DNA of 64,000 bases, from contig VJWN01000008.1 of NCBI GenBank assembly GCA_007644065.1, forward strand, positions 436,411-500,410, read 5' to 3'. Shown here one piece after another: positions 1 through 64,000 of this stretch; the first letter of the stretch is position 1, and each line of letters starts with the position of its first letter. A program made the translations under genes and the position numbers. Under the pieces are notes generated by a model. That model was not told the origin of the DNA, ran no database searches, and saw nothing but the letters and a program-made list of their open reading frames with translations. The stretch comes from Margaritispora aquatica. Lineage: Eukaryota > Ascomycota > Leotiomycetes > Helotiales > Discinellaceae.

Positions 1-399
1 GAGGAAATTGATGAACTGGAAGGTGGAATTGCTGGCTGGTCTGGAGTCACTTTTGGAGGGATACTTGTTGGATTGATGCATTGCGCCGCGTGGAACTTTA
101 ACTTCCCAACTGAGGTTGAGGGGCTGTTGTGGAGAATTGCGTCGATAATAACGACTGTGTTGCCAGTGTTGCATTTTATACGAGCGCTATGTCTGGTTGG
201 TATGTCGCAAAGAGAGAGAAGAACGGCACGAGGCTTCTGGTTTATAAGAAGGAGTACATTTGCTTCCACAAACAGAGGTGTGAGACTGTTTGGAGTTATG
301 GCGTTTTTTCTTTATTCTTCTTCTCGGGTATTTCATGTTGTCGAGACTTTCAGATCTTTATTGTATCTCTTACCTGACACCTTTCAAGCCACGACATAA
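1..399 (+). CDS. 3' end of a fungal multi-pass membrane protein (partial at left edge)
   Basis: Frame 1 is open from the first base to a TAA at 397-399. It reads a hydrophobic, helix-rich C-terminus of about 132 residues. The segment has a GG..VGLMHCAAWNFNFP stretch, an LLWR motif and a terminal RVFHVVETFRSL motif. I associate that order with uncharacterised multi-TM proteins common in filamentous ascomycetes, where a short Cys/His/Trp loop precedes FP and a final VVE.F.SL helix ends the protein. No enzymatic motif is visible. The 5' part lies outside the window, so the start and full domain content are unknown. An unrecognised intron between about 200 and 285 is possible, because that segment is unusually basic for the family. 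I am fairly sure it is coding and unsure of its function. Confidence 0.6.
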   Translation, partial: EEIDELEGGIAGWSGVTFGGILVGLMHCAAWNFNFPTEVEGLLWRIASIITTVLPVLHFIRALCLVGMSQRERRTARGFWFIRRSTFASTNRGVRLFGVMAFFLYSSSRVFHVVETFRSLLYLLPDTFQATT

Positions 400-1040
400 C
401 ATATATAGATAAATTAAAGCATCAACAGATTTATACAATTGACGTATTGCTCATCTTGTTATTCTGTGATTGTCTATGATTGTTCAACCAATCCGAACTT
501 CACAAACCACTTACCTTCCTCGAGTGACCCCCTTTTAGCCGAAAAGGAGTTCAACGTAACACAATAACTTGTTTGGTGGTGTCAAAGGTTAAGAAGCATG
601 TTAAAATCCAACAACCATGACCTCACTTAGTGTTACCCTGGCTTGTCAGATCAGTCTTCCACATCATGCTTTGATGAGCCAAATATTCAATCACCTTTTG
701 AGAAGTCGATTACCCGTGTATTACAACCTAGGACGAATAGGCTGTTCTCGCTTGCATTGTAGAACAATAGAGAGGGATTATGCTTCCATTATAGTTGGCA
801 GAGAGTGGCGATCGCTTTCGCTCTAGCTCCCGTCCTAAGAAAGTCACTGACGCCATTGATGTAAAACTAAACTCTTTGGAAGGAGCTAATAGTCGGCAAG
901 CTCGGGAGAAAACCGAGTATCAAGCAATAGGTTGACAGTTAAAATATGACTTCACACGTGGTCTCTCTTACAAAATCATCATCAATATATACACCAAAGC
1001 TTTTCTGTAATCGATTTTCCATTTTTTCTTAATCGTGAAC
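400..1040. other. Intergenic, includes GT8 promoter
   Basis: No gene is supported here. A TATA-like AATATATACA lies about 60 bp before the downstream ATG at 1041. The ORF at 617-826 has no domain and no codon signal that I can recognise. Confidence 0.5.
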
Positions 1041-2045
1041 ATGACTAATACCCCCAAGCGAGCCTGGGCGACTCTTTTGACCCGCGAATCTTACCTACCT
1101 GGGGTTATACTTTTAGCACACAGTTTAAAGAAGCATAATTCACTATATAAACTCATCATACTTTACACGTCTGGATTGCCCTCGTCTATTCTCCCGGCAC
1201 TGAAACACGAAGCTTCACTCTCCAATGCCATCCTTCAACCCATTGAGATGCTCTCACCCAAGCAGCAAGGCACCCTGATAGCAGAACGTTTTCGCGATAC
1301 GTGGACGAAATTACGTGTTTTCGAACTCATTGAGTGGGATCGTGTTTGTTTTCTTGATGCCGACATGCTTGTTTTCAGGAACATGGATGAGCTTTTTGAT
1401 TGGGAGCTGCCAGTGAGCGAGGAAGGAACTGGTATTGCCGCAAACCACGTTTGTGTATGCAATCTTGACAAGGACGAGTGGGCACCTGAGGATTGGACAA
1501 AGGAGAATTGTGCATTCAAGGACTCGGAACATCCTAGTGCGTTAACGAATCCACCTTTGGTTCCTCCTGCTGGTGAAGGGAAGCCGACGCATAACTTGTT
1601 GAACGGTGGTCTGTTCGTTCTTGAGCCGTCTCGGAAGACATGGGAGAGCATGATTCGATTCTTAGATACCAGTCCACTCATCAATGACTTCATGTTTCCG
1701 GACCAAGATTTCATGGCTGAGTTCTTCAAAGGGAATTGGGTCAGCGTAGGATGGCAGTACAATGCACTCAAGACATGGAGATATTGGCATCCAAAGTTTT
1801 GGAGGGATGAGGAGGTACGGAACTTGCATTATATTGTGGACAAGCCCTGGGCAAAGAGAATTGGTAGTGATGGTGTGGCAGGATATCTGGGTAGGGATGG
1901 TGAAACGCATAGGTGGTGGTGGGATGAGTACAAGAGGTGGGTCAAATTGAGGGAAGTTGAAGGAGAGCAGGAATCATTAACCATGATGCAAGAGTATACT
2001 GCGAAGCCCCTGTTGGAGAATTTAAAGCAAAAATCACTTCGTTAG
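1041..2045 (+). CDS. Family 8 glycosyltransferase (glycogenin/galactinol-synthase-like)
   Basis: An intronless gene of 334 residues. The first ATG is at 1041; the GTG two codons upstream is in frame but not a plausible start. The N-terminal beta strand (AWATLLT...YLPGVILLAHSL) and the metal-binding DxD in FLDADMLVF (D106-A107-D108) are the GT8 hallmarks. NGGLFVLEPS and FPDQDFMAEFF are the further conserved acceptor and UDP-sugar segments. The C-terminal HY..DKPW motif completes the fold. GT8 enzymes are retaining transferases that use UDP-glucose or UDP-galactose. The protein has no signal peptide or membrane helix, so it is probably cytosolic. It is shorter than glycogenin and lacks an extended C-terminal glycogen-synthase-binding tail, so it is more likely a galactinol-synthase/PGSIP-like relative than glycogenin itself. 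The substrate is not determined. Confidence 0.9.
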   Translation: MTNTPKRAWATLLTRESYLPGVILLAHSLKKHNSLYKLIILYTSGLPSSILPALKHEASLSNAILQPIEMLSPKQQGTLIAERFRDTWTKLRVFELIEWDRVCFLDADMLVFRNMDELFDWELPVSEEGTGIAANHVCVCNLDKDEWAPEDWTKENCAFKDSEHPSALTNPPLVPPAGEGKPTHNLLNGGLFVLEPSRKTWESMIRFLDTSPLINDFMFPDQDFMAEFFKGNWVSVGWQYNALKTWRYWHPKFWRDEEVRNLHYIVDKPWAKRIGSDGVAGYLGRDGETHRWWWDEYKRWVKLREVEGEQESLTMMQEYTAKPLLENLKQKSLR

Positions 2046-2373
2046 TTGTAGTTTAGCAAGGGTAGGAAGCCCAGCTCACGAAGAGCGTTATACATTGTAT
2101 CAATTATCCCGACTTAGTTCACAACAGCAACCGCATCCAACCTTGAACCCTTAAACTTTCTGCCGCAGTACGCCAGGTCAACCTTGCCATTGAACAAACA
2201 CATTGATGATCGTATCCAGCATATATCCTCCATCGCAATCCTCAGACAGAGCCTCCTAGGAACGTCAAATCCGGCTGCTCGTAAATGTCGAAATCTAGGA
2301 CTGGACGAAATCTAGGGTTGTGATATTAGTACATATACATCGAGCATGTTGTAGATCAAACTTACTTATCCAC
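2046..2373. other. Intergenic
   Basis: 3' flanks of the GT8 gene and of the minus-strand Cys-rich exon. I see no other signal. Confidence 0.4.
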
Positions 2374-2657
2374 TTAATCATAGTACCAAGTGTCATCGCA
2401 TACTGCGACGGTATCGACCCAAGTATTACAACCCAGGCCTCCAAAGCAAGTGGAAACTCGAATGGTAGCCGAGAAGCAAACCTTGTGGCCGTGAATTGCC
2501 TCAAGATAGAGATTTCCTCCATAATCAGTAGGATAAAAAGCCCAGACATTGCCGAGTCCCACGTAGTCACCATAATGACAATTGCCCACACCGGCGCCAA
2601 GATTGGCTGTTGCTTCCCATTTAACCGTTCCACAGCCACAACCAGTGTATTTTATAT
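2374..2657 (-). pseudogene. Truncated terminal exon of a small Cys-rich (probably secreted) protein
   Basis: On the minus strand a clean open frame starts after a TTTCTAG acceptor (2658-2664) and runs to TAA at 2374. It encodes about 93 residues with seven cysteines (CGCG, GNCHYGD, KVCFS, TCFGGLGC, AVCDD) and many Gly, Trp and Tyr. The composition and Cys spacing look like a compact secreted effector-like or killer-protein-like fold, but I do not recognise a named family. No upstream exon or signal peptide can be found. The sequence immediately 5' (2665-2890) is an AT-rich, TA-dinucleotide-rich island with no coding frame. I infer that the 5' half of the gene was lost or mutated beyond recognition while the last exon stayed intact. 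A long intron reaching past the island is the alternative. Confidence 0.5.
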
Positions 2658-2659
2658 CT

Positions 2660-2890
2660 AGAAATAGTTATAATATAAACCTGAATTATAACTAATAGAT
2701 AATAGTAGGTAAATTATATAAGAAAGTAGTAAATAAAATAGATAGGATTAAAAAGTCTAAAGAGTATCTACTATAGTAAAGAGCTCTATATATATAGATA
2801 GATTAGTACTTTATAAGGAATACTCTTATATTATAAGGAATATAGTAAGATTAAAAAGAGAATCAAAATAACCGAATATTATATATAAAA
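2660..2890. repeat. AT-rich, TpA-rich island (RIP-like relic)
   Basis: About 230 bp made almost entirely of A and T, dominated by TA steps (runs such as TATATATATAGATAGATTAG). It contains an imperfect repeat of a TATTCCTTATA-like word. There are no open frames. The composition changes sharply at about 2655 and 2890. This is the signature expected of a short repeat eroded by repeat-induced point mutation. Confidence 0.5.
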
Positions 2891-4172
2891 GCACGTGACC
2901 TCTAACTGATATAGAAGGGGGAATATCTTATCTCTTAGATTGGATCTGCAGCCTTGCTATATGACCTTGGAGACTTTAGACTCTTGAAAAAGCGAATACT
3001 AGGGGATTCTTGAAAAGAATCTGAGGTGATCAAGTGGCTGTATACCTTTGCTGGATAACCCTGTAAGATTTAGACTTTTGAACGGCGAGTATTCTTTGAG
3101 AGGATAATTATAGTGACAGTTGTAGACATCCTAATGAGGCTTTAAGAACAAAGTCCATGTGCCATATATTCGACGTATCAATGAGCTCAATAATATAAAA
3201 CAGGTAGATCGAGTTAGCCACAGGCTCACTTATTAAGCGAGACGCCGAGCTCATGCGCAGCTGATCCGAAGTCCCATATGACCTTGAGATTCAATCAATC
3301 TCATGATCAAGCCACCAACGAGTCTACTCAAACCCTCAATTAATCTCTGATAAAAACAAACCCAACGTGGCATACCAGTGATGATACTACTTCTCGGCAT
3401 GTGCCGAACCTCGTGCCACATGCACAAACAACCCCATAAACCATTGGAACAAGGTTTAGCTTCAAAATTATGATTTCGTGATCGTGAAGGAAGAAAGTCT
3501 GGGGTATGAAGAACATGGAAACTTTTGGTCTTGACCACAAAATGATTGAGATATTGCGCCAGCGAAGAGAAGTGGCTGCATGCTTGGTGAACTTCCAACC
3601 AAGTAACAACATGATCCTCATGCAGGAAGTAAGCTCCTGATTGCAACTACCTGATAGACTTTGTTGGATCTGTTAGGGCTTCCAAATTGAACACACCCCA
3701 GACACAAACATTGGAATATCTAAATAGATGCGTATGGCATTCCTCTAGGTCTATGTAGCCTCATGTCTCTGGGCCTGGCCGATTTGATGTAGTCTATCAG
3801 TCGACCAATGCTCTGGTGCGATAGCATTTTGACTTAAAATTTCAAGGGGGTTCAACGTTGATGATATCCGAGTAAAGCAGTGCTCGAGCAGCTGAAGCAA
3901 ATAAACAGTCAACATAAAATATGTGCATGTCACCAAACACAGAATTGAGAGCAATGTAGAAATAAAGACACTGGTCGATTTGTGACAGCAACACACAATG
4001 TAGTATAAAATCTGGGAGATGCATTTCTCCAGGATTGTCAACACAAAATGATCTAGACTTGCAGCCACAGATCTGAGCGGCACCATTATTGTTATTATAG
4101 ACACGACTGTATCTACCGCCAAAAGAAACCCAGGGTATATATCCATCTCATCAAGAACATTTCGACGTTTGT
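2891..4172. other. Intergenic with a diverged direct repeat
   Basis: No gene is supported. Two degenerate copies of a ~50-bp segment lie at 2950-3000 and 3044-3094, sharing the order CCTT(T)GCT, GA..TTTAGACT.TTGAA and GCGA(A/G)TA.T. The minus-strand ORFs at 3251-3646 and 3751-4218 lack an ATG-anchored gene model or any domain. The second overlaps the CYSTM last exon in another frame. Confidence 0.35.
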
Positions 4173-4487
4173 TTAGCAACAGCACTCGAGGCATTCGAAG
4201 CATGCAAGTCCAGCACAACTAATATATGCGTAAGTTTTGATGCTCATATCTGATGTCAAAATCACTTACAGGCCACAGCAGACTTGAGACCCACCACCGC
4301 CACGCATGCCAACTGGCTCAGCAGACATCTGCTCAACAGGACGCTGACAAAAAGTTAGGAAATATTCGGGAATAATCGTTGAAAAATAGAGACTACCTAC
4401 AGGTTGTTGAGTGCTGACACCGTTGGAATCTACGGTTGGCAGCTCCATCTGCTGTACTTGAGGTTGCTGGACTTCTTGGGAAGGCAT
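4173..4487 (-). CDS. CYSTM-family cysteine-rich tail-anchored protein
   Basis: Three exons starting at ATG 4487. Intron 1 (GTAGGT...TTTGTCAG, with CTAAC about 10 nt before the acceptor) joins a Gln/Pro-rich N-terminus to exon 2. Intron 2 (GTAAGT...ATATTAG) joins exon 2 to a short last exon ending at TAA 4173. The spliced product is about 70 residues. A disordered Q/P/E/V-rich N-terminal half is followed by GGGGSQVCCGLCAGLACFEC, then a final LECCC. This layout, a polar Q/P-rich tail then Gly then a Cys-rich single hydrophobic helix at the extreme C-terminus, is the CYSTM module. CYSTM proteins sit at membranes and are linked to metal and stress tolerance in yeasts and plants. The role here is inferred from architecture only. 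Cys-rich codons and the two well-formed introns make chance unlikely. Confidence 0.8.
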
Positions 4488-5839
4488 ATTGAAGATATAT
4501 TATATTCCAAAACGCTGGGAGGAATGAGATGAAGATATCTGTTTGATGGAGCTGTATTTGAAGATGAGACAGTCTGTAATCAAATAAGCTATCTCACTGG
4601 GGAATTTGCATCCTTTAAAAGGGTTCTGGTGCTTTGCATATTGCAAGGCGCAGTGCACCAGCTCAGCCAATGGGCCGCGTGTCTCAGCATCTCTCCACCA
4701 GCAATGTCAGGACTGCATGGATATGCCAGACCTGAGATTGGTGAGTTTGAGCATTGGCTCATGGGGCTTGCGTTAGGGCTGCCCACTCGTATCAAGATGG
4801 GCTGCTCGAGTTCAGCCCTCTGCGATCCGTTCCAACCGGCCCAAACGAACATGGCTGGCTGGTTACATAACAGCTGCGCGGTGCAAGTCGTAAGCCTTAT
4901 GCAGACCAGCTAACCACTGCTATACTCGGCCATGACTCCCTTTCAACCTGAAAAGTTGTGCTAGGAGACAAAGGTTGAATTTGGATTTGGTGGCAATGTT
5001 ATAAAGTTTTTGTTCGAGTTTGATGTACATTGCCAGCATAATGCCGTTGCCGATGCCGAGCACATCCTGAACTGCCACCTCAGTTTTAGATGCTTGGCAG
5101 AGAATCTTCAACGTTTTTGCGAGCTTCTGCCGTGGCTTGGTGATGCTTGATTGCTGAGCAGGGTCCTTTTCCCCCCCTTGGCGATCTAATCTTTTTAGCG
5201 TTCGGAATCTTCACCTTTTCACCCACACAAGGGTTAGCAAGGCTTAGCACAATAATCTTTACCACATTGTTCATTGTCTGGAAGTCGATCCTCTTTTGTT
5301 TAGCATTTTCTTGTGTTCATCTTCTGATGGTTGAGTTGGCATTCTTGACGGGCTTGCACATTTTTCTTGAAGTGATACTTTACTTTTGTTAGATTATTCT
5401 AAGTGTAACCTCGTATCCAGAACTATCAAACTTCTTAGGCATGTATGAAAATGTTGGAAAGTTGTGAAAGATCTTGAAGGAGAGCTACAAGCCACGCAAA
5501 AATATGAATCACCATGATCTCCACCAACGATACCACGAAGATACAGATTTGTCACCAGGTTCATCAAATCTCACTTCAGCATAGATAGCAAAATAGTTTC
5601 CAAGAATGGATCTCGAATTCGGACACACAGGTTAATCAATGAAGTCGCTGGTGAGAACTGTGACCATGCCTGCGAACAACTCAGTTGATCATTCCGGCAC
5701 TTTGGTGTGTTGGATGTCAAGATTACTTTGGTATTGAAAATGACGTTCATTGGAACCGGGGAGAGCTTTGCAATGTTTGATTACCAAAATGTTGCACATC
5801 AGTAGAGAGAGTCTAACCGAAGCCTGTCCGCTTGTCAAT
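4488..5839. other. Intergenic; weak minus-strand open frames at 4920-5274
   Basis: 4488-4900 is the CYSTM upstream region. At 4920-5274 two minus-strand frames abut around a run of seven C (5171-5177). One reads a basic N-terminal part; the other, one base out of register, reads a helical C-terminal part that ends at TAG 4920. Together they resemble a small gene broken at the homopolymer, but no domain is recognisable. The rest shows nothing I can support. Confidence 0.25.
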
Positions 5840-7282
5840 CTACTTCCGTCGTCCAAAAGAAACCTTGGGAAACTCTAATGGCAATTTGAGCCTAGCAAGC
5901 TTATGTTGAAATGCCGCTGCCTTCTCAAGTCCCTGTATTTTGCGTTCTGCTTCTGGCAGAGAAGCAATTCTTGCTCCAATCTCCATGAAGTATTGTTGCA
6001 TCAACTTATTGTCCAGCTTCAAGTCCTCTTTCAGCAACCACATGTCCACCTCATAGTTGTCAACTATGCACGCCATGGCACAAATATGCGTGATCATGAG
6101 GTCAACTTGATGCTTGGACATGGAGGGGCCATCTGCAAATCTCCGCTTGGCACTTTCAAAGACAGCTTCAGGAATGTCACCTAGTATCGTGATGACATCG
6201 GCTCTTTGAGGTAGCATCAACGCACCGCCCCTTTGCGGCTTACAGGCGCTATGCAGAGCCAAAAGAAAGTTGATATAGCGGAGAAGCTTCAATCGTTCCA
6301 CCTCAGTACCAGACCGTGCAATTCGACTTCCCACGTATTGACTGCTAACAAATATCTCTTTTCGTGCGTTGATGTCGTCAACCCATTTCTTAGCAGGAAT
6401 CAACTTGAAGACCTCTGTACCGACCAGATTGTCGATTGTATAAACGTCTTTAACATTCTCGGCATCTACATTGGCTTTTGGTCGTGGCTTTCCAGCATCT
6501 GCTGTCTTGGCCAGCTCCTCTCTACTTGCAATTGCTTTTGCTCCCTCGGCGATATTTGAGAGCATGGCTGCATCTGTGGAATTAAGTTTGACGCCTTTAC
6601 CGGAATTTGCTTGGGCTCTCAAAGATTTGTCGGGTGAAATAGCATTCTCGGTGACAGATGCAATGGCTTTCTTCGCTTTCTTTGTACCGAATGTTTGTCC
6701 AAGTTCGTTCCGCTGTTCTCTCAAGTTCTGAAGAGATTATTAGCTTCTACAATAGTTAAGGAGATGACGAAACTTACACCTGCATTCCTCTCTTCTGCAG
6801 TAGCTTGCTGAGATCTCACACATCCCCTAGCCACAAGCTTTCGAGCTTCCATAACTTCAAGCTTACCAGTTTCCGGATCGTAGACACCAATATAATGTTT
6901 GAGCAAAGCATCCTTCCCTCCAATTTCTTCTTCTCGCGCAATATAATCAAGCTTTGGATGGGCCGAGGAGTGTAGCAGAAGCTCTTTCGTTGCAATGCCA
7001 GCGTTTCGACTTGACGCCTGGGGTGCATTTCGGCGCGCCTTAAGATATGGCTTCAGAACAATCGAGGATGATATCGCTACGCCAGGTGTAGAAGCTGTTC
7101 TACTTAGTACTGATTCAAGAGGCTTCTAAGAAGAACCTACCGATGATGGGGGCCCATTTGTCCGCCTCTTGGAAAGAGATACCGACTTGCTTCTCAACCT
7201 CAATTGCAACTCTTTTGCTGGGTTTCGAAGAGCCATCGTTATTGCGCTTGCGCTTCTGCACCTTTTCAATCCGGTCGGTCAT
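5840..7282 (-). CDS. RPA49: RNA polymerase I subunit A49 (RPA49/PAF53 family)
   Basis: Start ATG 7282, two introns (7095-7140 and 6728-6777) and stop at 5840, giving 448 residues. The Lys/Arg-rich N-terminus (KVQKRKRNN) is followed by the A49 N-terminal beta-barrel region (LLLHSSAHPKLDYIAREEE, HYIGVYDPETGKLEVMEA). Then come an Ala/Lys-rich linker and a C-terminal tandem winged-helix region (TIDNLVGTEVFKLIPAKKWVDD onward). The order and length match the A49-like Pol I family. A49 forms the TFIIF/TFIIE-like A49-A34.5 module that stimulates promoter escape and elongation on rDNA in the nucleolus. The start was chosen because it is the first ATG in the coding frame; upstream in-frame sequence (to about 7525) is leader and not conserved-looking. 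Confidence 0.92.
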
Positions 7283-8029
7283 TTCGATGTTCGTGTAGAA
7301 CAAGAAAGTAATATGTAAAAGTTGGGTGTCCCTGTGTTGTTGCTGCTTGTAAATAATTTTGTCGGCGTTTTGACTTTTTTGTCCGACAAATGTCTTTCGC
7401 CAAGAGGGGTGACGCGGGTGCGGGGAACACAAGAACAGGACTGTAATTCCAAAGCTCAGGTTAAATTCAACTGAGAGCAAAGTGGCCTTGTAGGAACAAA
7501 GCTTTGGTATCAACATACTGTGCAAACAATGACCAGGTATACACCTAGAATAAGTGCAGGTTGCCCTGCAGTAACCTTTTCCGTATCTTGCAATGTTGCT
7601 AGTTCAATACCTTATTCACGAAACAGCGAGTCACATTTTTGCATACAATCAATTTGAAGTAAACTCCGGTTTCATTTGGGTGTGAAGTTGATGGTATTCA
7701 GCATCTGAGGAGGCAGCTTCTATCCATCCCTTCCTGGTTCGTAAACCTCATTGACAATCCGACAGCAATGCTATTGAGTTGACCAGCCCCGCTTCCTCCA
7801 ATTCAATCCACCACGAGCCGAAAACTGAGCGTCATCAAACTGCTCTAATCCTTGAACACCCAACGACCATTGTACCGAGAGGTGGTCCCAAACTGCTTGT
7901 GATCGTGATTTGGAATGCTGAAAAAGGTGTAGACGTTTGATGCGGGAGATGGCGCAGCCTCGAGTGTTATATTGTCATGATGTTTGTTTCGATAGATAAG
8001 GCGGCTGAGATCGGGTTGCGGCGAGTAGT
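7283..8029. other. Intergenic (RPA49 promoter, eL41 3' flank)
   Basis: No gene is supported. This is the spacer between two minus-strand genes, holding the RPA49 upstream region and the 3' UTR of eL41. Confidence 0.5.
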
Positions 8030-8162
8030 TTACTTGCTGTAAATTTTTTTTTAGCAGATGCTTCCAATACTAGATTTCAAGTTCAACTTACGATCTGGCA
8101 CGAGTCTTGCGGCGCTTGCGTTTAAGTCTTCGAACACGCTTCTTCCTCCATTTGGCCCGCAT
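8030..8162 (-). CDS. RPL41: 60S ribosomal protein eL41 (25 residues)
   Basis: Start ATG 8162. Exon 1 (8092-8162) reads MRAKWRKKRVRRLKRKRRK and on to the RARS region. An intron (8037-8091, GTAAGT...TTTACAG) separates it from a 7-nt last exon (8030-8036) that completes Ser, adds Lys and stops (TAA). The product is exactly 25 residues, the family length, and almost all Arg/Lys as expected. eL41 bridges the two ribosomal subunits. Without splicing the frame would stop one residue early at the donor TAA. A second intron lies in the 5' UTR at 8164-8210 (GTACGC...CTAAC...ATTAG), ending one base before the ATG. Confidence 0.95.
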
Positions 8163-8611
8163 GCTAATAGAGATGTTAGTAGAGAAGAGAATATTGAATT
8201 GAATGCGTACTTGTCAAGTTGGCAGATGTGGTGATGTTGGTGGTTGTTGTGGAATGGTGGAAGATGCGTTGTGAGCTTTTTGAAGGGCACTGAACCGAAA
8301 ACACTAGCGCGCACACCCGCAAATCATAAGCGAGAAACTAGGGCTTTTTGGGACCATATCACATGATCAAACCTTAAATCTGCTACTTTCCTGGAACGCC
8401 TCGTGCCCAAGCTCTGAGCTCCCCTGTCGCATCCTCATCTTGGAGTTGTTTTCTCAGCAGTCTTGACCAAAGACAAACTGAGAGTCCAGCACTCACAGGA
8501 AACTTCTCATCAATGCTATCCCATCTCTCCTAAGCCACTAACACTCCCTTCTTTTCCTTTACTGGTTTCCTTACTTCAATTTCATTCGAATTGTAATCTC
8601 GTAACCTCACC
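8163..8611. promoter_or_regulatory. Divergent promoter region eL41 / FHA kinase
   Basis: 449 bp between divergently transcribed genes. It includes the 47-nt 5'-UTR intron of eL41 (8164-8210) and a C/T-rich leader before the kinase ATG. Core promoter positions cannot be fixed from sequence. Confidence 0.5.
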
Positions 8612-11008
8612 ATGTCTGACTATGATGAACAAGACTCAACGATCGGTGATAGCCAGCTTTCCGATTACGATTACCATGGAAAACTCCCTCAACTTGATCC
8701 TTATGAGAATGAGATGGACTTGGACACATATGACCATAACCTTACCATAGGTGATGAAGGTCAAAATCAACTGTCTATTGGATGTCTACAATTTACCAAT
8801 GGCCTCAGTCAGGATTCGACAGGTTGGTAGGAATTGAACTCAGCTTCGTTGTACTAATAATCACCTCGCAGCGATTAATATCTTCGCAGGTCGTGAAATT
8901 CATGTTGGTAGAGAAGAGAATTCTAGTACTCAGTAGGATTGACTTTCCCTATCATCTTGTTCTAAACTGAAAAGGACCAGACAGTTCATCATCGCCGACT
9001 TTCGAGTTTCAAGAAAACATTTTCGCATTTATTCCATCATTTATGAGCAATCTGAGGATGACAGCACAGAAATACAGCCCTTGATATACTGTGAAGACCT
9101 GGAGTCTGCCAATGGAACATATATCAACAATGAATGCATCGGCAAATTTGGAGATGGGAAAATGGGCGGCTTTCTCCTCACCCACGGAGACATCATTGAA
9201 ATCAGACCACACTGGAAGTATCAATTTCAACAGTTCCATGATTGCAGTGAGGAAATCATTGAGGGTGGATCGGAAAACATACAAGTATACCAAGTCGTTT
9301 ATGTTTAATTTAGTCGATAGCTAACGGAAATGTAGTACTTTCAAGATAGATTTCATGTTACTAGTCGACTTCTCGGAACTGGCCACTATGGAAAGGTGTA
9401 TCTGTCCAAGGAATTGTCGACGAGTCGACAAGTTGCATGTAAGATTGTTGACCTTAAAAAAGTTGAGGATGAATCAATGAATTCTGTTGGTACTTGGGCG
9501 GAGCGCTGTCGTAAGGCCAAGGACGAACGAGATAAACTTTTCCGTGAAATTACGGTGTTGGCTCATTTGAGCCATGTGAGTCGGTCCTCAACAATATAGC
9601 TAGGGTGAAGCTGATAGTATCAGCCACATATTATCGACCTCAAGAAGGCATTCTGTTCCAACAACTTCATGTAGGTCGCCTCCGCGTTGATGGACCTTAA
9701 TGCTACTTGCTGATCCACCAAAGATATATTCTTACAGAGCTCGCACCTGCTGGAGACCTCTTCTCATACTGCAACGCACGGGGTGGTACACTTAGTGATG
9801 TGGAGAGTAGGATTATCTGTCGACAAATCGCCTTGGCCCTTGATTACATGCACCAAAAAAACATTGCTCATCGGGATATCAAGAAGGAAAACGTACTCGT
9901 CATGCAAACCTATGATTTCAGTTGCAGGGTTGTCTTAACGGACTTTGGTTTTGCTACCTATGTCAATCAGAAAACTGGGAGGATGATGTCAAGAGTTGGA
10001 ACTCCTGGCTACGTTGCGCCGTGAGTGATCTTTTTCCTATGTCCTGCTCAATATCTAATTATGCATAGAGAAGTTGATACCGTGGATCAGGCAAGCGATG
10101 GATATACAACTATTGCAGATCTCTACTCACTGGGTGCATTGGCCGTAAACATGCTAGCTTCAGACGCTCTACTACCCAGAGATACTTACTCTCAGCAAAG
10201 CGAAGATATTGTCAGAACATTCATTGGTGGGGCTAAAATCAAAGGCTTAAGTGCCCGAGGAGATGACTGTCTGCGCAGACTTCTCAGTCCAGAACCTAAA
10301 GATCGTCTGTCTGCACGCCAAGTGCTGCAGCATGCATGGTTTACGAAGCCGCAAAGCGAGGCTAGTGCAATAGAGGATGCTTGCAGGCGTATCAACAAGA
10401 ATTGGACAGCTCGTGGAAGCTCTGACAGCGTCATCGAAGACCTCCCAGACAACATTGCATTGCGAGCAGAACAATATACAAATCATGCAACAAAATCTCG
10501 GAGAAAGGTTCCAGACATGAATCCCAATCCTTTTATAGGACTTGCTAGTCGCTTGAATCCCCGGTCGCAGTCATCAAGAGGACTTATCTTGCAAAGTTTG
10601 AAAGAAAAGGATGAATTATTTGTTACTGACGTTGCCGATCCACCAGTTCTACTGAAAAGCCATGCACACAAGCACATTCCAAGAAGCAACCTAGGTCTTG
10701 GAACTAATATGTTAGGCAGGGGCCTCGCAAAGCCTCGCAAGAACAAAAGTTGTGGAAGTTTTGATGATGAGCTTTCCTCTGTACCCAGGGGCATGGCAGA
10801 CTACCAAATTCAAACCGGCACTGAAGGCAGCAAGGAAGGTTCTGGAATCAATTGGGCCGATCCACGACGCTCTCTTGAAGGACAGAATATGCGTCCAAGA
10901 TTGAATCTCGCTGGCTTCCAAGAAAGTTTCTCGAAACAAATACCACGGCATAGCAATGCTAAGACTTATGGTGATGTGGTTAGGAACATGCTGCAAAGAG
11001 TTGATTGA
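8612..11008 (+). CDS. FHA-domain serine/threonine kinase (Mek1/Rad53/Cds1 type)
   Basis: Seven exons; introns at 8823-8871, 8933-8974, 9285-9335, 9576-9623, 9671-9723 and 10021-10068 give 701 residues in one frame. An acidic N-terminus is followed by an FHA domain with GREIHVGRE, VSRKHF and ESANGTYIN (the phospho-Thr-binding Gly-Arg, Ser-Arg-Lys-His and Asn-Gly motifs). The kinase domain begins at LLGTGHYGKV. It has VACKIV (catalytic Lys), IAHRDIKKENVL (catalytic loop), LTDFGFA and GTPGYVAPE, so it looks active. The C-terminal ~200 residues are low-complexity and end in DVVRNMLQRVD. FHA plus kinase defines the DNA-damage/meiotic checkpoint class. With one N-terminal FHA domain and a long tail it could be the meiosis-specific Mek1 or a diverged Dun1/Cds1 paralog. 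I favour Mek1-like, without certainty. Confidence 0.88.
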
Positions 11009-14000
11009 ATTATGGGTTGTTGTAGATGGAAGAGGAAATCATTCATCAATGTTTTGGCATCAATGGATTTAATGAGGGCTCTACTCTGGAGCAGCCACTG
11101 GTCCACCTTGGTGCATTTGGGCATGCAGTGGCTATTTATACAGTACCCATTTGCTGGATCTCGCATTTACACTCCTCCACAAATGTACAGGGAATAAATG
11201 AATAGTGTTGCTTATCAAATAAATTTCCATTCCTTCCAAATGTAGCAACAACATTCATCTTTGATCAAACAACGTTTACTCGGTGGAAATATGTGTTGCA
11301 TCCATGGATCCAAATCTTCAGTTCTCAACACACCATCTCTCTGCAGCAAATGGCTACTAAACATACTGCACTCAAACATAAGAGGGGCCTTACTGCTGGT
11401 CACTATCTATAGCACAGGTAATAACTGTGATTCTATGCACTCGTTTATCTACCTGTGAGTCCCACTTCGTTCAATATTCTTCGCTTCAAATTGTCAGTTT
11501 GCTCAAACTTGGGAGATAGAGACCCTCAATCCACAATGCACTGATTTCTTACACTTCCCGTTGTTTTCCTCTCCTCAGCTATCAACAATGCTCTAGCCGA
11601 TAGTGGCTACACAGCATCTTATAGTAATCGGGATCTAAGAGAGATCAACGAGGTGAGCTATTCTTTTTCTTTGATTCATGGTCAATTCATAAAGAATTCG
11701 AATTTTTCTCTCAGGGAAGTTGCTGACGAGCGGGAGTGTATGCTACTTGTATGACGCCTGCTGGTACAGATCACTTTATGGATTTGAACCTTGGTCAGCG
11801 TCTTGTGAATGTGAGAGGAGTGCTATACGCTGAAAATTAGCACATGCAGAGCTATGTATTCGAAGTTGAAATTCTTAATGAAGGATAGTGGAAGTTTTTC
11901 TTGCTCGAGCTCGAGTACTGTGTTTCCATAGTACAGGAATCCACACCACTCAACTAAAATCGTGCTGGCGGAGCTAGGCCTGGGAACATAAGAACCAGTG
12001 GGGTCTTCTCTTTTCAAGTTTGCTTTGTTGAAGGGCACAAACTTACAGGGTTGTAACAGACAACCTCGTCGGCAAACCACAAGGGAAACTTGACTTGCTT
12101 TGGCCTGCTTTAAGTCCATATCTTATTTCGTGACTTGGAGCACAGACATAGATCGCGAGGATTCCACAAAGAATGTATTTCGAAACAGCTTTCATCGAAA
12201 TAGCAGTTTATTATGCGAGCAGAACATACGCCTCAAATCTGTTACCCACGTGATAATGGGTGGTTTTCAAAAATTTGAGGCAACGTAATTTGGTTTGACT
12301 CTCAGCATTCGTTTTGTGCATATCGCCTTCTCCTCAAACCAGGAGCCGACCATTGTATTGATTGCCAAGTAGAAATAGCAAACTATCTATCTGATTAGCC
12401 GACACTTCAGGACTGAATTTGGAATAGTTACATAAAATGTCCAAGCAAGACGACTCGACATTCAAGCACTCAGCTCGCGACAGGTTTGTTTTCGATTTAC
12501 CCATGGAACCTGCAACTTGCAACCTTCAAGACCTTAAGGTACTCAAATAAAACTGCGAGAAGAGATAGACCATGAGCTGAAAACAACAATACATGTCTCC
12601 CGAAATGTAAGCTCATAAGGACAAAAAGCTACACTTCCAAGAGATATGTCAAAGACTAAAATTGATGGAGGTAGAGATATGAAACAGTCGCAAAATCGGC
12701 TGTCCAATTTCTGGAATTTAAAAACAAGGACAAACAACCAGAAAATGATTTGGATCCAAGAATCACCAGAGATCATAGTACTGACTCGGAAAAATTTGCT
12801 GTCTTTTCGGTTATTGCGAGTGCCATGCTTACAAGAGTCATCTGGGATTAATTTAGCAAAAGCATCTCTCCCAATTCAAAGATGAGTCAAGGATACCCAA
12901 TGCTCATGGGAATATAGGTACTTACCATAACTGGTTCATGCTTTCCAAGTCTTGCTTCCGTAAACGGAACAATCTAATGAGCACGTGACCATACTCGGAG
13001 GTTGTTTCGGCTTCGGCTGCCTGCCCTCCGCTGGAAAAAGTTGCATCTGATGAACGTATTCTGCCTCTTTGCATCCAATATCTGCAAAACAAAGGAGTTC
13101 ATCGCGTGCCACTGCAAATGATCGAATAAGTCAAAAATATTTACAGAACGACAATGAGAGTCAAGATGTGAGGATGAAAAGGAGAGCCGGCTCGATACCC
13201 ATCAAGATATCTTTGCCTATGTCTGCTTCTGGCACTGGATCTACAGTTTCTGCCCAAGCATCTCAAATACTCAGAATCTAGAACCAGCCGACTCCCGAGC
13301 TCCCCTCGTGTTGCATGGTGTTTCCGTCCTCCTCCATGTCTCAGAGAAGCTCGGTTGACTCGAAAGCAGCATACGACGGTACCAATCCACTTTGAATGTC
13401 TATCACAGGCTCAGAGGCTCTCAAAAGAAAGTGTCGTCTACATGTGACTGTTCGTTATCTGGTCGGGTCGTAGTGGGGAGGAGGGGTATTCTATTTTCCT
13501 TTCCCGCCCTTTGCCCTTCGTCTGATCAGATTGGGGACTTTGAGCCTTGGAGCTGTCAATGGGTCGATGTTGATGGGATGTGAATGGGGAAGCCCGATTT
13601 CCCCACCAATTATTCACCGGCCCGTCGTCCCCACTGGCTCGAGGACATAACGATTGAGAAGACGACTCGAAATGGATATCGCAGCCGCGCGCCTGTCGAA
13701 TTGTATGAGTCGTCTAACTGGGTGGTTTCACGGTTCTCGACCCGTTAGACCGTGTCAAACGAAATGACCTATCTTGGTAAAAAGGGCCAGCTCCACGATG
13801 TCTCAGATCTCCCAGATCACGTTATACGTTTTTCCGCATTCTGTTTGACGAGCTGCGTCTACAGGGTTCAGCTCTTTGCCATACACGACCTTGCATGGTC
13901 GCTACACATGGTACGACCACCCCGCAGCACCACACTTTTCACGATTCCCAGAAAAAGACCATCAAGCGAATGCACCTAGTGCAGCCCCTGAACGGGAAGA

Positions 14001-14251
14001 CAGGCGAGGAAGGCCCAGCCAAAAGGTTCCTCCTGTCACACTCTGCCTAATTCGGCCTCACGAGCAAAGTCACGACCCTCAGATACTATCTACGCTATTG
14101 AACTGCATATCAAACTGTCAATTGGGAGCACGACACGCCCAAGGTGGCGTTGATTGTAATGTTGTTTCAACCCAGCTGTTCCCACACACTCAAAGATGGT
14201 CCAATAATTGCACCAAAGTGTGTCCAAAAGAGTTGATATCTGCTTATGGAA
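11009..14251. other. Long intergenic region
   Basis: 3.2 kb with no gene I can support. At 11580-11655 a short open segment sits between a CCTCAG acceptor-like site and a GTGAGC donor-like site. A Cys-rich frame follows near 11720-11840, but phases do not join. The minus ORF at 11823-12119 has no domain. The distal part probably acts as upstream region of the sugar transporter at 14611. Confidence 0.35.
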
Positions 14252-14332
14252 AACGGAGTACATCTCCCGTGGTTCCCTAGCCCCAACCACAACATACCAA
14301 CCCCAGATTTCACCCCGGGAATGTACTCCGTA
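14252..14332. repeat. Short inverted-repeat element with ACGGAGTACAT ends
   Basis: The left arm at 14253-14272 (ACGGAGTACATCTCCCGTGG) and the right arm at 14312-14332 (ending GTACTCCGTA) are imperfect inverted copies of about 20 bp, separated by about 40 bp of C/A-rich loop. It is MITE-like in size. It lies about 280 bp before the sugar transporter ATG. Confidence 0.5.
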
Positions 14333-14610
14333 CCCGAAATGTATCAAGGTTTATTGTCCAATCGGTTCAGCTATCAGCGGATTTTCAAAGATTTTCTCTC
14401 CTCGGGTCTTCACCTTTGCACTCATCTTGGGAGATGACTTTACTTGTGGCCTCGACTAGGATCCTAACACTGCAATCGGTTTGCATATTAAGAGGGCAAG
14501 ATTCCCCTTGATGCCTCTCCTTTTCCTCCTCATCACTTCATCCTCTCGAGACAGATCCAGTCTCTTGATCCATAATTGACCACAGAATATCAAATCCACA
14601 CTTGGATACG
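14333..14610 (+). promoter_or_regulatory. Sugar transporter promoter and CT-rich leader
   Basis: A TATTAA-like box at about 14486 is followed by a long pyrimidine-rich leader (CCTTTTCCTCCTCATCACTT) and a short A-rich stretch before ATG 14611. This is typical of a strongly expressed fungal gene. Confidence 0.45.
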
Positions 14611-16475
14611 ATGGCCGACATTAACGAGAAGCGTCTCGATTCGACTGTCGACCATGTCGACCCTTCTTTGGAGAAGCACGAGGTTGCTGTAGTCAAGGTC
14701 CTCCAGGGTGATGAGACCTACAACGCAGCCATGCTCAAGGAGCCTCCTATTCCATTCAACGCTATCGCCATCCAGCTTTACCTCATCTCCATTGTTGGTT
14801 TCTGCTGCTCCACTTCCAACGGTTTCGACTCTTCCATGTTCGGTAATCTTCTTGCCCAGGACAGATTCAAGGCTTTCTTCGGTGTTGACAACGTCGGTAT
14901 TCAAGCTGGTATCGTCAGCTCCATGTCTCAAATTGGTGGTGTCGTCGCTATCCCCTTCATTGGCCCCGCTATCGATACTTTCGGACGCAGAATTGGTATG
15001 CTCATTGGTGGCGCCATCATTGTCGTCGGTGTCGTTATCCAAGGAACCGTTATTCAAACTGGTAGCGTTGGACAATTCATGGGTGGCCGTTTCTTCATGG
15101 GTCTCGGTGTCTCTGTCATCGCCTCTGCTGGTCCTTGTTATGTCATCGAAGTCTCACACCCAGCTTACCGTGGTATTGTGACTGGTTTCTACAACGTTTT
15201 CTGGTATGATCCCACGAAATTCATTTTCTTCAAAACAAACTAACAAATATTGTAGGCCTGTTGGTGCCCTTGTCGCTTCTTGCGCAACCAGAGGTGCAAT
15301 TACCCACCACAACAACTTCTCATGGCTCTTCCCAATTTGGCTCCAGGCCATGTTCCCGGGTTTCGTTCTCGTTTCCAGCTTCTTCCTTCCAGAGTCTCCA
15401 AGAGTAAGTGCAGTTGACATTTACTGCGGTGTCCTATTTACTGACGACGAGTTACTAGTGGAACTACTGCAACGGCAAGCAAGACCTCGCCAAGGCTTTC
15501 CTCACAAAGTACCATGGTAATGGTAACCCTGACAGCGAATGGGTCAAGCTTCAAATGTTCGAGTATGAGGCTCACTTGGAACTCGATGGTTCTGACAAGA
15601 GATGGTGGGATTACCGAGCGTTGTTCAAGAACAGAGCCTCTGTCTACCGTCTCATGTGCAACTGCTTCGTTTCTCTCTTTGGTCAATGGGCTGGTAACGG
15701 TAAGTGAAAATATCTATTCTTAGCACCGCTTTTTGCTTACATTAAATAGGTGTTGTGTCCTACTTCCTCTCCGGTGTATTGGATACCGCTGGTGTCAAAG
15801 ATACCACCACTCAGACCAACTTGTTTGCTGTCATGAATGCTGTTCAATGTATTGTGTCTTTCATCGGAGCCATGTTCGTAGACAAACTCGGACGTCGTCC
15901 TATGTTGATTTGGGTAAACATTGGTTGCTCAATCTGCTGGATCGGTGTTGCTGCATCATCCGGTGTCTACAGCCACTCCAAAGACCTCGATAAGGATCAC
16001 CCAAACAAGGCCGCTTCCGCCGCCTGTGTCGCCATGATCTACATCTTCCAAGCCGTGTACTCATTTGGATGGACCCCCATGCAAGCTCTCTTCCCTGTCG
16101 AGGTTCTCTCTTTCGAGATGCGTGCCAAGGGAATGGCTTTCTCCAACATGTTCGTCACCATTGGAACTCTTGTCAACCAATTCGGTTTCCCAGTCGCTCT
16201 TGAGAAGCTCCAGTGGAAGACTTACTTCGTCTTCATGATCTGGTGTGTTGTTCAAGCTGGTTTGATCTACGTCTTCGTTCCAGAGACCAAGAACCGCACT
16301 GTAAGTCACAATTCCGTTACTCCTAAATATGTTGCAAGCACTTACACTTTAATAGCTCGAGGAACTTGACGAGATCTTTGCCGCACCAAACCCAATGAAG
16401 GAGTCTATCCGCAAGAAGAAGCTCGAATTGGACTCCAATGCCAACGTTGTCGGTGTTGCCGATCATGAGGTTTAG
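14611..16475 (+). CDS. MFS sugar transporter (hexose/lactose-permease type)
   Basis: Five exons; introns 15204-15255, 15404-15458, 15700-15749 and 16301-16355 give 550 residues. The sugar-porter signatures are present: DTFGRRIG after TM2, GRFFMGLGVSV, a PESPR motif closing the first half, DKLGRRPM in the second half, and PVEVLSFEMRAKGMA followed by FVPETKNRTLEE at the C-terminus. Twelve hydrophobic segments can be counted, with a central loop rich in charged residues. Sugar porters import hexoses or disaccharides with protons across the plasma membrane. Strong codon bias (C-ending codons) and a CT-rich leader suggest high expression. The substrate cannot be read from sequence; the HGNGNPDSEW loop resembles fungal lactose/cellodextrin-type permeases. 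The ATG at 14611 is preferred over the in-frame TTG three codons earlier. Confidence 0.92.
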
Positions 16476-17392
16476 ATTACGCGTCTTGATTTAGTCAAGT
16501 TGGTGTGATCTTTACTGCCGCACCCTTGGTGGTTAATTTCATATGGTGGAAAAATGCGCGGGCCGATAATGCTGGAGGCTTTCACGAAGACTTGCATTAG
16601 TCGGCTGGTTTATGGTCATTTAAGATAGGATCTCTTTGTAGCCACTCTAATAAGCGCTCGTCCGAAGAAATTTCTTCGGACACATAAATATTTTCTGTCG
16701 TGGTGATTTCTGTCTTTATGAAGTGAACATTTGGCGGAGTGGATTTGAATTTCTGAATCATATCGCGACAAGTGTCGCCAGATCTCAAGAATATGTTCTC
16801 TCTGAATGGACGTCTTTAAAAAAAGGTGCTAGGCATTTGAAAGTCGGCTGTCTGCCCCATTCATGACGGGTTGGTGCGATTGACTCAAGTGTGTACCCTG
16901 ATTTCGATCTTTGACGTCCTCTTGTAAGCCCGACATGGATCTTAGGTAACTGTTGCAATCAGTACGCTTCTTTAAAGTCGGTGAAACATTTCATGGAGAT
17001 TCTCAGACGCCGAAAAAGTGCAAGTCTTTCTCATTTCCTCTATGCTGTTACTTTATGCCTTTCTGTTTTCTTTGAGTATCTCTTCACTGTCTCGGAGGTT
17101 GGCTAGTGTATAATTGAACCTTGCTCGAACACTGTACCGCAAAGCAGGAGATCGTAGTAAGGTCTCGAATGCACTGGCGATGGGACTGGTTTCTTTGTCT
17201 TCGGTTTGTGGAAGAGATGCATGTGTGTGCTAGTTGCTGAGAAAGCCCTTCTGCAGGCCTGACTTCACTTAACCGTTACTTATTTATTTATATATGTGTT
17301 ATCAAACACACAGCAAATTCAGAAGCTCACTGGAGCCGTCTAATATTTGAGTCTATCTTCCACCCTTGGTATCACCAGCGTCCAATACGAGA
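16476..17392. other. Intergenic
   Basis: No gene is supported. The minus ORF at 16597-16788 starts only at a TTG and shows no domain. A TATATATG-like box near 17290 precedes the next plus-strand gene. Confidence 0.45.
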
Positions 17393-18484
17393 ATGGATGC
17401 TCCGCCCCTAGCAGCACAACAACACCACCTGATCCTCAGGGTTTCAGTTCCCACTTCCCCAGCACAATACAGCATTGCTACATTTACTACACGGTCCGAT
17501 CAAGTCAATACATGTATTGCGGTTATTGATTCTGGCTCATCAGTACGTCCAAGATCCGATTCCAACGCATCAGGTGAGGAAGGAACAGATTCTCCAACCG
17601 CGACAACGCCAATAACACTTTCATCACCAAACGTGAGATTTGTATCTCCAACAACGCATGATGATATAACTTCTCTAGACCCGTACTCGAGGGTTTCTCC
17701 CGAATGCAAGCCGTGTCCTATCCAAACACCAATCGACTACTCGGCCCTTTATCCCCAAGAACCAGCACTTCCAAGCAACACACACAATTCAACATCCACA
17801 ACAGTCACCTCATCTATACCCATAAAAGACTCACCAAAAGCTCCAAATCCCACACGGACAACCACAAATCCTCCGACATGCATTCCCAAACCTCCTGCTC
17901 CGCCCACTCCCACTCCCACACATACCCAATCCCGACCCCGCCACCCCCCAAAATTCTACCTCCCCTGCCTCCAATGTCTCGTCCTCTCGCTCCCATGCTC
18001 CTTCGCCCTTCCCGCCAAACGACAACTGCACCCACAATGGCTAGGCTATTCGCACTGCTCGCGGTGCTTCCGCGCCAGACACGCGACTTGTCACCGTCAG
18101 GCCGCCTTTCATGCGCTGGATTACGAGCGTGGGAATGGGAAGGGAGGAGAGGGCATCGTGGCGCAGATGTGGAGGGAGGAGGAAGTGGTGTTGTTGCGTG
18201 AGTTGAGGGAGAGGCTTGCGGGGTTGAAGTGGTGGAGGGTGGGTGGTGTTGAGCTGGAGCCGTTGCCGTTGCCGTTGCCCTCGATTGTGAATGTGGATGT
18301 GGATGTGGGGAGTGGGAATGGGAATGCGAACGGGAACGGGAGTGGAAGTCAGGAGTGTAGAGAGTTGATGAGGAAGGTTAGAGGGAGGTGGGGATATGGG
18401 AATTGGTGTGACGGGGATGAAGAGGTGGAGGTGATGAGTAGGAAAGATATTGAGGAAGAAGAGAAAGCGAAAATGGGATGCTGA
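17393..18484 (+). CDS. Pro/Ser-rich protein with a Cys-rich core, uncharacterised fungal family
   Basis: A single exon of 363 residues from the ATG at 17393; the frame is open further upstream but only with non-ATG codons. The N-terminal 190 residues are Ser/Thr/Pro-rich and probably disordered. A compact Cys-rich core follows: PCLQCLVLSLPCSF, then HCSRCFRARHATC, seven cysteines in about 55 residues. The spacing suggests a metal-binding knuckle but matches no zinc finger I can name. After the core comes a charged helical segment (VVLLRELRERLAGLKWW), a Gly/Asn-rich repeat of GNGN units and an acidic-basic tail. I recognise the general layout from unnamed proteins of filamentous ascomycetes and cannot assign a function. 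Confidence 0.65.
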   Translation: MDAPPLAAQQHHLILRVSVPTSPAQYSIATFTTRSDQVNTCIAVIDSGSSVRPRSDSNASGEEGTDSPTATTPITLSSPNVRFVSPTTHDDITSLDPYSRVSPECKPCPIQTPIDYSALYPQEPALPSNTHNSTSTTVTSSIPIKDSPKAPNPTRTTTNPPTCIPKPPAPPTPTPTHTQSRPRHPPKFYLPCLQCLVLSLPCSFALPAKRQLHPQWLGYSHCSRCFRARHATCHRQAAFHALDYERGNGKGGEGIVAQMWREEEVVLLRELRERLAGLKWWRVGGVELEPLPLPLPSIVNVDVDVGSGNGNANGNGSGSQECRELMRKVRGRWGYGNWCDGDEEVEVMSRKDIEEEEKAKMGC

Positions 18485-18849
18485 GATGGGGATGTATGGG
18501 ATTTGAAGTGGAGAGCTATTGTTAGAGCATCACTTCTGGGTGCTTGGATTGTAAGTTTGATCTTGCACATTCCACAAAGTAAATCTCTTCCAAGCCGTAT
18601 TTTATCAAACCCAACCCTCTACGCTATAAAACACTCGCCGCGTTCAAATTTCCAAAAACGACAACAGTAATACAAGTGACAGCAAACACTCTACAACTCT
18701 CAATAACTTTTTCTCTCTCATACTTTCTTGTAATGTATAAACCACAGCTCGATCTTGTGCTGAAACAAATATAAACACACCTAGCTCTCCCTCACGACTC
18801 AAGTACAATAACTGGAAACCTCAAGACGCCTGAATTACAAATTCGAGGA

Positions 18850-19032
18850 ATGACAGCACCATTAGATCATATCCGTGTTCTTGCAAAACTCATAATGGGG
18901 AGCCATCCTGTCCGCACAGTGCCAAGTATTTATAGATCAGACAAAGTTGAGATTATCCACAAGTTCACCAATACCAATGAAGCACAAGCGAAGCAGATGA
19001 TGAGTGACTTAAAATACTTGACCAGTTGCTGA
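18850..19032 (+). CDS. Possible 60-residue small protein
   Basis: ATG at 18850, single exon, TGA at 19030-19032. Upstream there is a TATAAAA box at about 18625, a CT-rich stretch and an A/C-rich leader, which resembles a real promoter. The leader carries an upstream ORF of 13 codons starting at about 18733. The protein has no signal peptide and no domain I recognise. The promoter-like context is the main reason for listing it; a non-coding transcript is the alternative. Confidence 0.3.
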   Translation: MTAPLDHIRVLAKLIMGSHPVRTVPSIYRSDKVEIIHKFTNTNEAQAKQMMSDLKYLTSC

Positions 19033-19644
19033 TTCTCTACCTTACTTATCAAGGCGAACTTTCTTGTAGATAGAGAGTGTGAAGTTGAAATGATGGTTAT
19101 TTTATTATAAGACTTGTTAATAAGTACTGATAATGTACTTTTTGGTTTGGCACATCGAAGATATCTTTACTCCCTATGAAGCGACCAAAGAGTAAAACTT
19201 GATTGAAGTAATCTGAAATGAGAATTATTGCGTACCTATAGTCTGACATCGGGGAAACGAATGTTGATCTGATCAGATACCTACAATGAGTTGTATTTTA
19301 TGTAGTGGGATTGGAATGAGGCTTCGGTGAAGGACCAATCTGTTCAGAGTTAAACAAGAAAAGAGACCATACGAAAGAGAATATCATGTTTGCTATAATA
19401 TTGCTTTTTGATTTGCATTGCTGCCTTGTCTATCATCTAGAGCAACCCATGCCACTGAAATAGCCACTGTCTGCAGCGACTATCCTTCACCCCTATGCCA
19501 GATCTCCTCTCCATAACCTTCTAAAATGCAAATACCCAGCTGACTCGAATGGTATCTAAAAGTACAAAGCGCCGATCCCTGCCACAAGCGTGAACCAGAG
19601 GATCAAATTCAGAAGCACGAAAACACCCATAGAAGACGTGTGCC
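19033..19644. other. Intergenic
   Basis: No gene is supported. This is the 3' flank shared by the small plus-strand ORF and the minus-strand malic enzyme. Confidence 0.5.
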
Positions 19645-21991
19645 TTAAAGCATGGATTTAGCCTTCGTCTTGATGGCCTCATCCTCCACACCCTCGGCCT
19701 TGGTAGGATCGTACATTTTAGCACGAATCCAGGAGTCTAGGGCCTCGTCGCTCAGATTGCGGATGGATGCCTCGCGATCGAGTCCCTGGGATTGAGCTTC
19801 ACGGATGACCTGGCGGGCGACGATCACGCTGACTTCACGGATGCGGTCAAGTTCGGGATACAGGCGGCCTTCATTACTCTCGTTGGTGGAAATAGCGGTA
19901 CTCAGGGCGACTGCAGAAGCATAAATCTAGAAAATCGAGTGTTAGTCTGAAGACCTTAAGAGATGCTGGATTATAAGTTAGGAGAGAAAGACACGCTTAC
20001 CATCTCTTGGCTGATGTGCTTAGCCTTGCACAAGATCGAACCAAGTCCAATACCTGGGAAGACATACATGTTGCTAAGTTGGATAAGCTTCAGACTTTGA
20101 TCTTAGGATAGTGCATCAACTTACTTTCCTTGACTTGGTTGCATCACCTTGCCATCATGGAGATATGGTGGGAATGGGCTGCCGGAAGCGAAAATAGCCT
20201 TGCCATTAGTATGCTTCATTGCTTCCTCATAAGTGCATTCAGCATTGCTGGATGGGTTGGACAGGGGGAACACAATTGGGTAAGCATTCAACTTGGCCAT
20301 GGTATTGAGGATGTTCTTATCGAAGATGCCACGAATAGTCGAGAGACCCATGAGGATTGTTGGCTTGACGTAGTCGACAACCTCTGGGAGCGTCTTGAAA
20401 TGTTGGCCGTTGTTGTCATCACGAGAGAAGTAGATCTTGTGGTTTGCAAGCTTGTCTCCTCGGTCATTGGTGATCAATCCCTGTATAGATTAGTTTGTGT
20501 GAATCCATGAGATCAAGGTGGGAACGAACCTTGGTATCAACGAACCAGAAGCAGCGGCGTGCCTCATCCTCAGACAAGCCCTCCTTGATAAAGTACTCGA
20601 CGATCTGCTTCGCAACCCCGACTCCAGCTGAACCTGCTCCCATGAATACAGCGCGTTGATCTTTGACTGGAACACCGGATTTCTTAAGAGCGTTGATGAT
20701 ACCAGCCAAGATGACAGCGCCAGTACCTTGGATGTCATCATTGAAGCACGTGTATTTATATTGAAACTTCTCCAAGGCCGGGAATGGGTTCTTGAAGTCC
20801 TCGAATTGAACAACAATACTGCGATTTTTAGTTGGAATTTCACATTGAGCTTTGGTATAACTTACCCAGGCCAGACCGAGTTCAAAGCAGTCATGAGCTC
20901 CTCCATGAAAGCCATCTCCTCCTTCTCGGAACGCTTTCTCTCCTTAGTTCCCATGTACAAAGGATCCTTGAGCAACTTCTCATTATTGGTACCAAGGTCG
21001 AGGGTCAATGGCAAAGTGCGATCTGGATGAATACCAGCACAGCTGGTGTAGAGAGCCAATTTGCCGACAGGAATTCCCATGCCGTTGATGCCAAGATCAC
21101 CAAGTCCGAGGATTCTTGAGCCATCTGTGACGACGGTGATATCAACCTTTGGCTGAGGCCAGTTGCGGAGTACATGGGCGAGATTTCCTTGGTCCTTGTA
21201 GGAAAGGTATAGGCCTGTGGTGCTCGGTTAGCATCTTCCGTTGTAAGTGTTCGCCAGCCACCTCCGATTATCCAAACTAAAGAACCAACCACATCATCAC
21301 ATACCTTCTGGCTGTTGATAAATCTCCGACCACTTTAAACAAGCCTCACCAACGACAGGAGTATAAATTAAAGGGGCGATGGTCTGTTTTTAGAATTAGT
21401 TAGCCATCACGTGCGCGCCGTCAGATGAGTGGGATGAGGTAAGGTAAGAGACATACAGTGAAGTTCTCAAGGGCGACTCTGAAGAACAGATTTGGGTTGG
21501 TATTTCTCAGAGTACTCAAGTAAATATACTTCTCAATTGGGCTCGTCTTTGACATGAGTTGCTTCAAACCTGGCGGATATTAGCATACGCCAGAACAAAG
21601 TCCGATAAACTCACATCTTTGAGCCTGAAGTGCGTGACTTTCAACGGTTGGAGGAAGGAGTCCATGAATACCAAGCTGCTTTCTGGTCTCAACAGAAAAG
21701 GAAGTATCAGGACGAATGCTGTCGTTGAGATCAATACATGCATGTCTGGTAGCACAAAGAACATGATTGGACCCTGACTCACCTTGAACCATTTGGGCTG
21801 AAATTCGAACTACCTCCCGATGATGATGATAATTCCTTGCTACTATCCAACTTTGGAGAAACCATCTTGACAGCAGCAGCAGCAGTGGAGAAGCTGAGAT
21901 TGCGGATGACGATGGCGGGGGTAGATTTTCGAAGGGGACGAAGCAGCTGCAGTTGTAGTTGCTGGCTACTTAAGAAGTTCCTGGTAGCCAT
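19645..21991 (-). CDS. MAE1: NAD(P)-dependent malic enzyme, mitochondrial
   Basis: Several exons from ATG 21991 to TAA 19645. The N-terminus is Arg/Ser/Leu-rich without acidic residues for about 45 residues, a typical mitochondrial presequence. Intron 1 is about 64 nt (GTGAGT...CGACAG, in 21709-21775). The malic N-domain shows FSVETRKQLGIHGLLPP, IYTPVVGEAC and VVTDGSRILGLGDLGINGMG. The metal site FNDDIQGTGAVILAG and the dinucleotide-binding GAGSAGVGVAKQI follow, then PLSNPSSNAEC and GSPFPP. The enzyme oxidatively decarboxylates malate to pyruvate and CO2. It supplies pyruvate and reduced cofactor in mitochondria. Cofactor preference (NAD or NADP) cannot be settled by eye. All catalytic motifs are intact. 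Confidence 0.93.
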
Positions 21992-22622
21992 GGTGTGTTT
22001 GTTGAGATTACCTATGCAATCCCTTCCAGGCCTCGGCTCGCCTCTTCAAAGTTGGTTGGCCCTGCACTCAGTGTCCGTTCTCTCGTCTCTTCTCGACGAA
22101 AAGCCTGCCGATTGCTCCACAAAAAAAGGACAATTGATGTGTAGAGGGGATTTTCGAAGTTGTAGACCTCGGAAGTTGATCTTGAATTAGAATTTAGCAT
22201 CCGCAGGCCACGATAATCTGGAGAAAAAGTCGTGGTGGCTTTTTTGGTGAATTATCGTGAAGAAGCCCGATGACAAGGGGAAAGGATTGCTTAGTATCGT
22301 GGTCTGACTCAACACGAATGTTGAGAAACCATGTGAAATAAGGTTTGCATCGCCAATCAGCCTTGCAGCGATGTGTACGAAACAAATCCATTTTATATTC
22401 TTAGTTCATGCAGCTTTCCAGCGTGTGAAAACAGTCGATCTGTTTATCACCTGATCTCACATCTATTGTAAGGTAGCTTCCTTCGTGACAGGTAATCAAC
22501 CTAAAGTATTTTCGAAGCAAGACAACATGAGATTATACGACCCAAAGGCTGAAATTTTCATAGATATGCAAGTGATTTTTCGGAAAATAGAATTTGCACA
22601 GCAGATACTTGAGAAAGAATTT
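21992..22622. other. Intergenic (malic enzyme promoter, RAI1 3' flank)
   Basis: No gene is supported. Confidence 0.5.
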
Positions 22623-24607
22623 TCATTGTGCCTCCCCTTTTGTTTCCATCATTACATCCGGGTTCTCTCCTGGTGGTGCCGAATTTGTATTCAAAGCCAG
22701 TTTTATCCTCCAATTGATAAACTCATCTGATAGAATATCACCATGGCCTGTTTCCTCTAGTTTGTATATCTCAATAGTAGGGCTTCTCTCCTTCCTCCGA
22801 ATCCTCCAGACCCCATCTTCCACTATTGTGGCTTTGATGACTTTTCTGTGTTAGGCTCGGTTCGGAGAGGGGGAAAGCAACTCACAGTCAAGCAATGCGG
22901 AAGCGAAGTTGATGCACATGTTTCCGTCCCAAGTGCCCTTGCCCATCCTCTTAACAGTATTTGGAAGTGAATGGGTGTCCCTACCTTGAAGTTAGCTAGA
23001 TGCCTCGGATGCAAGATTTGGGAAATGGCCATTTCAAGGAAATTCGTTGGCGCCTCGAACGTGTTATTCTTTCGGCCATCTATTTGGCTCCACACTTGAT
23101 ACGATGGCGGTCAAAATTGAGATTTGGATGCTTACATTTCCTCAATTCTCTTAAGAAAACCATCTTGTGTTCTAAAACCAACGATTATTTTGGGAACGCC
23201 TAGAAGAAACTGCAGAATATCAGCGCACTAGTTCCAGTGAGCTTAAAAATTACTGCTATCAAATGGTTAAGTGTAAAAGACTCATGCATGCTCGAGTGTT
23301 GCCCACAGTAACTAGCATGATAACGATGATTCACAATGATTAATCGCTACGTTGCGGAGGCTACTTACTGATTGTATCCAGAATTTCATCAGCTTTCTTT
23401 CCAAATTGATCATGTCTCTATCGTTTCGAATCTCAGCAGTTGTCTTCAATTCTACCCACTTGATTGGTGATCCATCATCAGGCTTGGAATCCCAAACTAC
23501 AGCCGTTAGTAATAGAGTCAGGAATACAAGAAAGCATTCATACCTGCATCCACTTCACCACCAATGACCATGACTGTACTGCCTATACCAGTTTTGACTA
23601 TGGAGCAGTACTGTGCGTAATTGTTCACAATCTCGTTTTCTCGATTCTCAATATACTCTCGAGGAGTATCAGCCCATGTTGTGGGAAGAAGACATAGTGT
23701 CTCAAATTTGTAGCCTTTAGAGGTCAATGAGTTGTGTTGATCTCGAGTGTGGCAAAACTCACCCCAAAAGCTCATCATATCCTGAGAAGGCCGTCCTGGC
23801 TGCGACACTTGTTGCGATTGTCTCGTTTGCGACTGGATTTTATAGCTCTTGTTCTCCTCGATGAATCTATACACTTTAGTAAGTCACCACAATCTAGACC
23901 TTAAGAGCATACATTGTTCCCTTGGTAATGTGTGTTAGCCGAACCTGCCATGACAACAGAGGTATCCGCCTACCTGGAATAAGGTAGCATTCATCTCAAA
24001 GCTTTGCTAACAGTTAGCTAGTGTTCGCCTGACTTCAACGATAATTCGTACCCATCTCTATCACTGAAAATAGCAGCCATGAATTTCGTCATCATGCCTC
24101 TCCAGGTGATGATATCAGCCTCAACTCGCTTGCCCTCCTTCTGCTCCAGATCCTTGATGCTCTGAAGTAAGCCATCCAAATGCTCATCGAATGAATCATC
24201 GAGTTTCTCAAAGGTATCGAAACCCTTGGACAGGTCGGCGCCGAGAGCAGGTGGGTAGTAGTATCTGATGGACGAGTCGTCGAGATGGAGCTTATGCTTG
24301 TCATCGTATGAGAAACAAGTGATTTCCTACCATGAAGTGAGTAAGGATTCATTATAACATTAGGCCAGAAAACTATGGAAAGTAGTTGTCCTTGAATAGT
24401 TGATGAGTGATGAAGCCGAGTTGTCATCTCTTTGATGAGCTAAAATCATCCAAATAAGCAGAATCAATGAGAGATTGGGTTTCAAAGGAGAAATGAGTCA
24501 AATCATCTCAAGAGAAACTATGGAATTATGCTCACCTTCGGTCGCTTTATTGAAGCACTTTGTCCAGTAAACCGCCCAATGGGCTGGATCTCAAAACTTT
24601 TGCTCAT
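22623..24607 (-). CDS. RAI1: Rai1/DXO-family decapping nuclease
   Basis: Start ATG 24607 (MSKSFEIQPIGRF), a long first intron (24327-24535) and several further short introns, stop TGA at 22623. Family landmarks occur in order: EITCFSYDDKHKL, YYYPP, DLSKGFDTFEKLDDSFDEHL, ADIITWRGMMTKFM, FEMNATLF, YKFETLCLLP, IGGEVDA, then VWDSKPDD and WVELKTTAEI (metal-binding acidic and Lys residues). FLLGVPKIIVGFR, WDGNMCINFASALLD and VWRIRRKERSP close the protein. Rai1 removes incomplete or non-canonical 5' caps and activates the exonuclease Rat1 in RNA quality control. The last intron is best read with an acceptor ending GAAAAG, which joins LLD to FIKATIVEDGVW; the nearer ACACAG would give an early stop. 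Assignment is firm; individual exon borders were placed by eye. Confidence 0.92.
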
Positions 24608-24949
24608 CTTCGAAGCCTCTGTATCATCGTTGCAACTCAGATTGACATATCAGAGGCGACTTCAAATATGAGGTGAAATATTGAAGAATAATTTGATTAT
24701 TCGTTTGCGAGCGTGGTTTCATTCTGAAAGCTCGCTGAGCTCCCTGGCTTCCCCCACAATCTTCTGGACAAGCCCCACCACGAGCATCACCTTCAGCCTT
24801 GTGCAAGTTTCCATTCATAACAAAACAAATAAACAAATAATTATATCTTTTATTTGCGATCACATTCCTTTGAGCATACATAGATATCAATTATCCACAG
24901 AGACTCCAACCTATCAACAATAAAACCACCACCAAGCCCTCTACAAACC
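24608..24949. promoter_or_regulatory. Divergent promoter RAI1 / hypothetical gene
   Basis: 342 bp between divergent starts. There is an A/T-rich run with repeated AACAAATAA-like words at about 24815-24845. No further element is recognisable. Confidence 0.4.
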
Positions 24950-25545
24950 ATGCCAGAACGCCGCCACCTAACCGCAAACACATCGTCCACATCCTCCACC
25001 TCGACGATCCGCCCCCCTTCAAATGTGCGCCGCAACCTCTTCCAACAGCATCTACGCTCCGTCCGCCCAGCTGCTTCTTTAGCTTCGAATTCTACCTCTA
25101 CGTCTGGTGAAACACTACGCCTGGATACGGAAGATGGAGATGTGGTTCTGCGGGATGGAGAGCAGGATATTGTGATTCGCGATCACAATGGGGCTTTCCA
25201 GATTGGGGATCCGCCTGTGCTTTCGTTCGAGGAGGCGGAGGGAGAGGGTGCTGCTGAGAGGGGGGAGGACGAGAGTGAGTTTTCCTGCCTAGAGAGGAAG
25301 AGAAGCAATGCTGATGGTGCATAGAGGAGAGGCAGAGGTTAGTGGATGCGGTTAAGCATCATCAGAGAGATAGGAATCGTGCTCCCAGTGAGCCTGCTGG
25401 TATGCGTGTTATGAAGGTATTGGGAAAAGAGCTAATGCCAACAGAGCTTCTTGATGCTGTGCGAGCGAGTTTGAGAGCCAAGGTTGCTGCTTTGGCAGAA
25501 GACAACTGGATGTATGAGGCAGAGAATGAACCTGTGAATCGATGA
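24950..25545 (+). CDS. Conserved-looking fungal hypothetical protein, 181 residues
   Basis: Two exons; intron 25275-25324 (GTGAGT...GCATAG) keeps one frame to TGA 25543-25545. The N-terminus (MPERRHLTANTSSTSSTSTI) is Ser/Thr-rich and followed by NVRRNLFQQHL. An acidic middle contains TEDGDVVLRDGEQDIVIRDH and EEAEGEGAAERGEDE. A basic helical C-terminal half (ERQRLVDAVKHHQRDRNR, then MPTELLDAVRASLRAKV, EDNWMYEAE) has the look of a helix pair. I do not recognise the family. It is convergent with GET4 (130-bp gap) and divergent from RAI1. An APC/C-accessory or transcription-associated role would be pure speculation. Confidence 0.7.
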
Positions 25546-25674
25546 TACCAAAAATAAAATTGCATGGCATTGCATTGCGCGGCGTTTGACAGGAAAGGAA
25601 TACCCAGGGTACAGAAACATTGTTTCTACGGCTTGCTTACTTAGTCTATGAATACGTACTTACAGCTATTGTAT

Positions 25675-26753
25675 TCAGTCTAAAGCATCGGGAGCAGGTG
25701 TAGAAGATTGTCCAACACGCTTTGGTTGTGGCTTTGCTGGTCCAGGCATGCCTCCTCCAAACATGCTTCCCATCATGTCAAACAGCGGGTTGCCCTGTCT
25801 TGGTCTCTGGATACCAAAGTACATCTCTGCCACTGAGGTCAATGCCTCATCCCAGATTCCCACTTCCTTGATCAACACTGCGTACTTATTCTTCAACGTC
25901 CTGAAGAGGTCCGCACTACCCTTCTGCACAGCAAGTAACAGCAAGCCGAGGAAGTTCAGCAATGGTAAGCTGGGGTAAATCCGCATATCAGAGGCGTTGC
26001 TGCTGACGTCCTGAACACTCAAGCCCTTGTTCGCTTCTGTCAATCTGCTAGTGAATAATTGCAAGGATCTCGTAGCATCTCGTAGGTTGCCAGTGAGGAG
26101 GTATGGAAACACAGCTCTTGCAGCGTATAAAGCGGCCGTGTGAGAGTCGTCTTGTGTGTACCACTCATATTCCAGCTTAGCAAACACTTCGGGCGAGTCT
26201 TTCGTCCCAAGCGCAAGGTGTTTTTCTGCTTCATAGGCTTCGTGTTCCTGGGCGTATAACGATCCAGCAACATGATGCAGTTCTGGTTCCCCAGCAGGAT
26301 ACTCTCCACACGTCGCAGACCATCTATTTGATCAGCTTGATCCTCCAGCGCATTCCTATGTGGGTACATACCCAATCATATCATCCACAAACCTCTTCCT
26401 CGTAGGCTCCTCGCTATCAAACAGGCGCAACAAATTCAACAGCTTGCCCTTGTTGCTCGAATCCGGCTTCAGCTCCGCTTGCCTGTACACATCGATGAGG
26501 AAAAGTCCCAGATCACCACCTGAACCACCCTGTCCAGCTTCTAGCAGCGAGTGCGCCACATTGTAAAGGATGTCGATTGCAGCGGGCCAGCTTTGGGATT
26601 TGACGTAGCGGGCAGCAACCACGCGAGTTTGCTGCTGAGCTTCGTAAAATGCGCCCTCAGTGATTCTGCGGCTGTTAGAAATGACTGGGAAGGTGTAAGG
26701 GTTACATGCTTTCCTTGCAGTCGCGCAATGATCTTGTCGATCTTGGCCGACAT
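25675..26753 (-). CDS. GET4: Get4 (Golgi-to-ER traffic protein 4)
   Basis: From ATG 26753 (MSAKIDKIIARLQGK) to TGA 25675. The helical-repeat Get4 core is evident: EGAFYEAQQQTRVVAARYVK, ALDILYNVAHSLLEAGQ-like segment, DLGLFLIDVYRQAEL, the LLNLLRLFDSEEPTRKRFVDDMIGW segment, GEPELHHVAGSLYAQE and EVFAKLEYEW. The C-terminus carries FGIQRPRQGNPLFDMMGSMFGGGMPG, the common fungal tail. Get4 with Get5 hands tail-anchored proteins from Sgt2 to Get3 in the cytosol. The second intron (GTATGT...CAAATAG near 26296-26345) is clean. The first junction after the initial 15 codons is not: the obvious GTAACC donor and CTAACAG acceptor give a 34-nt intron in the wrong phase. A GC donor four bases upstream would fit. 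Confidence 0.88.
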
Positions 26754-27111
26754 GTTTGTGTCTGTGTTTGCTGTTTGATAGCTTGCTTGGATGGAGGGAC
26801 AATTGAGGCGGGATGAGCTGGCTGGAAGTTTGGCGGGGCTGATCACCAAGATTTTGACAGGGAGGGATTAATGGGACGACGTCGAGACAACAAGTGGTTG
26901 ACGATCTATTTCTTTAACTCTTCATACCTTTGAAATGGAACCTTTTTAAGTTAATTTTCTACATTTCTTTTTACGTGGTGTATTTTTGGTTGGTTCTATT
27001 CAACATGTTGGTGACCAAGTTCTCGCTTAATAAGCAGAAATGCATCTAATGCCCGTCATAGATCCAGACAATGCATATCCATCCAATCAATCATAATAAG
27101 ATTGAAGAGTA
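26754..27111. other. Intergenic (GET4 promoter, tRNA upstream)
   Basis: No gene is supported; A/T-rich. Confidence 0.5.
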
Positions 27112-27193
27112 GCGATCGTGGTTTAGTGGTAAAATCAGCGCTTCCCATTTAAAAAGACTGCGCTGGCCCCGGGTTCGATTCCCGGCGTTCGCA
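27112..27193 (+). tRNA. tRNA-Gly(CCC) with an intron
   Basis: A complete cloverleaf: acceptor GCGATCG/CGTTCGC, D-arm with AGTGGTAA, anticodon stem AGCGC/GCGCT, loop TTCCCA with anticodon CCC, T-arm CCGGG-TTCGATT-CCCGG and discriminator A. An 11-nt intron (about 27149-27159, A-rich) follows position 37. A-box and B-box (GGTTCGATT) are intact. The acceptor stem has one U.U mismatch (position 5 against 68), where CGATCGC would be expected. Confidence 0.93.
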
Positions 27194-27949
27194 ATATTGC
27201 CCTGATATAGCATGCCATAAATCCAGGCAAGCTTTTTTGCTGTTCTTAACGTCGAAGGTCCAAAAGTATAATATAATATAATCCTCGCTTAAGGTATTGG
27301 GTGTAAAGACAATCAACATATGTTTTCACTAGTTACTCATAGGAGACCGAGAGTTTATTTTGTTCTAGTGAAAGCTTGAAGTTTATATCTATTAAAAGTA
27401 GGTGAATTATAACTAGAGTAGTATACTTATTGCTAATCTTTACAACTGCTGGGAAAGGTCCTTCAAGCATTACTATATTTATGTCAATTGGTATATATCA
27501 TCCATTTTTTTGGCCCCAGGATTAATGCTCTGATATAAAGGCAATCTGATCAATGAGAAAACGGACTTCAAGTAAATAGTGTTTTACTAGATACACTGAA
27601 CAATCTTGAATCAACGCCTTTACTTTTGGTGAAGTGATTAGATTGAAAGACTCAATTTCGAACAAGAACATCTCGGGTCAATATCGGACATTGGTGATGA
27701 TTTCAGAGTGCAAGTTGCATATACACATTCACAACAGAACTTCATAGTCTACCTCTGAAAAACGGATTCAACGAGGCAAGCTCAAACACCATTCTTGAGA
27801 CGAGTTGTATTGTACATCAGACACGCCGGCCATTTTTACACCCACCCACCCAGCTCGATTTAGCGCCGATGATATCGCTATGCAGTACCCATTCTATTGT
27901 ACAATCCCACCAGTGCTTTTAGTACAAATGCAAAGTCCCAACAGCAGAT
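27194..27949. other. Intergenic, A/T-rich
   Basis: No gene is supported. A short TATAATATAATATAA run occurs near 27268. This is the 3' flank of PET127. Confidence 0.45.
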
Positions 27950-30900
27950 TTACTGTTTCTTTCCGTCTTCGCTTTTGGTTTCCGGTTCTGCGGTCTCGCT
28001 TTGTGCCTCGGTGGCAGCAGACTCGTGACTTGCTTCGCTCGATGAATCATCCAGATCTTGTGACGAAACGTCACTTTCTGTCTGGGACTCTTCATGTTCG
28101 ACCTCGTCGCTCTCCAATGCTACCACTTGCGCCTCCTCCTCTGCCTCGGCTTCAAGTTCTACACCCTCCCTGTATCGAATGGTCTCCCCGTTCACAGGAT
28201 ACAATGTTTTGATGGGCATTTTCTGCTCCTTCAAGTCCTCGTTCTCTCTCCACAATCTCCCTTCCGCGCTCAATCTCTTGATCGTTTGAATAAACAGATT
28301 ATTCAACGATGTCTCATCTGCTAAATCAACGCTCTTGACCAAGATGTTGGCGCGTCGTTTGACACACATATTATAGTTCTTCATTGTCGAAGCTGGCTGC
28401 ATCTCTTCAATGGCATATTCAACTTCCCAGTTCTTCCCATCGTCAAGGTTATCTGGGCGTTCGATATATTTGCCATCGAGTTTGTTGCGGATAGTGAGCG
28501 TCATTCCAAGCATTCGTTTATCGAGCCCCTTTTCAACCTTGAATCGAAGGGTGTCAGTTTCACCTTCTTCGGTATTGGATTTTGGGGGCTCCGAGTCTTC
28601 CAAGGCTGCAGAATCCTTCTCTGAGGTGAGTTTCTCCAACTCTCCATCTTCGTCAATGAAGGGTTGCTCGGGATCCTCAACGGCACTCTCTTCTCCTTCA
28701 TTTTCTTTCACAACATCTTCGGTTACTTCTGAGGACATTACATCCGCATCTTGACTTGTGGGTTCTGACTTGGCTTCCTCGAGAAGAGTATTTTCATCGT
28801 TTAACTCCTCCACCTCCTCAGCAGGAGAAGTTTCTTCGTTTTGCTCTTCGCCTTCCACTGATTCCGTGGAAATGATCTTCTCCATTTCTTGGATCTCTTC
28901 GGTTGACATGGCCTCAACTTCAGCTTCCACCTCTTCATTCTCGGCATCAACGGCAGTAACCTGTTCCACCGCAGCGATATCTGGTGATAGTTCTCCGAAA
29001 ACCTCGGAATCTTCGAGATCTTCGGGATTATGCTCGTCCATCGCCACACTCTCTGCAACCTCAGCGCGGATATTATCCCATGCTGCCCTTCGCTGTTCAT
29101 CAGTCAAATCCTTGCCAGGTAGGCCACAAACTTTGCGTTCAAACTCCTGGATGACGGCTTTATTTGTGTTCTGGATTTGCTCGATCCTCTGTTCCGTCAC
29201 TGGTTCTGCAAATATGTACATGTATGGAGTTGGAGCATCTCTGGTCTCGAAGTGCATGCGAAGCGACTCTCCTGGAAATTTTGCAGTTGCTCGATCGAGG
29301 ACGCGATTGAGAAGTTCCAAGCTGAGCTTGAATTCATCGTCACCAACCTTTGTATCTTCAGTACCATGCAAAGCCAGATCCATTTCTGGTAGACTGATGT
29401 ACTGAAAGCCGAATATCTTGGCAGTGTTATGATACGCGACAAAAATACCATCCATACGACCCATTCTGACTTGCAATGAATACTTCAGGAAAGCCGCTCT
29501 GATCATGTCAAAGTATTCTCTCTCATAAGATTCCCATTCGCCATGGCGATTCCGGATCTGGTAACCTCGGCCCTCTTCAAATTGTTCTGCATCCATACGC
29601 ACCGCAATGACAGCTCGAGTTTTGAGATCAAACATACCAGTTCCCGGCAAACGAGGATCATAAGCATCTAATTGAGATCGCAGTAGGAAATCACCGATAG
29701 TGGTGTAATGGAACGCTTCCGGTGCAGTTCTTTCCTCCTCCGAGATCACATGCGAATTCCCCTTTCGATATCTCTCGAAATCATCAGTTGACATGGTCAA
29801 TACCTTTTCCAACGACTTTCCAAGCATCATGAGAATGTTGGCGTTATCATATTGCTTGTCTGCATCTATTGCAAACACACCATCCCTGTTTCTTAAGAAA
29901 ATCGCATTGGGTGCACGTTGTAGCGCAGTGAAAGACTCGTGCTCAACTGGAAATTGCTTTGACAGAGTTCCAGTTGTTATAGGTCGCCATGCTGAGAGCA
30001 GGAAATGGAAATGTGCTAGTGCAGAAGTCATACTAGATGTGGAGCCAGTGTATTTCTTGTTGTTCTCCTTGGCCTTGCCTAGTAACGTTTGATCGCGGGA
30101 AGAAGTGATATACGGTGCTAAGGCGCCGAAATCAAAATCCGAAGGCTGCATGATATTCTGTAGATAGGGATCAAAATTATAAACTTTTGATCGGGGATCT
30201 TGTAATTGATATACGCCAGGGTTGAAAAGAACCCGGTCCAAATTGTAGGCTAGCGTAGGCACTTCAATGCCATCACTTTCCAATGGTACAAGCTTAAGAT
30301 CGTCAGCACTCAGTGTTTTGACCTCATACTCAGTGCTATCTTTTGATATTTTGACAGGGCCAGGCAAGGTCCTAACAAAGACGCGCGATCCTGCTTTACC
30401 GTAGCTCAGATTAGGATTCCGTGGAGCTTTATCGCTAATATAGTCACCTGGCTTTTGGCTTAATAGAGCTTGTTTGAGGCTCTGCTCTTTGGCTACAGGC
30501 TTCTGGGCTTTCTGAGCTTCAGGAGATGAGGCTCTGGGTTGTGCTGGCTGCACCAGAAGGAGACGGCGAAGTAGTTTGATGGCTTTTAGTCGGTGTTCGC
30601 CCTTTAGCCTTCCGCTTTGAATAAGCTCTACCAGTGTGCGTCGAGTATGAAGAGGTTCTGCCATTGGGCCCTTTTGTGCACTATTCAGCCCTGATGCAAA
30701 ATTCTCGATATCTTGTTTGACACTACCTGCATCGTCAGATTCTTCGGCAGGCTGTGGTTCTTCAACGACATTTGTATGAATCCTCCGCACCGGCGGTGGG
30801 CTTGGTCTGGTTTTTATCCTGGTGATTGTGACATCCTTCCCGCTTAGTTTTGGCTTTGGCTTCACAATCGTTGTCCTCGATGTCTTTAGCTGCTTGCTTA

Positions 30901-31549
30901 TCGTTTCCTGGGGCTTTACATCGACCTCTCCATTATCTGTTTCAACTGCGACAGGACTCTTCTTTTTGTTCTCCTTTGCGCCAGATACTGGCTCCTTGAT
31001 ATGCTTCGCAAGCTTATTCTTCCTACTTGTCCTTCGGATTATAGGTTCCTTATGAGGCTTGCTGGCAGAATCATCTGCAGTTGAGGGCGGTACAGAGTTT
31101 GCAGTCAGCTTTGAGGCCTTCAAAGCACTTGTCGCGATCTTTGAGTCGGAGTGTGCTTCACTTTTCTTCACTTCGTTCAGGCTCACAGCTGGCGTTACAA
31201 TCGAGAATTTCGATGCCTTTCGGGGCTTCTGAGCCTTCCCAGATTTTGACCCGGCGGACTTCGATGTAGTCGTATCATTCTTGCCTTCACAATTGGTGGC
31301 AGATGTTGAGAATGGCTTGGAGGAAGATGGTGTTGAAATCGATACGACAGTTCGTTCTGCCGAGCTAACTGCAGGGTGTTGCGCTGCTATATTGCACAAA
31401 CATGATGAGCAAATATATGAATTTCGAACCCTCGAGCTCCTACGAGAGATTGTCGCAAACATAAGGCACAAGTTGGGGAATCTGCTTGTCGTCCTTCCTG
31501 TCGTCGCGTCAAAACTTTTTCTCGCGATGATCTCAGGAGTTGTCAACAT
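27950..31549 (-). CDS. PET127: Pet127-like mitochondrial RNA-processing protein
   Basis: An intronless frame of 1199 residues. The N-terminus is basic and Ser-rich, with a second Met at residue 30 (MFATISRRSSRVRNS) that would also give a good mitochondrial presequence. A Lys/Ser/Pro-rich disordered stretch covers about 80-330. The Pet127 domain spans about 400-880 (VPTLAYNLDRVLFNPGVYQL, FDFGALAPYITSSRDQ, STSSMTSALAHFHFLLS, FHYTTIGDFLLRSQLDAYDP, MFDLKTRAVIAVRMD, YSLQVRMGRMDGIFVAYHNT). A long Glu/Asp/Ser-rich segment interrupts the C-terminal region near 890-1030 before a conserved-looking end. Pet127 is a mitochondrial membrane-associated protein needed for 5' processing and stability of mitochondrial RNAs. 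The acidic insert makes the protein longer than yeast Pet127 and looks lineage-specific. Confidence 0.9.
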   Translation of the reverse strand: MLTTPEIIARKSFDATTGRTTSRFPNLCLMFATISRRSSRVRNSYICSSCLCNIAAQHPAVSSAERTVVSISTPSSSKPFSTSATNCEGKNDTTTSKSAGSKSGKAQKPRKASKFSIVTPAVSLNEVKKSEAHSDSKIATSALKASKLTANSVPPSTADDSASKPHKEPIIRRTSRKNKLAKHIKEPVSGAKENKKKSPVAVETDNGEVDVKPQETISKQLKTSRTTIVKPKPKLSGKDVTITRIKTRPSPPPVRRIHTNVVEEPQPAEESDDAGSVKQDIENFASGLNSAQKGPMAEPLHTRRTLVELIQSGRLKGEHRLKAIKLLRRLLLVQPAQPRASSPEAQKAQKPVAKEQSLKQALLSQKPGDYISDKAPRNPNLSYGKAGSRVFVRTLPGPVKISKDSTEYEVKTLSADDLKLVPLESDGIEVPTLAYNLDRVLFNPGVYQLQDPRSKVYNFDPYLQNIMQPSDFDFGALAPYITSSRDQTLLGKAKENNKKYTGSTSSMTSALAHFHFLLSAWRPITTGTLSKQFPVEHESFTALQRAPNAIFLRNRDGVFAIDADKQYDNANILMMLGKSLEKVLTMSTDDFERYRKGNSHVISEEERTAPEAFHYTTIGDFLLRSQLDAYDPRLPGTGMFDLKTRAVIAVRMDAEQFEEGRGYQIRNRHGEWESYEREYFDMIRAAFLKYSLQVRMGRMDGIFVAYHNTAKIFGFQYISLPEMDLALHGTEDTKVGDDEFKLSLELLNRVLDRATAKFPGESLRMHFETRDAPTPYMYIFAEPVTEQRIEQIQNTNKAVIQEFERKVCGLPGKDLTDEQRRAAWDNIRAEVAESVAMDEHNPEDLEDSEVFGELSPDIAAVEQVTAVDAENEEVEAEVEAMSTEEIQEMEKIISTESVEGEEQNEETSPAEEVEELNDENTLLEEAKSEPTSQDADVMSSEVTEDVVKENEGEESAVEDPEQPFIDEDGELEKLTSEKDSAALEDSEPPKSNTEEGETDTLRFKVEKGLDKRMLGMTLTIRNKLDGKYIERPDNLDDGKNWEVEYAIEEMQPASTMKNYNMCVKRRANILVKSVDLADETSLNNLFIQTIKRLSAEGRLWRENEDLKEQKMPIKTLYPVNGETIRYREGVELEAEAEEEAQVVALESDEVEHEESQTESDVSSQDLDDSSSEASHESAATEAQSETAEPETKSEDGKKQ

Positions 31550-31791
31550 TTTGACAGGGGTTTGAGCGCCACGTCCCGTGCCGGTAGAGGACTGCTAAAG
31601 ATCATCTACCTAGGTAGGTGTAGGTTCTTCAGAATGAGTAACAAATCACAAGAACAAGATGTTATCACTATATTTCACTCGAATACCTCATTTTGACTAG
31701 ATCATAGGATTTCATTGCTCAAGACAACTTTCTGCCTTTCTGATCTTGAGGAAGTTAACCTCATCATGATATTCAGAACGATATTGAGGAT

Positions 31792-33013
31792 TTAAAGTGA
31801 GTTCCATACACCAACATAGTCAACCTCCAGTCCGACCGATGGGCCTCCAATTGTCATATTGTTTGGTGGACCGGGCCAATTTCCACCCACAGCGACATTC
31901 AGCAATAAGAACTTCGGTCCACGAGCCAACTCTTCCCATGTCGCTTCATCGCCGACTGTGTTGCCAGAAATCGTAAACTTCTTGTCGCCGTCAAGATACC
32001 AGTTTATCGTCTCATTCAACCAAGTTCCATCCATGCTTCTATCCACCACGAAACCGATGGTATGCCACTCGCCGCGAGAGAATAGTGTTCCTCCATTGCC
32101 GAGTCCATTGTACTCATTGCAAGGTCCTCCCGGGGCAAATCCACAATGGGCTGTGAAATATGAAAGATTTCCCCCTGCGTACACGGTCAGCCATCACTCC
32201 TTTCGAGTCTGAGGTCTAGGGCCTGAGAATCGGATCTCTCAAGATAGCACTCTAGATCTAACTTCAATAGCTTGCTCTCTGTGCACAGAGGAGAAGCTTT
32301 TTGAGATATGAAATCATCACTAACCAGAGACAACCTCCAAAAAATCCCATTCTGAAACCTGCGGCCAATTCGTATAATTACCACGGAAATCACTTCCTAA
32401 AGCCCAGAACGCAGGCCAGATACCTTGCTGGTGTTTCTGCTCGGCAGTCCCAATTTTCAGTCTGCCCTCAACAAGCATTTTACCTCCCGCCTTGACTTGG
32501 AAGTTCGATCGTTGTGTCTCGATTCTTGCTGAGGTCCATGTGCCATCTGATTGTAGCTGTGGAATGATAGCAAGACGGTTCTGGCCTGTGATATGAAGGT
32601 TTGATGTCGAGTTTGTGTATACTTGAAACTCATTATTGCCCCATCCTATGTTCAACAGAGAATTGAGTTAGCAACGTTTATCTAGAAGACTATAAGGAGA
32701 TGACTAGACCTTGGGACAAAAACCGGTGCTACAACTCTTGATCGTACCAGAGCCCGTTTCCTTATATTCGAAGAAACATGGTATTAGAACTGAAAAGTGA
32801 AGATGGAGACTTACGCTCAGCACCTCCAGGATAGGAAGTCCCCAAATCTGTGATCCAAGTAGACGAGGATGGAAGAGTGTTCTTCTTGCCTGAAAAGGTT
32901 TCCAGAAAGGTATTACTATATCCAGCCTTTTTGAAAGCTGCGTCAGATCGCACTTCAATAGAAGCAGCTACGACAATCTTCGCTAATATGAGAACTTGAA
33001 TGAGAGACTTCAT
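31792..33013 (-). CDS. Secreted GH16 endo-beta-1,3(4)-glucanase-like hydrolase
   Basis: Three exons (32815-33013, 32325-32645, 31792-32174) encode 300 residues. A signal peptide (MKSLIQVLILAKIVVAAS) is followed by FLETFSG. Then come PGGAERWGNNEFQVYTNS across the first splice, IWPAFWALG, and the catalytic signature SEWDFLEVVSG with the E-x-D-x-x-E triad intact. YFTAHCGFAPGG, GEWHTIGFVVDRS and LLLNVAVGGNWPG complete the GH16 jelly roll. The fold cleaves beta-1,3 or mixed-linkage glucans of cell walls. Intron 1 is 169 nt and contains an internal TATAAG/GTCTAG pair that could define a cryptic exon, but that exon would introduce a stop. The function is either remodelling of the fungal wall or attack on plant/algal glucans. 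Confidence 0.92.
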
Positions 33014-34032
33014 GGCAGAGATGAGTATTAGATAGATAGTAAATCTGAAATAAATGTAGGAGCCGTGTAAAAGAGTGTAAAAAGGAATGCTAAGAGAGTG
33101 TAACGCAAGTTCTGCACAAGCCTACGGAGTACAGAATAAGGTGGTTAGACAGGTGCTCTTGTATCCATTGATGCAGAAATCGGCCGAACTCCATGATTGC
33201 CGGTCAAATGCTTGAGAATTCCAATATCTCCGCAGGACGTGAAGGTTAAATCCTAAATAGATCAATGCTATGTTGATTTCAAAGCGCTGCAGCATTTGCG
33301 AATGCCGTCAATTAAATCACAGGATCTCCGTCCAGGATGTGCATAGCTGCTATCAAACCATTGTGCCATATGGGGTAGAGATTTGATATGAAATCTCCGC
33401 CTTTATCCGTGGCAGACGATTCATTTCTAGGAGAGTTGGAGGTTGGTGCGTTTATAAGAACAACCGGTAGACTTTTATGATATTGAGTACCAAGAGCCTG
33501 AAACGAGACAAATCAGTGAAATGAAAATCGTATATCCAAACTTTATTAAATGAATTTCCTGGAGCTCCGGCTAAAGAAACTTTCCGAACACGACAATCCA
33601 TCTTGTACTTTTTCCCTCTCTCGTTGAAAAAAGGACAATATCCAGGAGGTGTGACACATGATACTAGATACATTTCTCGAACAAAATAGAAACAGAATTT
33701 GTAGAGCATCCCTTGTGATCTTGTCTGAAGAATTGAGAACTGAAAGCTGCACACTTGAACACCATGAGCTGTCAACGTACTTCGAACGACAATTTCATGT
33801 ACTAGAGCATGCATAAACAGGTGATCAAAAAGCAAATTAATAGAACAAACTTTCACGTGCGATCGAGAGTTCGTCCATCGACCCTGTGGAAGGGTAATAG
33901 CCAGCTTTGCTTGATATTTTTTGATGGTGATAATGATGTTTGTTTATCGGTTAACAATACAATGAGGATGGCGTTTTGGATGCAAGCCATCCCGAGGCCG
34001 TCTACATGTCCACCTCAACGATGCGGCAGATC
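33014..34032. other. Intergenic with a TACGGAGTA site
   Basis: No gene is supported. TACGGAGTA at 33123-33131 matches the arms of the inverted repeat at 14252-14332. The minus ORFs at 33452-33856 have no domain. Confidence 0.4.
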
Positions 34033-34143
34033 TACGGAGGTGCAGGGGGTAAAGATTTACTCACCGCTTTCATTTGCCCTCGAGTTTTGTACTGGCAGAA
34101 GCAGGCAGTAGGTAGGTAAATCTTTATCCCCTGCACCTCCGTA
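34033..34143. repeat. Inverted repeat, 28-bp arms (hairpin 1)
   Basis: The left arm at 34033-34060 begins TACGGAGGTGCAGGGGGTAA. The right arm at 34116-34143 is its reverse complement with one mismatch. The arms enclose a 55-bp spacer. The TA ends and size suit a mariner/MITE-type solo element. Confidence 0.75.
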
Positions 34144-34190
34144 AGTTCCACCCGCCAAGCTAGAAATCCGTGATCTAGCTTGGTGGAACT
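34144..34190. repeat. Inverted repeat directly abutting hairpin 1 (hairpin 2)
   Basis: AGTTCCACC-cgcc-AAGCTAGA (34144-34164) pairs with TCTAGCTTGGTGGAACT (34174-34190). This is a 17-bp stem with a 4-nt bulge and a 9-nt loop. It starts at the base after hairpin 1 ends. Confidence 0.7.
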
Positions 34191-34311
34191 GGGAATAATC
34201 CGACAATCACCTCTGCTTTTGTCATCCTTTTCATCGTCATCATCGACTTGGTTGTGAGAACCTACAGACTCGGAGCCTTACCGCAAATTAAGTCTATCTA
34301 CATCAACCAGA

Positions 34312-34925
34312 ATGGCAGGACAAAGCCAGAGAAACTATATACTGTGCGTTTACAATGGAACGGCAGTAAGTGACACGGAAGTATTGGTCTCCTGCCTTGC
34401 TCGACTTGGTAAGATATTTTTGAAGATGCAGTGTGTATTTTTAATCTTTGAGGCCGGAAGCTTTGACGACCCAGAAGACGCTCTCAGAGAACTCGACACT
34501 AGGCTCAAATACCTCGGGGTGTGCAGGTCTATTGTGTTGAGAAATACGACCCACGCATATGAGGTTGACAGAAATCCTGTTGGTCGATCGATATTGATAC
34601 CAAGGTCGAAGTTAGAACTATGGCGCATCCCATACCTCAAACTTTGAGCAAAATAAAGGAGCTATTTGAGAGGACAGACTCGAGCAAGATTGTGTTCGAT
34701 AAGGAAGCGTGGTTGAACGATGTGATACTTACATTGCAAGATGTTGTCAGTTTGATGAATACTAGGTTGGAGATTATTCGACTTTTTGCACAATGGACTT
34801 TCGAATCCTGCTCACCATTATGACACATTTGCCTTGCGGAATAGTGAAGGATACAAGCCAATCACTGACATGATCATACTTCTGTCCTCGACTTCAAGAG
34901 ATGCGCAATTCTCGATAGTTCGATG
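34312..34925 (+). pseudogene. Broken GT69 alpha-1,3-mannosyltransferase (CAP59/CMT1-like)
   Basis: The family landmarks appear in the right order but in changing frames. FEAGSFDDPEDALRELD, then CRSIVLRNTTHAYEVDR and LELWRIPYLKL, lie in the frame of ATG 34312 up to a TGA at 34647. KIVFDKEAWLNDVILTLQDV continues one frame over (34620-34823). GDYSTFCTMDF and finally HYDTFALRNSEGY need two further shifts, ending at 34925. The C-terminal half expected for the family (the Trp-rich, Arg-rich segment after the Ala-Leu-Arg motif) is absent. Instead the MFS transporter begins about 180 bp downstream. At least three frameshifts plus truncation make this a pseudogene. Intact relatives transfer mannose onto capsule or cell-wall glycans in the Golgi. 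Confidence 0.75.
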
Positions 34926-35101
34926 ATTGGGCTTGATTTTGTTTCGATGACTACAAACATCCAATAACTAACTGCCTATAGTGTTTGCTTCAACTAGTGC
35001 TGACACATAACAAGAGTGGGGGTGAAGCCTGTTATAAAATTCTCTATGCTGCAATGCTTGAACAATTCACGCCTGATACAATAAAGGAATTGGAAACTAT
35101 C

Positions 35102-36492
35102 ATGGCATTACAAACATCTAGTATGGAGCTAAACAATCTCTCCAATGGCAACGAGAACAATCTCGAGGCAAGCGTTGAGCACCTAGAAGACTCTTCTCTC
35201 AATCATGAATTCTCTCTTCCACCAGCCGATGGCGGCAAAGCAGCATGGCTCTTCCTAGCCGCAGCATTTGTAGTCGAAGTACTTGTGTGGGGTTTCTCGT
35301 TCTCTTTCGGGGTATTTCAGGAGTATTACAGTACTCATGAGCCGTTTTCTTCTAACCCCTCTGGCATCGCTGTTGTGGGGACAACGGCAACTGGAATAAT
35401 GTACATGTCCGGTCTTGTTCTCTATCCTGCATACAAGAAATGGCCGTATCTTGCAAATACTTCCAAGTGGGCTGGGCTCCCACTGATGGCTGCAGGTTTA
35501 GTTGGAGCTTCTTTCGCAAAAGATAGCAATGGACTCATTGCAACTCAAGGCGTGCTTTATGGAATTGGAGGAAGCATTCTATACTGTCCATTGCTTGTGC
35601 TCATCGACGAGTGGTTCATTAAGCGAAAGGGTCTTGCTTTTGGAATCTTGTTTGTATGTATACCCTATCCTGCTCAGTGCCTTGGCTAAGTATCTTGCAG
35701 GCAGGGACAGGAGGTGGTGGTCTTATCACACCGTTTCTTCTTAACACACTTCTCGAGAAGTATGGTTTTCGCACAGCTCTCCGCATCTGGGCTGTAGCTT
35801 TGATCATTCTTGCCTCACCACTCATCTACTTCCTCCGCCCTCGACTTCCCATCTCCCCTGTGTCGCAAGTTCCACGGTATGGTCTTGGCTTCCTCGGAGA
35901 TCGTGGCTTCTGGCTTCTTCAAGTTGGATTGGCCTTTGAATCTCTCGGCTATTTCATTCCATCAATTTACCTACCTTCGTTCGCCAGCTCGTTGGGCCTC
36001 TCATCTTCAAAAGGGACGATGCTTGTTGCTCTCCTCAACGCAGCTGGTGTGTTCGCTTCCGTAGCAATGGGAATGTTAGTCGACCGCTTCCACGTAACGA
36101 CCGTCATCCTTATTAGCACCGTCGGGGCGACGATCTCAGTATTTCTCTTGTGGGGCCTTTCTACCGCCTTGCCTCTTCTATGCACCTTCAGCATTGTGTA
36201 TGGCTTCTTCGCAGGCGGATTCTCGAGCACAAACGCAGGCGTTATCAAGATGGTCAAAATGCAAGACCAAAGTGCTGATGTGGGGATCATGATCGGGATC
36301 ATCAGCGCGGCGAGGGGACTGGGCTCTATCGCTAGTGGACCTTTGTCTGAGGCATTGGTGAAGGGCAAGCCGTGGGCTGGGGAAGCAAGGTTTGCGTATG
36401 GTAGTGGGTATGGAGATCTGATTGTTTTCACTGGAGTCACCGCGGCGTTTGGAGGCATGAGCTTTTTGGGCAAGAGGCTGGGCTGGATGTAG
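35102..36492 (+). CDS. MFS transporter, monocarboxylate-porter (MCT) type
   Basis: Two exons with intron 35654-35700; 447 residues from ATG 35102. The frame is open upstream to about 34985, but this ATG is the first before the acidic cytosolic N-terminus (an internal ATG follows at 35126). The MCT signature DGGKAAW is followed by an ~11-12 helix membrane domain with SFGVFQEYY, GIGGSILYCP, AGTGGGGLITPFLL, RPRLP and the second-half motif MLVDRFHVTT. Fungal MCT-like carriers export or import small organic acids and secondary metabolites. The gene lies between the broken mannosyltransferase and the twin YG-repeat genes, so an exporter role for their product is possible, but nothing in the sequence proves it. 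Confidence 0.88.
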
Positions 36493-36875
36493 AGGATATG
36501 GTATCAGATGAGGAACTCTAACATGCTAGCATGTGCCCACAGTGTTACGGAATCAAGAAGATCACAGTCAAGAAGGCTTTACAACTGATTAACACAGTGA
36601 CTTCTTTCTCTTCAATTCCTTCCAGTGTTGATTGCCCAGAGAGGTCTTATTACAAAATAATCGCATATTAATTTGTGCTTGGCCTTGCCTTGGCCTCAGC
36701 TCGCATCAAAAGATTGTAACACAAGCGCACCGAATCAAATTCCAAAGGATTGCAAGGTGCCAAGACATAAAATTGCAAATTTCAACATCGTTTGCCCGCT
36801 CTCATCCGAATCTTCGCACATTATATTGCTTTGTCTCGTCTGCAGTAAACATGGAGTCTACCCGAGCTGAAGAGC
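36493..36875. other. Intergenic
   Basis: Convergent 3' flanks; nothing recognisable. Confidence 0.5.
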
Positions 36876-37247
36876 TCATGCTTCAACGACTTCGGCTTCA
36901 GCTTCAAGACGGCGGTATGTTCCGTAATTACTGTATGATCCGTACCCGGTAGGAGTTGGAGTTGGTCTACTGCTCGTGGTGGAAGGCTGCGGATAGTTCT
37001 GGTACTGTCCATATGCTTTGAGTGAGGACGGTTGATTAGAATGTTTCAATTTGATTAAAAAATATCTCAATTACTTACCACCGTACTGACCATAGTCTGG
37101 TATTGCATTAGTATATAACTTCTCATATCAAGGTAAGGATATCTTACTGCCATACTGAGGATTGGGTTCAGCGATTGGAGCCGGCGCTGGAGCAGCTGAG
37201 ATGAGAACTGCAGATGCTGCAAACAAGAGAGCAAAAGTGATCTTCAT
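36876..37247 (-). CDS. Small secreted Tyr-Gly-rich protein A (candidate RiPP precursor)
   Basis: Three exons (37148-37247, an 18-nt micro-exon 37079-37096, and 36876-37015) encode 85 residues. A signal peptide, MKITFALLFAASAVLISA, is followed by an APAPAP linker. The rest is a Tyr/Gly/Gln-rich series (NYGQYG, AYGQYQNYP, GYGSYSNYGTY) around a Ser/Thr/Pro spacer. It ends in a dibasic RR and an acidic LEAEAEVVEA tail. RR followed by EA repeats resembles Kex2 plus dipeptidyl-aminopeptidase processing sites. It is a paralog of the gene at 38548-38884: the same signal peptide type and the same YGxYxxYP and YGxYxxYGTY words. A UstYa-type oxidase sits 3.7 kb away, so it may be a precursor of a Tyr-crosslinked peptide. 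A structural wall protein is the alternative. Confidence 0.75.
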
Positions 37248-37354
37248 ATTAGAGATGTGATCGCGAGATAAAATAGGATACTTGTGTGCTAGGGAATTTG
37301 AAGATGTAGATTGGAGACGAGTAGAGAATGAACATCTCCCAGCGGCCGGGTACA

Positions 37355-37363
37355 CTATATATG
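37355..37363 (-). promoter_or_regulatory. TATA box of YG-repeat gene A
   Basis: ATATATAGT on the minus strand, about 110 bp upstream of ATG 37247. The paralog has TTATATATC at a similar distance. Confidence 0.45.
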
Positions 37364-38547
37364 CTTCTCCATCATGAAAAGCTAGGGCTCTGCGGGCACG
37401 GAGCTGGATTAAACTATATCTTCATATGCTAAAATCGCTCTTGGAGCAATGTACACAAGGATGATGAAATCTACTTCCTTGACATTCCCATACCTACTCC
37501 ATCTCGGACTTAGCAGCCTCCAATATTGCAACCCACCCAAACCCTCATTAGCTTCAATTTTAGGTTCAAGCTACGAGAAGCACATTAAGCAGAAGCTTCA
37601 CGCTACTCATTTGCACGAAGAAACCTAAGTTCTCCGAGCCTCATTCAAGGAAGGCCAAAGTGCCTAACAAAGGAAAGCTACATGAAATTTTCATCTAGCA
37701 GGCAGTATCTACATAAATTTATGAATATATTCAAGTGTATAGAATTGGTAGCATTTAAATCTCATAGCTGTCACCTGTAGACACACAAGTGCGGAGCGCT
37801 TTAAGTTGAAGGGAGTTCGAGAAAGCATGAATGTATCGCATATTGACCAAGGAGGAATCATACCAGCACATGCATGGCGGCAACTAATTTTGTTAATCGC
37901 AGCCAACCACGACAGGTGGTGGGAGAGTTTTCGGTAACACCGCAACGATCCAATGACATTCTCGCCGGCTATGCTAACAAGCATGCCGCAAACCGTCCTT
38001 ACAGAGCGGCTGAGCTAGAATTAGGCTCTTCTAGTAAATGGTAGTTTTAAATGATGTGATGCTCACAAGGTTTCTTGCTAAACATGGAGCGGGTGCATGT
38101 TAGCACCTAATTACTATGCCTTGGTAATCACTCACACAATTTAACTTAATTTTTGATTATCTTTGTAACACGAAACTTTACCCAAATTCCAATAGCATCA
38201 TGTTGGGCCGGAGTACATCAGTAAGCCTCTTCTTAATATAGCTACTTTAGACCATGAAGGTTATTTTCTGCAAATTGTATTTTTCAATCGAATTCTGTAA
38301 CATACACAGTGATAGTTTTAGGAGATTTAGATAATCTCCAATTAAGATTACTCATTCACATGTTCTTAATGATTGTGGTGCCTGTACATCTGCTGCGCTT
38401 ACAACCCAAGTGATTGTGAAATTTCCTGAAAGCAAAACACCAAGGTTCCCACTCATGAATTCGGCCCTCTCGCTTAGCCAATTTCATTTGCATTCGAAAG
38501 CGATTCAACACTTCAGAGCAGAACCTCCCGATTTCATTGCAGGGCCA
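37364..38547. other. Intergenic
   Basis: No gene is supported. Apart from the promoter of gene A, I see no exon-like frames. Confidence 0.45.
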
Positions 38548-38884
38548 CTACACCTCATCCTCGACACACTCATCGTACGTGCCATAATCCTCGTACTTTC
38601 CGTAACTCTCTTTCACCTCTGGATAAGTTTCGTACTTTCCGTAACCACCTTCCGGCTCTGGATAGTTGTCGTACTTCCCATAATCTAGGCAATAGATCAG
38701 TGGTGTTCAATGAGCGAGCCATCCAAACAAGGATGGCTGTTTATGACTTACTCCCATATCCGTCTGCTGCTGCTTTCGGGACAGGCTCTGGTGCAGGTTC
38801 TGGTGCAGGTTCTGGTGCAGCTGTTGGTGCAGCGCTCACAAATACAGCAGATGCTGCAAGGAGTATAGCGAATATGATCTTCAT
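38548..38884 (-). CDS. Small secreted Tyr-Gly-repeat protein B (candidate RiPP precursor)
   Basis: Two exons (38752-38884 and 38548-38684; intron GTAAGT...GCCTAG) encode 89 residues. A signal peptide (MKIIFAILLAASAVFVSA) is followed by a PAPEPAPEPAPEP linker. Exon 2 consists of three 13-residue repeats, each beginning YGKY and continuing with an acidic residue, a Tyr and an acidic spacer (YGKYDNYPEPEGG, YGKYETYPEVKES, YGKYEDYGTYDEC), then an acidic tail. There is no KR/RR site between the repeats. Repetition of a short Tyr core behind a signal peptide is the layout of dikaritin precursors, which UstYa-family oxidases cyclise; such an oxidase lies 2.0 kb upstream. Lack of dibasic sites argues that, if processed, another protease is used. 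The gene is too finely split to appear as one long frame. Confidence 0.78.
38566..38682 (-). repeat. Three 39-bp tandem repeats coding YGKY units
   Basis: Copies at 38644-38682, 38605-38643 and 38566-38604 share TA(T/C)GG(G/A)AAGTACGA at their starts. They diverge in the acidic spacer, so the Tyr core is kept while the linker changes. Confidence 0.8.
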
Positions 38885-38998
38885 ATTTGTAATGATGTTC
38901 TATAAATAGTTGGTTGAGAGAAGAGGATCGAGGGAGTAGGAAGTGAAAGCTGGAGAAGATGTTGAAAAAAAACGATCTCGATAGCAATAGAGGGACAT

Positions 38999-39008
38999 GA
39001 TATATAAC
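38999..39008 (-). promoter_or_regulatory. TATA box of YG-repeat gene B
   Basis: TTATATATC on the minus strand, about 117 bp before ATG 38884. Confidence 0.45.
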
Positions 39009-40911
39009 TTGTTCAGCAAAAATGTCTCGTGGTATGCCCGGCACGATCTGCCCTCTCTCCCTGTATCTGAAGAGAGCCAAGGTTGATCTTGCGAAGAGCT
39101 TACCAAAAAAGACACATGCAGACCAGAGCAATGACGAGATAGAAATTGCATTGCCACATATTCAGCGGGACTGCAGAAATCTAAAGAACCTTTTCTTTGT
39201 CGATCTGGATGTCCTCTGTGTCTGAAAGGGTGAAATAACGCAGCCCTAAGACATTCCTTTCCCAATTGACTTCATGTTCAATGGATCTACCAACGACCCA
39301 GAGTAATTCAAGGCAGGGCTTAGAAGACACAAACAAGACATCATAAGAAGCTCCGCGGCCGTGAAACATCGGCCACCACCAGTAGATCTTGTCTGATGCC
39401 CAAGAATCACCAAGAGATTCGGATTTAAAGATTTACATCAACGCTCGTGTATGCAAGACATATTACAAAAGTTAACAGGAATTGAAGCATTGTCGTTGAA
39501 ATCAAGAAAAGTGCGTGATTTCTTCTCTTACAAATTGAATCCGAAGGTTATAAATTCTCAAAGCAATTGTGGTCCAAGACATTCACAAAAGTGAGGTTAT
39601 TCCAGAATATCTTGACTCAACTCGTAAATAAAGAGGACATATTAAGCCTGTCTTGCAGAGAAGTTTTAGCTATCCCAATAAGGCAAGATGACAAGGGAAA
39701 TAAGCTTCATGCCGACCTACCCAAAATACATACCAAAGCATTCCCAATCGCCACTGCATGATAGTAGCGAGGAGCAGAGGTGCATAAACCCACCTACAGA
39801 GCAAGAAGCCCCGCACTCGGTCATCCCGTTGTCCAACGACCTGCCCACCATCGCACTTCTCCCGTAAAGTTTGGAACCTGCTGAATGGAATCAGCCCCGC
39901 ATACCAACGCCTCAAGTCTCTTGTCAATGTGCCGAGTCCGGATCTACAGACATCACACAACTCATGTGAACTCTCACACCACCATAAATCATACATCATA
40001 CATCATACGAGCACCATATAAGCTAGATGTTGTGATAGCGGGTGTAGTGGATTGTGGGATTGTGGGATTGAGATGTCCAGTAATCGAGTCTCAAGAATAG
40101 TTTAGAAACGTCGAAAGTAGGCTTGGTCGAGCTTGCTAAAGTAGCCTTTCGGCCAGATCAGCCTTATAATCTCCACTTTACTTTTCTCTATTTCTTAAGT
40201 TATTTATTCAGTATTAATTTAAAAAGCTTATTCCACGTAGTAAATATAACTCCTACATATTAATTTTATTCATTTAAAGAAAATTTGTTTTGACTTATCA
40301 AATACTAAAGTTATTTAGGTTCTTAGTTTCTTCTAAGAATTCTTTTTTGGTTTTCTAGAATCGAAAAAGGGTCCCACGAAGTGACATGAGTAGTGTACAC
40401 AGCTGTAAGCGAGCTAGGCCTTCTCTCGGTTAGATGGGAGTCACTGACGGCGGGGTAGGATGTACTTCCGTAGATGCGGGGTCAAGTGTCTCGTTCGTCC
40501 GCTCTAAGCTTTAACCGTTTCCAAACTTACCTATATGTCAAGACAGGCTTAGACTTTGTTTTTAGCCCTCCCTAGGTCAGCCACAATTACAGTTGAAACT
40601 AGCTCGCATGCTGTGATCTACTAGCGCTTTCGACAAGCAACTATGCGCCTCTCTCATTATCTTGTGCTGCTCTTTACTGGTGCTTGGAGAAGAGAAGGTT
40701 GCATCATAGATAAGTGATGAGCATGGAGATCATACCTGCTTGATAAGAACTAGCATGTGGTACAAGTGCCATTTCCTCACCTGGTATCGATATTCATTCA
40801 TCCTCATCAAATCGCTTAAACTTGTATAGCTCATCTTTCTCTCCAAGTATGCTTATTTAATTTATCCCGAATATTCAGATCCAAATCATCCATTGCTGCT
40901 AAGTCAATATA
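39009..40911. other. Intergenic between YG-repeat gene B and the UstYa gene
   Basis: No gene is supported. A CATACATCATACATCATACG repeat lies near 39990-40010. 40190-40330 is A/T-rich. This 1.9 kb separates divergent genes and could hold shared control elements. Confidence 0.4.
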
Positions 40912-41873
40912 ATGTCTTACCGACCACTTCACGACAAGAGCGAGGAGAGTTCACAAAGTGCGGGAGACAGCGAACGTTTACTATCTGAAAACTTAGAAGC
41001 CCAGCAGTCTTCACATTCGTCCACGAAAGCAAGATTTCAAATCCAACTCTGGCTAAAATTAAGTGTTGCTTGCCTACTGTCTGGTATTATCTTTGGGCTC
41101 GGAGCTTGGGTAGGAAGTCTTCATGTATCAGATAAAGATGCAGTTTGTCTACGGCATGTACAAAAATGGTGTAAGTTCTTTTCCAACATCAAAGGATAGC
41201 ATATTGATGCTTGCAGCTCCAATACAAGCAGAAGTTGATCCGTCATACCATCTGGTCCGCTTCAACGGATCTTTCATGAAGAAGAATGCCTATCGAGGAC
41301 CCGCGGGACCAGAGACAGACGCTGCCTGGGAAGCTCTAGGTATTAATTGTAAGTGTTATCAAATCACTTTCTATTTGCTCTGATGTCTGACAGATTTCAT
41401 AAGACCGATCACTTCGAGTTCCCACTAGTGAAGCCCCTCGTTCTGGTCTACTCGAATCACAAGTCCAAATCGACCAAAAATACGGAGGAGGCTTTCCCGC
41501 CAACGTCGAAGGACTGCATCACCTCCATTGTCTCAATCTTCTAAGACAATCTTTATACTACAACATTGATTACTACCGCGCTCAGGGGAAGGGAGCCTTC
41601 ATCAATAGTGAGAACATCGTGGAACACCACGTTTCGCATTGCTTGGATATCATCCGCCAACAGCTGATGTGTACCCCCGACACTGGACTATTGGGACAGA
41701 TTTGGTGGAACCTGGAAAGGCCCATGGCGTTTGTGGATTTCAATACCGAGCATAAGTGCAAGAATTATGAGGCTATTAGGCAGTGGGCACAGGCGAGACA
41801 GATTGATGAGAATGTACCAGAAGACTTTTTGAAGCCGCCCAGGGTGGGAGATGTGCTAGAGCACCTGCCTTAG
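40912..41873 (+). CDS. UstYa-family (DUF3328) oxidase
   Basis: Three exons (introns 41171-41216 and 41349-41403) encode 286 residues. There is an acidic cytosolic N-terminus, then one membrane helix at about 47-70 (LKLSVACLLSGIIFGLGAW), so it is a type II membrane protein. The family word FNGSF...YRGPAGPETDAAWEAL follows, then YGGGFPANVEG. The two diagnostic metal motifs are HHLHCLNLLRQ (HxxHC at 169-173) and HVSHCLDIIRQ (HxxHC at 206-210). Both are intact. The acceptor of intron 2 is CATAAG; the nearer GACAG leads to a stop. UstYa/UstYb homologues act in ustiloxin, phomopsin, asperipin, cyclochlorotine and victorin pathways, where they catalyse oxidative cyclisation or hydroxylation of peptides. 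It lies beside the twin Tyr-repeat genes, which supports a peptide-modifying role. Confidence 0.92.
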
Positions 41874-42348
41874 ATACCACGGAAGTATGTGCAATCGAGT
41901 TCTCCAGAGCCAAAATCTCAAAATCTTGCGCGATTATGTTTTTGCAGTTCAGTATGTGCAGCGCCCATCCCAAAAGCCGAATCCAACAACACTTCCTCAA
42001 GCTTTCTCATCATGCTTTGGGAGTGGCAGTTGTTGCACTGATACCGATGGGCCATGCATCATCCATTTCCCTCTGCATGTGCAGACAATAATTCTCGACA
42101 TACCTTTTAAGCACCATTTTCATCCTCGTGGTTAGCTTCTCCGGGAACATTAAAATTCTCTTGATGGTCGATCACCTATTATTCCTCAAGTATGCGCATC
42201 AAGTCTATGGACTATCCTGGTCGGTTGACTTGTTCAACAACTCACATGCATCCACCCATGATATATCGAATCCTTCCGCAGCCCAAGCCTCTTCGGTAAC
42301 CATGGAATCAAATGTGTTTATACTCTTGATACGAGAAATGACTTTTGC
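41874..42348. other. Intergenic
   Basis: Convergent 3' flanks; nothing recognisable. Confidence 0.45.
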
Positions 42349-42845
42349 CTACTTAGACTGATTGCCTTCGTCCTTACGAACTTTGGAGTGTAGGATGGCA
42401 GACAATTCCTCCTGTCCCTTGTTAGCCAACCTTTTGATTTGGAAATATTCAACAAATGACTTGCGGTGTGTTACAACATCTTCTCTGCACCACCCTATTA
42501 TTTGAGGCACTTCGTTGCAGACAGAAGGCTATAGGTGACCTCGTCTTTAGACAAGAGTCCCTCCATCATAACGTTAATCTCCGTGGCAATGTCGTCCATC
42601 CTTGCTGGGGTGATCACTGGTCTCTCATGATCCAGCGCTTTTCTCCTAGCCTTTTGAGTATCTCTATTGTTTCGGTTGTATTGTCGCAGCTTCTCGACTG
42701 TTTCATCAAACTCATACTTGAACCTAAATCCGTCGTGTGGACGCAAGAGTCGATCCAACTCTTCAAGTACAAAGCCCTCAATGCTGTTCACGGTCACGTC
42801 TGCTTCTGATTCGCATATGCGATAGTTGACTTCCACCGTTGGCAT
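42349..42845 (-). CDS. Hypothetical helical protein, 150 residues
   Basis: Two exons: 42573-42845 from ATG, and 42349-42528, with a 44-nt intron (GTTATG...CCTATAG). The product is highly charged and helical (GFVLEELDRLLRPHDGF, EFDETVEKLRQYNRNNRD, QKARRKALDHERP, then SFVEYFQIKRLANKGQEEL). It has no signal peptide or membrane helix. I recognise no family. The coding character of exon 2 is strong because it stays open and charged for 60 codons, although it has no Met. An intron acceptor (TCTCGCAG) just upstream of the ATG suggests a 5'-UTR exon. It is convergent with the UstYa gene; any link to it is unproven. Confidence 0.6.
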
Positions 42846-43945
42846 CTATGATTCTGACAATCTGCGAGATCAAAAAAATTAAAAGTGGAAAAGGAAAAAG
42901 ATTTGGTAGATTCTCAATCAGCGAGGCATTTAACCACTTCGCTTGACGAATGCTAATCATCCAGCCTCACCTCAACACAAATTAATGACAGCGCAACATC
43001 TTGATATAGATTTCATTTCCTGAAAGCATTCAGAATATACCATATCCAACCAATTATATTTTGTCTTCATAAATCTTTAGAATATATTCGTTCTTTTTCT
43101 TTTCTTACTTATTTCGTTGCTCAACTCGATTATTTGCGCCCTCGCTTAACCAAGCAGACATGAGAGCCAATTTTTGATAAGTAGGAAGGATCGGATCTGT
43201 TGCTTCTCTATATCGGTCTATCAAAGACGTCACCAAACTCCACCTTGACTATTCATTCTCTCGCATGCACAAAATTTTCATCCATACTTTCTTATCTAAT
43301 CCCTCTGTGTCAAAAACATCTCGTTGGTCTTGGTCAAAATATTTATAACTAAGAGCCTTTCATTCAGGAATTGAAATTGATATAGGTGAGGGGTTAACCT
43401 TCGCTTAACCTGATTACTGTATCAAAACCATCATTTAAAACATACATCAATTCAGTTTATAAAATTACATCAAGTTCACTTTGCATATTCATTCAAGAAG
43501 GCGCCTCTTCAATCGCTACTTTAAAAATATTTTCCACCTTTACAAACCATTACTTTCACTCAAACTTTTTCACTGGCCACCTTTACCTCCTTCGATCTCC
43601 AAATCAGGAGTTGCGATCTACCAATCACGTTTGTGCAACGGCGTAGTTACCGCTGAGCTGTTATATGACAAGTCAAGCTACTCTCTCTCGAAACAAGTAG
43701 TTTCTACTACAAGGCACATCGCGACTCTCGTCAATCCCCACTTCCGATCTACCAGCTTTGACATTGGGCGCACGCACATCTTGCCAAATAACAATAGCGT
43801 TGAGCAATCTCTAAATTATTCAGTCTCACTCTATCAAACACATAACGAAGTACCGCTCACGTTCGTCCCCGACACACCACAAGCACTGTGTGTATAACGG
43901 CGCAACCCTTACCATTCCAGGACTAGTACTTGGTATTCATGAAAT
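42846..43945. other. Intergenic and long 5' leader of the next gene
   Basis: A TTTATAAAATT TATA-like box at about 43456 precedes a 480-bp C/T- and A-rich stretch. The ORF at 43481-43897 has no domain and more likely belongs to the leader than to a separate gene. Confidence 0.4.
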
Positions 43946-45732
43946 ATGACTAGCGCAATGGACGATGGCCATAGGTATGTATCCTCTAGAGTGTTCAGTT
44001 CCTCCGCCTAACCTGTTTAGATATCTTTACGCTGGTCAGGCATTCTGTAAGAAAGCAAACGATCTCGTTGATGTTTACTATACATGCCGGAAGGCATCTC
44101 AACCAGGCCAAGAGCCGAATCTTCAATGGGCATCAGATGCAAAAGGAACACCGTTCGATGAGCAATCTGGATTCCAAGTCAATGCTCTTGGCCTTATCGC
44201 TTCCAACAAGGGATCAGGCAGAGCTGAACTTAAGTTCAAGAGGCAGCAAGAAATACTTGAAATAATCGCCAAGCAATTTTTCGCTGAGGTATGGGTCCAG
44301 CAAAATCCTGAACTCACTCAAGATCTCTCAGCCAAAGAGAAAGGTCTGGGGAAGAAACCATCCATCAAGAATGCCAACAATTCTGAGAGTAAAGGAAAAA
44401 AGGTGACTCTATCAAACAGTCGACCCAAGCGTCTTGATCGTACTTACTCGTCCGGTGAAGACGATTCTTCTTCTGATGATAGCAGCAATGGCGGCCATCC
44501 CAAGAAGGGTGAAAAGTCAGATGACAAAAAAGTTGGTACCAATAATGGACGAGTAGAGTTCACACCTAGCGGAAAGCCGGGCCACACATGGTCAGCGGAT
44601 GCGTACAAGGATCGTAACGAGGACCCAGAAATCGTGGTACGGGAATTTGAAGCTGGCAAGATTGCTGTTGATAAGACAACAGTCCTTGGACATCCCAGCA
44701 CGCTCGATGTGGTGTGTTCCGCGTACAAGGCTGCCGGCTACAGTTTGCCAAAGGATGTCAATTTCTTTATCAGGGTTCATCGAATGCATTTACATCAGAT
44801 CGCCAAAAATATCAAGAGTATTGAAAAAGTCGAAGAGTGGAAGACAGGAAAGCCCAAAAAGGTAGGTGGTGTGTGTGAATCTTCCGTGTATCGTGCTAAT
44901 CTAGCTCTAGATCGGCTCCGATATTGGTCAGGATTTTTCCTGGTCAAAGTTGTCTGAACCTCGGAAGAGAATCGAGTCTTTTGTGAAACCTGCTACGCTC
45001 GGCGATGGTGGCGGACATCGAAAGACGCACAAACGCAAGATTGATGATACCTCTGATGAAGATGAAGAGCCATTGACCTCGAGGCATTGGCGTCAACGTG
45101 GCGACATTCGCAATGCCTTCCATCCAAAGGAGAGGAAGAGCCAAAACAAACGCCCACATCTCGAATCCGCGGCTATGCAAGAAGATCAAGAACCATCAGT
45201 TGCCACCCAAGTTCAAACACCTCCATTAGCACCAATTAACAAGCATGACAAGCGCGACAAAGTCTCTCCCCCAACCTCAAGTGAGAGCATCCCTCTACCA
45301 CAGGTGCAATCACGCGGCGATCACGACGTCACCACCATCGCTGGTCAACTTGCAGGTACTTCCATATCACATGGTTCACCTAGCCAAGGGGTAGAGAGGG
45401 AGCGTGAGCCAAATGCCACCAAACTGCAACCTCCGAAAGTCCCCGGCCTTCTGGTGAGCTTTAATTTGAGTCGGAGAAGAGTACGAACTCCAATGAAAAA
45501 GGTCGAACTTCCGCTTGGGCCTGATGGAGAAGTCCAGATTAATTGGGGTCTCAGAAGAGTACGAAATCCAATGAAAAAGGTTGAACTTCCACTTGGGCCT
45601 GATGGAGAAGTCCAGATTAATTGGGGTCTCAGAAGAGTACGAAATCCAATGAAAAAGGTTGAACTTCCACTTGGGCCTGATGGAGAAGTCCAGATTAATT
45701 GGGGTCTCAGAAGAGTGCGCAATCGAGGTTGA
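43946..45732 (+). CDS. Nuclear-looking hypothetical protein with C-terminal tandem repeats
   Basis: Three exons (43946-43974, 44021-44861, 44911-45732) give 563 residues. Intron 1 has a canonical GCCTAAC branch point. The N-terminus MTSAMDDGHRYLYAGQAFCK leads to a helical region. A Lys/Ser/Asp-rich linker (SSGEDDSSSDDSSNGG) follows, then a basic middle domain (GHPSTLDVVCSAYKAAGY, VHRMHLHQIAKNIKSIEKV). A Lys/Arg-rich segment (HRKTHKRKIDD) could be a nuclear signal. The C-terminus carries three 26-residue repeats plus a partial fourth. No catalytic motif is visible. It looks like a fast-evolving, lineage-restricted nuclear protein; function unknown. Confidence 0.72.
45475..45723 (+). repeat. 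78-bp tandem repeat, 3.2 copies
   Basis: Units start at 45475, 45553 and 45631, with a partial unit at 45709. Units 2 and 3 appear identical over 78 bp; unit 1 differs at a few bases. Each codes RRVRNPMKKVELPLGPDG followed by EVQINWGL. Confidence 0.92.
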
Positions 45733-46210
45733 ATTTCCATTTCTTTTGTCAAACGGAGTTTTATGCGCTGCGGGTTTGGGACTGGTTTATTCATAATTCA
45801 AATGCCCGGGGCTGACGTTCTTTCAACGTCACTTTTTCTCTCGGAAGATCAAGGCAGCATATGGTCTGAGGCTTTGGCATCGGCTTTGCATGCTTGATAA
45901 ATAGATCGTGGATCTCCGTTGATCTGTTTTGCGACGGTTTACATCAACGATTCCATTAGTTAGACATACATACAAATTATCCTTACAAAGTCTTCACACC
46001 TTGCAATCTACTGAAACTCGATCGTGAAACGATGTATGTAGTGAAGGAGGATATCAAGGAGGTTTTTCTCGCTTGCGATTACATCATCGAAGTCTAGTAA
46101 GTCTACACTTGTTGTCATCTCTGTCTGCCTTTCGACATTTTCAACTCCATTGTCAACATAATGCTGTCAAAAGAGATGAATGAGCAGCTGACAACGAAAA
46201 CAGACGCTCA

Positions 46211-46724
46211 ATGTATAAATCTCTTCAAAATCGCTATTTTGTCCCATCTATCATCTCCCAAGGAAAGTATGTCGAGATTCACCCACACGACATCTTCTAC
46301 GCCAGCCCCTTGACTTGCCGAGATGATCACGTGTTTATCTATGTAGAGTAAGTACTTAGATGTCTAAGAATATCTCAGAAAGGTTATATAATTTGACAAC
46401 TGACTCATTACTGCAATCCAGGTGTTTAGATGAGGTGTACAAGCACCAGAAGGTGAAGAAGATTACCAGACGAGCTACACTTATCCAGAAGCCGTGGTTC
46501 TTGAAGGGCACGGAAATCTACAAGGAGTGTAATGGAGAATGGTTCGTTGGTGGAAAACAAAGTAATTGGGTACGTTTTATTCTTTCTTTTCTGTCGAATT
46601 TAAATTCCATAATTTTTGTGTTATCATGTGCAAAGACTTGGGTGCTATCAACTTATCTAATGCTGCTCAATAAGCATTCTGAAAAGCATAATAGGGTCAA
46701 ATTTGGAAGGCAGATGATGAGTGA
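46211..46724 (+). CDS. Hypothetical protein, 104 residues
   Basis: Three exons (46211-46347, 46422-46569, 46695-46724). Exon joints keep one frame: HVFIYVE|CLDEVYKHQ and KQSNW|GQIWKADDE. The product begins MYKSLQNRYFVPSIISQGKY and is basic in the middle (KVKKITRRATLIQ). I recognise no family. An upstream exon at 46032-46096 codes a plausible protein start (MYVVKEDIKEVFLACDYIIE). However, its GTAAGT donor joined to the CAG acceptor at 46203 creates TAA at the junction. Either translation starts at 46211, another acceptor is used, or the gene is damaged. Confidence 0.45.
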
Positions 46725-48079
46725 ACCACTACTTTAATGTTGGATGAAATGAATAATTTGTTATTCGATGTTACCGAACTTTGTCGAGGGAAGAGTGGGC
46801 GTGTCGGCACTGAGAGAGCATTCATGGATAGCACTAAGATAGAGACAGAAACTCCATTACCCAGTGATAGTTTCATCAATGATTGTCTTTATGAAGATTT
46901 TATCGGTTATTGTTTCATCTTCAAGTGTATAAGATTATCACCAAACAATGGAGATGACATCATGATATACTTACAAATATGGCTGCCTTATGTTGTAGTT
47001 CATTGATGGATGCATTGGTTTCGTGAAAGGGACCTTGCGCTCTGCTGTAAACACAATTTTATTCTAGTTATCCTTCCATTCTTCCCACAATCAAGCCCCT
47101 GAATATTCTCGCTTAGCTTGACCCTGTCCAAAACCACCTCTTACCTCCTGACTTCAAGTGATTGAAAGACATAATAATTTCACATTATTAGTAAATCTGC
47201 ACCTACCCATTCAACGCCTCTTTTCATCTAATATTAATTGGGTTTTGACACCTAAACTCACGTGCTCTCGGCCATTCGGCCATTCGAGATGACCGCGGTG
47301 GATTTCATCTTGATTCCGCCGAGACACCGGCTGTGGAGCATGGGCGGACTTTCCTTCGAAAATTCTCACATAAATCCATCCTACTAATCCGTAATTCTCG
47401 GCCATGTCCCGTTTGTGCCCGATATTTTAAGAATCCCAAGAGCATGTGGTGATTGCTCTTTTCATCCCAGCAACAGATCATTTCTGGGAATCCGGATGGA
47501 ATTGCCAGATTTTTGTCAACATGAGCCTCGGAACGGCAAGATCGGATGAAGCTTCCATGTGAGGCACAAGCAGAGCTGTTCAAGAAGCTTAAAAGAGTCA
47601 GGAGTCTAGACCTCTGATTTGGATTCATGGCATTGATGACTGATTATGGGGAGAGTTCCGGTGACGCATCTCAGCGATTTCCATGCAAGAATAATGGTGG
47701 GCACAGATCCATTTAAGGCACGCGCAGGCAGACAAATATAGCCCTATTTGAATAGAGTTTAGACGACACTGTGGTATGCGACGCGGTATGTTTATGAATC
47801 AACACTGGCTGATTAGGGACAAAGCGCACTCATTCGGAGTCATTATTACTCCGTAGCGGCATGCCGTATAAAGCTCAACATGGCTGAGCCTAAAAAGTCG
47901 TCGCCGACTTGGGCAACTCCTTATCAGTTCCGCCGACATTGAAAGAGGCGTCCCCGAAACTTCAGCGGACTCAGTAAAATTCCGAAGTGCGTTAGCTCCC
48001 ACTCACTGCCGAAGCCAACAACGTATGCCAAGACCACCTTGATATCGTTCGCAGTGAAGCGACAAACTGAACGTTGAAA
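46725..48079. other. Intergenic with a CGGAGT/ACTCCG hairpin
   Basis: No gene is firmly supported. CGGAGT-cattatt-ACTCCG at 47835-47853 is a small palindrome sharing the ACTCCGTA word seen at 14324-14332. The plus ORF at 46737-47006 has no domain. Confidence 0.35.
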
Positions 48080-49253
48080 ATGGCGACTTATTCGTTTCAT
48101 CAAATGCCCCCCACTCCAACAAATATGGCTTTATCATTTGGGATCGATTTTGAGGACTCAATGCCGCCAGCCTTTACTACACCGACTTCTAGTAAATGGG
48201 AGAACAAATCCTCCGTCACCAAACATCGCGATACATATTCCTTCATTGATCCCTACCGCTTTCAGGGTAAATTATCTGGGAAGGTCGTTTTAATTACACA
48301 GGCCCATAGAGGCATTGGACGCTCGACTGCCGTGGCTTTTGCTCAGGCTGGTGCTTCAGTTTGTTGCGTGGGTCCCACAGCTCAGTCATTGGAAGCAGTG
48401 CTGCTCGAAATCAAAGAGAAATGGAATACGCCTACTTTGGCGTTGGCCGCAAATCTAGTGGATCCTGGATCTCCAGCGCAGCTTGTGGCACTTGTCGAGA
48501 AATATAGAGGTCCAGTTGATATCCTCATCAACATTAGCGGAAGCGGATATATGCGTGCATTTGCTCAAGAACCAAATATTATGCAGGTATGTCAAGCATT
48601 CTACAACTAAATGAACTCGATGCGTGCTTTACATTGTGTGTTTCTTTCTCTATGAAGAATCCGGGTGATTCTAGAATTGGATATTTGCTAACACGATGAT
48701 AAATTAGGATTGGTGGCCGCATTTGGAGGAGACACTGAGGCTACCCGTCTCTCTGATACATGCAGTTTTACCCTCCATGATAGAACGCAACTCTGGAATC
48801 ATCATCAGCACAACGCTTGCCTCAGGAGTAAGTGTGATACCCTTTCTGTCCGCTGAGGGTGTCGCCAAAGCCGCACTCATTAAGTTCCACCATCATCTCG
48901 AAGCAGAAACAAGATCGAAAGGAATAGTTTCCTTCGCTGTGAATCCAGGTCCAGTACCAAGTCACATCCATGATCCTGCTTCGCCAAAGGCCTTGAATCC
49001 CGAGCACACCGCGCTGGAGCCCGAAATGCAGAGCACAATTGCCGCCTTGGCGGGTGAAATGGACTGGGCAGCTGCTGGACTCGCTAGTGGCACGTTTCTT
49101 GCTTTATGTGCTGAGCCTAGAACTCATATCTTGAGTGGCATGTATGTCAATGCCGAGAGGAACATCGAAGAGGTTATTTTGAGAATGGAAAAAGATAGAG
49201 GAAGAAAGGTGGAGAGAGACAAGCTTTATAGGTTGAAAGTGGATGAGTATTGA
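48080..49253 (+). CDS. SDR-fold protein with degenerate active site
   Basis: Two exons (intron 48587-48707), 350 residues. After a 65-residue extension comes the Rossmann start KVVLITQAHRGIGRSTAVAFAQAGASV, where the usual TGxxxGIG is TQAHRGIG. DILINISGSG corresponds to the NNAG motif, and IIISTTLASG holds the catalytic-Ser strand. The YxxxK motif should be in SAEGVAKAALIKF; the Lys is present but the Tyr position is Glu. NPGPVPSHIHDP matches the post-active-site PG motif. Classical SDRs need Tyr as general base, so this protein is probably inactive as a standard oxidoreductase or works differently. Fungal SDRs of this length are often secondary-metabolism proteins. No cluster partner is obvious nearby. 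Confidence 0.85.
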
Positions 49254-52200
49254 AGAGGTTCGACATGTCGCGTTTGGGAATGGATGTTTGGAGTCTGGGA
49301 GTCTGGGAGTCCCTTTGTGAGCAGGAAGCTGAAGTACAGGGAATTCAATAGAAGGATTGGGATTGGTATTGGCCGAGAATTTGAAGGGAGTATTGGAATG
49401 TGCAAATCACAGAAACAATGTCTATATAGAGCTGTAAATTTGAGGACTGAATTTGATATGCATCACATGACCTATGAGAGATACACTGTCATGTGATTAT
49501 CCTAGAAGACACCTCAGGCACCACATTGTTATTTCAAACCCCATCATCAACAACCAGCCTCTTCAAAGTAAGCACCAAATCTACGAATGCTTCATCTGCA
49601 ACTTCAGCCTCACGAACCACCTCCACATGAAAGCCTACAATGACTTCACTTCACTCTACTAAACACGGTATTGCCAAGGCCGCTGACCGTCACCAGCCTC
49701 AGCGCACCTGACTGGACTCCTTGCGGAATTTAAATTGGACGATGTAGTCAGCCCTTTCTTACGAACGCCGATTTATCGATATAATACCTCTCCCACTTTC
49801 AAAATGCAAGCGAAGCCGAGTACGATGAAACGCATCCGCGGAGACTGGTGATAAGCTCAAGGATCACGACGGATACTCGTGATGACTTTCATAGGGTCAA
49901 TCGTATAGGATGATGTTCTTGACCAATCCGCTTGATGCTGTCGTACGCAAAGAAATCCGAATGTGGTGCGGAACTCGTCGCTATCGTACTCGCAAACGGG
50001 AAACAGGAAGACGCGGGTTCGCTCCACACCCTCTTTCAGCCCTGTGAGTGGGTGTGATCGCAGACTGGCACCCCACGCTTTGTGTTGTGTTGCAGGTCCG
50101 AAGTACGACAATGTCCACTTCCATGAGGTACGAGATGTAGGTATCAAACGAGAATTGGTATCACCATGCTTGTGCTTGTGCTCGTACTATGATCTATGAT
50201 TTAGCGACAGAAAGGTTAGATCTAGCTGAATCCAAATCTCAAAGTGAGCAGGTTGCGAGGATGGTTCGGTAAATGCTGAGTGCGTTGTCTTTCCAGCCTT
50301 GGCTAACCACATCTTTCCTTGTTGAGATAATCAGCAGGATGTGAAACAGATCATGTGCCTCGAGTATCACACACAGGCTAAAAAACGTCTTTCATTGCTT
50401 TATGTGCTGCTCGCAATTGAGTAAGTGGATGAGTTCTAGACCCTTTATCAAAGAGATTTAGGTTATTGTCGAAAGTGCTTCTTAGACTGAATCATTGGGC
50501 ATCGAGACATGCATATCAACTGAGTCTGAGAGCACAAAGCAAAGATGAGATGAAAGCAGGCGACAAAGAGAGAGGTCAAGATAGTGGAGACTTCGAGTTG
50601 CAATTGCAACACAACAGCAACGCAGAAGAACAAGCCACATGAGACTTCGGACCTGACCGATTCAGTACCCCCAGAGGACGTCTGCGCCTCAAGTACCCCT
50701 GACTCAGAATCCACAACCTTATTTTCCACAGCCCAACCCAACGGGGTCATCTTTGCCCTTCACCGTCTCATCTCGTCTCATCCCATCTCATCCCATCTCA
50801 TCCTCTCACGGACAAGACCAAACCAGCAAACACACCGTCGTGTTCTGTGCGCTGGTTGCACGAACGACAAACCAGTCGTTCGCACAGCCGATACGATAAG
50901 CAATACAACACCGAAACTCTCTTCGTACACGACTGCTTGATCTTGATTCGACTCTCATACGAAGTTCATACCAAACTCTGACAGGAGCACCGACAGATTT
51001 CCGGGGAGAGCACTTTAGTTCTAGAATCTCCATGTAACAATGCTGTAGGGAGGTGGTAGCACTTCAATGCAGAAATACTGCACAGTAATGAGAACAGATT
51101 ACCTACTCACATCGCATTCCTCTTGCGGAAAGCGAATCACGAGTTCGCAAACACCATTATTCCTCTAATTACATTCCAGCGCCGAGCGCGGCAGCGACAC
51201 CCTCTACTTTCCTCAAACGACAAAGCTCGCGTGCACCGTCACGATCGCTTGCGTATTCCCATCGTTTATCGATAACAGCCAGCCATCGTAAATCGGCCAC
51301 ACCAACGCACAGTCCTGGCAACGAGTCAAAAGCCCAAGTGGGGTTACAGTGGACCCAACCGGCGTCGGGATCAGCACTCACCCAGATGCGCGTCCAGGGG
51401 GTGCCCAAGCGGGCGGCGGTGAGTTAGTTGGTTAAAGTCCGCTTGTCTTTTGTTTGCCGTCTGCCGAGAAGGAAAAAGAAAAAAAATCAAACAAAGAGAG
51501 AAGAGAATTTTGCACAAATATTTCCTTTGTGCTGTGCTCGGAACTTGAGAATTTGGATATTATTACGGGGGGTTATCGTTCGTGACAGAAACAGTGGGCT
51601 TGAATCTGGGCGTGATCCCAAAGACCGTTATGAAAGTCAAAAAGTCAAAGCAAAAGGCGAATCGTGGAGTCATGACATGAACTGCACCGCATGCAAGCAG
51701 ACAAAGAAAAGAAATCGAGATGAACGCACAGAGGCAAGGTCAACGCAAGAGAAGCGTTTCGTCCACAACATTTGAATTACAGGGCGTGTGCTGTGTGTGT
51801 GTCGTGTCGTGTGAGAAAGAAGTGATGAGTGATACAGCACACATAAGCAACTGTGTTCTCGGCTCGGCTTTGTCAACAGTTGTCAAGGGGGAACATAAAA
51901 AAAAAAAAGGAGGCAGCTCGGCTGTTCGTTTGCTCCCAAATCCGAGGTGAACAGCAAAGCAAAGCAACGCACTGAACTGAACCCAAACATATGGAAGTCT
52001 GGGGTTCGCATAATGAGTCACAAGCTCCATAGAAAAATAAAATCAAAAGGCAATTTTCCTTTGTTTGAGGTGGAGACGGCGCCGAGACTGGTCTTGTGAG
52101 GCGAGATTGTGATCGCGGCATGTGATATGTTTTAGATGTGAATGGAAATGTGAGGGTGGTGTTGCACACTGGAATGAACATTGAAATCACTAAGCGAGAG

Positions 52201-52619
52201 GTATGAAGATGCACAGAAGAAGGGATGATTGTGTATATGGTGTTTTCAATTGCTTGGTTGCTATATATGTATTTCTGAAGCTCAACTCTGATATCAGAGG
52301 AGCACTTCCAGCCCATTCCCATTGCCCTCCAGACAGCTATGAAATCGTCCTCCCTTTAACTCCCAATGCACCGCATGAGTGGTGTGAATCAATTTCCCGT
52401 CTGTTCATTCATTATCCCTTCTTCCCCAAAATCCCATCCCCCAAAAAACTGTTGTACAAGAATTGAATCGAATGTGAACCCAAAGAAAAATTGCAATGCT
52501 GTAGTGGTATTTTTGATATGCCATTTCGAAACGCCCATGCCATGAAGTCGCTCAAATCGCTAAAATGCCAAAGATCCAAACCCCAGAATGTTGTACCGTT
52601 AAAGTGAGAAACCGAATGC
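49254..52619. other. Long intergenic region with simple repeats
   Basis: No gene is firmly supported. A CATCTCATCC-type tandem repeat lies at about 50764-50812, and an A-run at 51897-51908. A GC-rich minus frame at 51169-51408 has no ATG. Confidence 0.35.
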
Positions 52620-53402
52620 TTAATACACGCTGATGGCGGATATCAAGCCCGGAGCGGCTCGTTGTGGTAGGTAGAAGCCTTCGTCAAAGAAGGCTTGTTG
52701 CTGGGATTCTGGTATCGATGGGGTGGACTTAGCATAGTAGGATGTGGTAGCGATCTGTTGCTTTTCTGAAAAGGATGGCAGAGCGTCTGATGGCGGTGAT
52801 GGTGGCATAGACTCGTCTTCTGAGGAGTCGGAGTCGTGGTCTAGCTCAGGTGGGTAGGCGGCGTGGGAGACAGTGTGGGTGAGTTGTAAGCTTTCAAGAT
52901 CCTCCTCATCATCTTCGTACTCCTCCTCGTCGAGCTCTTGCATGGTCGTGATGTTTGTGGTTTGTTGCACCCTTCGTTCAGGAACTACAATGGTGTCCAT
53001 CTCCATATCCTCCTCGTCATCGTACTCGCTGTCTGAATCTGAAGAGTCGGCATCCTCTGCTTCCCAATCCTGCTCTGGCTCCTCGACAATGGAATCCGCC
53101 CATTGGATGTGTGACGATTTGGTTGTTGAGCTTGAGGCCTTTCTGACGGATTGGTTGAACCAGCTCTCTTGCTCTTGCTCTGCCTCTGCCAATTCGAGCA
53201 TGAGGCTGTCGAGAAGGTTGGCATGGCCGACGAGTAGGCGAAGGTTGTGATCTGAACGGGCAGCCTCGTGGCTAAGCTTGCCCCGAGCAGTGTGTGCGAG
53301 GTAGTAAGTTTGAGTGACCGACATTGCTTTTCTCTTCAATGGTGATACTGAGGATTTGTTGAAAGGAGTCTGGGAGACCGATGACTGGGAAAATGTCGAC
53401 AT
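52620..53402 (-). CDS. Acidic Ser/Glu/Asp-rich fungal hypothetical protein, 260 residues
   Basis: A single exon from ATG 53402; an in-frame TTG nine codons upstream is not needed. The N-terminal 100 residues contain a probable conserved segment: PLKRKAMSVTQTYYLAHTAR, then GKLSHEAARSDHNLRLLVGH and ANLLDSLMLELAEAEQEQES. This is helical and could mediate an interaction. The remainder is strongly acidic (DSSDSDSEYDDEEDMEMD, DEEEYEDDEEDLESL) and ends in QQAFFDEGFYLPQR. No enzymatic motif is visible. The YYLAHTARGKLSHEAARSDH word looks like a family signature found in many filamentous ascomycetes. The function is unknown to me. The long (over 500 bp) upstream region with GT and AC runs suggests a regulated promoter. 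Confidence 0.8.
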   Translation of the reverse strand: MSTFSQSSVSQTPFNKSSVSPLKRKAMSVTQTYYLAHTARGKLSHEAARSDHNLRLLVGHANLLDSLMLELAEAEQEQESWFNQSVRKASSSTTKSSHIQWADSIVEEPEQDWEAEDADSSDSDSEYDDEEDMEMDTIVVPERRVQQTTNITTMQELDEEEYEDDEEDLESLQLTHTVSHAAYPPELDHDSDSSEDESMPPSPPSDALPSFSEKQQIATTSYYAKSTPSIPESQQQAFFDEGFYLPQRAAPGLISAISVY

Positions 53403-56400
53403 TATGTACTGGTATGGTATATTGTGCAATATGACTCAAGGCAGCAAACTTTTGGCGAGGCCGAGTACCGGTGTGTAGCGGGAGTCAGGTACCGAATAGG
53501 CGTTGATGTTGAGATATCAAGTTGATCCAATCTGATGATCGTATTGGAAGATTGTTTTAGTTGTTCGATGAAAGTTGTTTTGTGATTGTGTGTGTGTGTG
53601 TTGAAGATGCTGTAGTAATGAATATTGAAAGTCGGTTCTGATCAGAGGATGTGCTTCTTCTTGTATCCAGCTGATGCTCACTTCTGAACACGGTCTTTAG
53701 GTCTTACGCAGTTCTCGTTGCGGAGACTGCGTAAAGCCCGACCGGATTTCATAACTTCATCCCTGCATGATGATCCAGGCACTACTCACTTGGTATCACT
53801 CATCCTCATCCCTCATCCGCACACACGCACGCACGCACCAGTCACCCAAGTCCACCCAAGTCATCCATGGGTGGGGTCATAGAACTCCACCATTATTACG
53901 CCCTTGTCATGGCGCTCGCTTTCTCAGCACAGCCAATTCGTTTGTCGTCTCATGCCCGACTTGGTGGTGAGTTTGGGTGAGTGGTCGGCTGGATATCAGA
54001 CCGGCCGCACTCGTGGCAGCGAAATGTGCGAATATGCGAATTGAACCATACTCAATTCAGTAATATGGTACGCTCGCCAACCTCGCTGGCTTCGGCCTTG
54101 TCGGTGCACAAATCATCCACAACCACCCAAGTCCTCCAAGGCTCCAAGAAAAGTAGACACGGCCAGGAAAGTCTCCGAATGCGAGAGTGACTCTTCATGC
54201 CTCAGCCAGACATCATCTCTCCGCCGACTCGGATTTTACGCAAAACATGTTCACAGCCAAGCGGATTTATGACAAAGCCGTCTTTGACGTCCATCATTTG
54301 CTGCACTGCACTGCACTAGCCATACTCTGTGACAAAGCAATAGAGATGACACCATTCGGATTAACTGCAAAGTGTTTCTAATACACAATTGACTAATCAG
54401 GCAATTGGAACCAATCTCCCAGATCAAACTCGGTTCCCCAGATGTTGATTGAAAATCCCATTTGTAGGCCCTTTGAAGCTTAATTGCACCATCTCAGGCA
54501 TGTCCCGACCCACTGTCCGTCTGAACTCCTGAGTGAGATCACTATAAAATCAAAGAATCGAAACACTGAACAAGGACGACACAGCCTCCACGCCGACGAA
54601 ACAACGGGTTACCCGTCGGTCACTTTGAGATGTGTCCACGTCCACGTATCTCAGTTGCTAGACAACAATGCTTGGTGCCCAGTCTTCTATCTGGCAGCCT
54701 GTTGACAAGTAATTTACCAAATTGAGACAGCTCTACGCTGAAAACGACAGCCAGCCCAGCAACGCGGGGTGAGGAATCCATTCATCCATTCTCCAGTGGC
54801 TGGTGGCAGTGCGGACGTAAGCAAGCAAGCCTTGTAACGTACCCATTCTACGCACTCTCGTAAGGCATCCAACAATTGGGAGATAGCGCACACATTTGCA
54901 TGTCCGCTCTTCTGCACCTTTCTTGTTGGTATTACACCGACTACTGCGGTTGTGCTTATTTGACCACTGCACTAATAATCGACGATGCAATCTAACATGC
55001 AGAGAGCGGGTTGACAGTCACGGCCGGTAGAGTCATCACCTGGCACTTCATTATGCCTTCGTTTCCGGGAAAAATAGAGTTTGCTCGTACTTTCGTAGTG
55101 GACATCACATACTGTACCGTGCTGGATGGTCCATGGATAAGAGAAGAGAGCTTAAATTTTTGTGCATGGAAATTGAGATGGTTCGGTTGTTCAAGCTTCC
55201 TTCTCGAAGGCTGCCTATTTGGATACCCTCACGCCGTTTAATCCGAGGTCCCTAATCACCCCGCGAACCCTGATAAATCACTCTCACGAACCAGTTCAAC
55301 CCGAGATCTCTATTCTCGTGACAGCTCGGGTGCCCAAAATTAAGAGAACCTCGAACCTAAATTTCCCTCATCCCTCACCTAAAGATATCACAAGCCTCAT
55401 GTAATCTGTGCCTTCATCCGGCCTTATGATCGATCATCCATACCTCGGAAAGGTTCGCGCACATAAATGATATTCTGGTAGAACTAAAGCCCGAAACCCG
55501 ATATCGACGACGACAACAGTTGACCCCGCGAAGATGATTTCATAATCATCCATGATTGGCCAAATCGGTTGTTAGAAAGGGCTTGCGGCGATTACTGAAG
55601 TCCGTGGAAGCTTAATTCTGCCTTAAATGCGTGATGTCTCCTATTGGCTGGGTGGCTTTGTAAGGATTTTGATGAAAGGCCTGCACAATGACCTCGACGG
55701 CTTTTGGATGAGAAATCCGTTTTTCGGTGGACTTAAGCCCTGTGAAAGTATTGGTCGTGTTGCGAGAGCTGACTGTGCTGCCGGGGCTGAATGAAAGGGC
55801 CGTGGTTTGATTATGGAATCATGAAGATCATTTAAAAACAAACGTATCTCGCTCTCTCAATTTGGGTCTTCCCATGGCCGTCTCGGACTGAGCGATTTGG
55901 AATCCACCTACTTCTGACGTGAGGTGTTGCGGCTTTGCAACCGCACATGAAGCAAGAGCTGATCTTCTATCTCTTGGTCTCAATTTCGCTGACTGTTCTA
56001 TAGCCGTCTATCTAACTCCAGAGCATGCAAAATGGAAGTTTCCAGGGTTCTCACATAAATCCCAACGAGATATGGCAAGGAAGACGTTGTTCCAGCTTAA
56101 AAATTTCCTTCATGTCGGCCGTTCATCGGTTTGTCGGATGGTGTTTATTTTGAGTGTGTTGCTTATGTCAGTGCTGAGCTAGCAAGAAATTGACATTCAT
56201 GCGTTTATCTGTCTGTTGCAAATCTGGAGAAGCATTGTTTCAATTGAAGTCAATTGAAATGAGTTGGAATCGTAAATGAGTTGGAATCATGGAGAAAAAG
56301 ACAATCTAGGTATCAAATGGTCAAGCGAAGGTCATGTGACCAATTATAGTTTCGGCCCTGTTGAAGCAGATTCTACCCAGCTAGCATTTCACAGCTAAGA

Positions 56401-57522
56401 TTTGACAAGTTTCAGTTTGGTTACTTGCGAGGAGGATCGATTCCGAGAATATCAAATTCTGCCGCAACTGCTCCGAATCTCGAAAACGAGCTTGAACCAA
56501 TTTCTTGCACCAGCGATCCGAGAGACGAGTTGTGCCTTTCGATGTTATGAGACGACTAGGCTGATCCCTTCCTCGCTCGAAAGCTACGGAACCTCCAATA
56601 CGGTCCTTCGTGCAGCCCAGACTTGGACAAGTGCTCTTGAGTGCATTAAAGGAAGACTCGGGTAACCTCACTCAGGTCAACACTTTGGGCATGGAGATGC
56701 GATCGCAGTTCAAGTTTGCCTGTTGTGTGTTGCCTTATCTTTATATTAGCTGAGAGAGTGTATTCTGTACATTCAACGCAGTTTTATGACATCAAATGGG
56801 CCTGCCAGTTCAAGGAGTTGATAACAATTTGGTTCCACTTTGTTTTTGAGAGAGTCGGGAATGGTATATAAATGCCTCATTCAAACTACATAAATATGAT
56901 CCATAGTTTCTATCAGTTGATCGAACATGCTCTTAGTCTGCTGTTCCTCTTGAAGTCATTGTATATAAATTCATACAGTATCTGCATTCCAATAGTTTCC
57001 AATTTTTCCCAACCACTTTGCCTTTTTCTCAACTCTGCCACAAGTTACATTTCTCCACGGCGAGGATCACAATCTCTTCTCAAGGGTCTGAGGTAGGGCA
57101 TGAAACTAATGTGAGCAGAAGTACGTCGAAGATACTGCCAGAAGGTTGGCGAGTTTGGAGACGACCGTTCAGGTAGTGTGATGAGTAGTTCTGACTTAGG
57201 CGAGACTTTTCGAGGAGACATCTATTATGTAGCAACCAAATTCTCAATGTGATGTATAGTAAAGTAGCGGACTGCTGTGGACAGTGATTATGTTTCAATA
57301 TCTCTAAGAGCGGAAAATAAAGTTGAAATTTTGACCTTTAGCACTCTTACCACATTTTACTTTCGTTGGCATGCTTTCTAAACCTCTCAAGTTGCCGTGG
57401 TATTGGTCCTCACTTTAGTAGTGTGACACTGTCAGCCTCTAGGTAAAATCTTATATTACACTTGTAGTACAATTACATACAACTCACAAGCATACCAACA
57501 CACCTATACACCATTGCCATGT
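53403..57522. other. Gene-poor 4.1 kb with microsatellites
   Basis: No gene is supported. GT repeats lie at about 53587-53600 and an ACACACGCACGCACGCACC run at about 53819-53838. A mix of short ORFs without domains fills the rest. Confidence 0.4.
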
Positions 57523-59200
57523 TCAACCTTGAACATCTCCCCCGAATCCAACAGGTCTCCTCCTCCCACCACTTTCAGGCAAGATAGCCATAGCCTTATA
57601 CACCTTCCCCATTCCACTCCCATCTCTATCAACCAACCTCTTCCACGCACCATCTACAGTCTTCTTCTTCTCCTCATCTGCACCCAGAGCTTTAACCAGC
57701 ATCTCGGCTCTCTCCTTGATACCCATCGATTGCAAGAAGAACCCCTGCTCGACAGGACCATGGACTTCCACTCCTGGCGAAGCGCCGAGAGCAGCTTCGG
57801 CCAGGGCAACAAAGTCAACATCTGCCGAGAGATCGACGAGGCCGGGTGCGCTGAGAGGGGAAACTCGCTTGTGGGCTCTGATGCCGCGGAGAGAATTGGT
57901 GGGTATTGTGTCGGCAGGACCGTAGTCCAGGATGATAGCTGCACCAGAGGGATTTGATTTAGGCTCGGCTGATGTGCCTCCAATACGCCTGGCGAACTCT
58001 TGAGCATAGGCATGGGATTCGGGGGATACCTCGATAAGCGAATCTGGCGTTGATTTTAGTGCTCGGTAGCGAGCTGATATTTCAGGTAGGTATAGACTGT
58101 GTGGTGTGGCAGCCTTGGAGAGCGTGAGTTGGAATTCCGGGGGTGGATTAGAAGACTGCTGTGATTTTGGAGTATGGAGTGTGGTGTGGGTTGCGTCTGG
58201 TGGTGTTGGAGAGACAACCATTTCTCGCCATTGTGGTCCTTTGGCCTGCCTGCTTTTGGTGGCTTCTGGGGCAAGCTTATGCTCTCCCGTGGGAGTTTTG
58301 ATGGTATCTGGTGTTTGCGCCGAGTCCGAGGGTGCTATAGATTGGAAGGCGTGAATGGGAAGTGCATCAAAGAATTCATGAGCTACGATAAAGGGCGTTT
58401 TGTCATGTGCTGGGAGTTGGTTAGCATTTGGTGTCATACTCAATCATTTTGTACACTTACATGAAGGTACAAATCTTAAATTCTCCGTCCATACAATAGG
58501 AACACTGGCATATTTGCTTATGCACTTGTGTCCAATTGAAGTCTCCTCCATGACAGCATCCTCTCCACAGAGTAGCTTTTTCTGAGCTTCCCTAAGTGAA
58601 GGACTCGCTTCGACCATATACACAGCTTCAATACTCGAGGCCATTGGTTTGAAATTTCGTATTGTCTATATATCTAATCAGCGAATGCGTCCTACATAGA
58701 TATACAGAATATAAACATACTCTTAACATATCATCCATCAGCGTTCCTCTCCCAGGACCAATCTCAATCAGCTCCACTCCCCTTGGCTTTCGTCCTTGTG
58801 CCATCCATTCCGACACAAACCATATGCCAAGAAGTTCTCCGAATATCTGAGATATTTCTGGTGAGGTGATAAAGTCGCCCTTCTGGCCAAACTGATCTTT
58901 GCCCTCCTCACTGCTCATGTAGTATCCTCCCACATCGGAGGTCAAGCACATTCGCATGAACGCAGCCAAAGGAATTGGGCCAGTAGCCTAGGTATACTAT
59001 CAGCATATATCTGCAATAAAATCTTGTAGACTAACAGTAATGGCTTCAGAAAGCTGTTTCGCTAGGGGTGTACTCCATTGTCTCGTCTCTGATGACGACC
59101 ATCTCACAGTAGAAGCTAATACTCCCCCGTTCCACACTTTATTATTTCTTGCCGCACTTCTCAGCAGATTTCGTGCCTGATTTGACACGATTGACCTCAT
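57523..59200 (-). CDS. NDUFAF7: NDUFAF7/MidA-family protein arginine methyltransferase, mitochondrial
   Basis: Several exons from ATG 59200 to TGA 57523. An Arg/Asn/Ser-rich presequence without acidic residues (MRSIVSNQARNLLRSAARNN) is followed by GPIPLAAFMRMCLTS, GDFITSPEISQIFGELLGIW, and the SAM-binding VELIEIGPGRGTLMDDMLR. VYMVEASPSLREAQ and FIVAHEFFDALPIHAF follow, and AAIILDYGPA and DVDFVALAEAA complete the family signature. The enzyme symmetrically dimethylates an Arg of the NDUFS2 subunit and is needed for early complex I assembly. A Ser/Pro/Thr-rich insertion of about 80 residues after the HEFFDALP motif lengthens this fungal form. All SAM-binding residues seem intact. Confidence 0.92.
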
Positions 59201-59297
59201 ATTGGCCTACCAAAACTGTTACCGTTGCATTGTTGTCTGGGTCGCAAAGTGTTGATCTCATCAAAACATGACGAGGCTCAGGAGCTCCAAAATTTAA
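59201..59297. promoter_or_regulatory. 97-bp divergent promoter, NDUFAF7 / CDK11-like kinase
   Basis: The start codons of two divergent genes lie 97 bp apart, so both promoters and 5' leaders share this segment. No TATA box is obvious. Confidence 0.6.
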
Positions 59298-60837
59298 ATG
59301 TCAGCCTCGACCTCGTCTTGCGACAACCTCAATCGCAACCCACAACACCCCAATGATACCACGATGAGCACGAAGATGAAGTCACGATGGGCCGATGATG
59401 AAGCAGATGCTGCGCTCGATGCACAACTCAAACGCGAGAAGGAAGAGAAGAAACGACTCAAAGCTGAGAAACAGCGCAAGGCAGACGAGGCAGCGGCAGC
59501 AGCTGCCCTCAAAGCACAGGAAGCTACACAGTCACAGCAAACAGAACTATCCTCACGGCCTTCGAAAAGACGGAAATTGTCTCCAGAACCAACATCTCAG
59601 TCCAATGGAGACTCAGCAGCAGACGGAGCCCCTCTGCCCCCAGCGAAGCTGTTGCGATGGCCGGCACCAGAATGGAAGAAGTGCAGGAGTGTGGAGGACT
59701 ATGAGAAACTGAATGATATTGAAGAGGGTGCTTATGGATGGGTATCAAGAGCGAGAGACACAACAACGGGGAAGGTCGTTGCGTTGAAGAGGCTGAAGAT
59801 GGATAATGCGAATGAGGGCATACCCGTCACTGGGCTACGGGAGATCCAGACACTACGAGCATGCGATCATCCCAATATTGTGGCATTGCAGGAAGTGGTT
59901 GTAGGGGAAGATACGAAGAAGATTGAGAAGTAAGACCATTCCAAAAGCGCTCTTCGATGCTGCCCTAACATGACTCTAACATATACCCAGCATCTTCCTC
60001 GTTCTCGACTTCCTCGAACATGATCTCAAAACTCTTCTAGAAGACATGTCTGAACCCTTTCTGACTTCTGAGTTAAAAACACTGCTCCTACAACTAACAT
60101 CTGGTCTCGCATACCTGCACTCGAACTGGATCATGCACCGCGATCTCAAAACATCCAATCTCCTTCTCAATAACCGTGGGATACTCAAGATTGCCGACTT
60201 TGGAATGGCTAGGTATTTCGGCGACCCTCCACCCAAGATGACCCAGCTGGTTGTGACGCTCTGGTATCGCGCCCCCGAATTGCTGCTGGGAGCAGAGCGG
60301 TACGGAACAGGTGTAGACATGTGGAGCGTGGGGTGCATCTTTGGCGAGCTCCTGACACGGGAACCTCTCCTACAAGGCAAGAACGAAGTCGACGAACTCT
60401 CTAAGATCTTCGAATTGTGCGGTATACCGACTGAAGACAGCTGGCCAGGTTTCAAGCGCCTACCCAATGCGCGCTCCCTTCGCCTCCCTAAGAATCCCGC
60501 CTCCCAAGGTTCTGTCCTACGTGCCAAATTCCCCTTCCTCACCTCCGCTGGATCCTCACTCCTCACGTCTTTGCTCTCGCTCAACCCCTCAAAAAGGCCA
60601 AGTGCTCAGGAAATGCTGGAGCATGTGTATTTCAGGGAAGACCCGAAGCCGAAAAGTACGGCGATGTTCCCCACCTTTCCAAGTAAAGCTGGACAGGAGA
60701 AGAGGCGGAGGAGAGGCACACCAAACGCACCAATGAGGGGGAAGGTGCCGGAGTTGAAGGCTGTTGATTTCAGTGGGATATTTGCGGGGAGGGAGGACGA
60801 GGAGAAGGGAGGTGGATTCGCGTTGAAGCTGATTTGA
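59298..60837 (+). CDS. Cyclin-dependent kinase of CDK11/PITSLRE type
   Basis: Two exons (intron 59930-59990), 492 residues. An N-terminal Lys/Glu/Ala-rich coiled-coil-like stretch (DAALDAQLKREKEEKKRLKA) and a basic SRPSKRRKLSP segment precede the kinase domain. Motifs: EEGAYGWVSRA (Gly loop), VVALKRLKMD, the cyclin-binding helix GIPVTGLREIQTL (a variant of PITSLRE), WIMHRDLKTSNLL, IADFGMARYFG, MTQLVVTLWYRAPELLLG and the MWSVGCIFGELL segment. The kinase looks active. A C-terminal basic tail (KRRRRGTPNAP) could be nuclear. CDK11 orthologues regulate pre-mRNA splicing and transcription by phosphorylating splicing factors and Pol II regulators. CDK10 is the alternative; the long coiled N-terminus favours CDK11. 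Confidence 0.9.
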
Positions 60838-61979
60838 GCATCGGGGGTAGATCTCACTTTAGGGAGGCTGTCACTAAATAAGTGATTTAGAGAGGATAGT
60901 GGTAGATTTTTACCCAATGTCTGACGACACACGTCATGTACAGAGATGTAGGAACCTGTATTACAAAGTAGAATTTTACACACACCACGTCACCTACCTA
61001 TAAGCCAGTGCTAGGAGAGTCCGTAACAGATCAGCAGCCAATGCTAGCTAGGTACCTTATATCAAAGAAAATCGAGAGGTATTCCAAAGCATAACGGATG
61101 AGCCACTTCCTTTGATCTCATTGTCCGTTTGCATTAATGTGCTGCAGACAAATGTATCATCTACCCGAATGACAGTCTTTCGTCTCAAGGAGAGAACAGC
61201 AGAAGACTTGGTAGGAAAGACTATGGCTGCTCGATGATCAAGACCTAACACCTCAACGTGCTTGATATCCTCGTGAATTCAAATATTGTGCAAAAGTCAA
61301 TTATCTAAGCTCCGCTGGCAAGGCTAGCACACACAGCCTTCCAATGTCTATACCTGTTGGTCACGTTCAAGGGTATTCACAATTCATTTTTTCATACAAA
61401 TATGGTCTAAGATCATCACCATTGATTCAAACCACTTCATGAAACCCCATTCATTTCTCTGCATTTATACATACTAGAGCCGTGAAAGTACTTGATCTTG
61501 CTTAGCTAATACATTATAGAACTCATTTGATGTGTATGTATTTTGATTGGCTAGCCGGGAAACAAAAATACAGCGGAACATTATTCCTCCGTGGCCGAAC
61601 GGTACGTCTTGAGTCCTCTCTCTGCATTGTTTCTTCAAAAAAATATTGCGATGATGAAACATGATGACAAAGCTCATTGTGTGGTGATCCCTTCCGACTA
61701 TAGCCATGGTGGAAACAACATCCGCTGAGAAGTTTCATTCTTAGAATATAGTTATTTGAGCAAATACCACTTGATCTGCCTGTGTTATGTGTTTAGATTT
61801 AAAGGATATATGCTAACACATTACACCAGACAACCTGATTTCTTCTTTTTTGCCACTTCCCCAGACCCCACAGACTCTAAATGGGACTTTTAATTTATGA
61901 ATACCAAGTGCCGACATGGCACTAATGCCGGCAGCTAGTGTTTTGCGGCCGAAATGTCGCCAACAAGTGATGCTATCGA
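60838..61979. other. Intergenic
   Basis: No gene is supported. A CCGTGGCCGAACGGTACG word near 61590 resembles a tRNA A-box but no cloverleaf follows. Confidence 0.45.
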
Positions 61980-62771
61980 ATGCGAGGCATCTTACAATTT
62001 GATTTCTTTTATGATAGATCACTCGATAGCAAAATCAAATGGGCAACAGTCTGGAAGCTTCTTGGAGGTCTTATAAGACATGTAGCCACACTTGATGTTT
62101 TTGCAGAGTGCAAAATCACCAATCTGACCAGAATGTCGGTGTTCGACACTACAGTTCTTCACTACCTCAAAATGAGTGAAGGACGGCGACCGATTAACGA
62201 ATGAGATTTCAGAGTCAGCTATCTTATAGGTGCATATAGAATATCCATTGGATCTGCTCTCCAGAGATATCTTCAAATCTTCTTCTGTAACTTTCGTGTT
62301 GAGTCTGCTACAGCAAACTGCCCGTATTTATGGCAGCTTTCAGCCATCAGAGCTATCCACCTCGATGTGTGTGAAGAGAATACACAACCTAAATTCCTGA
62401 TGATCATCACAATTACCGAAAATCGCCAGACTAATGTGAAGACTAGTTTACTACATATCACTTGTTGATCTGTTTCCTGATGTCAGAAGCAGTTGTCCAA
62501 GAGTTGAAAGTAGTACGTGCATTCATCTACGACTCAAATATAGATGGGCTCCTGAAATATTTGCGGTACTGATGCTGAATGTTAAAGATGTCGAGGACAC
62601 GCATTCTACACCTTTGAAATGTCCTCTCGAAACGCTTATCGTTTTGAGGTCAGTTGTTCAGAATATCGATTTTCCAGTTTCAAAGTATTTGAGATAGCAC
62701 TTTTCGCTTCATTGTTAGAGAGACAGAAGAGAAATATCGGTGAAATGCCGACATCTGGGAGTGAGGTGTAG
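61980..62771 (+). pseudogene. Degenerate gene relic, unknown family
   Basis: Long codon-like open stretches follow one another with isolated breaks. From ATG 61980 the frame is open to TGA 62202-62204. It continues in the same frame to TGA at about 62468, moves to another frame (62446-62697, containing LVDLFPDVRSSCPRVES and VKDVEDTHSTPLKCPLETL), and shifts again (EIALFASLLERQKRNIGEMP) to TAG 62771. The composition is ordinary soluble protein with regular Leu spacing. No domain is recognisable. Further short fragments continue to about 63110. Undetected introns could explain one break but not all. Confidence 0.35.
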
Positions 62772-64000
62772 TTTTCAGTGATTCCGTGGTTTCTTCAAAA
62801 GATTACTGGGCAATTTGATTGAGTCGTTGATGACTCGGTGTGAGAACTTTTCTCCTGCTCTGCATTACACATCTGAAGGGCGGCAACTGAGAATTGAATG
62901 AGTTTGATGTATCTGTCTTTGTCGATTTGTCGAAAGATGAATTCGCAGGTGAGATGATTTAAGTGAACTATGTAGGAATGTTCTACGCTTTGTCTGTTCT
63001 AACATTGAAAAGTGAAAGTAGTCCGTGTGGATATCTCCATTTTGCCAGAGGAGATATTGGTAAGATTACCTTCCAGCCGAGCTTTGCTTTCGATACATAT
63101 CAACGAAAAAAGAATAGGCACAATCAAGCATCCGATCGATAGCCAGCGCTATTAGTATAGAACATTCACGAGATGATTTCTAGCCGCCATCATAAGCAGG
63201 CTTACCATGTACAAGGAGGACTGGCCTCAAAGGTACATGAAATCAACTACTAACTTTCTCGTAGACATGTGCAGTGGCCAACCTTTGAATCAATACCCTG
63301 GACACAGAAGTTGAGTTTATAAACTTCATCAATTTCAGTTTCTTCAATAATCACACCCTTTGGTACAGATATCCTCCCACAAATGCCGCTTTAGTCAACC
63401 TGCAAAGAGGCCTACAGAGGGTTGCAAGGGCTGTAATACGCTGGCTTTATGAATTCTTCGAGGCTATCAAAACGATTAAGCTATGTTAAGCCAACCACAA
63501 CCATCTCATGCCTAGACTTAAACGCACAGAATTCTAAAACTCTGATTTTATTATTCTTCATCACTTAATAAAGCATTACCTTCAAACAATATTGACTAAC
63601 GTGATTCCAGTGGCTCACTTTCACCTTCCTTTAGGTTAAGGGCAATCAAGCTCTACATGTCATGGGTTTTTGTTTCAATGGAATCAACCACGTTCAAAGT
63701 ATGCTTTTCGAATGTTCAAGCTCATTGAGCTTTTAGTTTCTTACAGCCACATCCTTTCGCTATAAATGAAAATGAAAGACGTTCGTAAGGCTATCGAGAG
63801 TGTCGCATTGCCTGTTTGGTACAACCCTTTCTGATGCTGTGGGCTCACAAGGTGAAGGTAGACTTGATCTAGGACATTTCTAATTTCATCATAGGCATAT
63901 TTGACGATCTCACCACCGAGCTCTGCTCCGATGAATGTAAACAAGGACGGAATAGAGACAGTACTTGTATCTAACGTGGCTACCACGCAAAATATTCGTC
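62772..64000. other. Right-edge region; possible minus-strand exon 63741-64000
   Basis: A minus frame is open from the window edge to TAG/TGA at about 63741 (reading GAELGGEIVKYAYDEIRNVL), which could be an internal or terminal exon of a gene whose start lies outside. There is no domain. Otherwise A/T-rich sequence without recognisable genes. Confidence 0.25.

Follow-up and report, generated by a model that had tools for sequence, protein, structure and literature searches.

Next to a UstYa/DUF3328 oxidase gene in the genome of Margaritispora aquatica lie two small genes for tyrosine-rich proteins, here called YG1 and YG2. Do these genes form a pathway to a crosslinked peptide, as a preliminary description had proposed, and if so, is it a pathway of the known dikaritin kind? 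We examined the whole surrounding stretch of 64,000 nucleotides, referred to as the window, together with other UstYa regions of the same genome.

The oxidase and two tyrosine-rich genes

The oxidase gene (40912..41873, plus strand) has three exons (40912-41170, 41217-41348 and 41404-41873) with GT-AG junctions and encodes 286 amino acids. Its product matches PF11807 with an E-value of 6e-57 and 193.5 bits (cut-off 25) and contains both HxxHC motifs (HHLHC at residue 169, HVSHC at residue 206), which bears out the earlier view of a complete enzyme. An N-terminal membrane helix is visible by inspection. DUF3328 enzymes are reported in PMC12435403 to be lumen-facing, binuclear-copper and O2-dependent, and the same source describes a binuclear copper centre and oxidase activity for the DUF3328 enzyme CctR. 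By sequence, the window enzyme has no relative in the PDB at E 1e-3; a single-sequence structure model of its core exon was unusable (mean pLDDT 42.7).

YG1 (36876..37247, minus strand; exons 37247-37148, 37096-37079 and 37015-36876; 85 amino acids) and YG2 (38548..38884, minus strand; exons 38884-38752 and 38684-38548; 89 amino acids) are small spliced paralogues with predicted secreted, Tyr/Gly-rich products. The two split genes recognized earlier are real as gene models, with three and two exons. A stop codon is encountered if either intron of YG1, or the one in YG2, is left in, so that splicing is needed in the predicted models. Both products start with MK and a hydrophobic stretch ending in SA|AP, as judged by inspection. 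In YG1, the signal peptide is followed by an Ala/Pro linker, six and then four Tyr at three-residue spacing, an RR pair and an acidic tail; one YGxYG step is contributed by an 18-nt microexon (37079..37096, minus strand) of phase-1/phase-1 type, with splice sites assigned by inspection. YG2 combines a signal peptide and an X-Pro/X-Ala linker with Tyr runs of 4, 3 and 4, and is free of dibasic pairs. The three 13-residue repeats reported previously are found in YG2, where a repeat scan gives a 39-bp period in 2.4 copies (38591..38683, minus strand) encoding YGKYxxY units of roughly 13 residues. The oxidase gene is transcribed divergently from YG2 across 2027 bp (38885..40911, from the gene models).

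Weak whole-genome matches of YG1 on contigs C47 (E 0.10) and C8 (E 0.17) were rejected as unrelated on the basis of the surrounding sequence, the former being by inspection a piece of a larger peptidase-like gene. Comparison of YG2 with PDB sequences gave weak matches of the Pro/Ala linker alone, to myosin light chain 3, and these were also discarded.

A second pair in the same genome

We examined nine other UstYa regions of the genome, with 20 kb around each. One of the nine, on contig C6, harbors a third YG gene, YG3, divergent from the local UstYa gene and 1326 bp away from it. Of the proteins in the nine regions, this UstYa (PF11807, 191.1 bits; HxxHC motifs at residues 170 and 207) is the most similar to the window enzyme by a wide margin, at 69% in the core exon and with 142 of 281 aligned residues identical, while HSPs of the other UstYa fragments range from 21 to 35%. 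The subfamily has a conserved stretch, GLLESQVQ...KYGGG[FY]PANVEGLHHLHC. Searches of bacterial genome and viral contig collections with the UstYa pair found no relatives, as expected because the family is fungal.

YG3 has the three-residue Tyr spacing and Pro-rich linkers of YG1 and YG2, and a predicted signal peptide is clear by inspection in all three. A phase-1 intron after YG[N/D] occupies the same position in each gene. A tblastn search of the C6 20 kb with 592 window ORFs yielded eight HSPs, all on the C6 UstYa gene; window ORFs other than UstYa had no match there. The two pairs may represent one duplicated ancestral pair. The pair recurs, again divergently oriented, at the sole other UstYa region of this subfamily, and this supports, at the level of sequence, a link between the YG proteins and the oxidase. 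This part of the preliminary description stands, while membership among canonical dikaritins fails on one point, because Kex2 sites are missing between the repeats. YG3 was located by searching around UstYa genes only; whole-genome queries with YG1 and YG2 fail to recover it and are too insensitive for an unbiased count of relatives.

Intergenic regions and neighboring genes

The two divergent regions have no 12-mer in common. Two 11-mers occur in both, including an A/T run that lies 79-92 bp ahead of YG2 and YG3; another 11-mer is common to the window region and the sequence upstream of YG1. We did not count these 11-mers as evidence for a promoter element common to both pairs.

An MFS transporter gene in the window had been put forward as the exporter. 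Searching the nine other UstYa regions, C6 included, by tblastn gave no match to it, and Pfam scanning of 16 of the 54 C6 ORFs revealed no MFS domain. We dropped this gene from the system: nothing matches it at the other UstYa regions, and an exporter is unnecessary since the YG precursor carries a predicted signal peptide. The locus had also been described as lacking P450, tyrosinase and methyltransferase genes. For tyrosinase this is upheld, with at least 22 matches in the genome and, among the matches listed, none in the window or the C6 20 kb; for P450, Pfam scanning, the one search made, gave no match among 18 of the 36 window ORFs of at least 150 amino acids. A Methyltransf_28 ORF is present at 57523-58440, 16 kb away from the YG/UstYa locus.

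Beside YG3 lies an M28 protein that looks secreted and resembles glutaminyl cyclases. We abandoned a possible link, as Gln would not be the first residue of trimmed YG3 and the M28 protein has no match among the window ORFs.

A tyrosine ladder without internal cut sites

Successive Tyr are separated by 3,3,3,3,3,17,3,3,3 residues in YG1 and by 3,3,3,7,3,3,7,3,3,3 in YG2. For each of YG1, YG2 and YG3, the observed count of Tyr pairs three residues apart was reached in none of 20,000 permutations of the mature region. Tyr spacing in these proteins is beyond chance, and their common feature is a three-residue Tyr ladder rather than a 13-residue repeat. In 262 kb scanned, all eight YGxY pairs lying within 40 residues belong to the three YG genes, for a Markov null with a mean of 0.03 and a maximum of 1 (30 draws). 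Looser scans are less specific: two of three matches for Tyr-dense stretches and one of three for four-Tyr ladders are not YG genes, and YG3 falls below the threshold in both.

Kex2 dibasic sites between repeats are absent from all three proteins, as had been pointed out for YG1 and YG2. The only dibasic sites are RR at position 74 in YG1, directly after the last Tyr, and KR at position 88 in YG3, likewise after the ladder. Excision of every YGKY unit as a separate core, as proposed earlier, is unsupported, since nothing recognizable would cut the units out; a single ladder-like product from each precursor is a better fit. A dipeptidase register is suggestive for YG2 only, where 11 of 11 dipeptides conform (p 0.013); the 6 of 6 in YG1 are not significant (p 0.18), and YG3 does not fit by inspection. 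Kex2-type P-domain genes and S9B dipeptidase genes are present in the genome.

Proposed system and alternatives

We propose, with confidence at about even odds, a minimal dikaritin-like system of RiPP type in which a UstYa-family, presumably copper-dependent oxidase crosslinks the (YGx)n Tyr ladder of its own secreted substrate. Directly observed are the gene structures, both HxxHC motifs, the three-residue ladder and the pair at a second locus. The signal peptide would take the precursor into the ER, where the membrane-anchored oxidase, with its active site in the lumen, would join successive Tyr of each Y-G-x-Y run through bridges from phenol oxygen to beta-carbon, i to i+3, each with a loss of two H. 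General proteases could trim the ends, with an STE13-type dipeptidase acting on the X-Pro/X-Ala linker in YG1 and YG2 and Kex2/Kex1 removing the tail after the last ladder Tyr (at RR in YG1, KR in YG3). Each precursor would give rise to a single long peptide with multiple bridges instead of a set of small excised rings. For the trimmed forms so predicted, calculated monoisotopic masses in the linear state are 4784.064 for YG1 (residues 31-73; 4767.037 as pyroGlu), 5725.363 for YG2 (residues 41-89) and 5578.620 for YG3 (residues 34-87), and every crosslink would lower them by 2.016. More tentatively, we may hypothesize that this UstYa subfamily is dedicated to uninterrupted Tyr ladders, with the oxidase walking along (YGx)n and a rigid multi-ring rod being released whole by general proteases.

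A different and rather unlikely enzyme-substrate pairing would yield no peptide natural product: the YG proteins would be intact structural or adhesive extracellular proteins, whose Tyr are crosslinked within or between chains, or hydroxylated, by UstYa. Absence of cut sites between repeats, and of any in YG2, agrees with this, as do the recurrent pairing and the mature-region composition (about 15% Tyr, 11% Gly and 14-16% Pro). However, the mature chains are merely 45-80 residues or so, YG1 and YG3 have a tail after the dibasic pair, no wall anchor is seen by inspection, and the literature examined gave no example of a UstYa enzyme with a wall-protein substrate.

We consider it improbable that the YG products are effector-like small secreted proteins, or are processed to linear secreted peptides, with no chemical link to UstYa, which would act on another compound, the genes being neighbors through co-regulation or shared ancestry. 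With a signal peptide, an X-Pro/X-Ala linker and a terminal dibasic pair, they do resemble STE13/Kex2-processed precursors of pheromone type (PMC6339444, PMC9769878), and non-ribosomal peptides are also reported as UstYa substrates (PMC12435403). Against this, both loci have the divergent pair and no other neighbors in common, and Tyr, the periodic residue, is also the one reported (PMC7329392) to carry the bridges in ustiloxin, phomopsin and asperipin-2a. That small Tyr-rich secreted genes lie near two related UstYa genes by chance is very improbable: although the count of YG-type genes comes from 262 kb, not from an unbiased sample of the genome, and looser scans give non-YG matches, YGxY clusters in these 262 kb are confined to three genes agreeing in intron position, orientation and Tyr register, and, of the nine regions, the one with the second locus has the UstYa paralogue nearest to the window enzyme.

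Relation to known systems

The closest likeness to the proposed oxidase-ladder system is with asperipin-2a of Aspergillus flavus, a dikaritin whose four-gene cluster (aprA, aprY, aprT, aprR) is described without a tyrosinase in PMC6514808. There, a single DUF3328 enzyme, AprY, is required for two ether bridges from Tyr side chains to beta-carbons in FYYTGY, a Tyr-rich core with Y-x-x-Y spacing (PMC6514808). Unlike YG, the asperipin-2a precursor is classed among Kex2-processed, core-releasing repeat precursors (PMC9769878), and the YG Tyr run is much longer. The apr cluster also includes genes for a transporter and a reductase, whereas recurrence at the YG loci is limited to the oxidase and the YG gene. 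Ustiloxin and phomopsin also derive from signal-peptide repeat precursors encoded beside UstYa-family genes (PMC7329392), but with Kex2-separated cores, at least two UstYa genes and a required tyrosinase, none of which was found at the YG locus (for tyrosinase, among the matches listed). As in dikaritins, a DUF3328 gene lies near the putative precursor gene, and a repeated Tyr-containing candidate core is present, as the 39-bp repeat of YG2 and the ladder of all three.

Kex2-processed repeat proteins (KEPs) are likewise small secreted repeat proteins, 22% of whose genes are reported near DUF3328 genes (PMC7329392), but they are defined by dibasic sites around each repeat (PMC9769878), which YG proteins lack. 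The same genome has a di-histidine-type KEP beside UstYa genes on contig C35, with KK in nine of nine units. Plant burpitide (BURP-domain) cyclases, reported as copper enzymes that have four planar His and form Tyr ether crosslinks in ribosomal precursors (PMC12435403, PMC11253845), are an unrelated enzyme family and offer an analogy only. Among the titles listed in searches of the accessible literature, we found no description of a UstYa and YG-type pair. A proline-, glycine-, tyrosine-rich Trichoderma protein appears in the literature, in a title.

Implications

Fungal RiPP searches depend on finding Kex2-separated repeats next to DUF3328 genes; a ladder-type RiPP, if real, would be missed by searches built this way. 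Two lichen clans are reported to have DUF3328 clusters without a recognized repeat precursor (PMC12048977). If the pair is indeed enzyme and substrate, another precursor signature would be available, made up of three-residue Tyr spacing, a phase-1 intron following YG[N/D] and divergent orientation. It would also provide a natural substrate, with as many as six Tyr at even spacing (YG1), for studying how UstYa enzymes choose and repeat crosslinks and, should the uninterrupted-ladder reading be true, a fungal RiPP type without excised cores. As far as sequence can tell, the recurring pair of oxidase and Tyr ladder suggests a crosslinked peptide whose precursor is devoid of the cut sites used in current searches.

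The UstYa gene and its tyrosine-rich neighbors

The source genome comprises 42.4 Mb in 49 contigs, and the window corresponds to C48:436411-500410. Its enzyme is a UstYa-family protein (DUF3328; PF11807, E 6e-57) of 286 aa, encoded by three exons on the plus strand (40912-41873) and carrying the motifs HHLHC and HVSHC. Divergent from this gene, and 2027 bp away, starts YG2, one of two small spliced Tyr/Gly-rich genes read from the sequence on the minus strand. YG2 (exons 38884-38752 and 38684-38548) encodes MKIIFAILLAASAVFVSAAPTAAPEPAPEPAPEPVPKAAADGYGNYGKYDNYPEPEGGYGKYETYPEVKESYGKYEDYGTYDECVEDEV and YG1 (exons 37247-37148, 37096-37079 and 37015-36876) encodes MKITFALLFAASAVLISAAPAPAPIAEPNPQYGNYGQYGAYGQYQNYPQPSTTSSRPTPTPTGYGSYSNYGTYRRLEAEAEVVEA. 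None of the proteins of YG1, YG2 and a third such gene, YG3, has a Pfam or NCBIfam match above family cut-off.

Tyrosines in the YG proteins are almost always spaced by exactly three residues, often with a glycine directly after them. Successive gaps are 3,3,3,3,3,17,3,3,3 in YG1, 3,3,3,7,3,3,7,3,3,3 in YG2 and 3,3,7,3,3,18,3,6,3,3,6 in YG3; when each mature region was permuted 20,000 times, the observed number of tyrosine pairs at distance 3 was never reached. The 13-residue repeat of the preliminary description holds for YG2, as a 39-bp period, but what all copies share is the three-residue ladder. A 78-bp tandem repeat also occurs in the window, at 45461-45724, where 3.4 copies that are 95% alike lie within an open frame; the unit they encode over and over, RRVRNPMKKVELPLGPDGEVQINWGL, includes dibasic pairs.

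A second UstYa/YG pair

A UstYa family search of the genome returned 17 fragments, grouped as the window and nine other regions. For each of the latter, a 20-kb stretch reaching about 7-11 kb beyond the UstYa matches on either side was scanned in six frames. Across the window and these regions, YGxY clusters were found only in YG1, YG2 and one new site, on contig C6. This is YG3 (exons 7831-7720 and 7608-7421 of the fetched stretch L022, minus strand), which encodes MKFNITLVAFVALAIPALAAPAAVVIEERAADPAYGDYGKYPTPAGGYGSYGAYGKATATPTPTPSPKPASYGTYPKLPSYATYGSYKRVSDYVKSLFV; its phase 1 intron follows YGD, at the place where YG1 and YG2 each have one following YGN. A complete UstYa gene (288 aa, PF11807 E 3.1e-56) is divergent from YG3, its ATG 1326 bp away. 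The C6 and window UstYa proteins have 142 identical residues in an alignment of 281, and in a 77-residue part of the core exon their identity is 69%, compared with 21-35% in HSPs of other UstYa fragments; the UstYa regions on C2 and at C1:1672k gave no HSP to the window protein at E 0.01.

In a tblastn comparison of the window's 592 ORFs with a length of 50 aa or more against the 20-kb stretch that holds the C6 pair, all eight HSPs fell on the C6 UstYa gene: five from the window UstYa gene in sense, two from its antisense and one stray from elsewhere (E 6e-4). With low-complexity filtering active, the YG genes are absent from this output. Within the reach of these tests, the units common to the two loci are thus the UstYa gene and the YG gene. 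Both pairs may derive from a single ancestral one; they would then show that the association was kept, rather than that it arose twice.

A secreted-looking M28 protein (PF04389; L022:4863-6347, minus strand) adjoins YG3 and resembles glutaminyl-peptide cyclotransferases; 8vpl is its top hit in the PDB, followed by glutaminyl cyclases. An N-terminal Gln is predicted for trimmed YG1, not for trimmed YG3.

Eight YGxY pairs were observed, against 0.03 per 262 kb under a Markov null (30 draws, maximum 1); since the scan that revealed YG3 was confined to the surroundings of UstYa genes, this is not an unbiased genome-wide test. Looser tyrosine scans are less clean than this count. One of the three stretches with at least seven tyrosines in 30 residues is YG2, and the other two, in the fetched stretches L020 and L027, are not YG genes; four-tyrosine ladders number three (60 null draws gave 0.15 on average and never more than 2), one each in YG1, YG2 and L027, with YG3 below this threshold. 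In whole-genome protein queries each YG gene finds itself, and YG1 and YG2 find each other and two weak, unrelated places; these queries gave no link of YG1 or YG2 to YG3, so that distant YG copies could be missed. A search of bacterial, archaeal and viral contigs returned no relatives.

Relation to dikaritins and proposed mechanism

The locus had been described as dikaritin-like, and like the dikaritins it has an enzyme of the UstYa class, what appears to be a signal peptide, and tyrosine units in repeated form. In dikaritins, however, Kex2 sites part the cores, a criterion stated in PMC9769878 and applied to Venturia inaequalis in PMC9632046, whereas such sites are lacking between the putative YG cores. 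We class the system as dikaritin-like.

One bridge of asperipin-2a spans i to i+3. According to PMC6514808, the core of this compound is FYYTGY, ether links join Tyr side chains and beta-carbons, and AprY, a single DUF3328 enzyme within a four-gene cluster, is essential for the bicyclic product. DUF3328 enzymes are presented as membrane-anchored, lumen-facing, binuclear-copper and O2-dependent (PMC12435403). We propose that YG protein and oxidase would meet in the secretory pathway, and that tyrosines i and i+3 would be joined along each run. Assuming signal peptide cleavage between SA and AP, the linker consists of X-Pro/X-Ala in 11 of 11 dipeptides in YG2 (permutation p 0.013) and in six of six in YG1 (p 0.18); YG3 does not fit this pattern. 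STE13 is reported to trim such dipeptides off pheromone precursors (PMC6339444, PMC9769878). A dibasic pair directly follows the ladder in YG1 and YG3, and the genome has S9B-type dipeptidase genes and a kexin P-domain.

Other UstYa neighborhoods

A tyrosinase match and a UstYa match lie 12.4 kb apart on C5 (606555-606884 and 619305-619642), possibly a conventional dikaritin cluster. Two UstYa matches are interrupted by stops, C2:1802026-1802421 by six and C5:991131-991475 by two, which may reflect unread introns or decayed copies.

On contig C35, a repeat precursor (L025:5085-6148) adjoins a group of three UstYa matches, at a distance of about 2 kb from those at C35:46958-47603. It contains nine HTEKQIAAKKAKA units, devoid of tyrosine, with eight in one frame and one upstream in another, so that an intron is likely. 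The protein is a conventional-looking di-histidine KEP, that is, a Kex2-processed repeat protein with dibasic sites around each repeat; we assign it to the kind of di-histidine repeat precursor that Umemura describes as types G-3 and G-8 (PMC7329392). With this conventional-looking precursor in the genome, the YG type is thus a second kind of UstYa neighbor in one organism.
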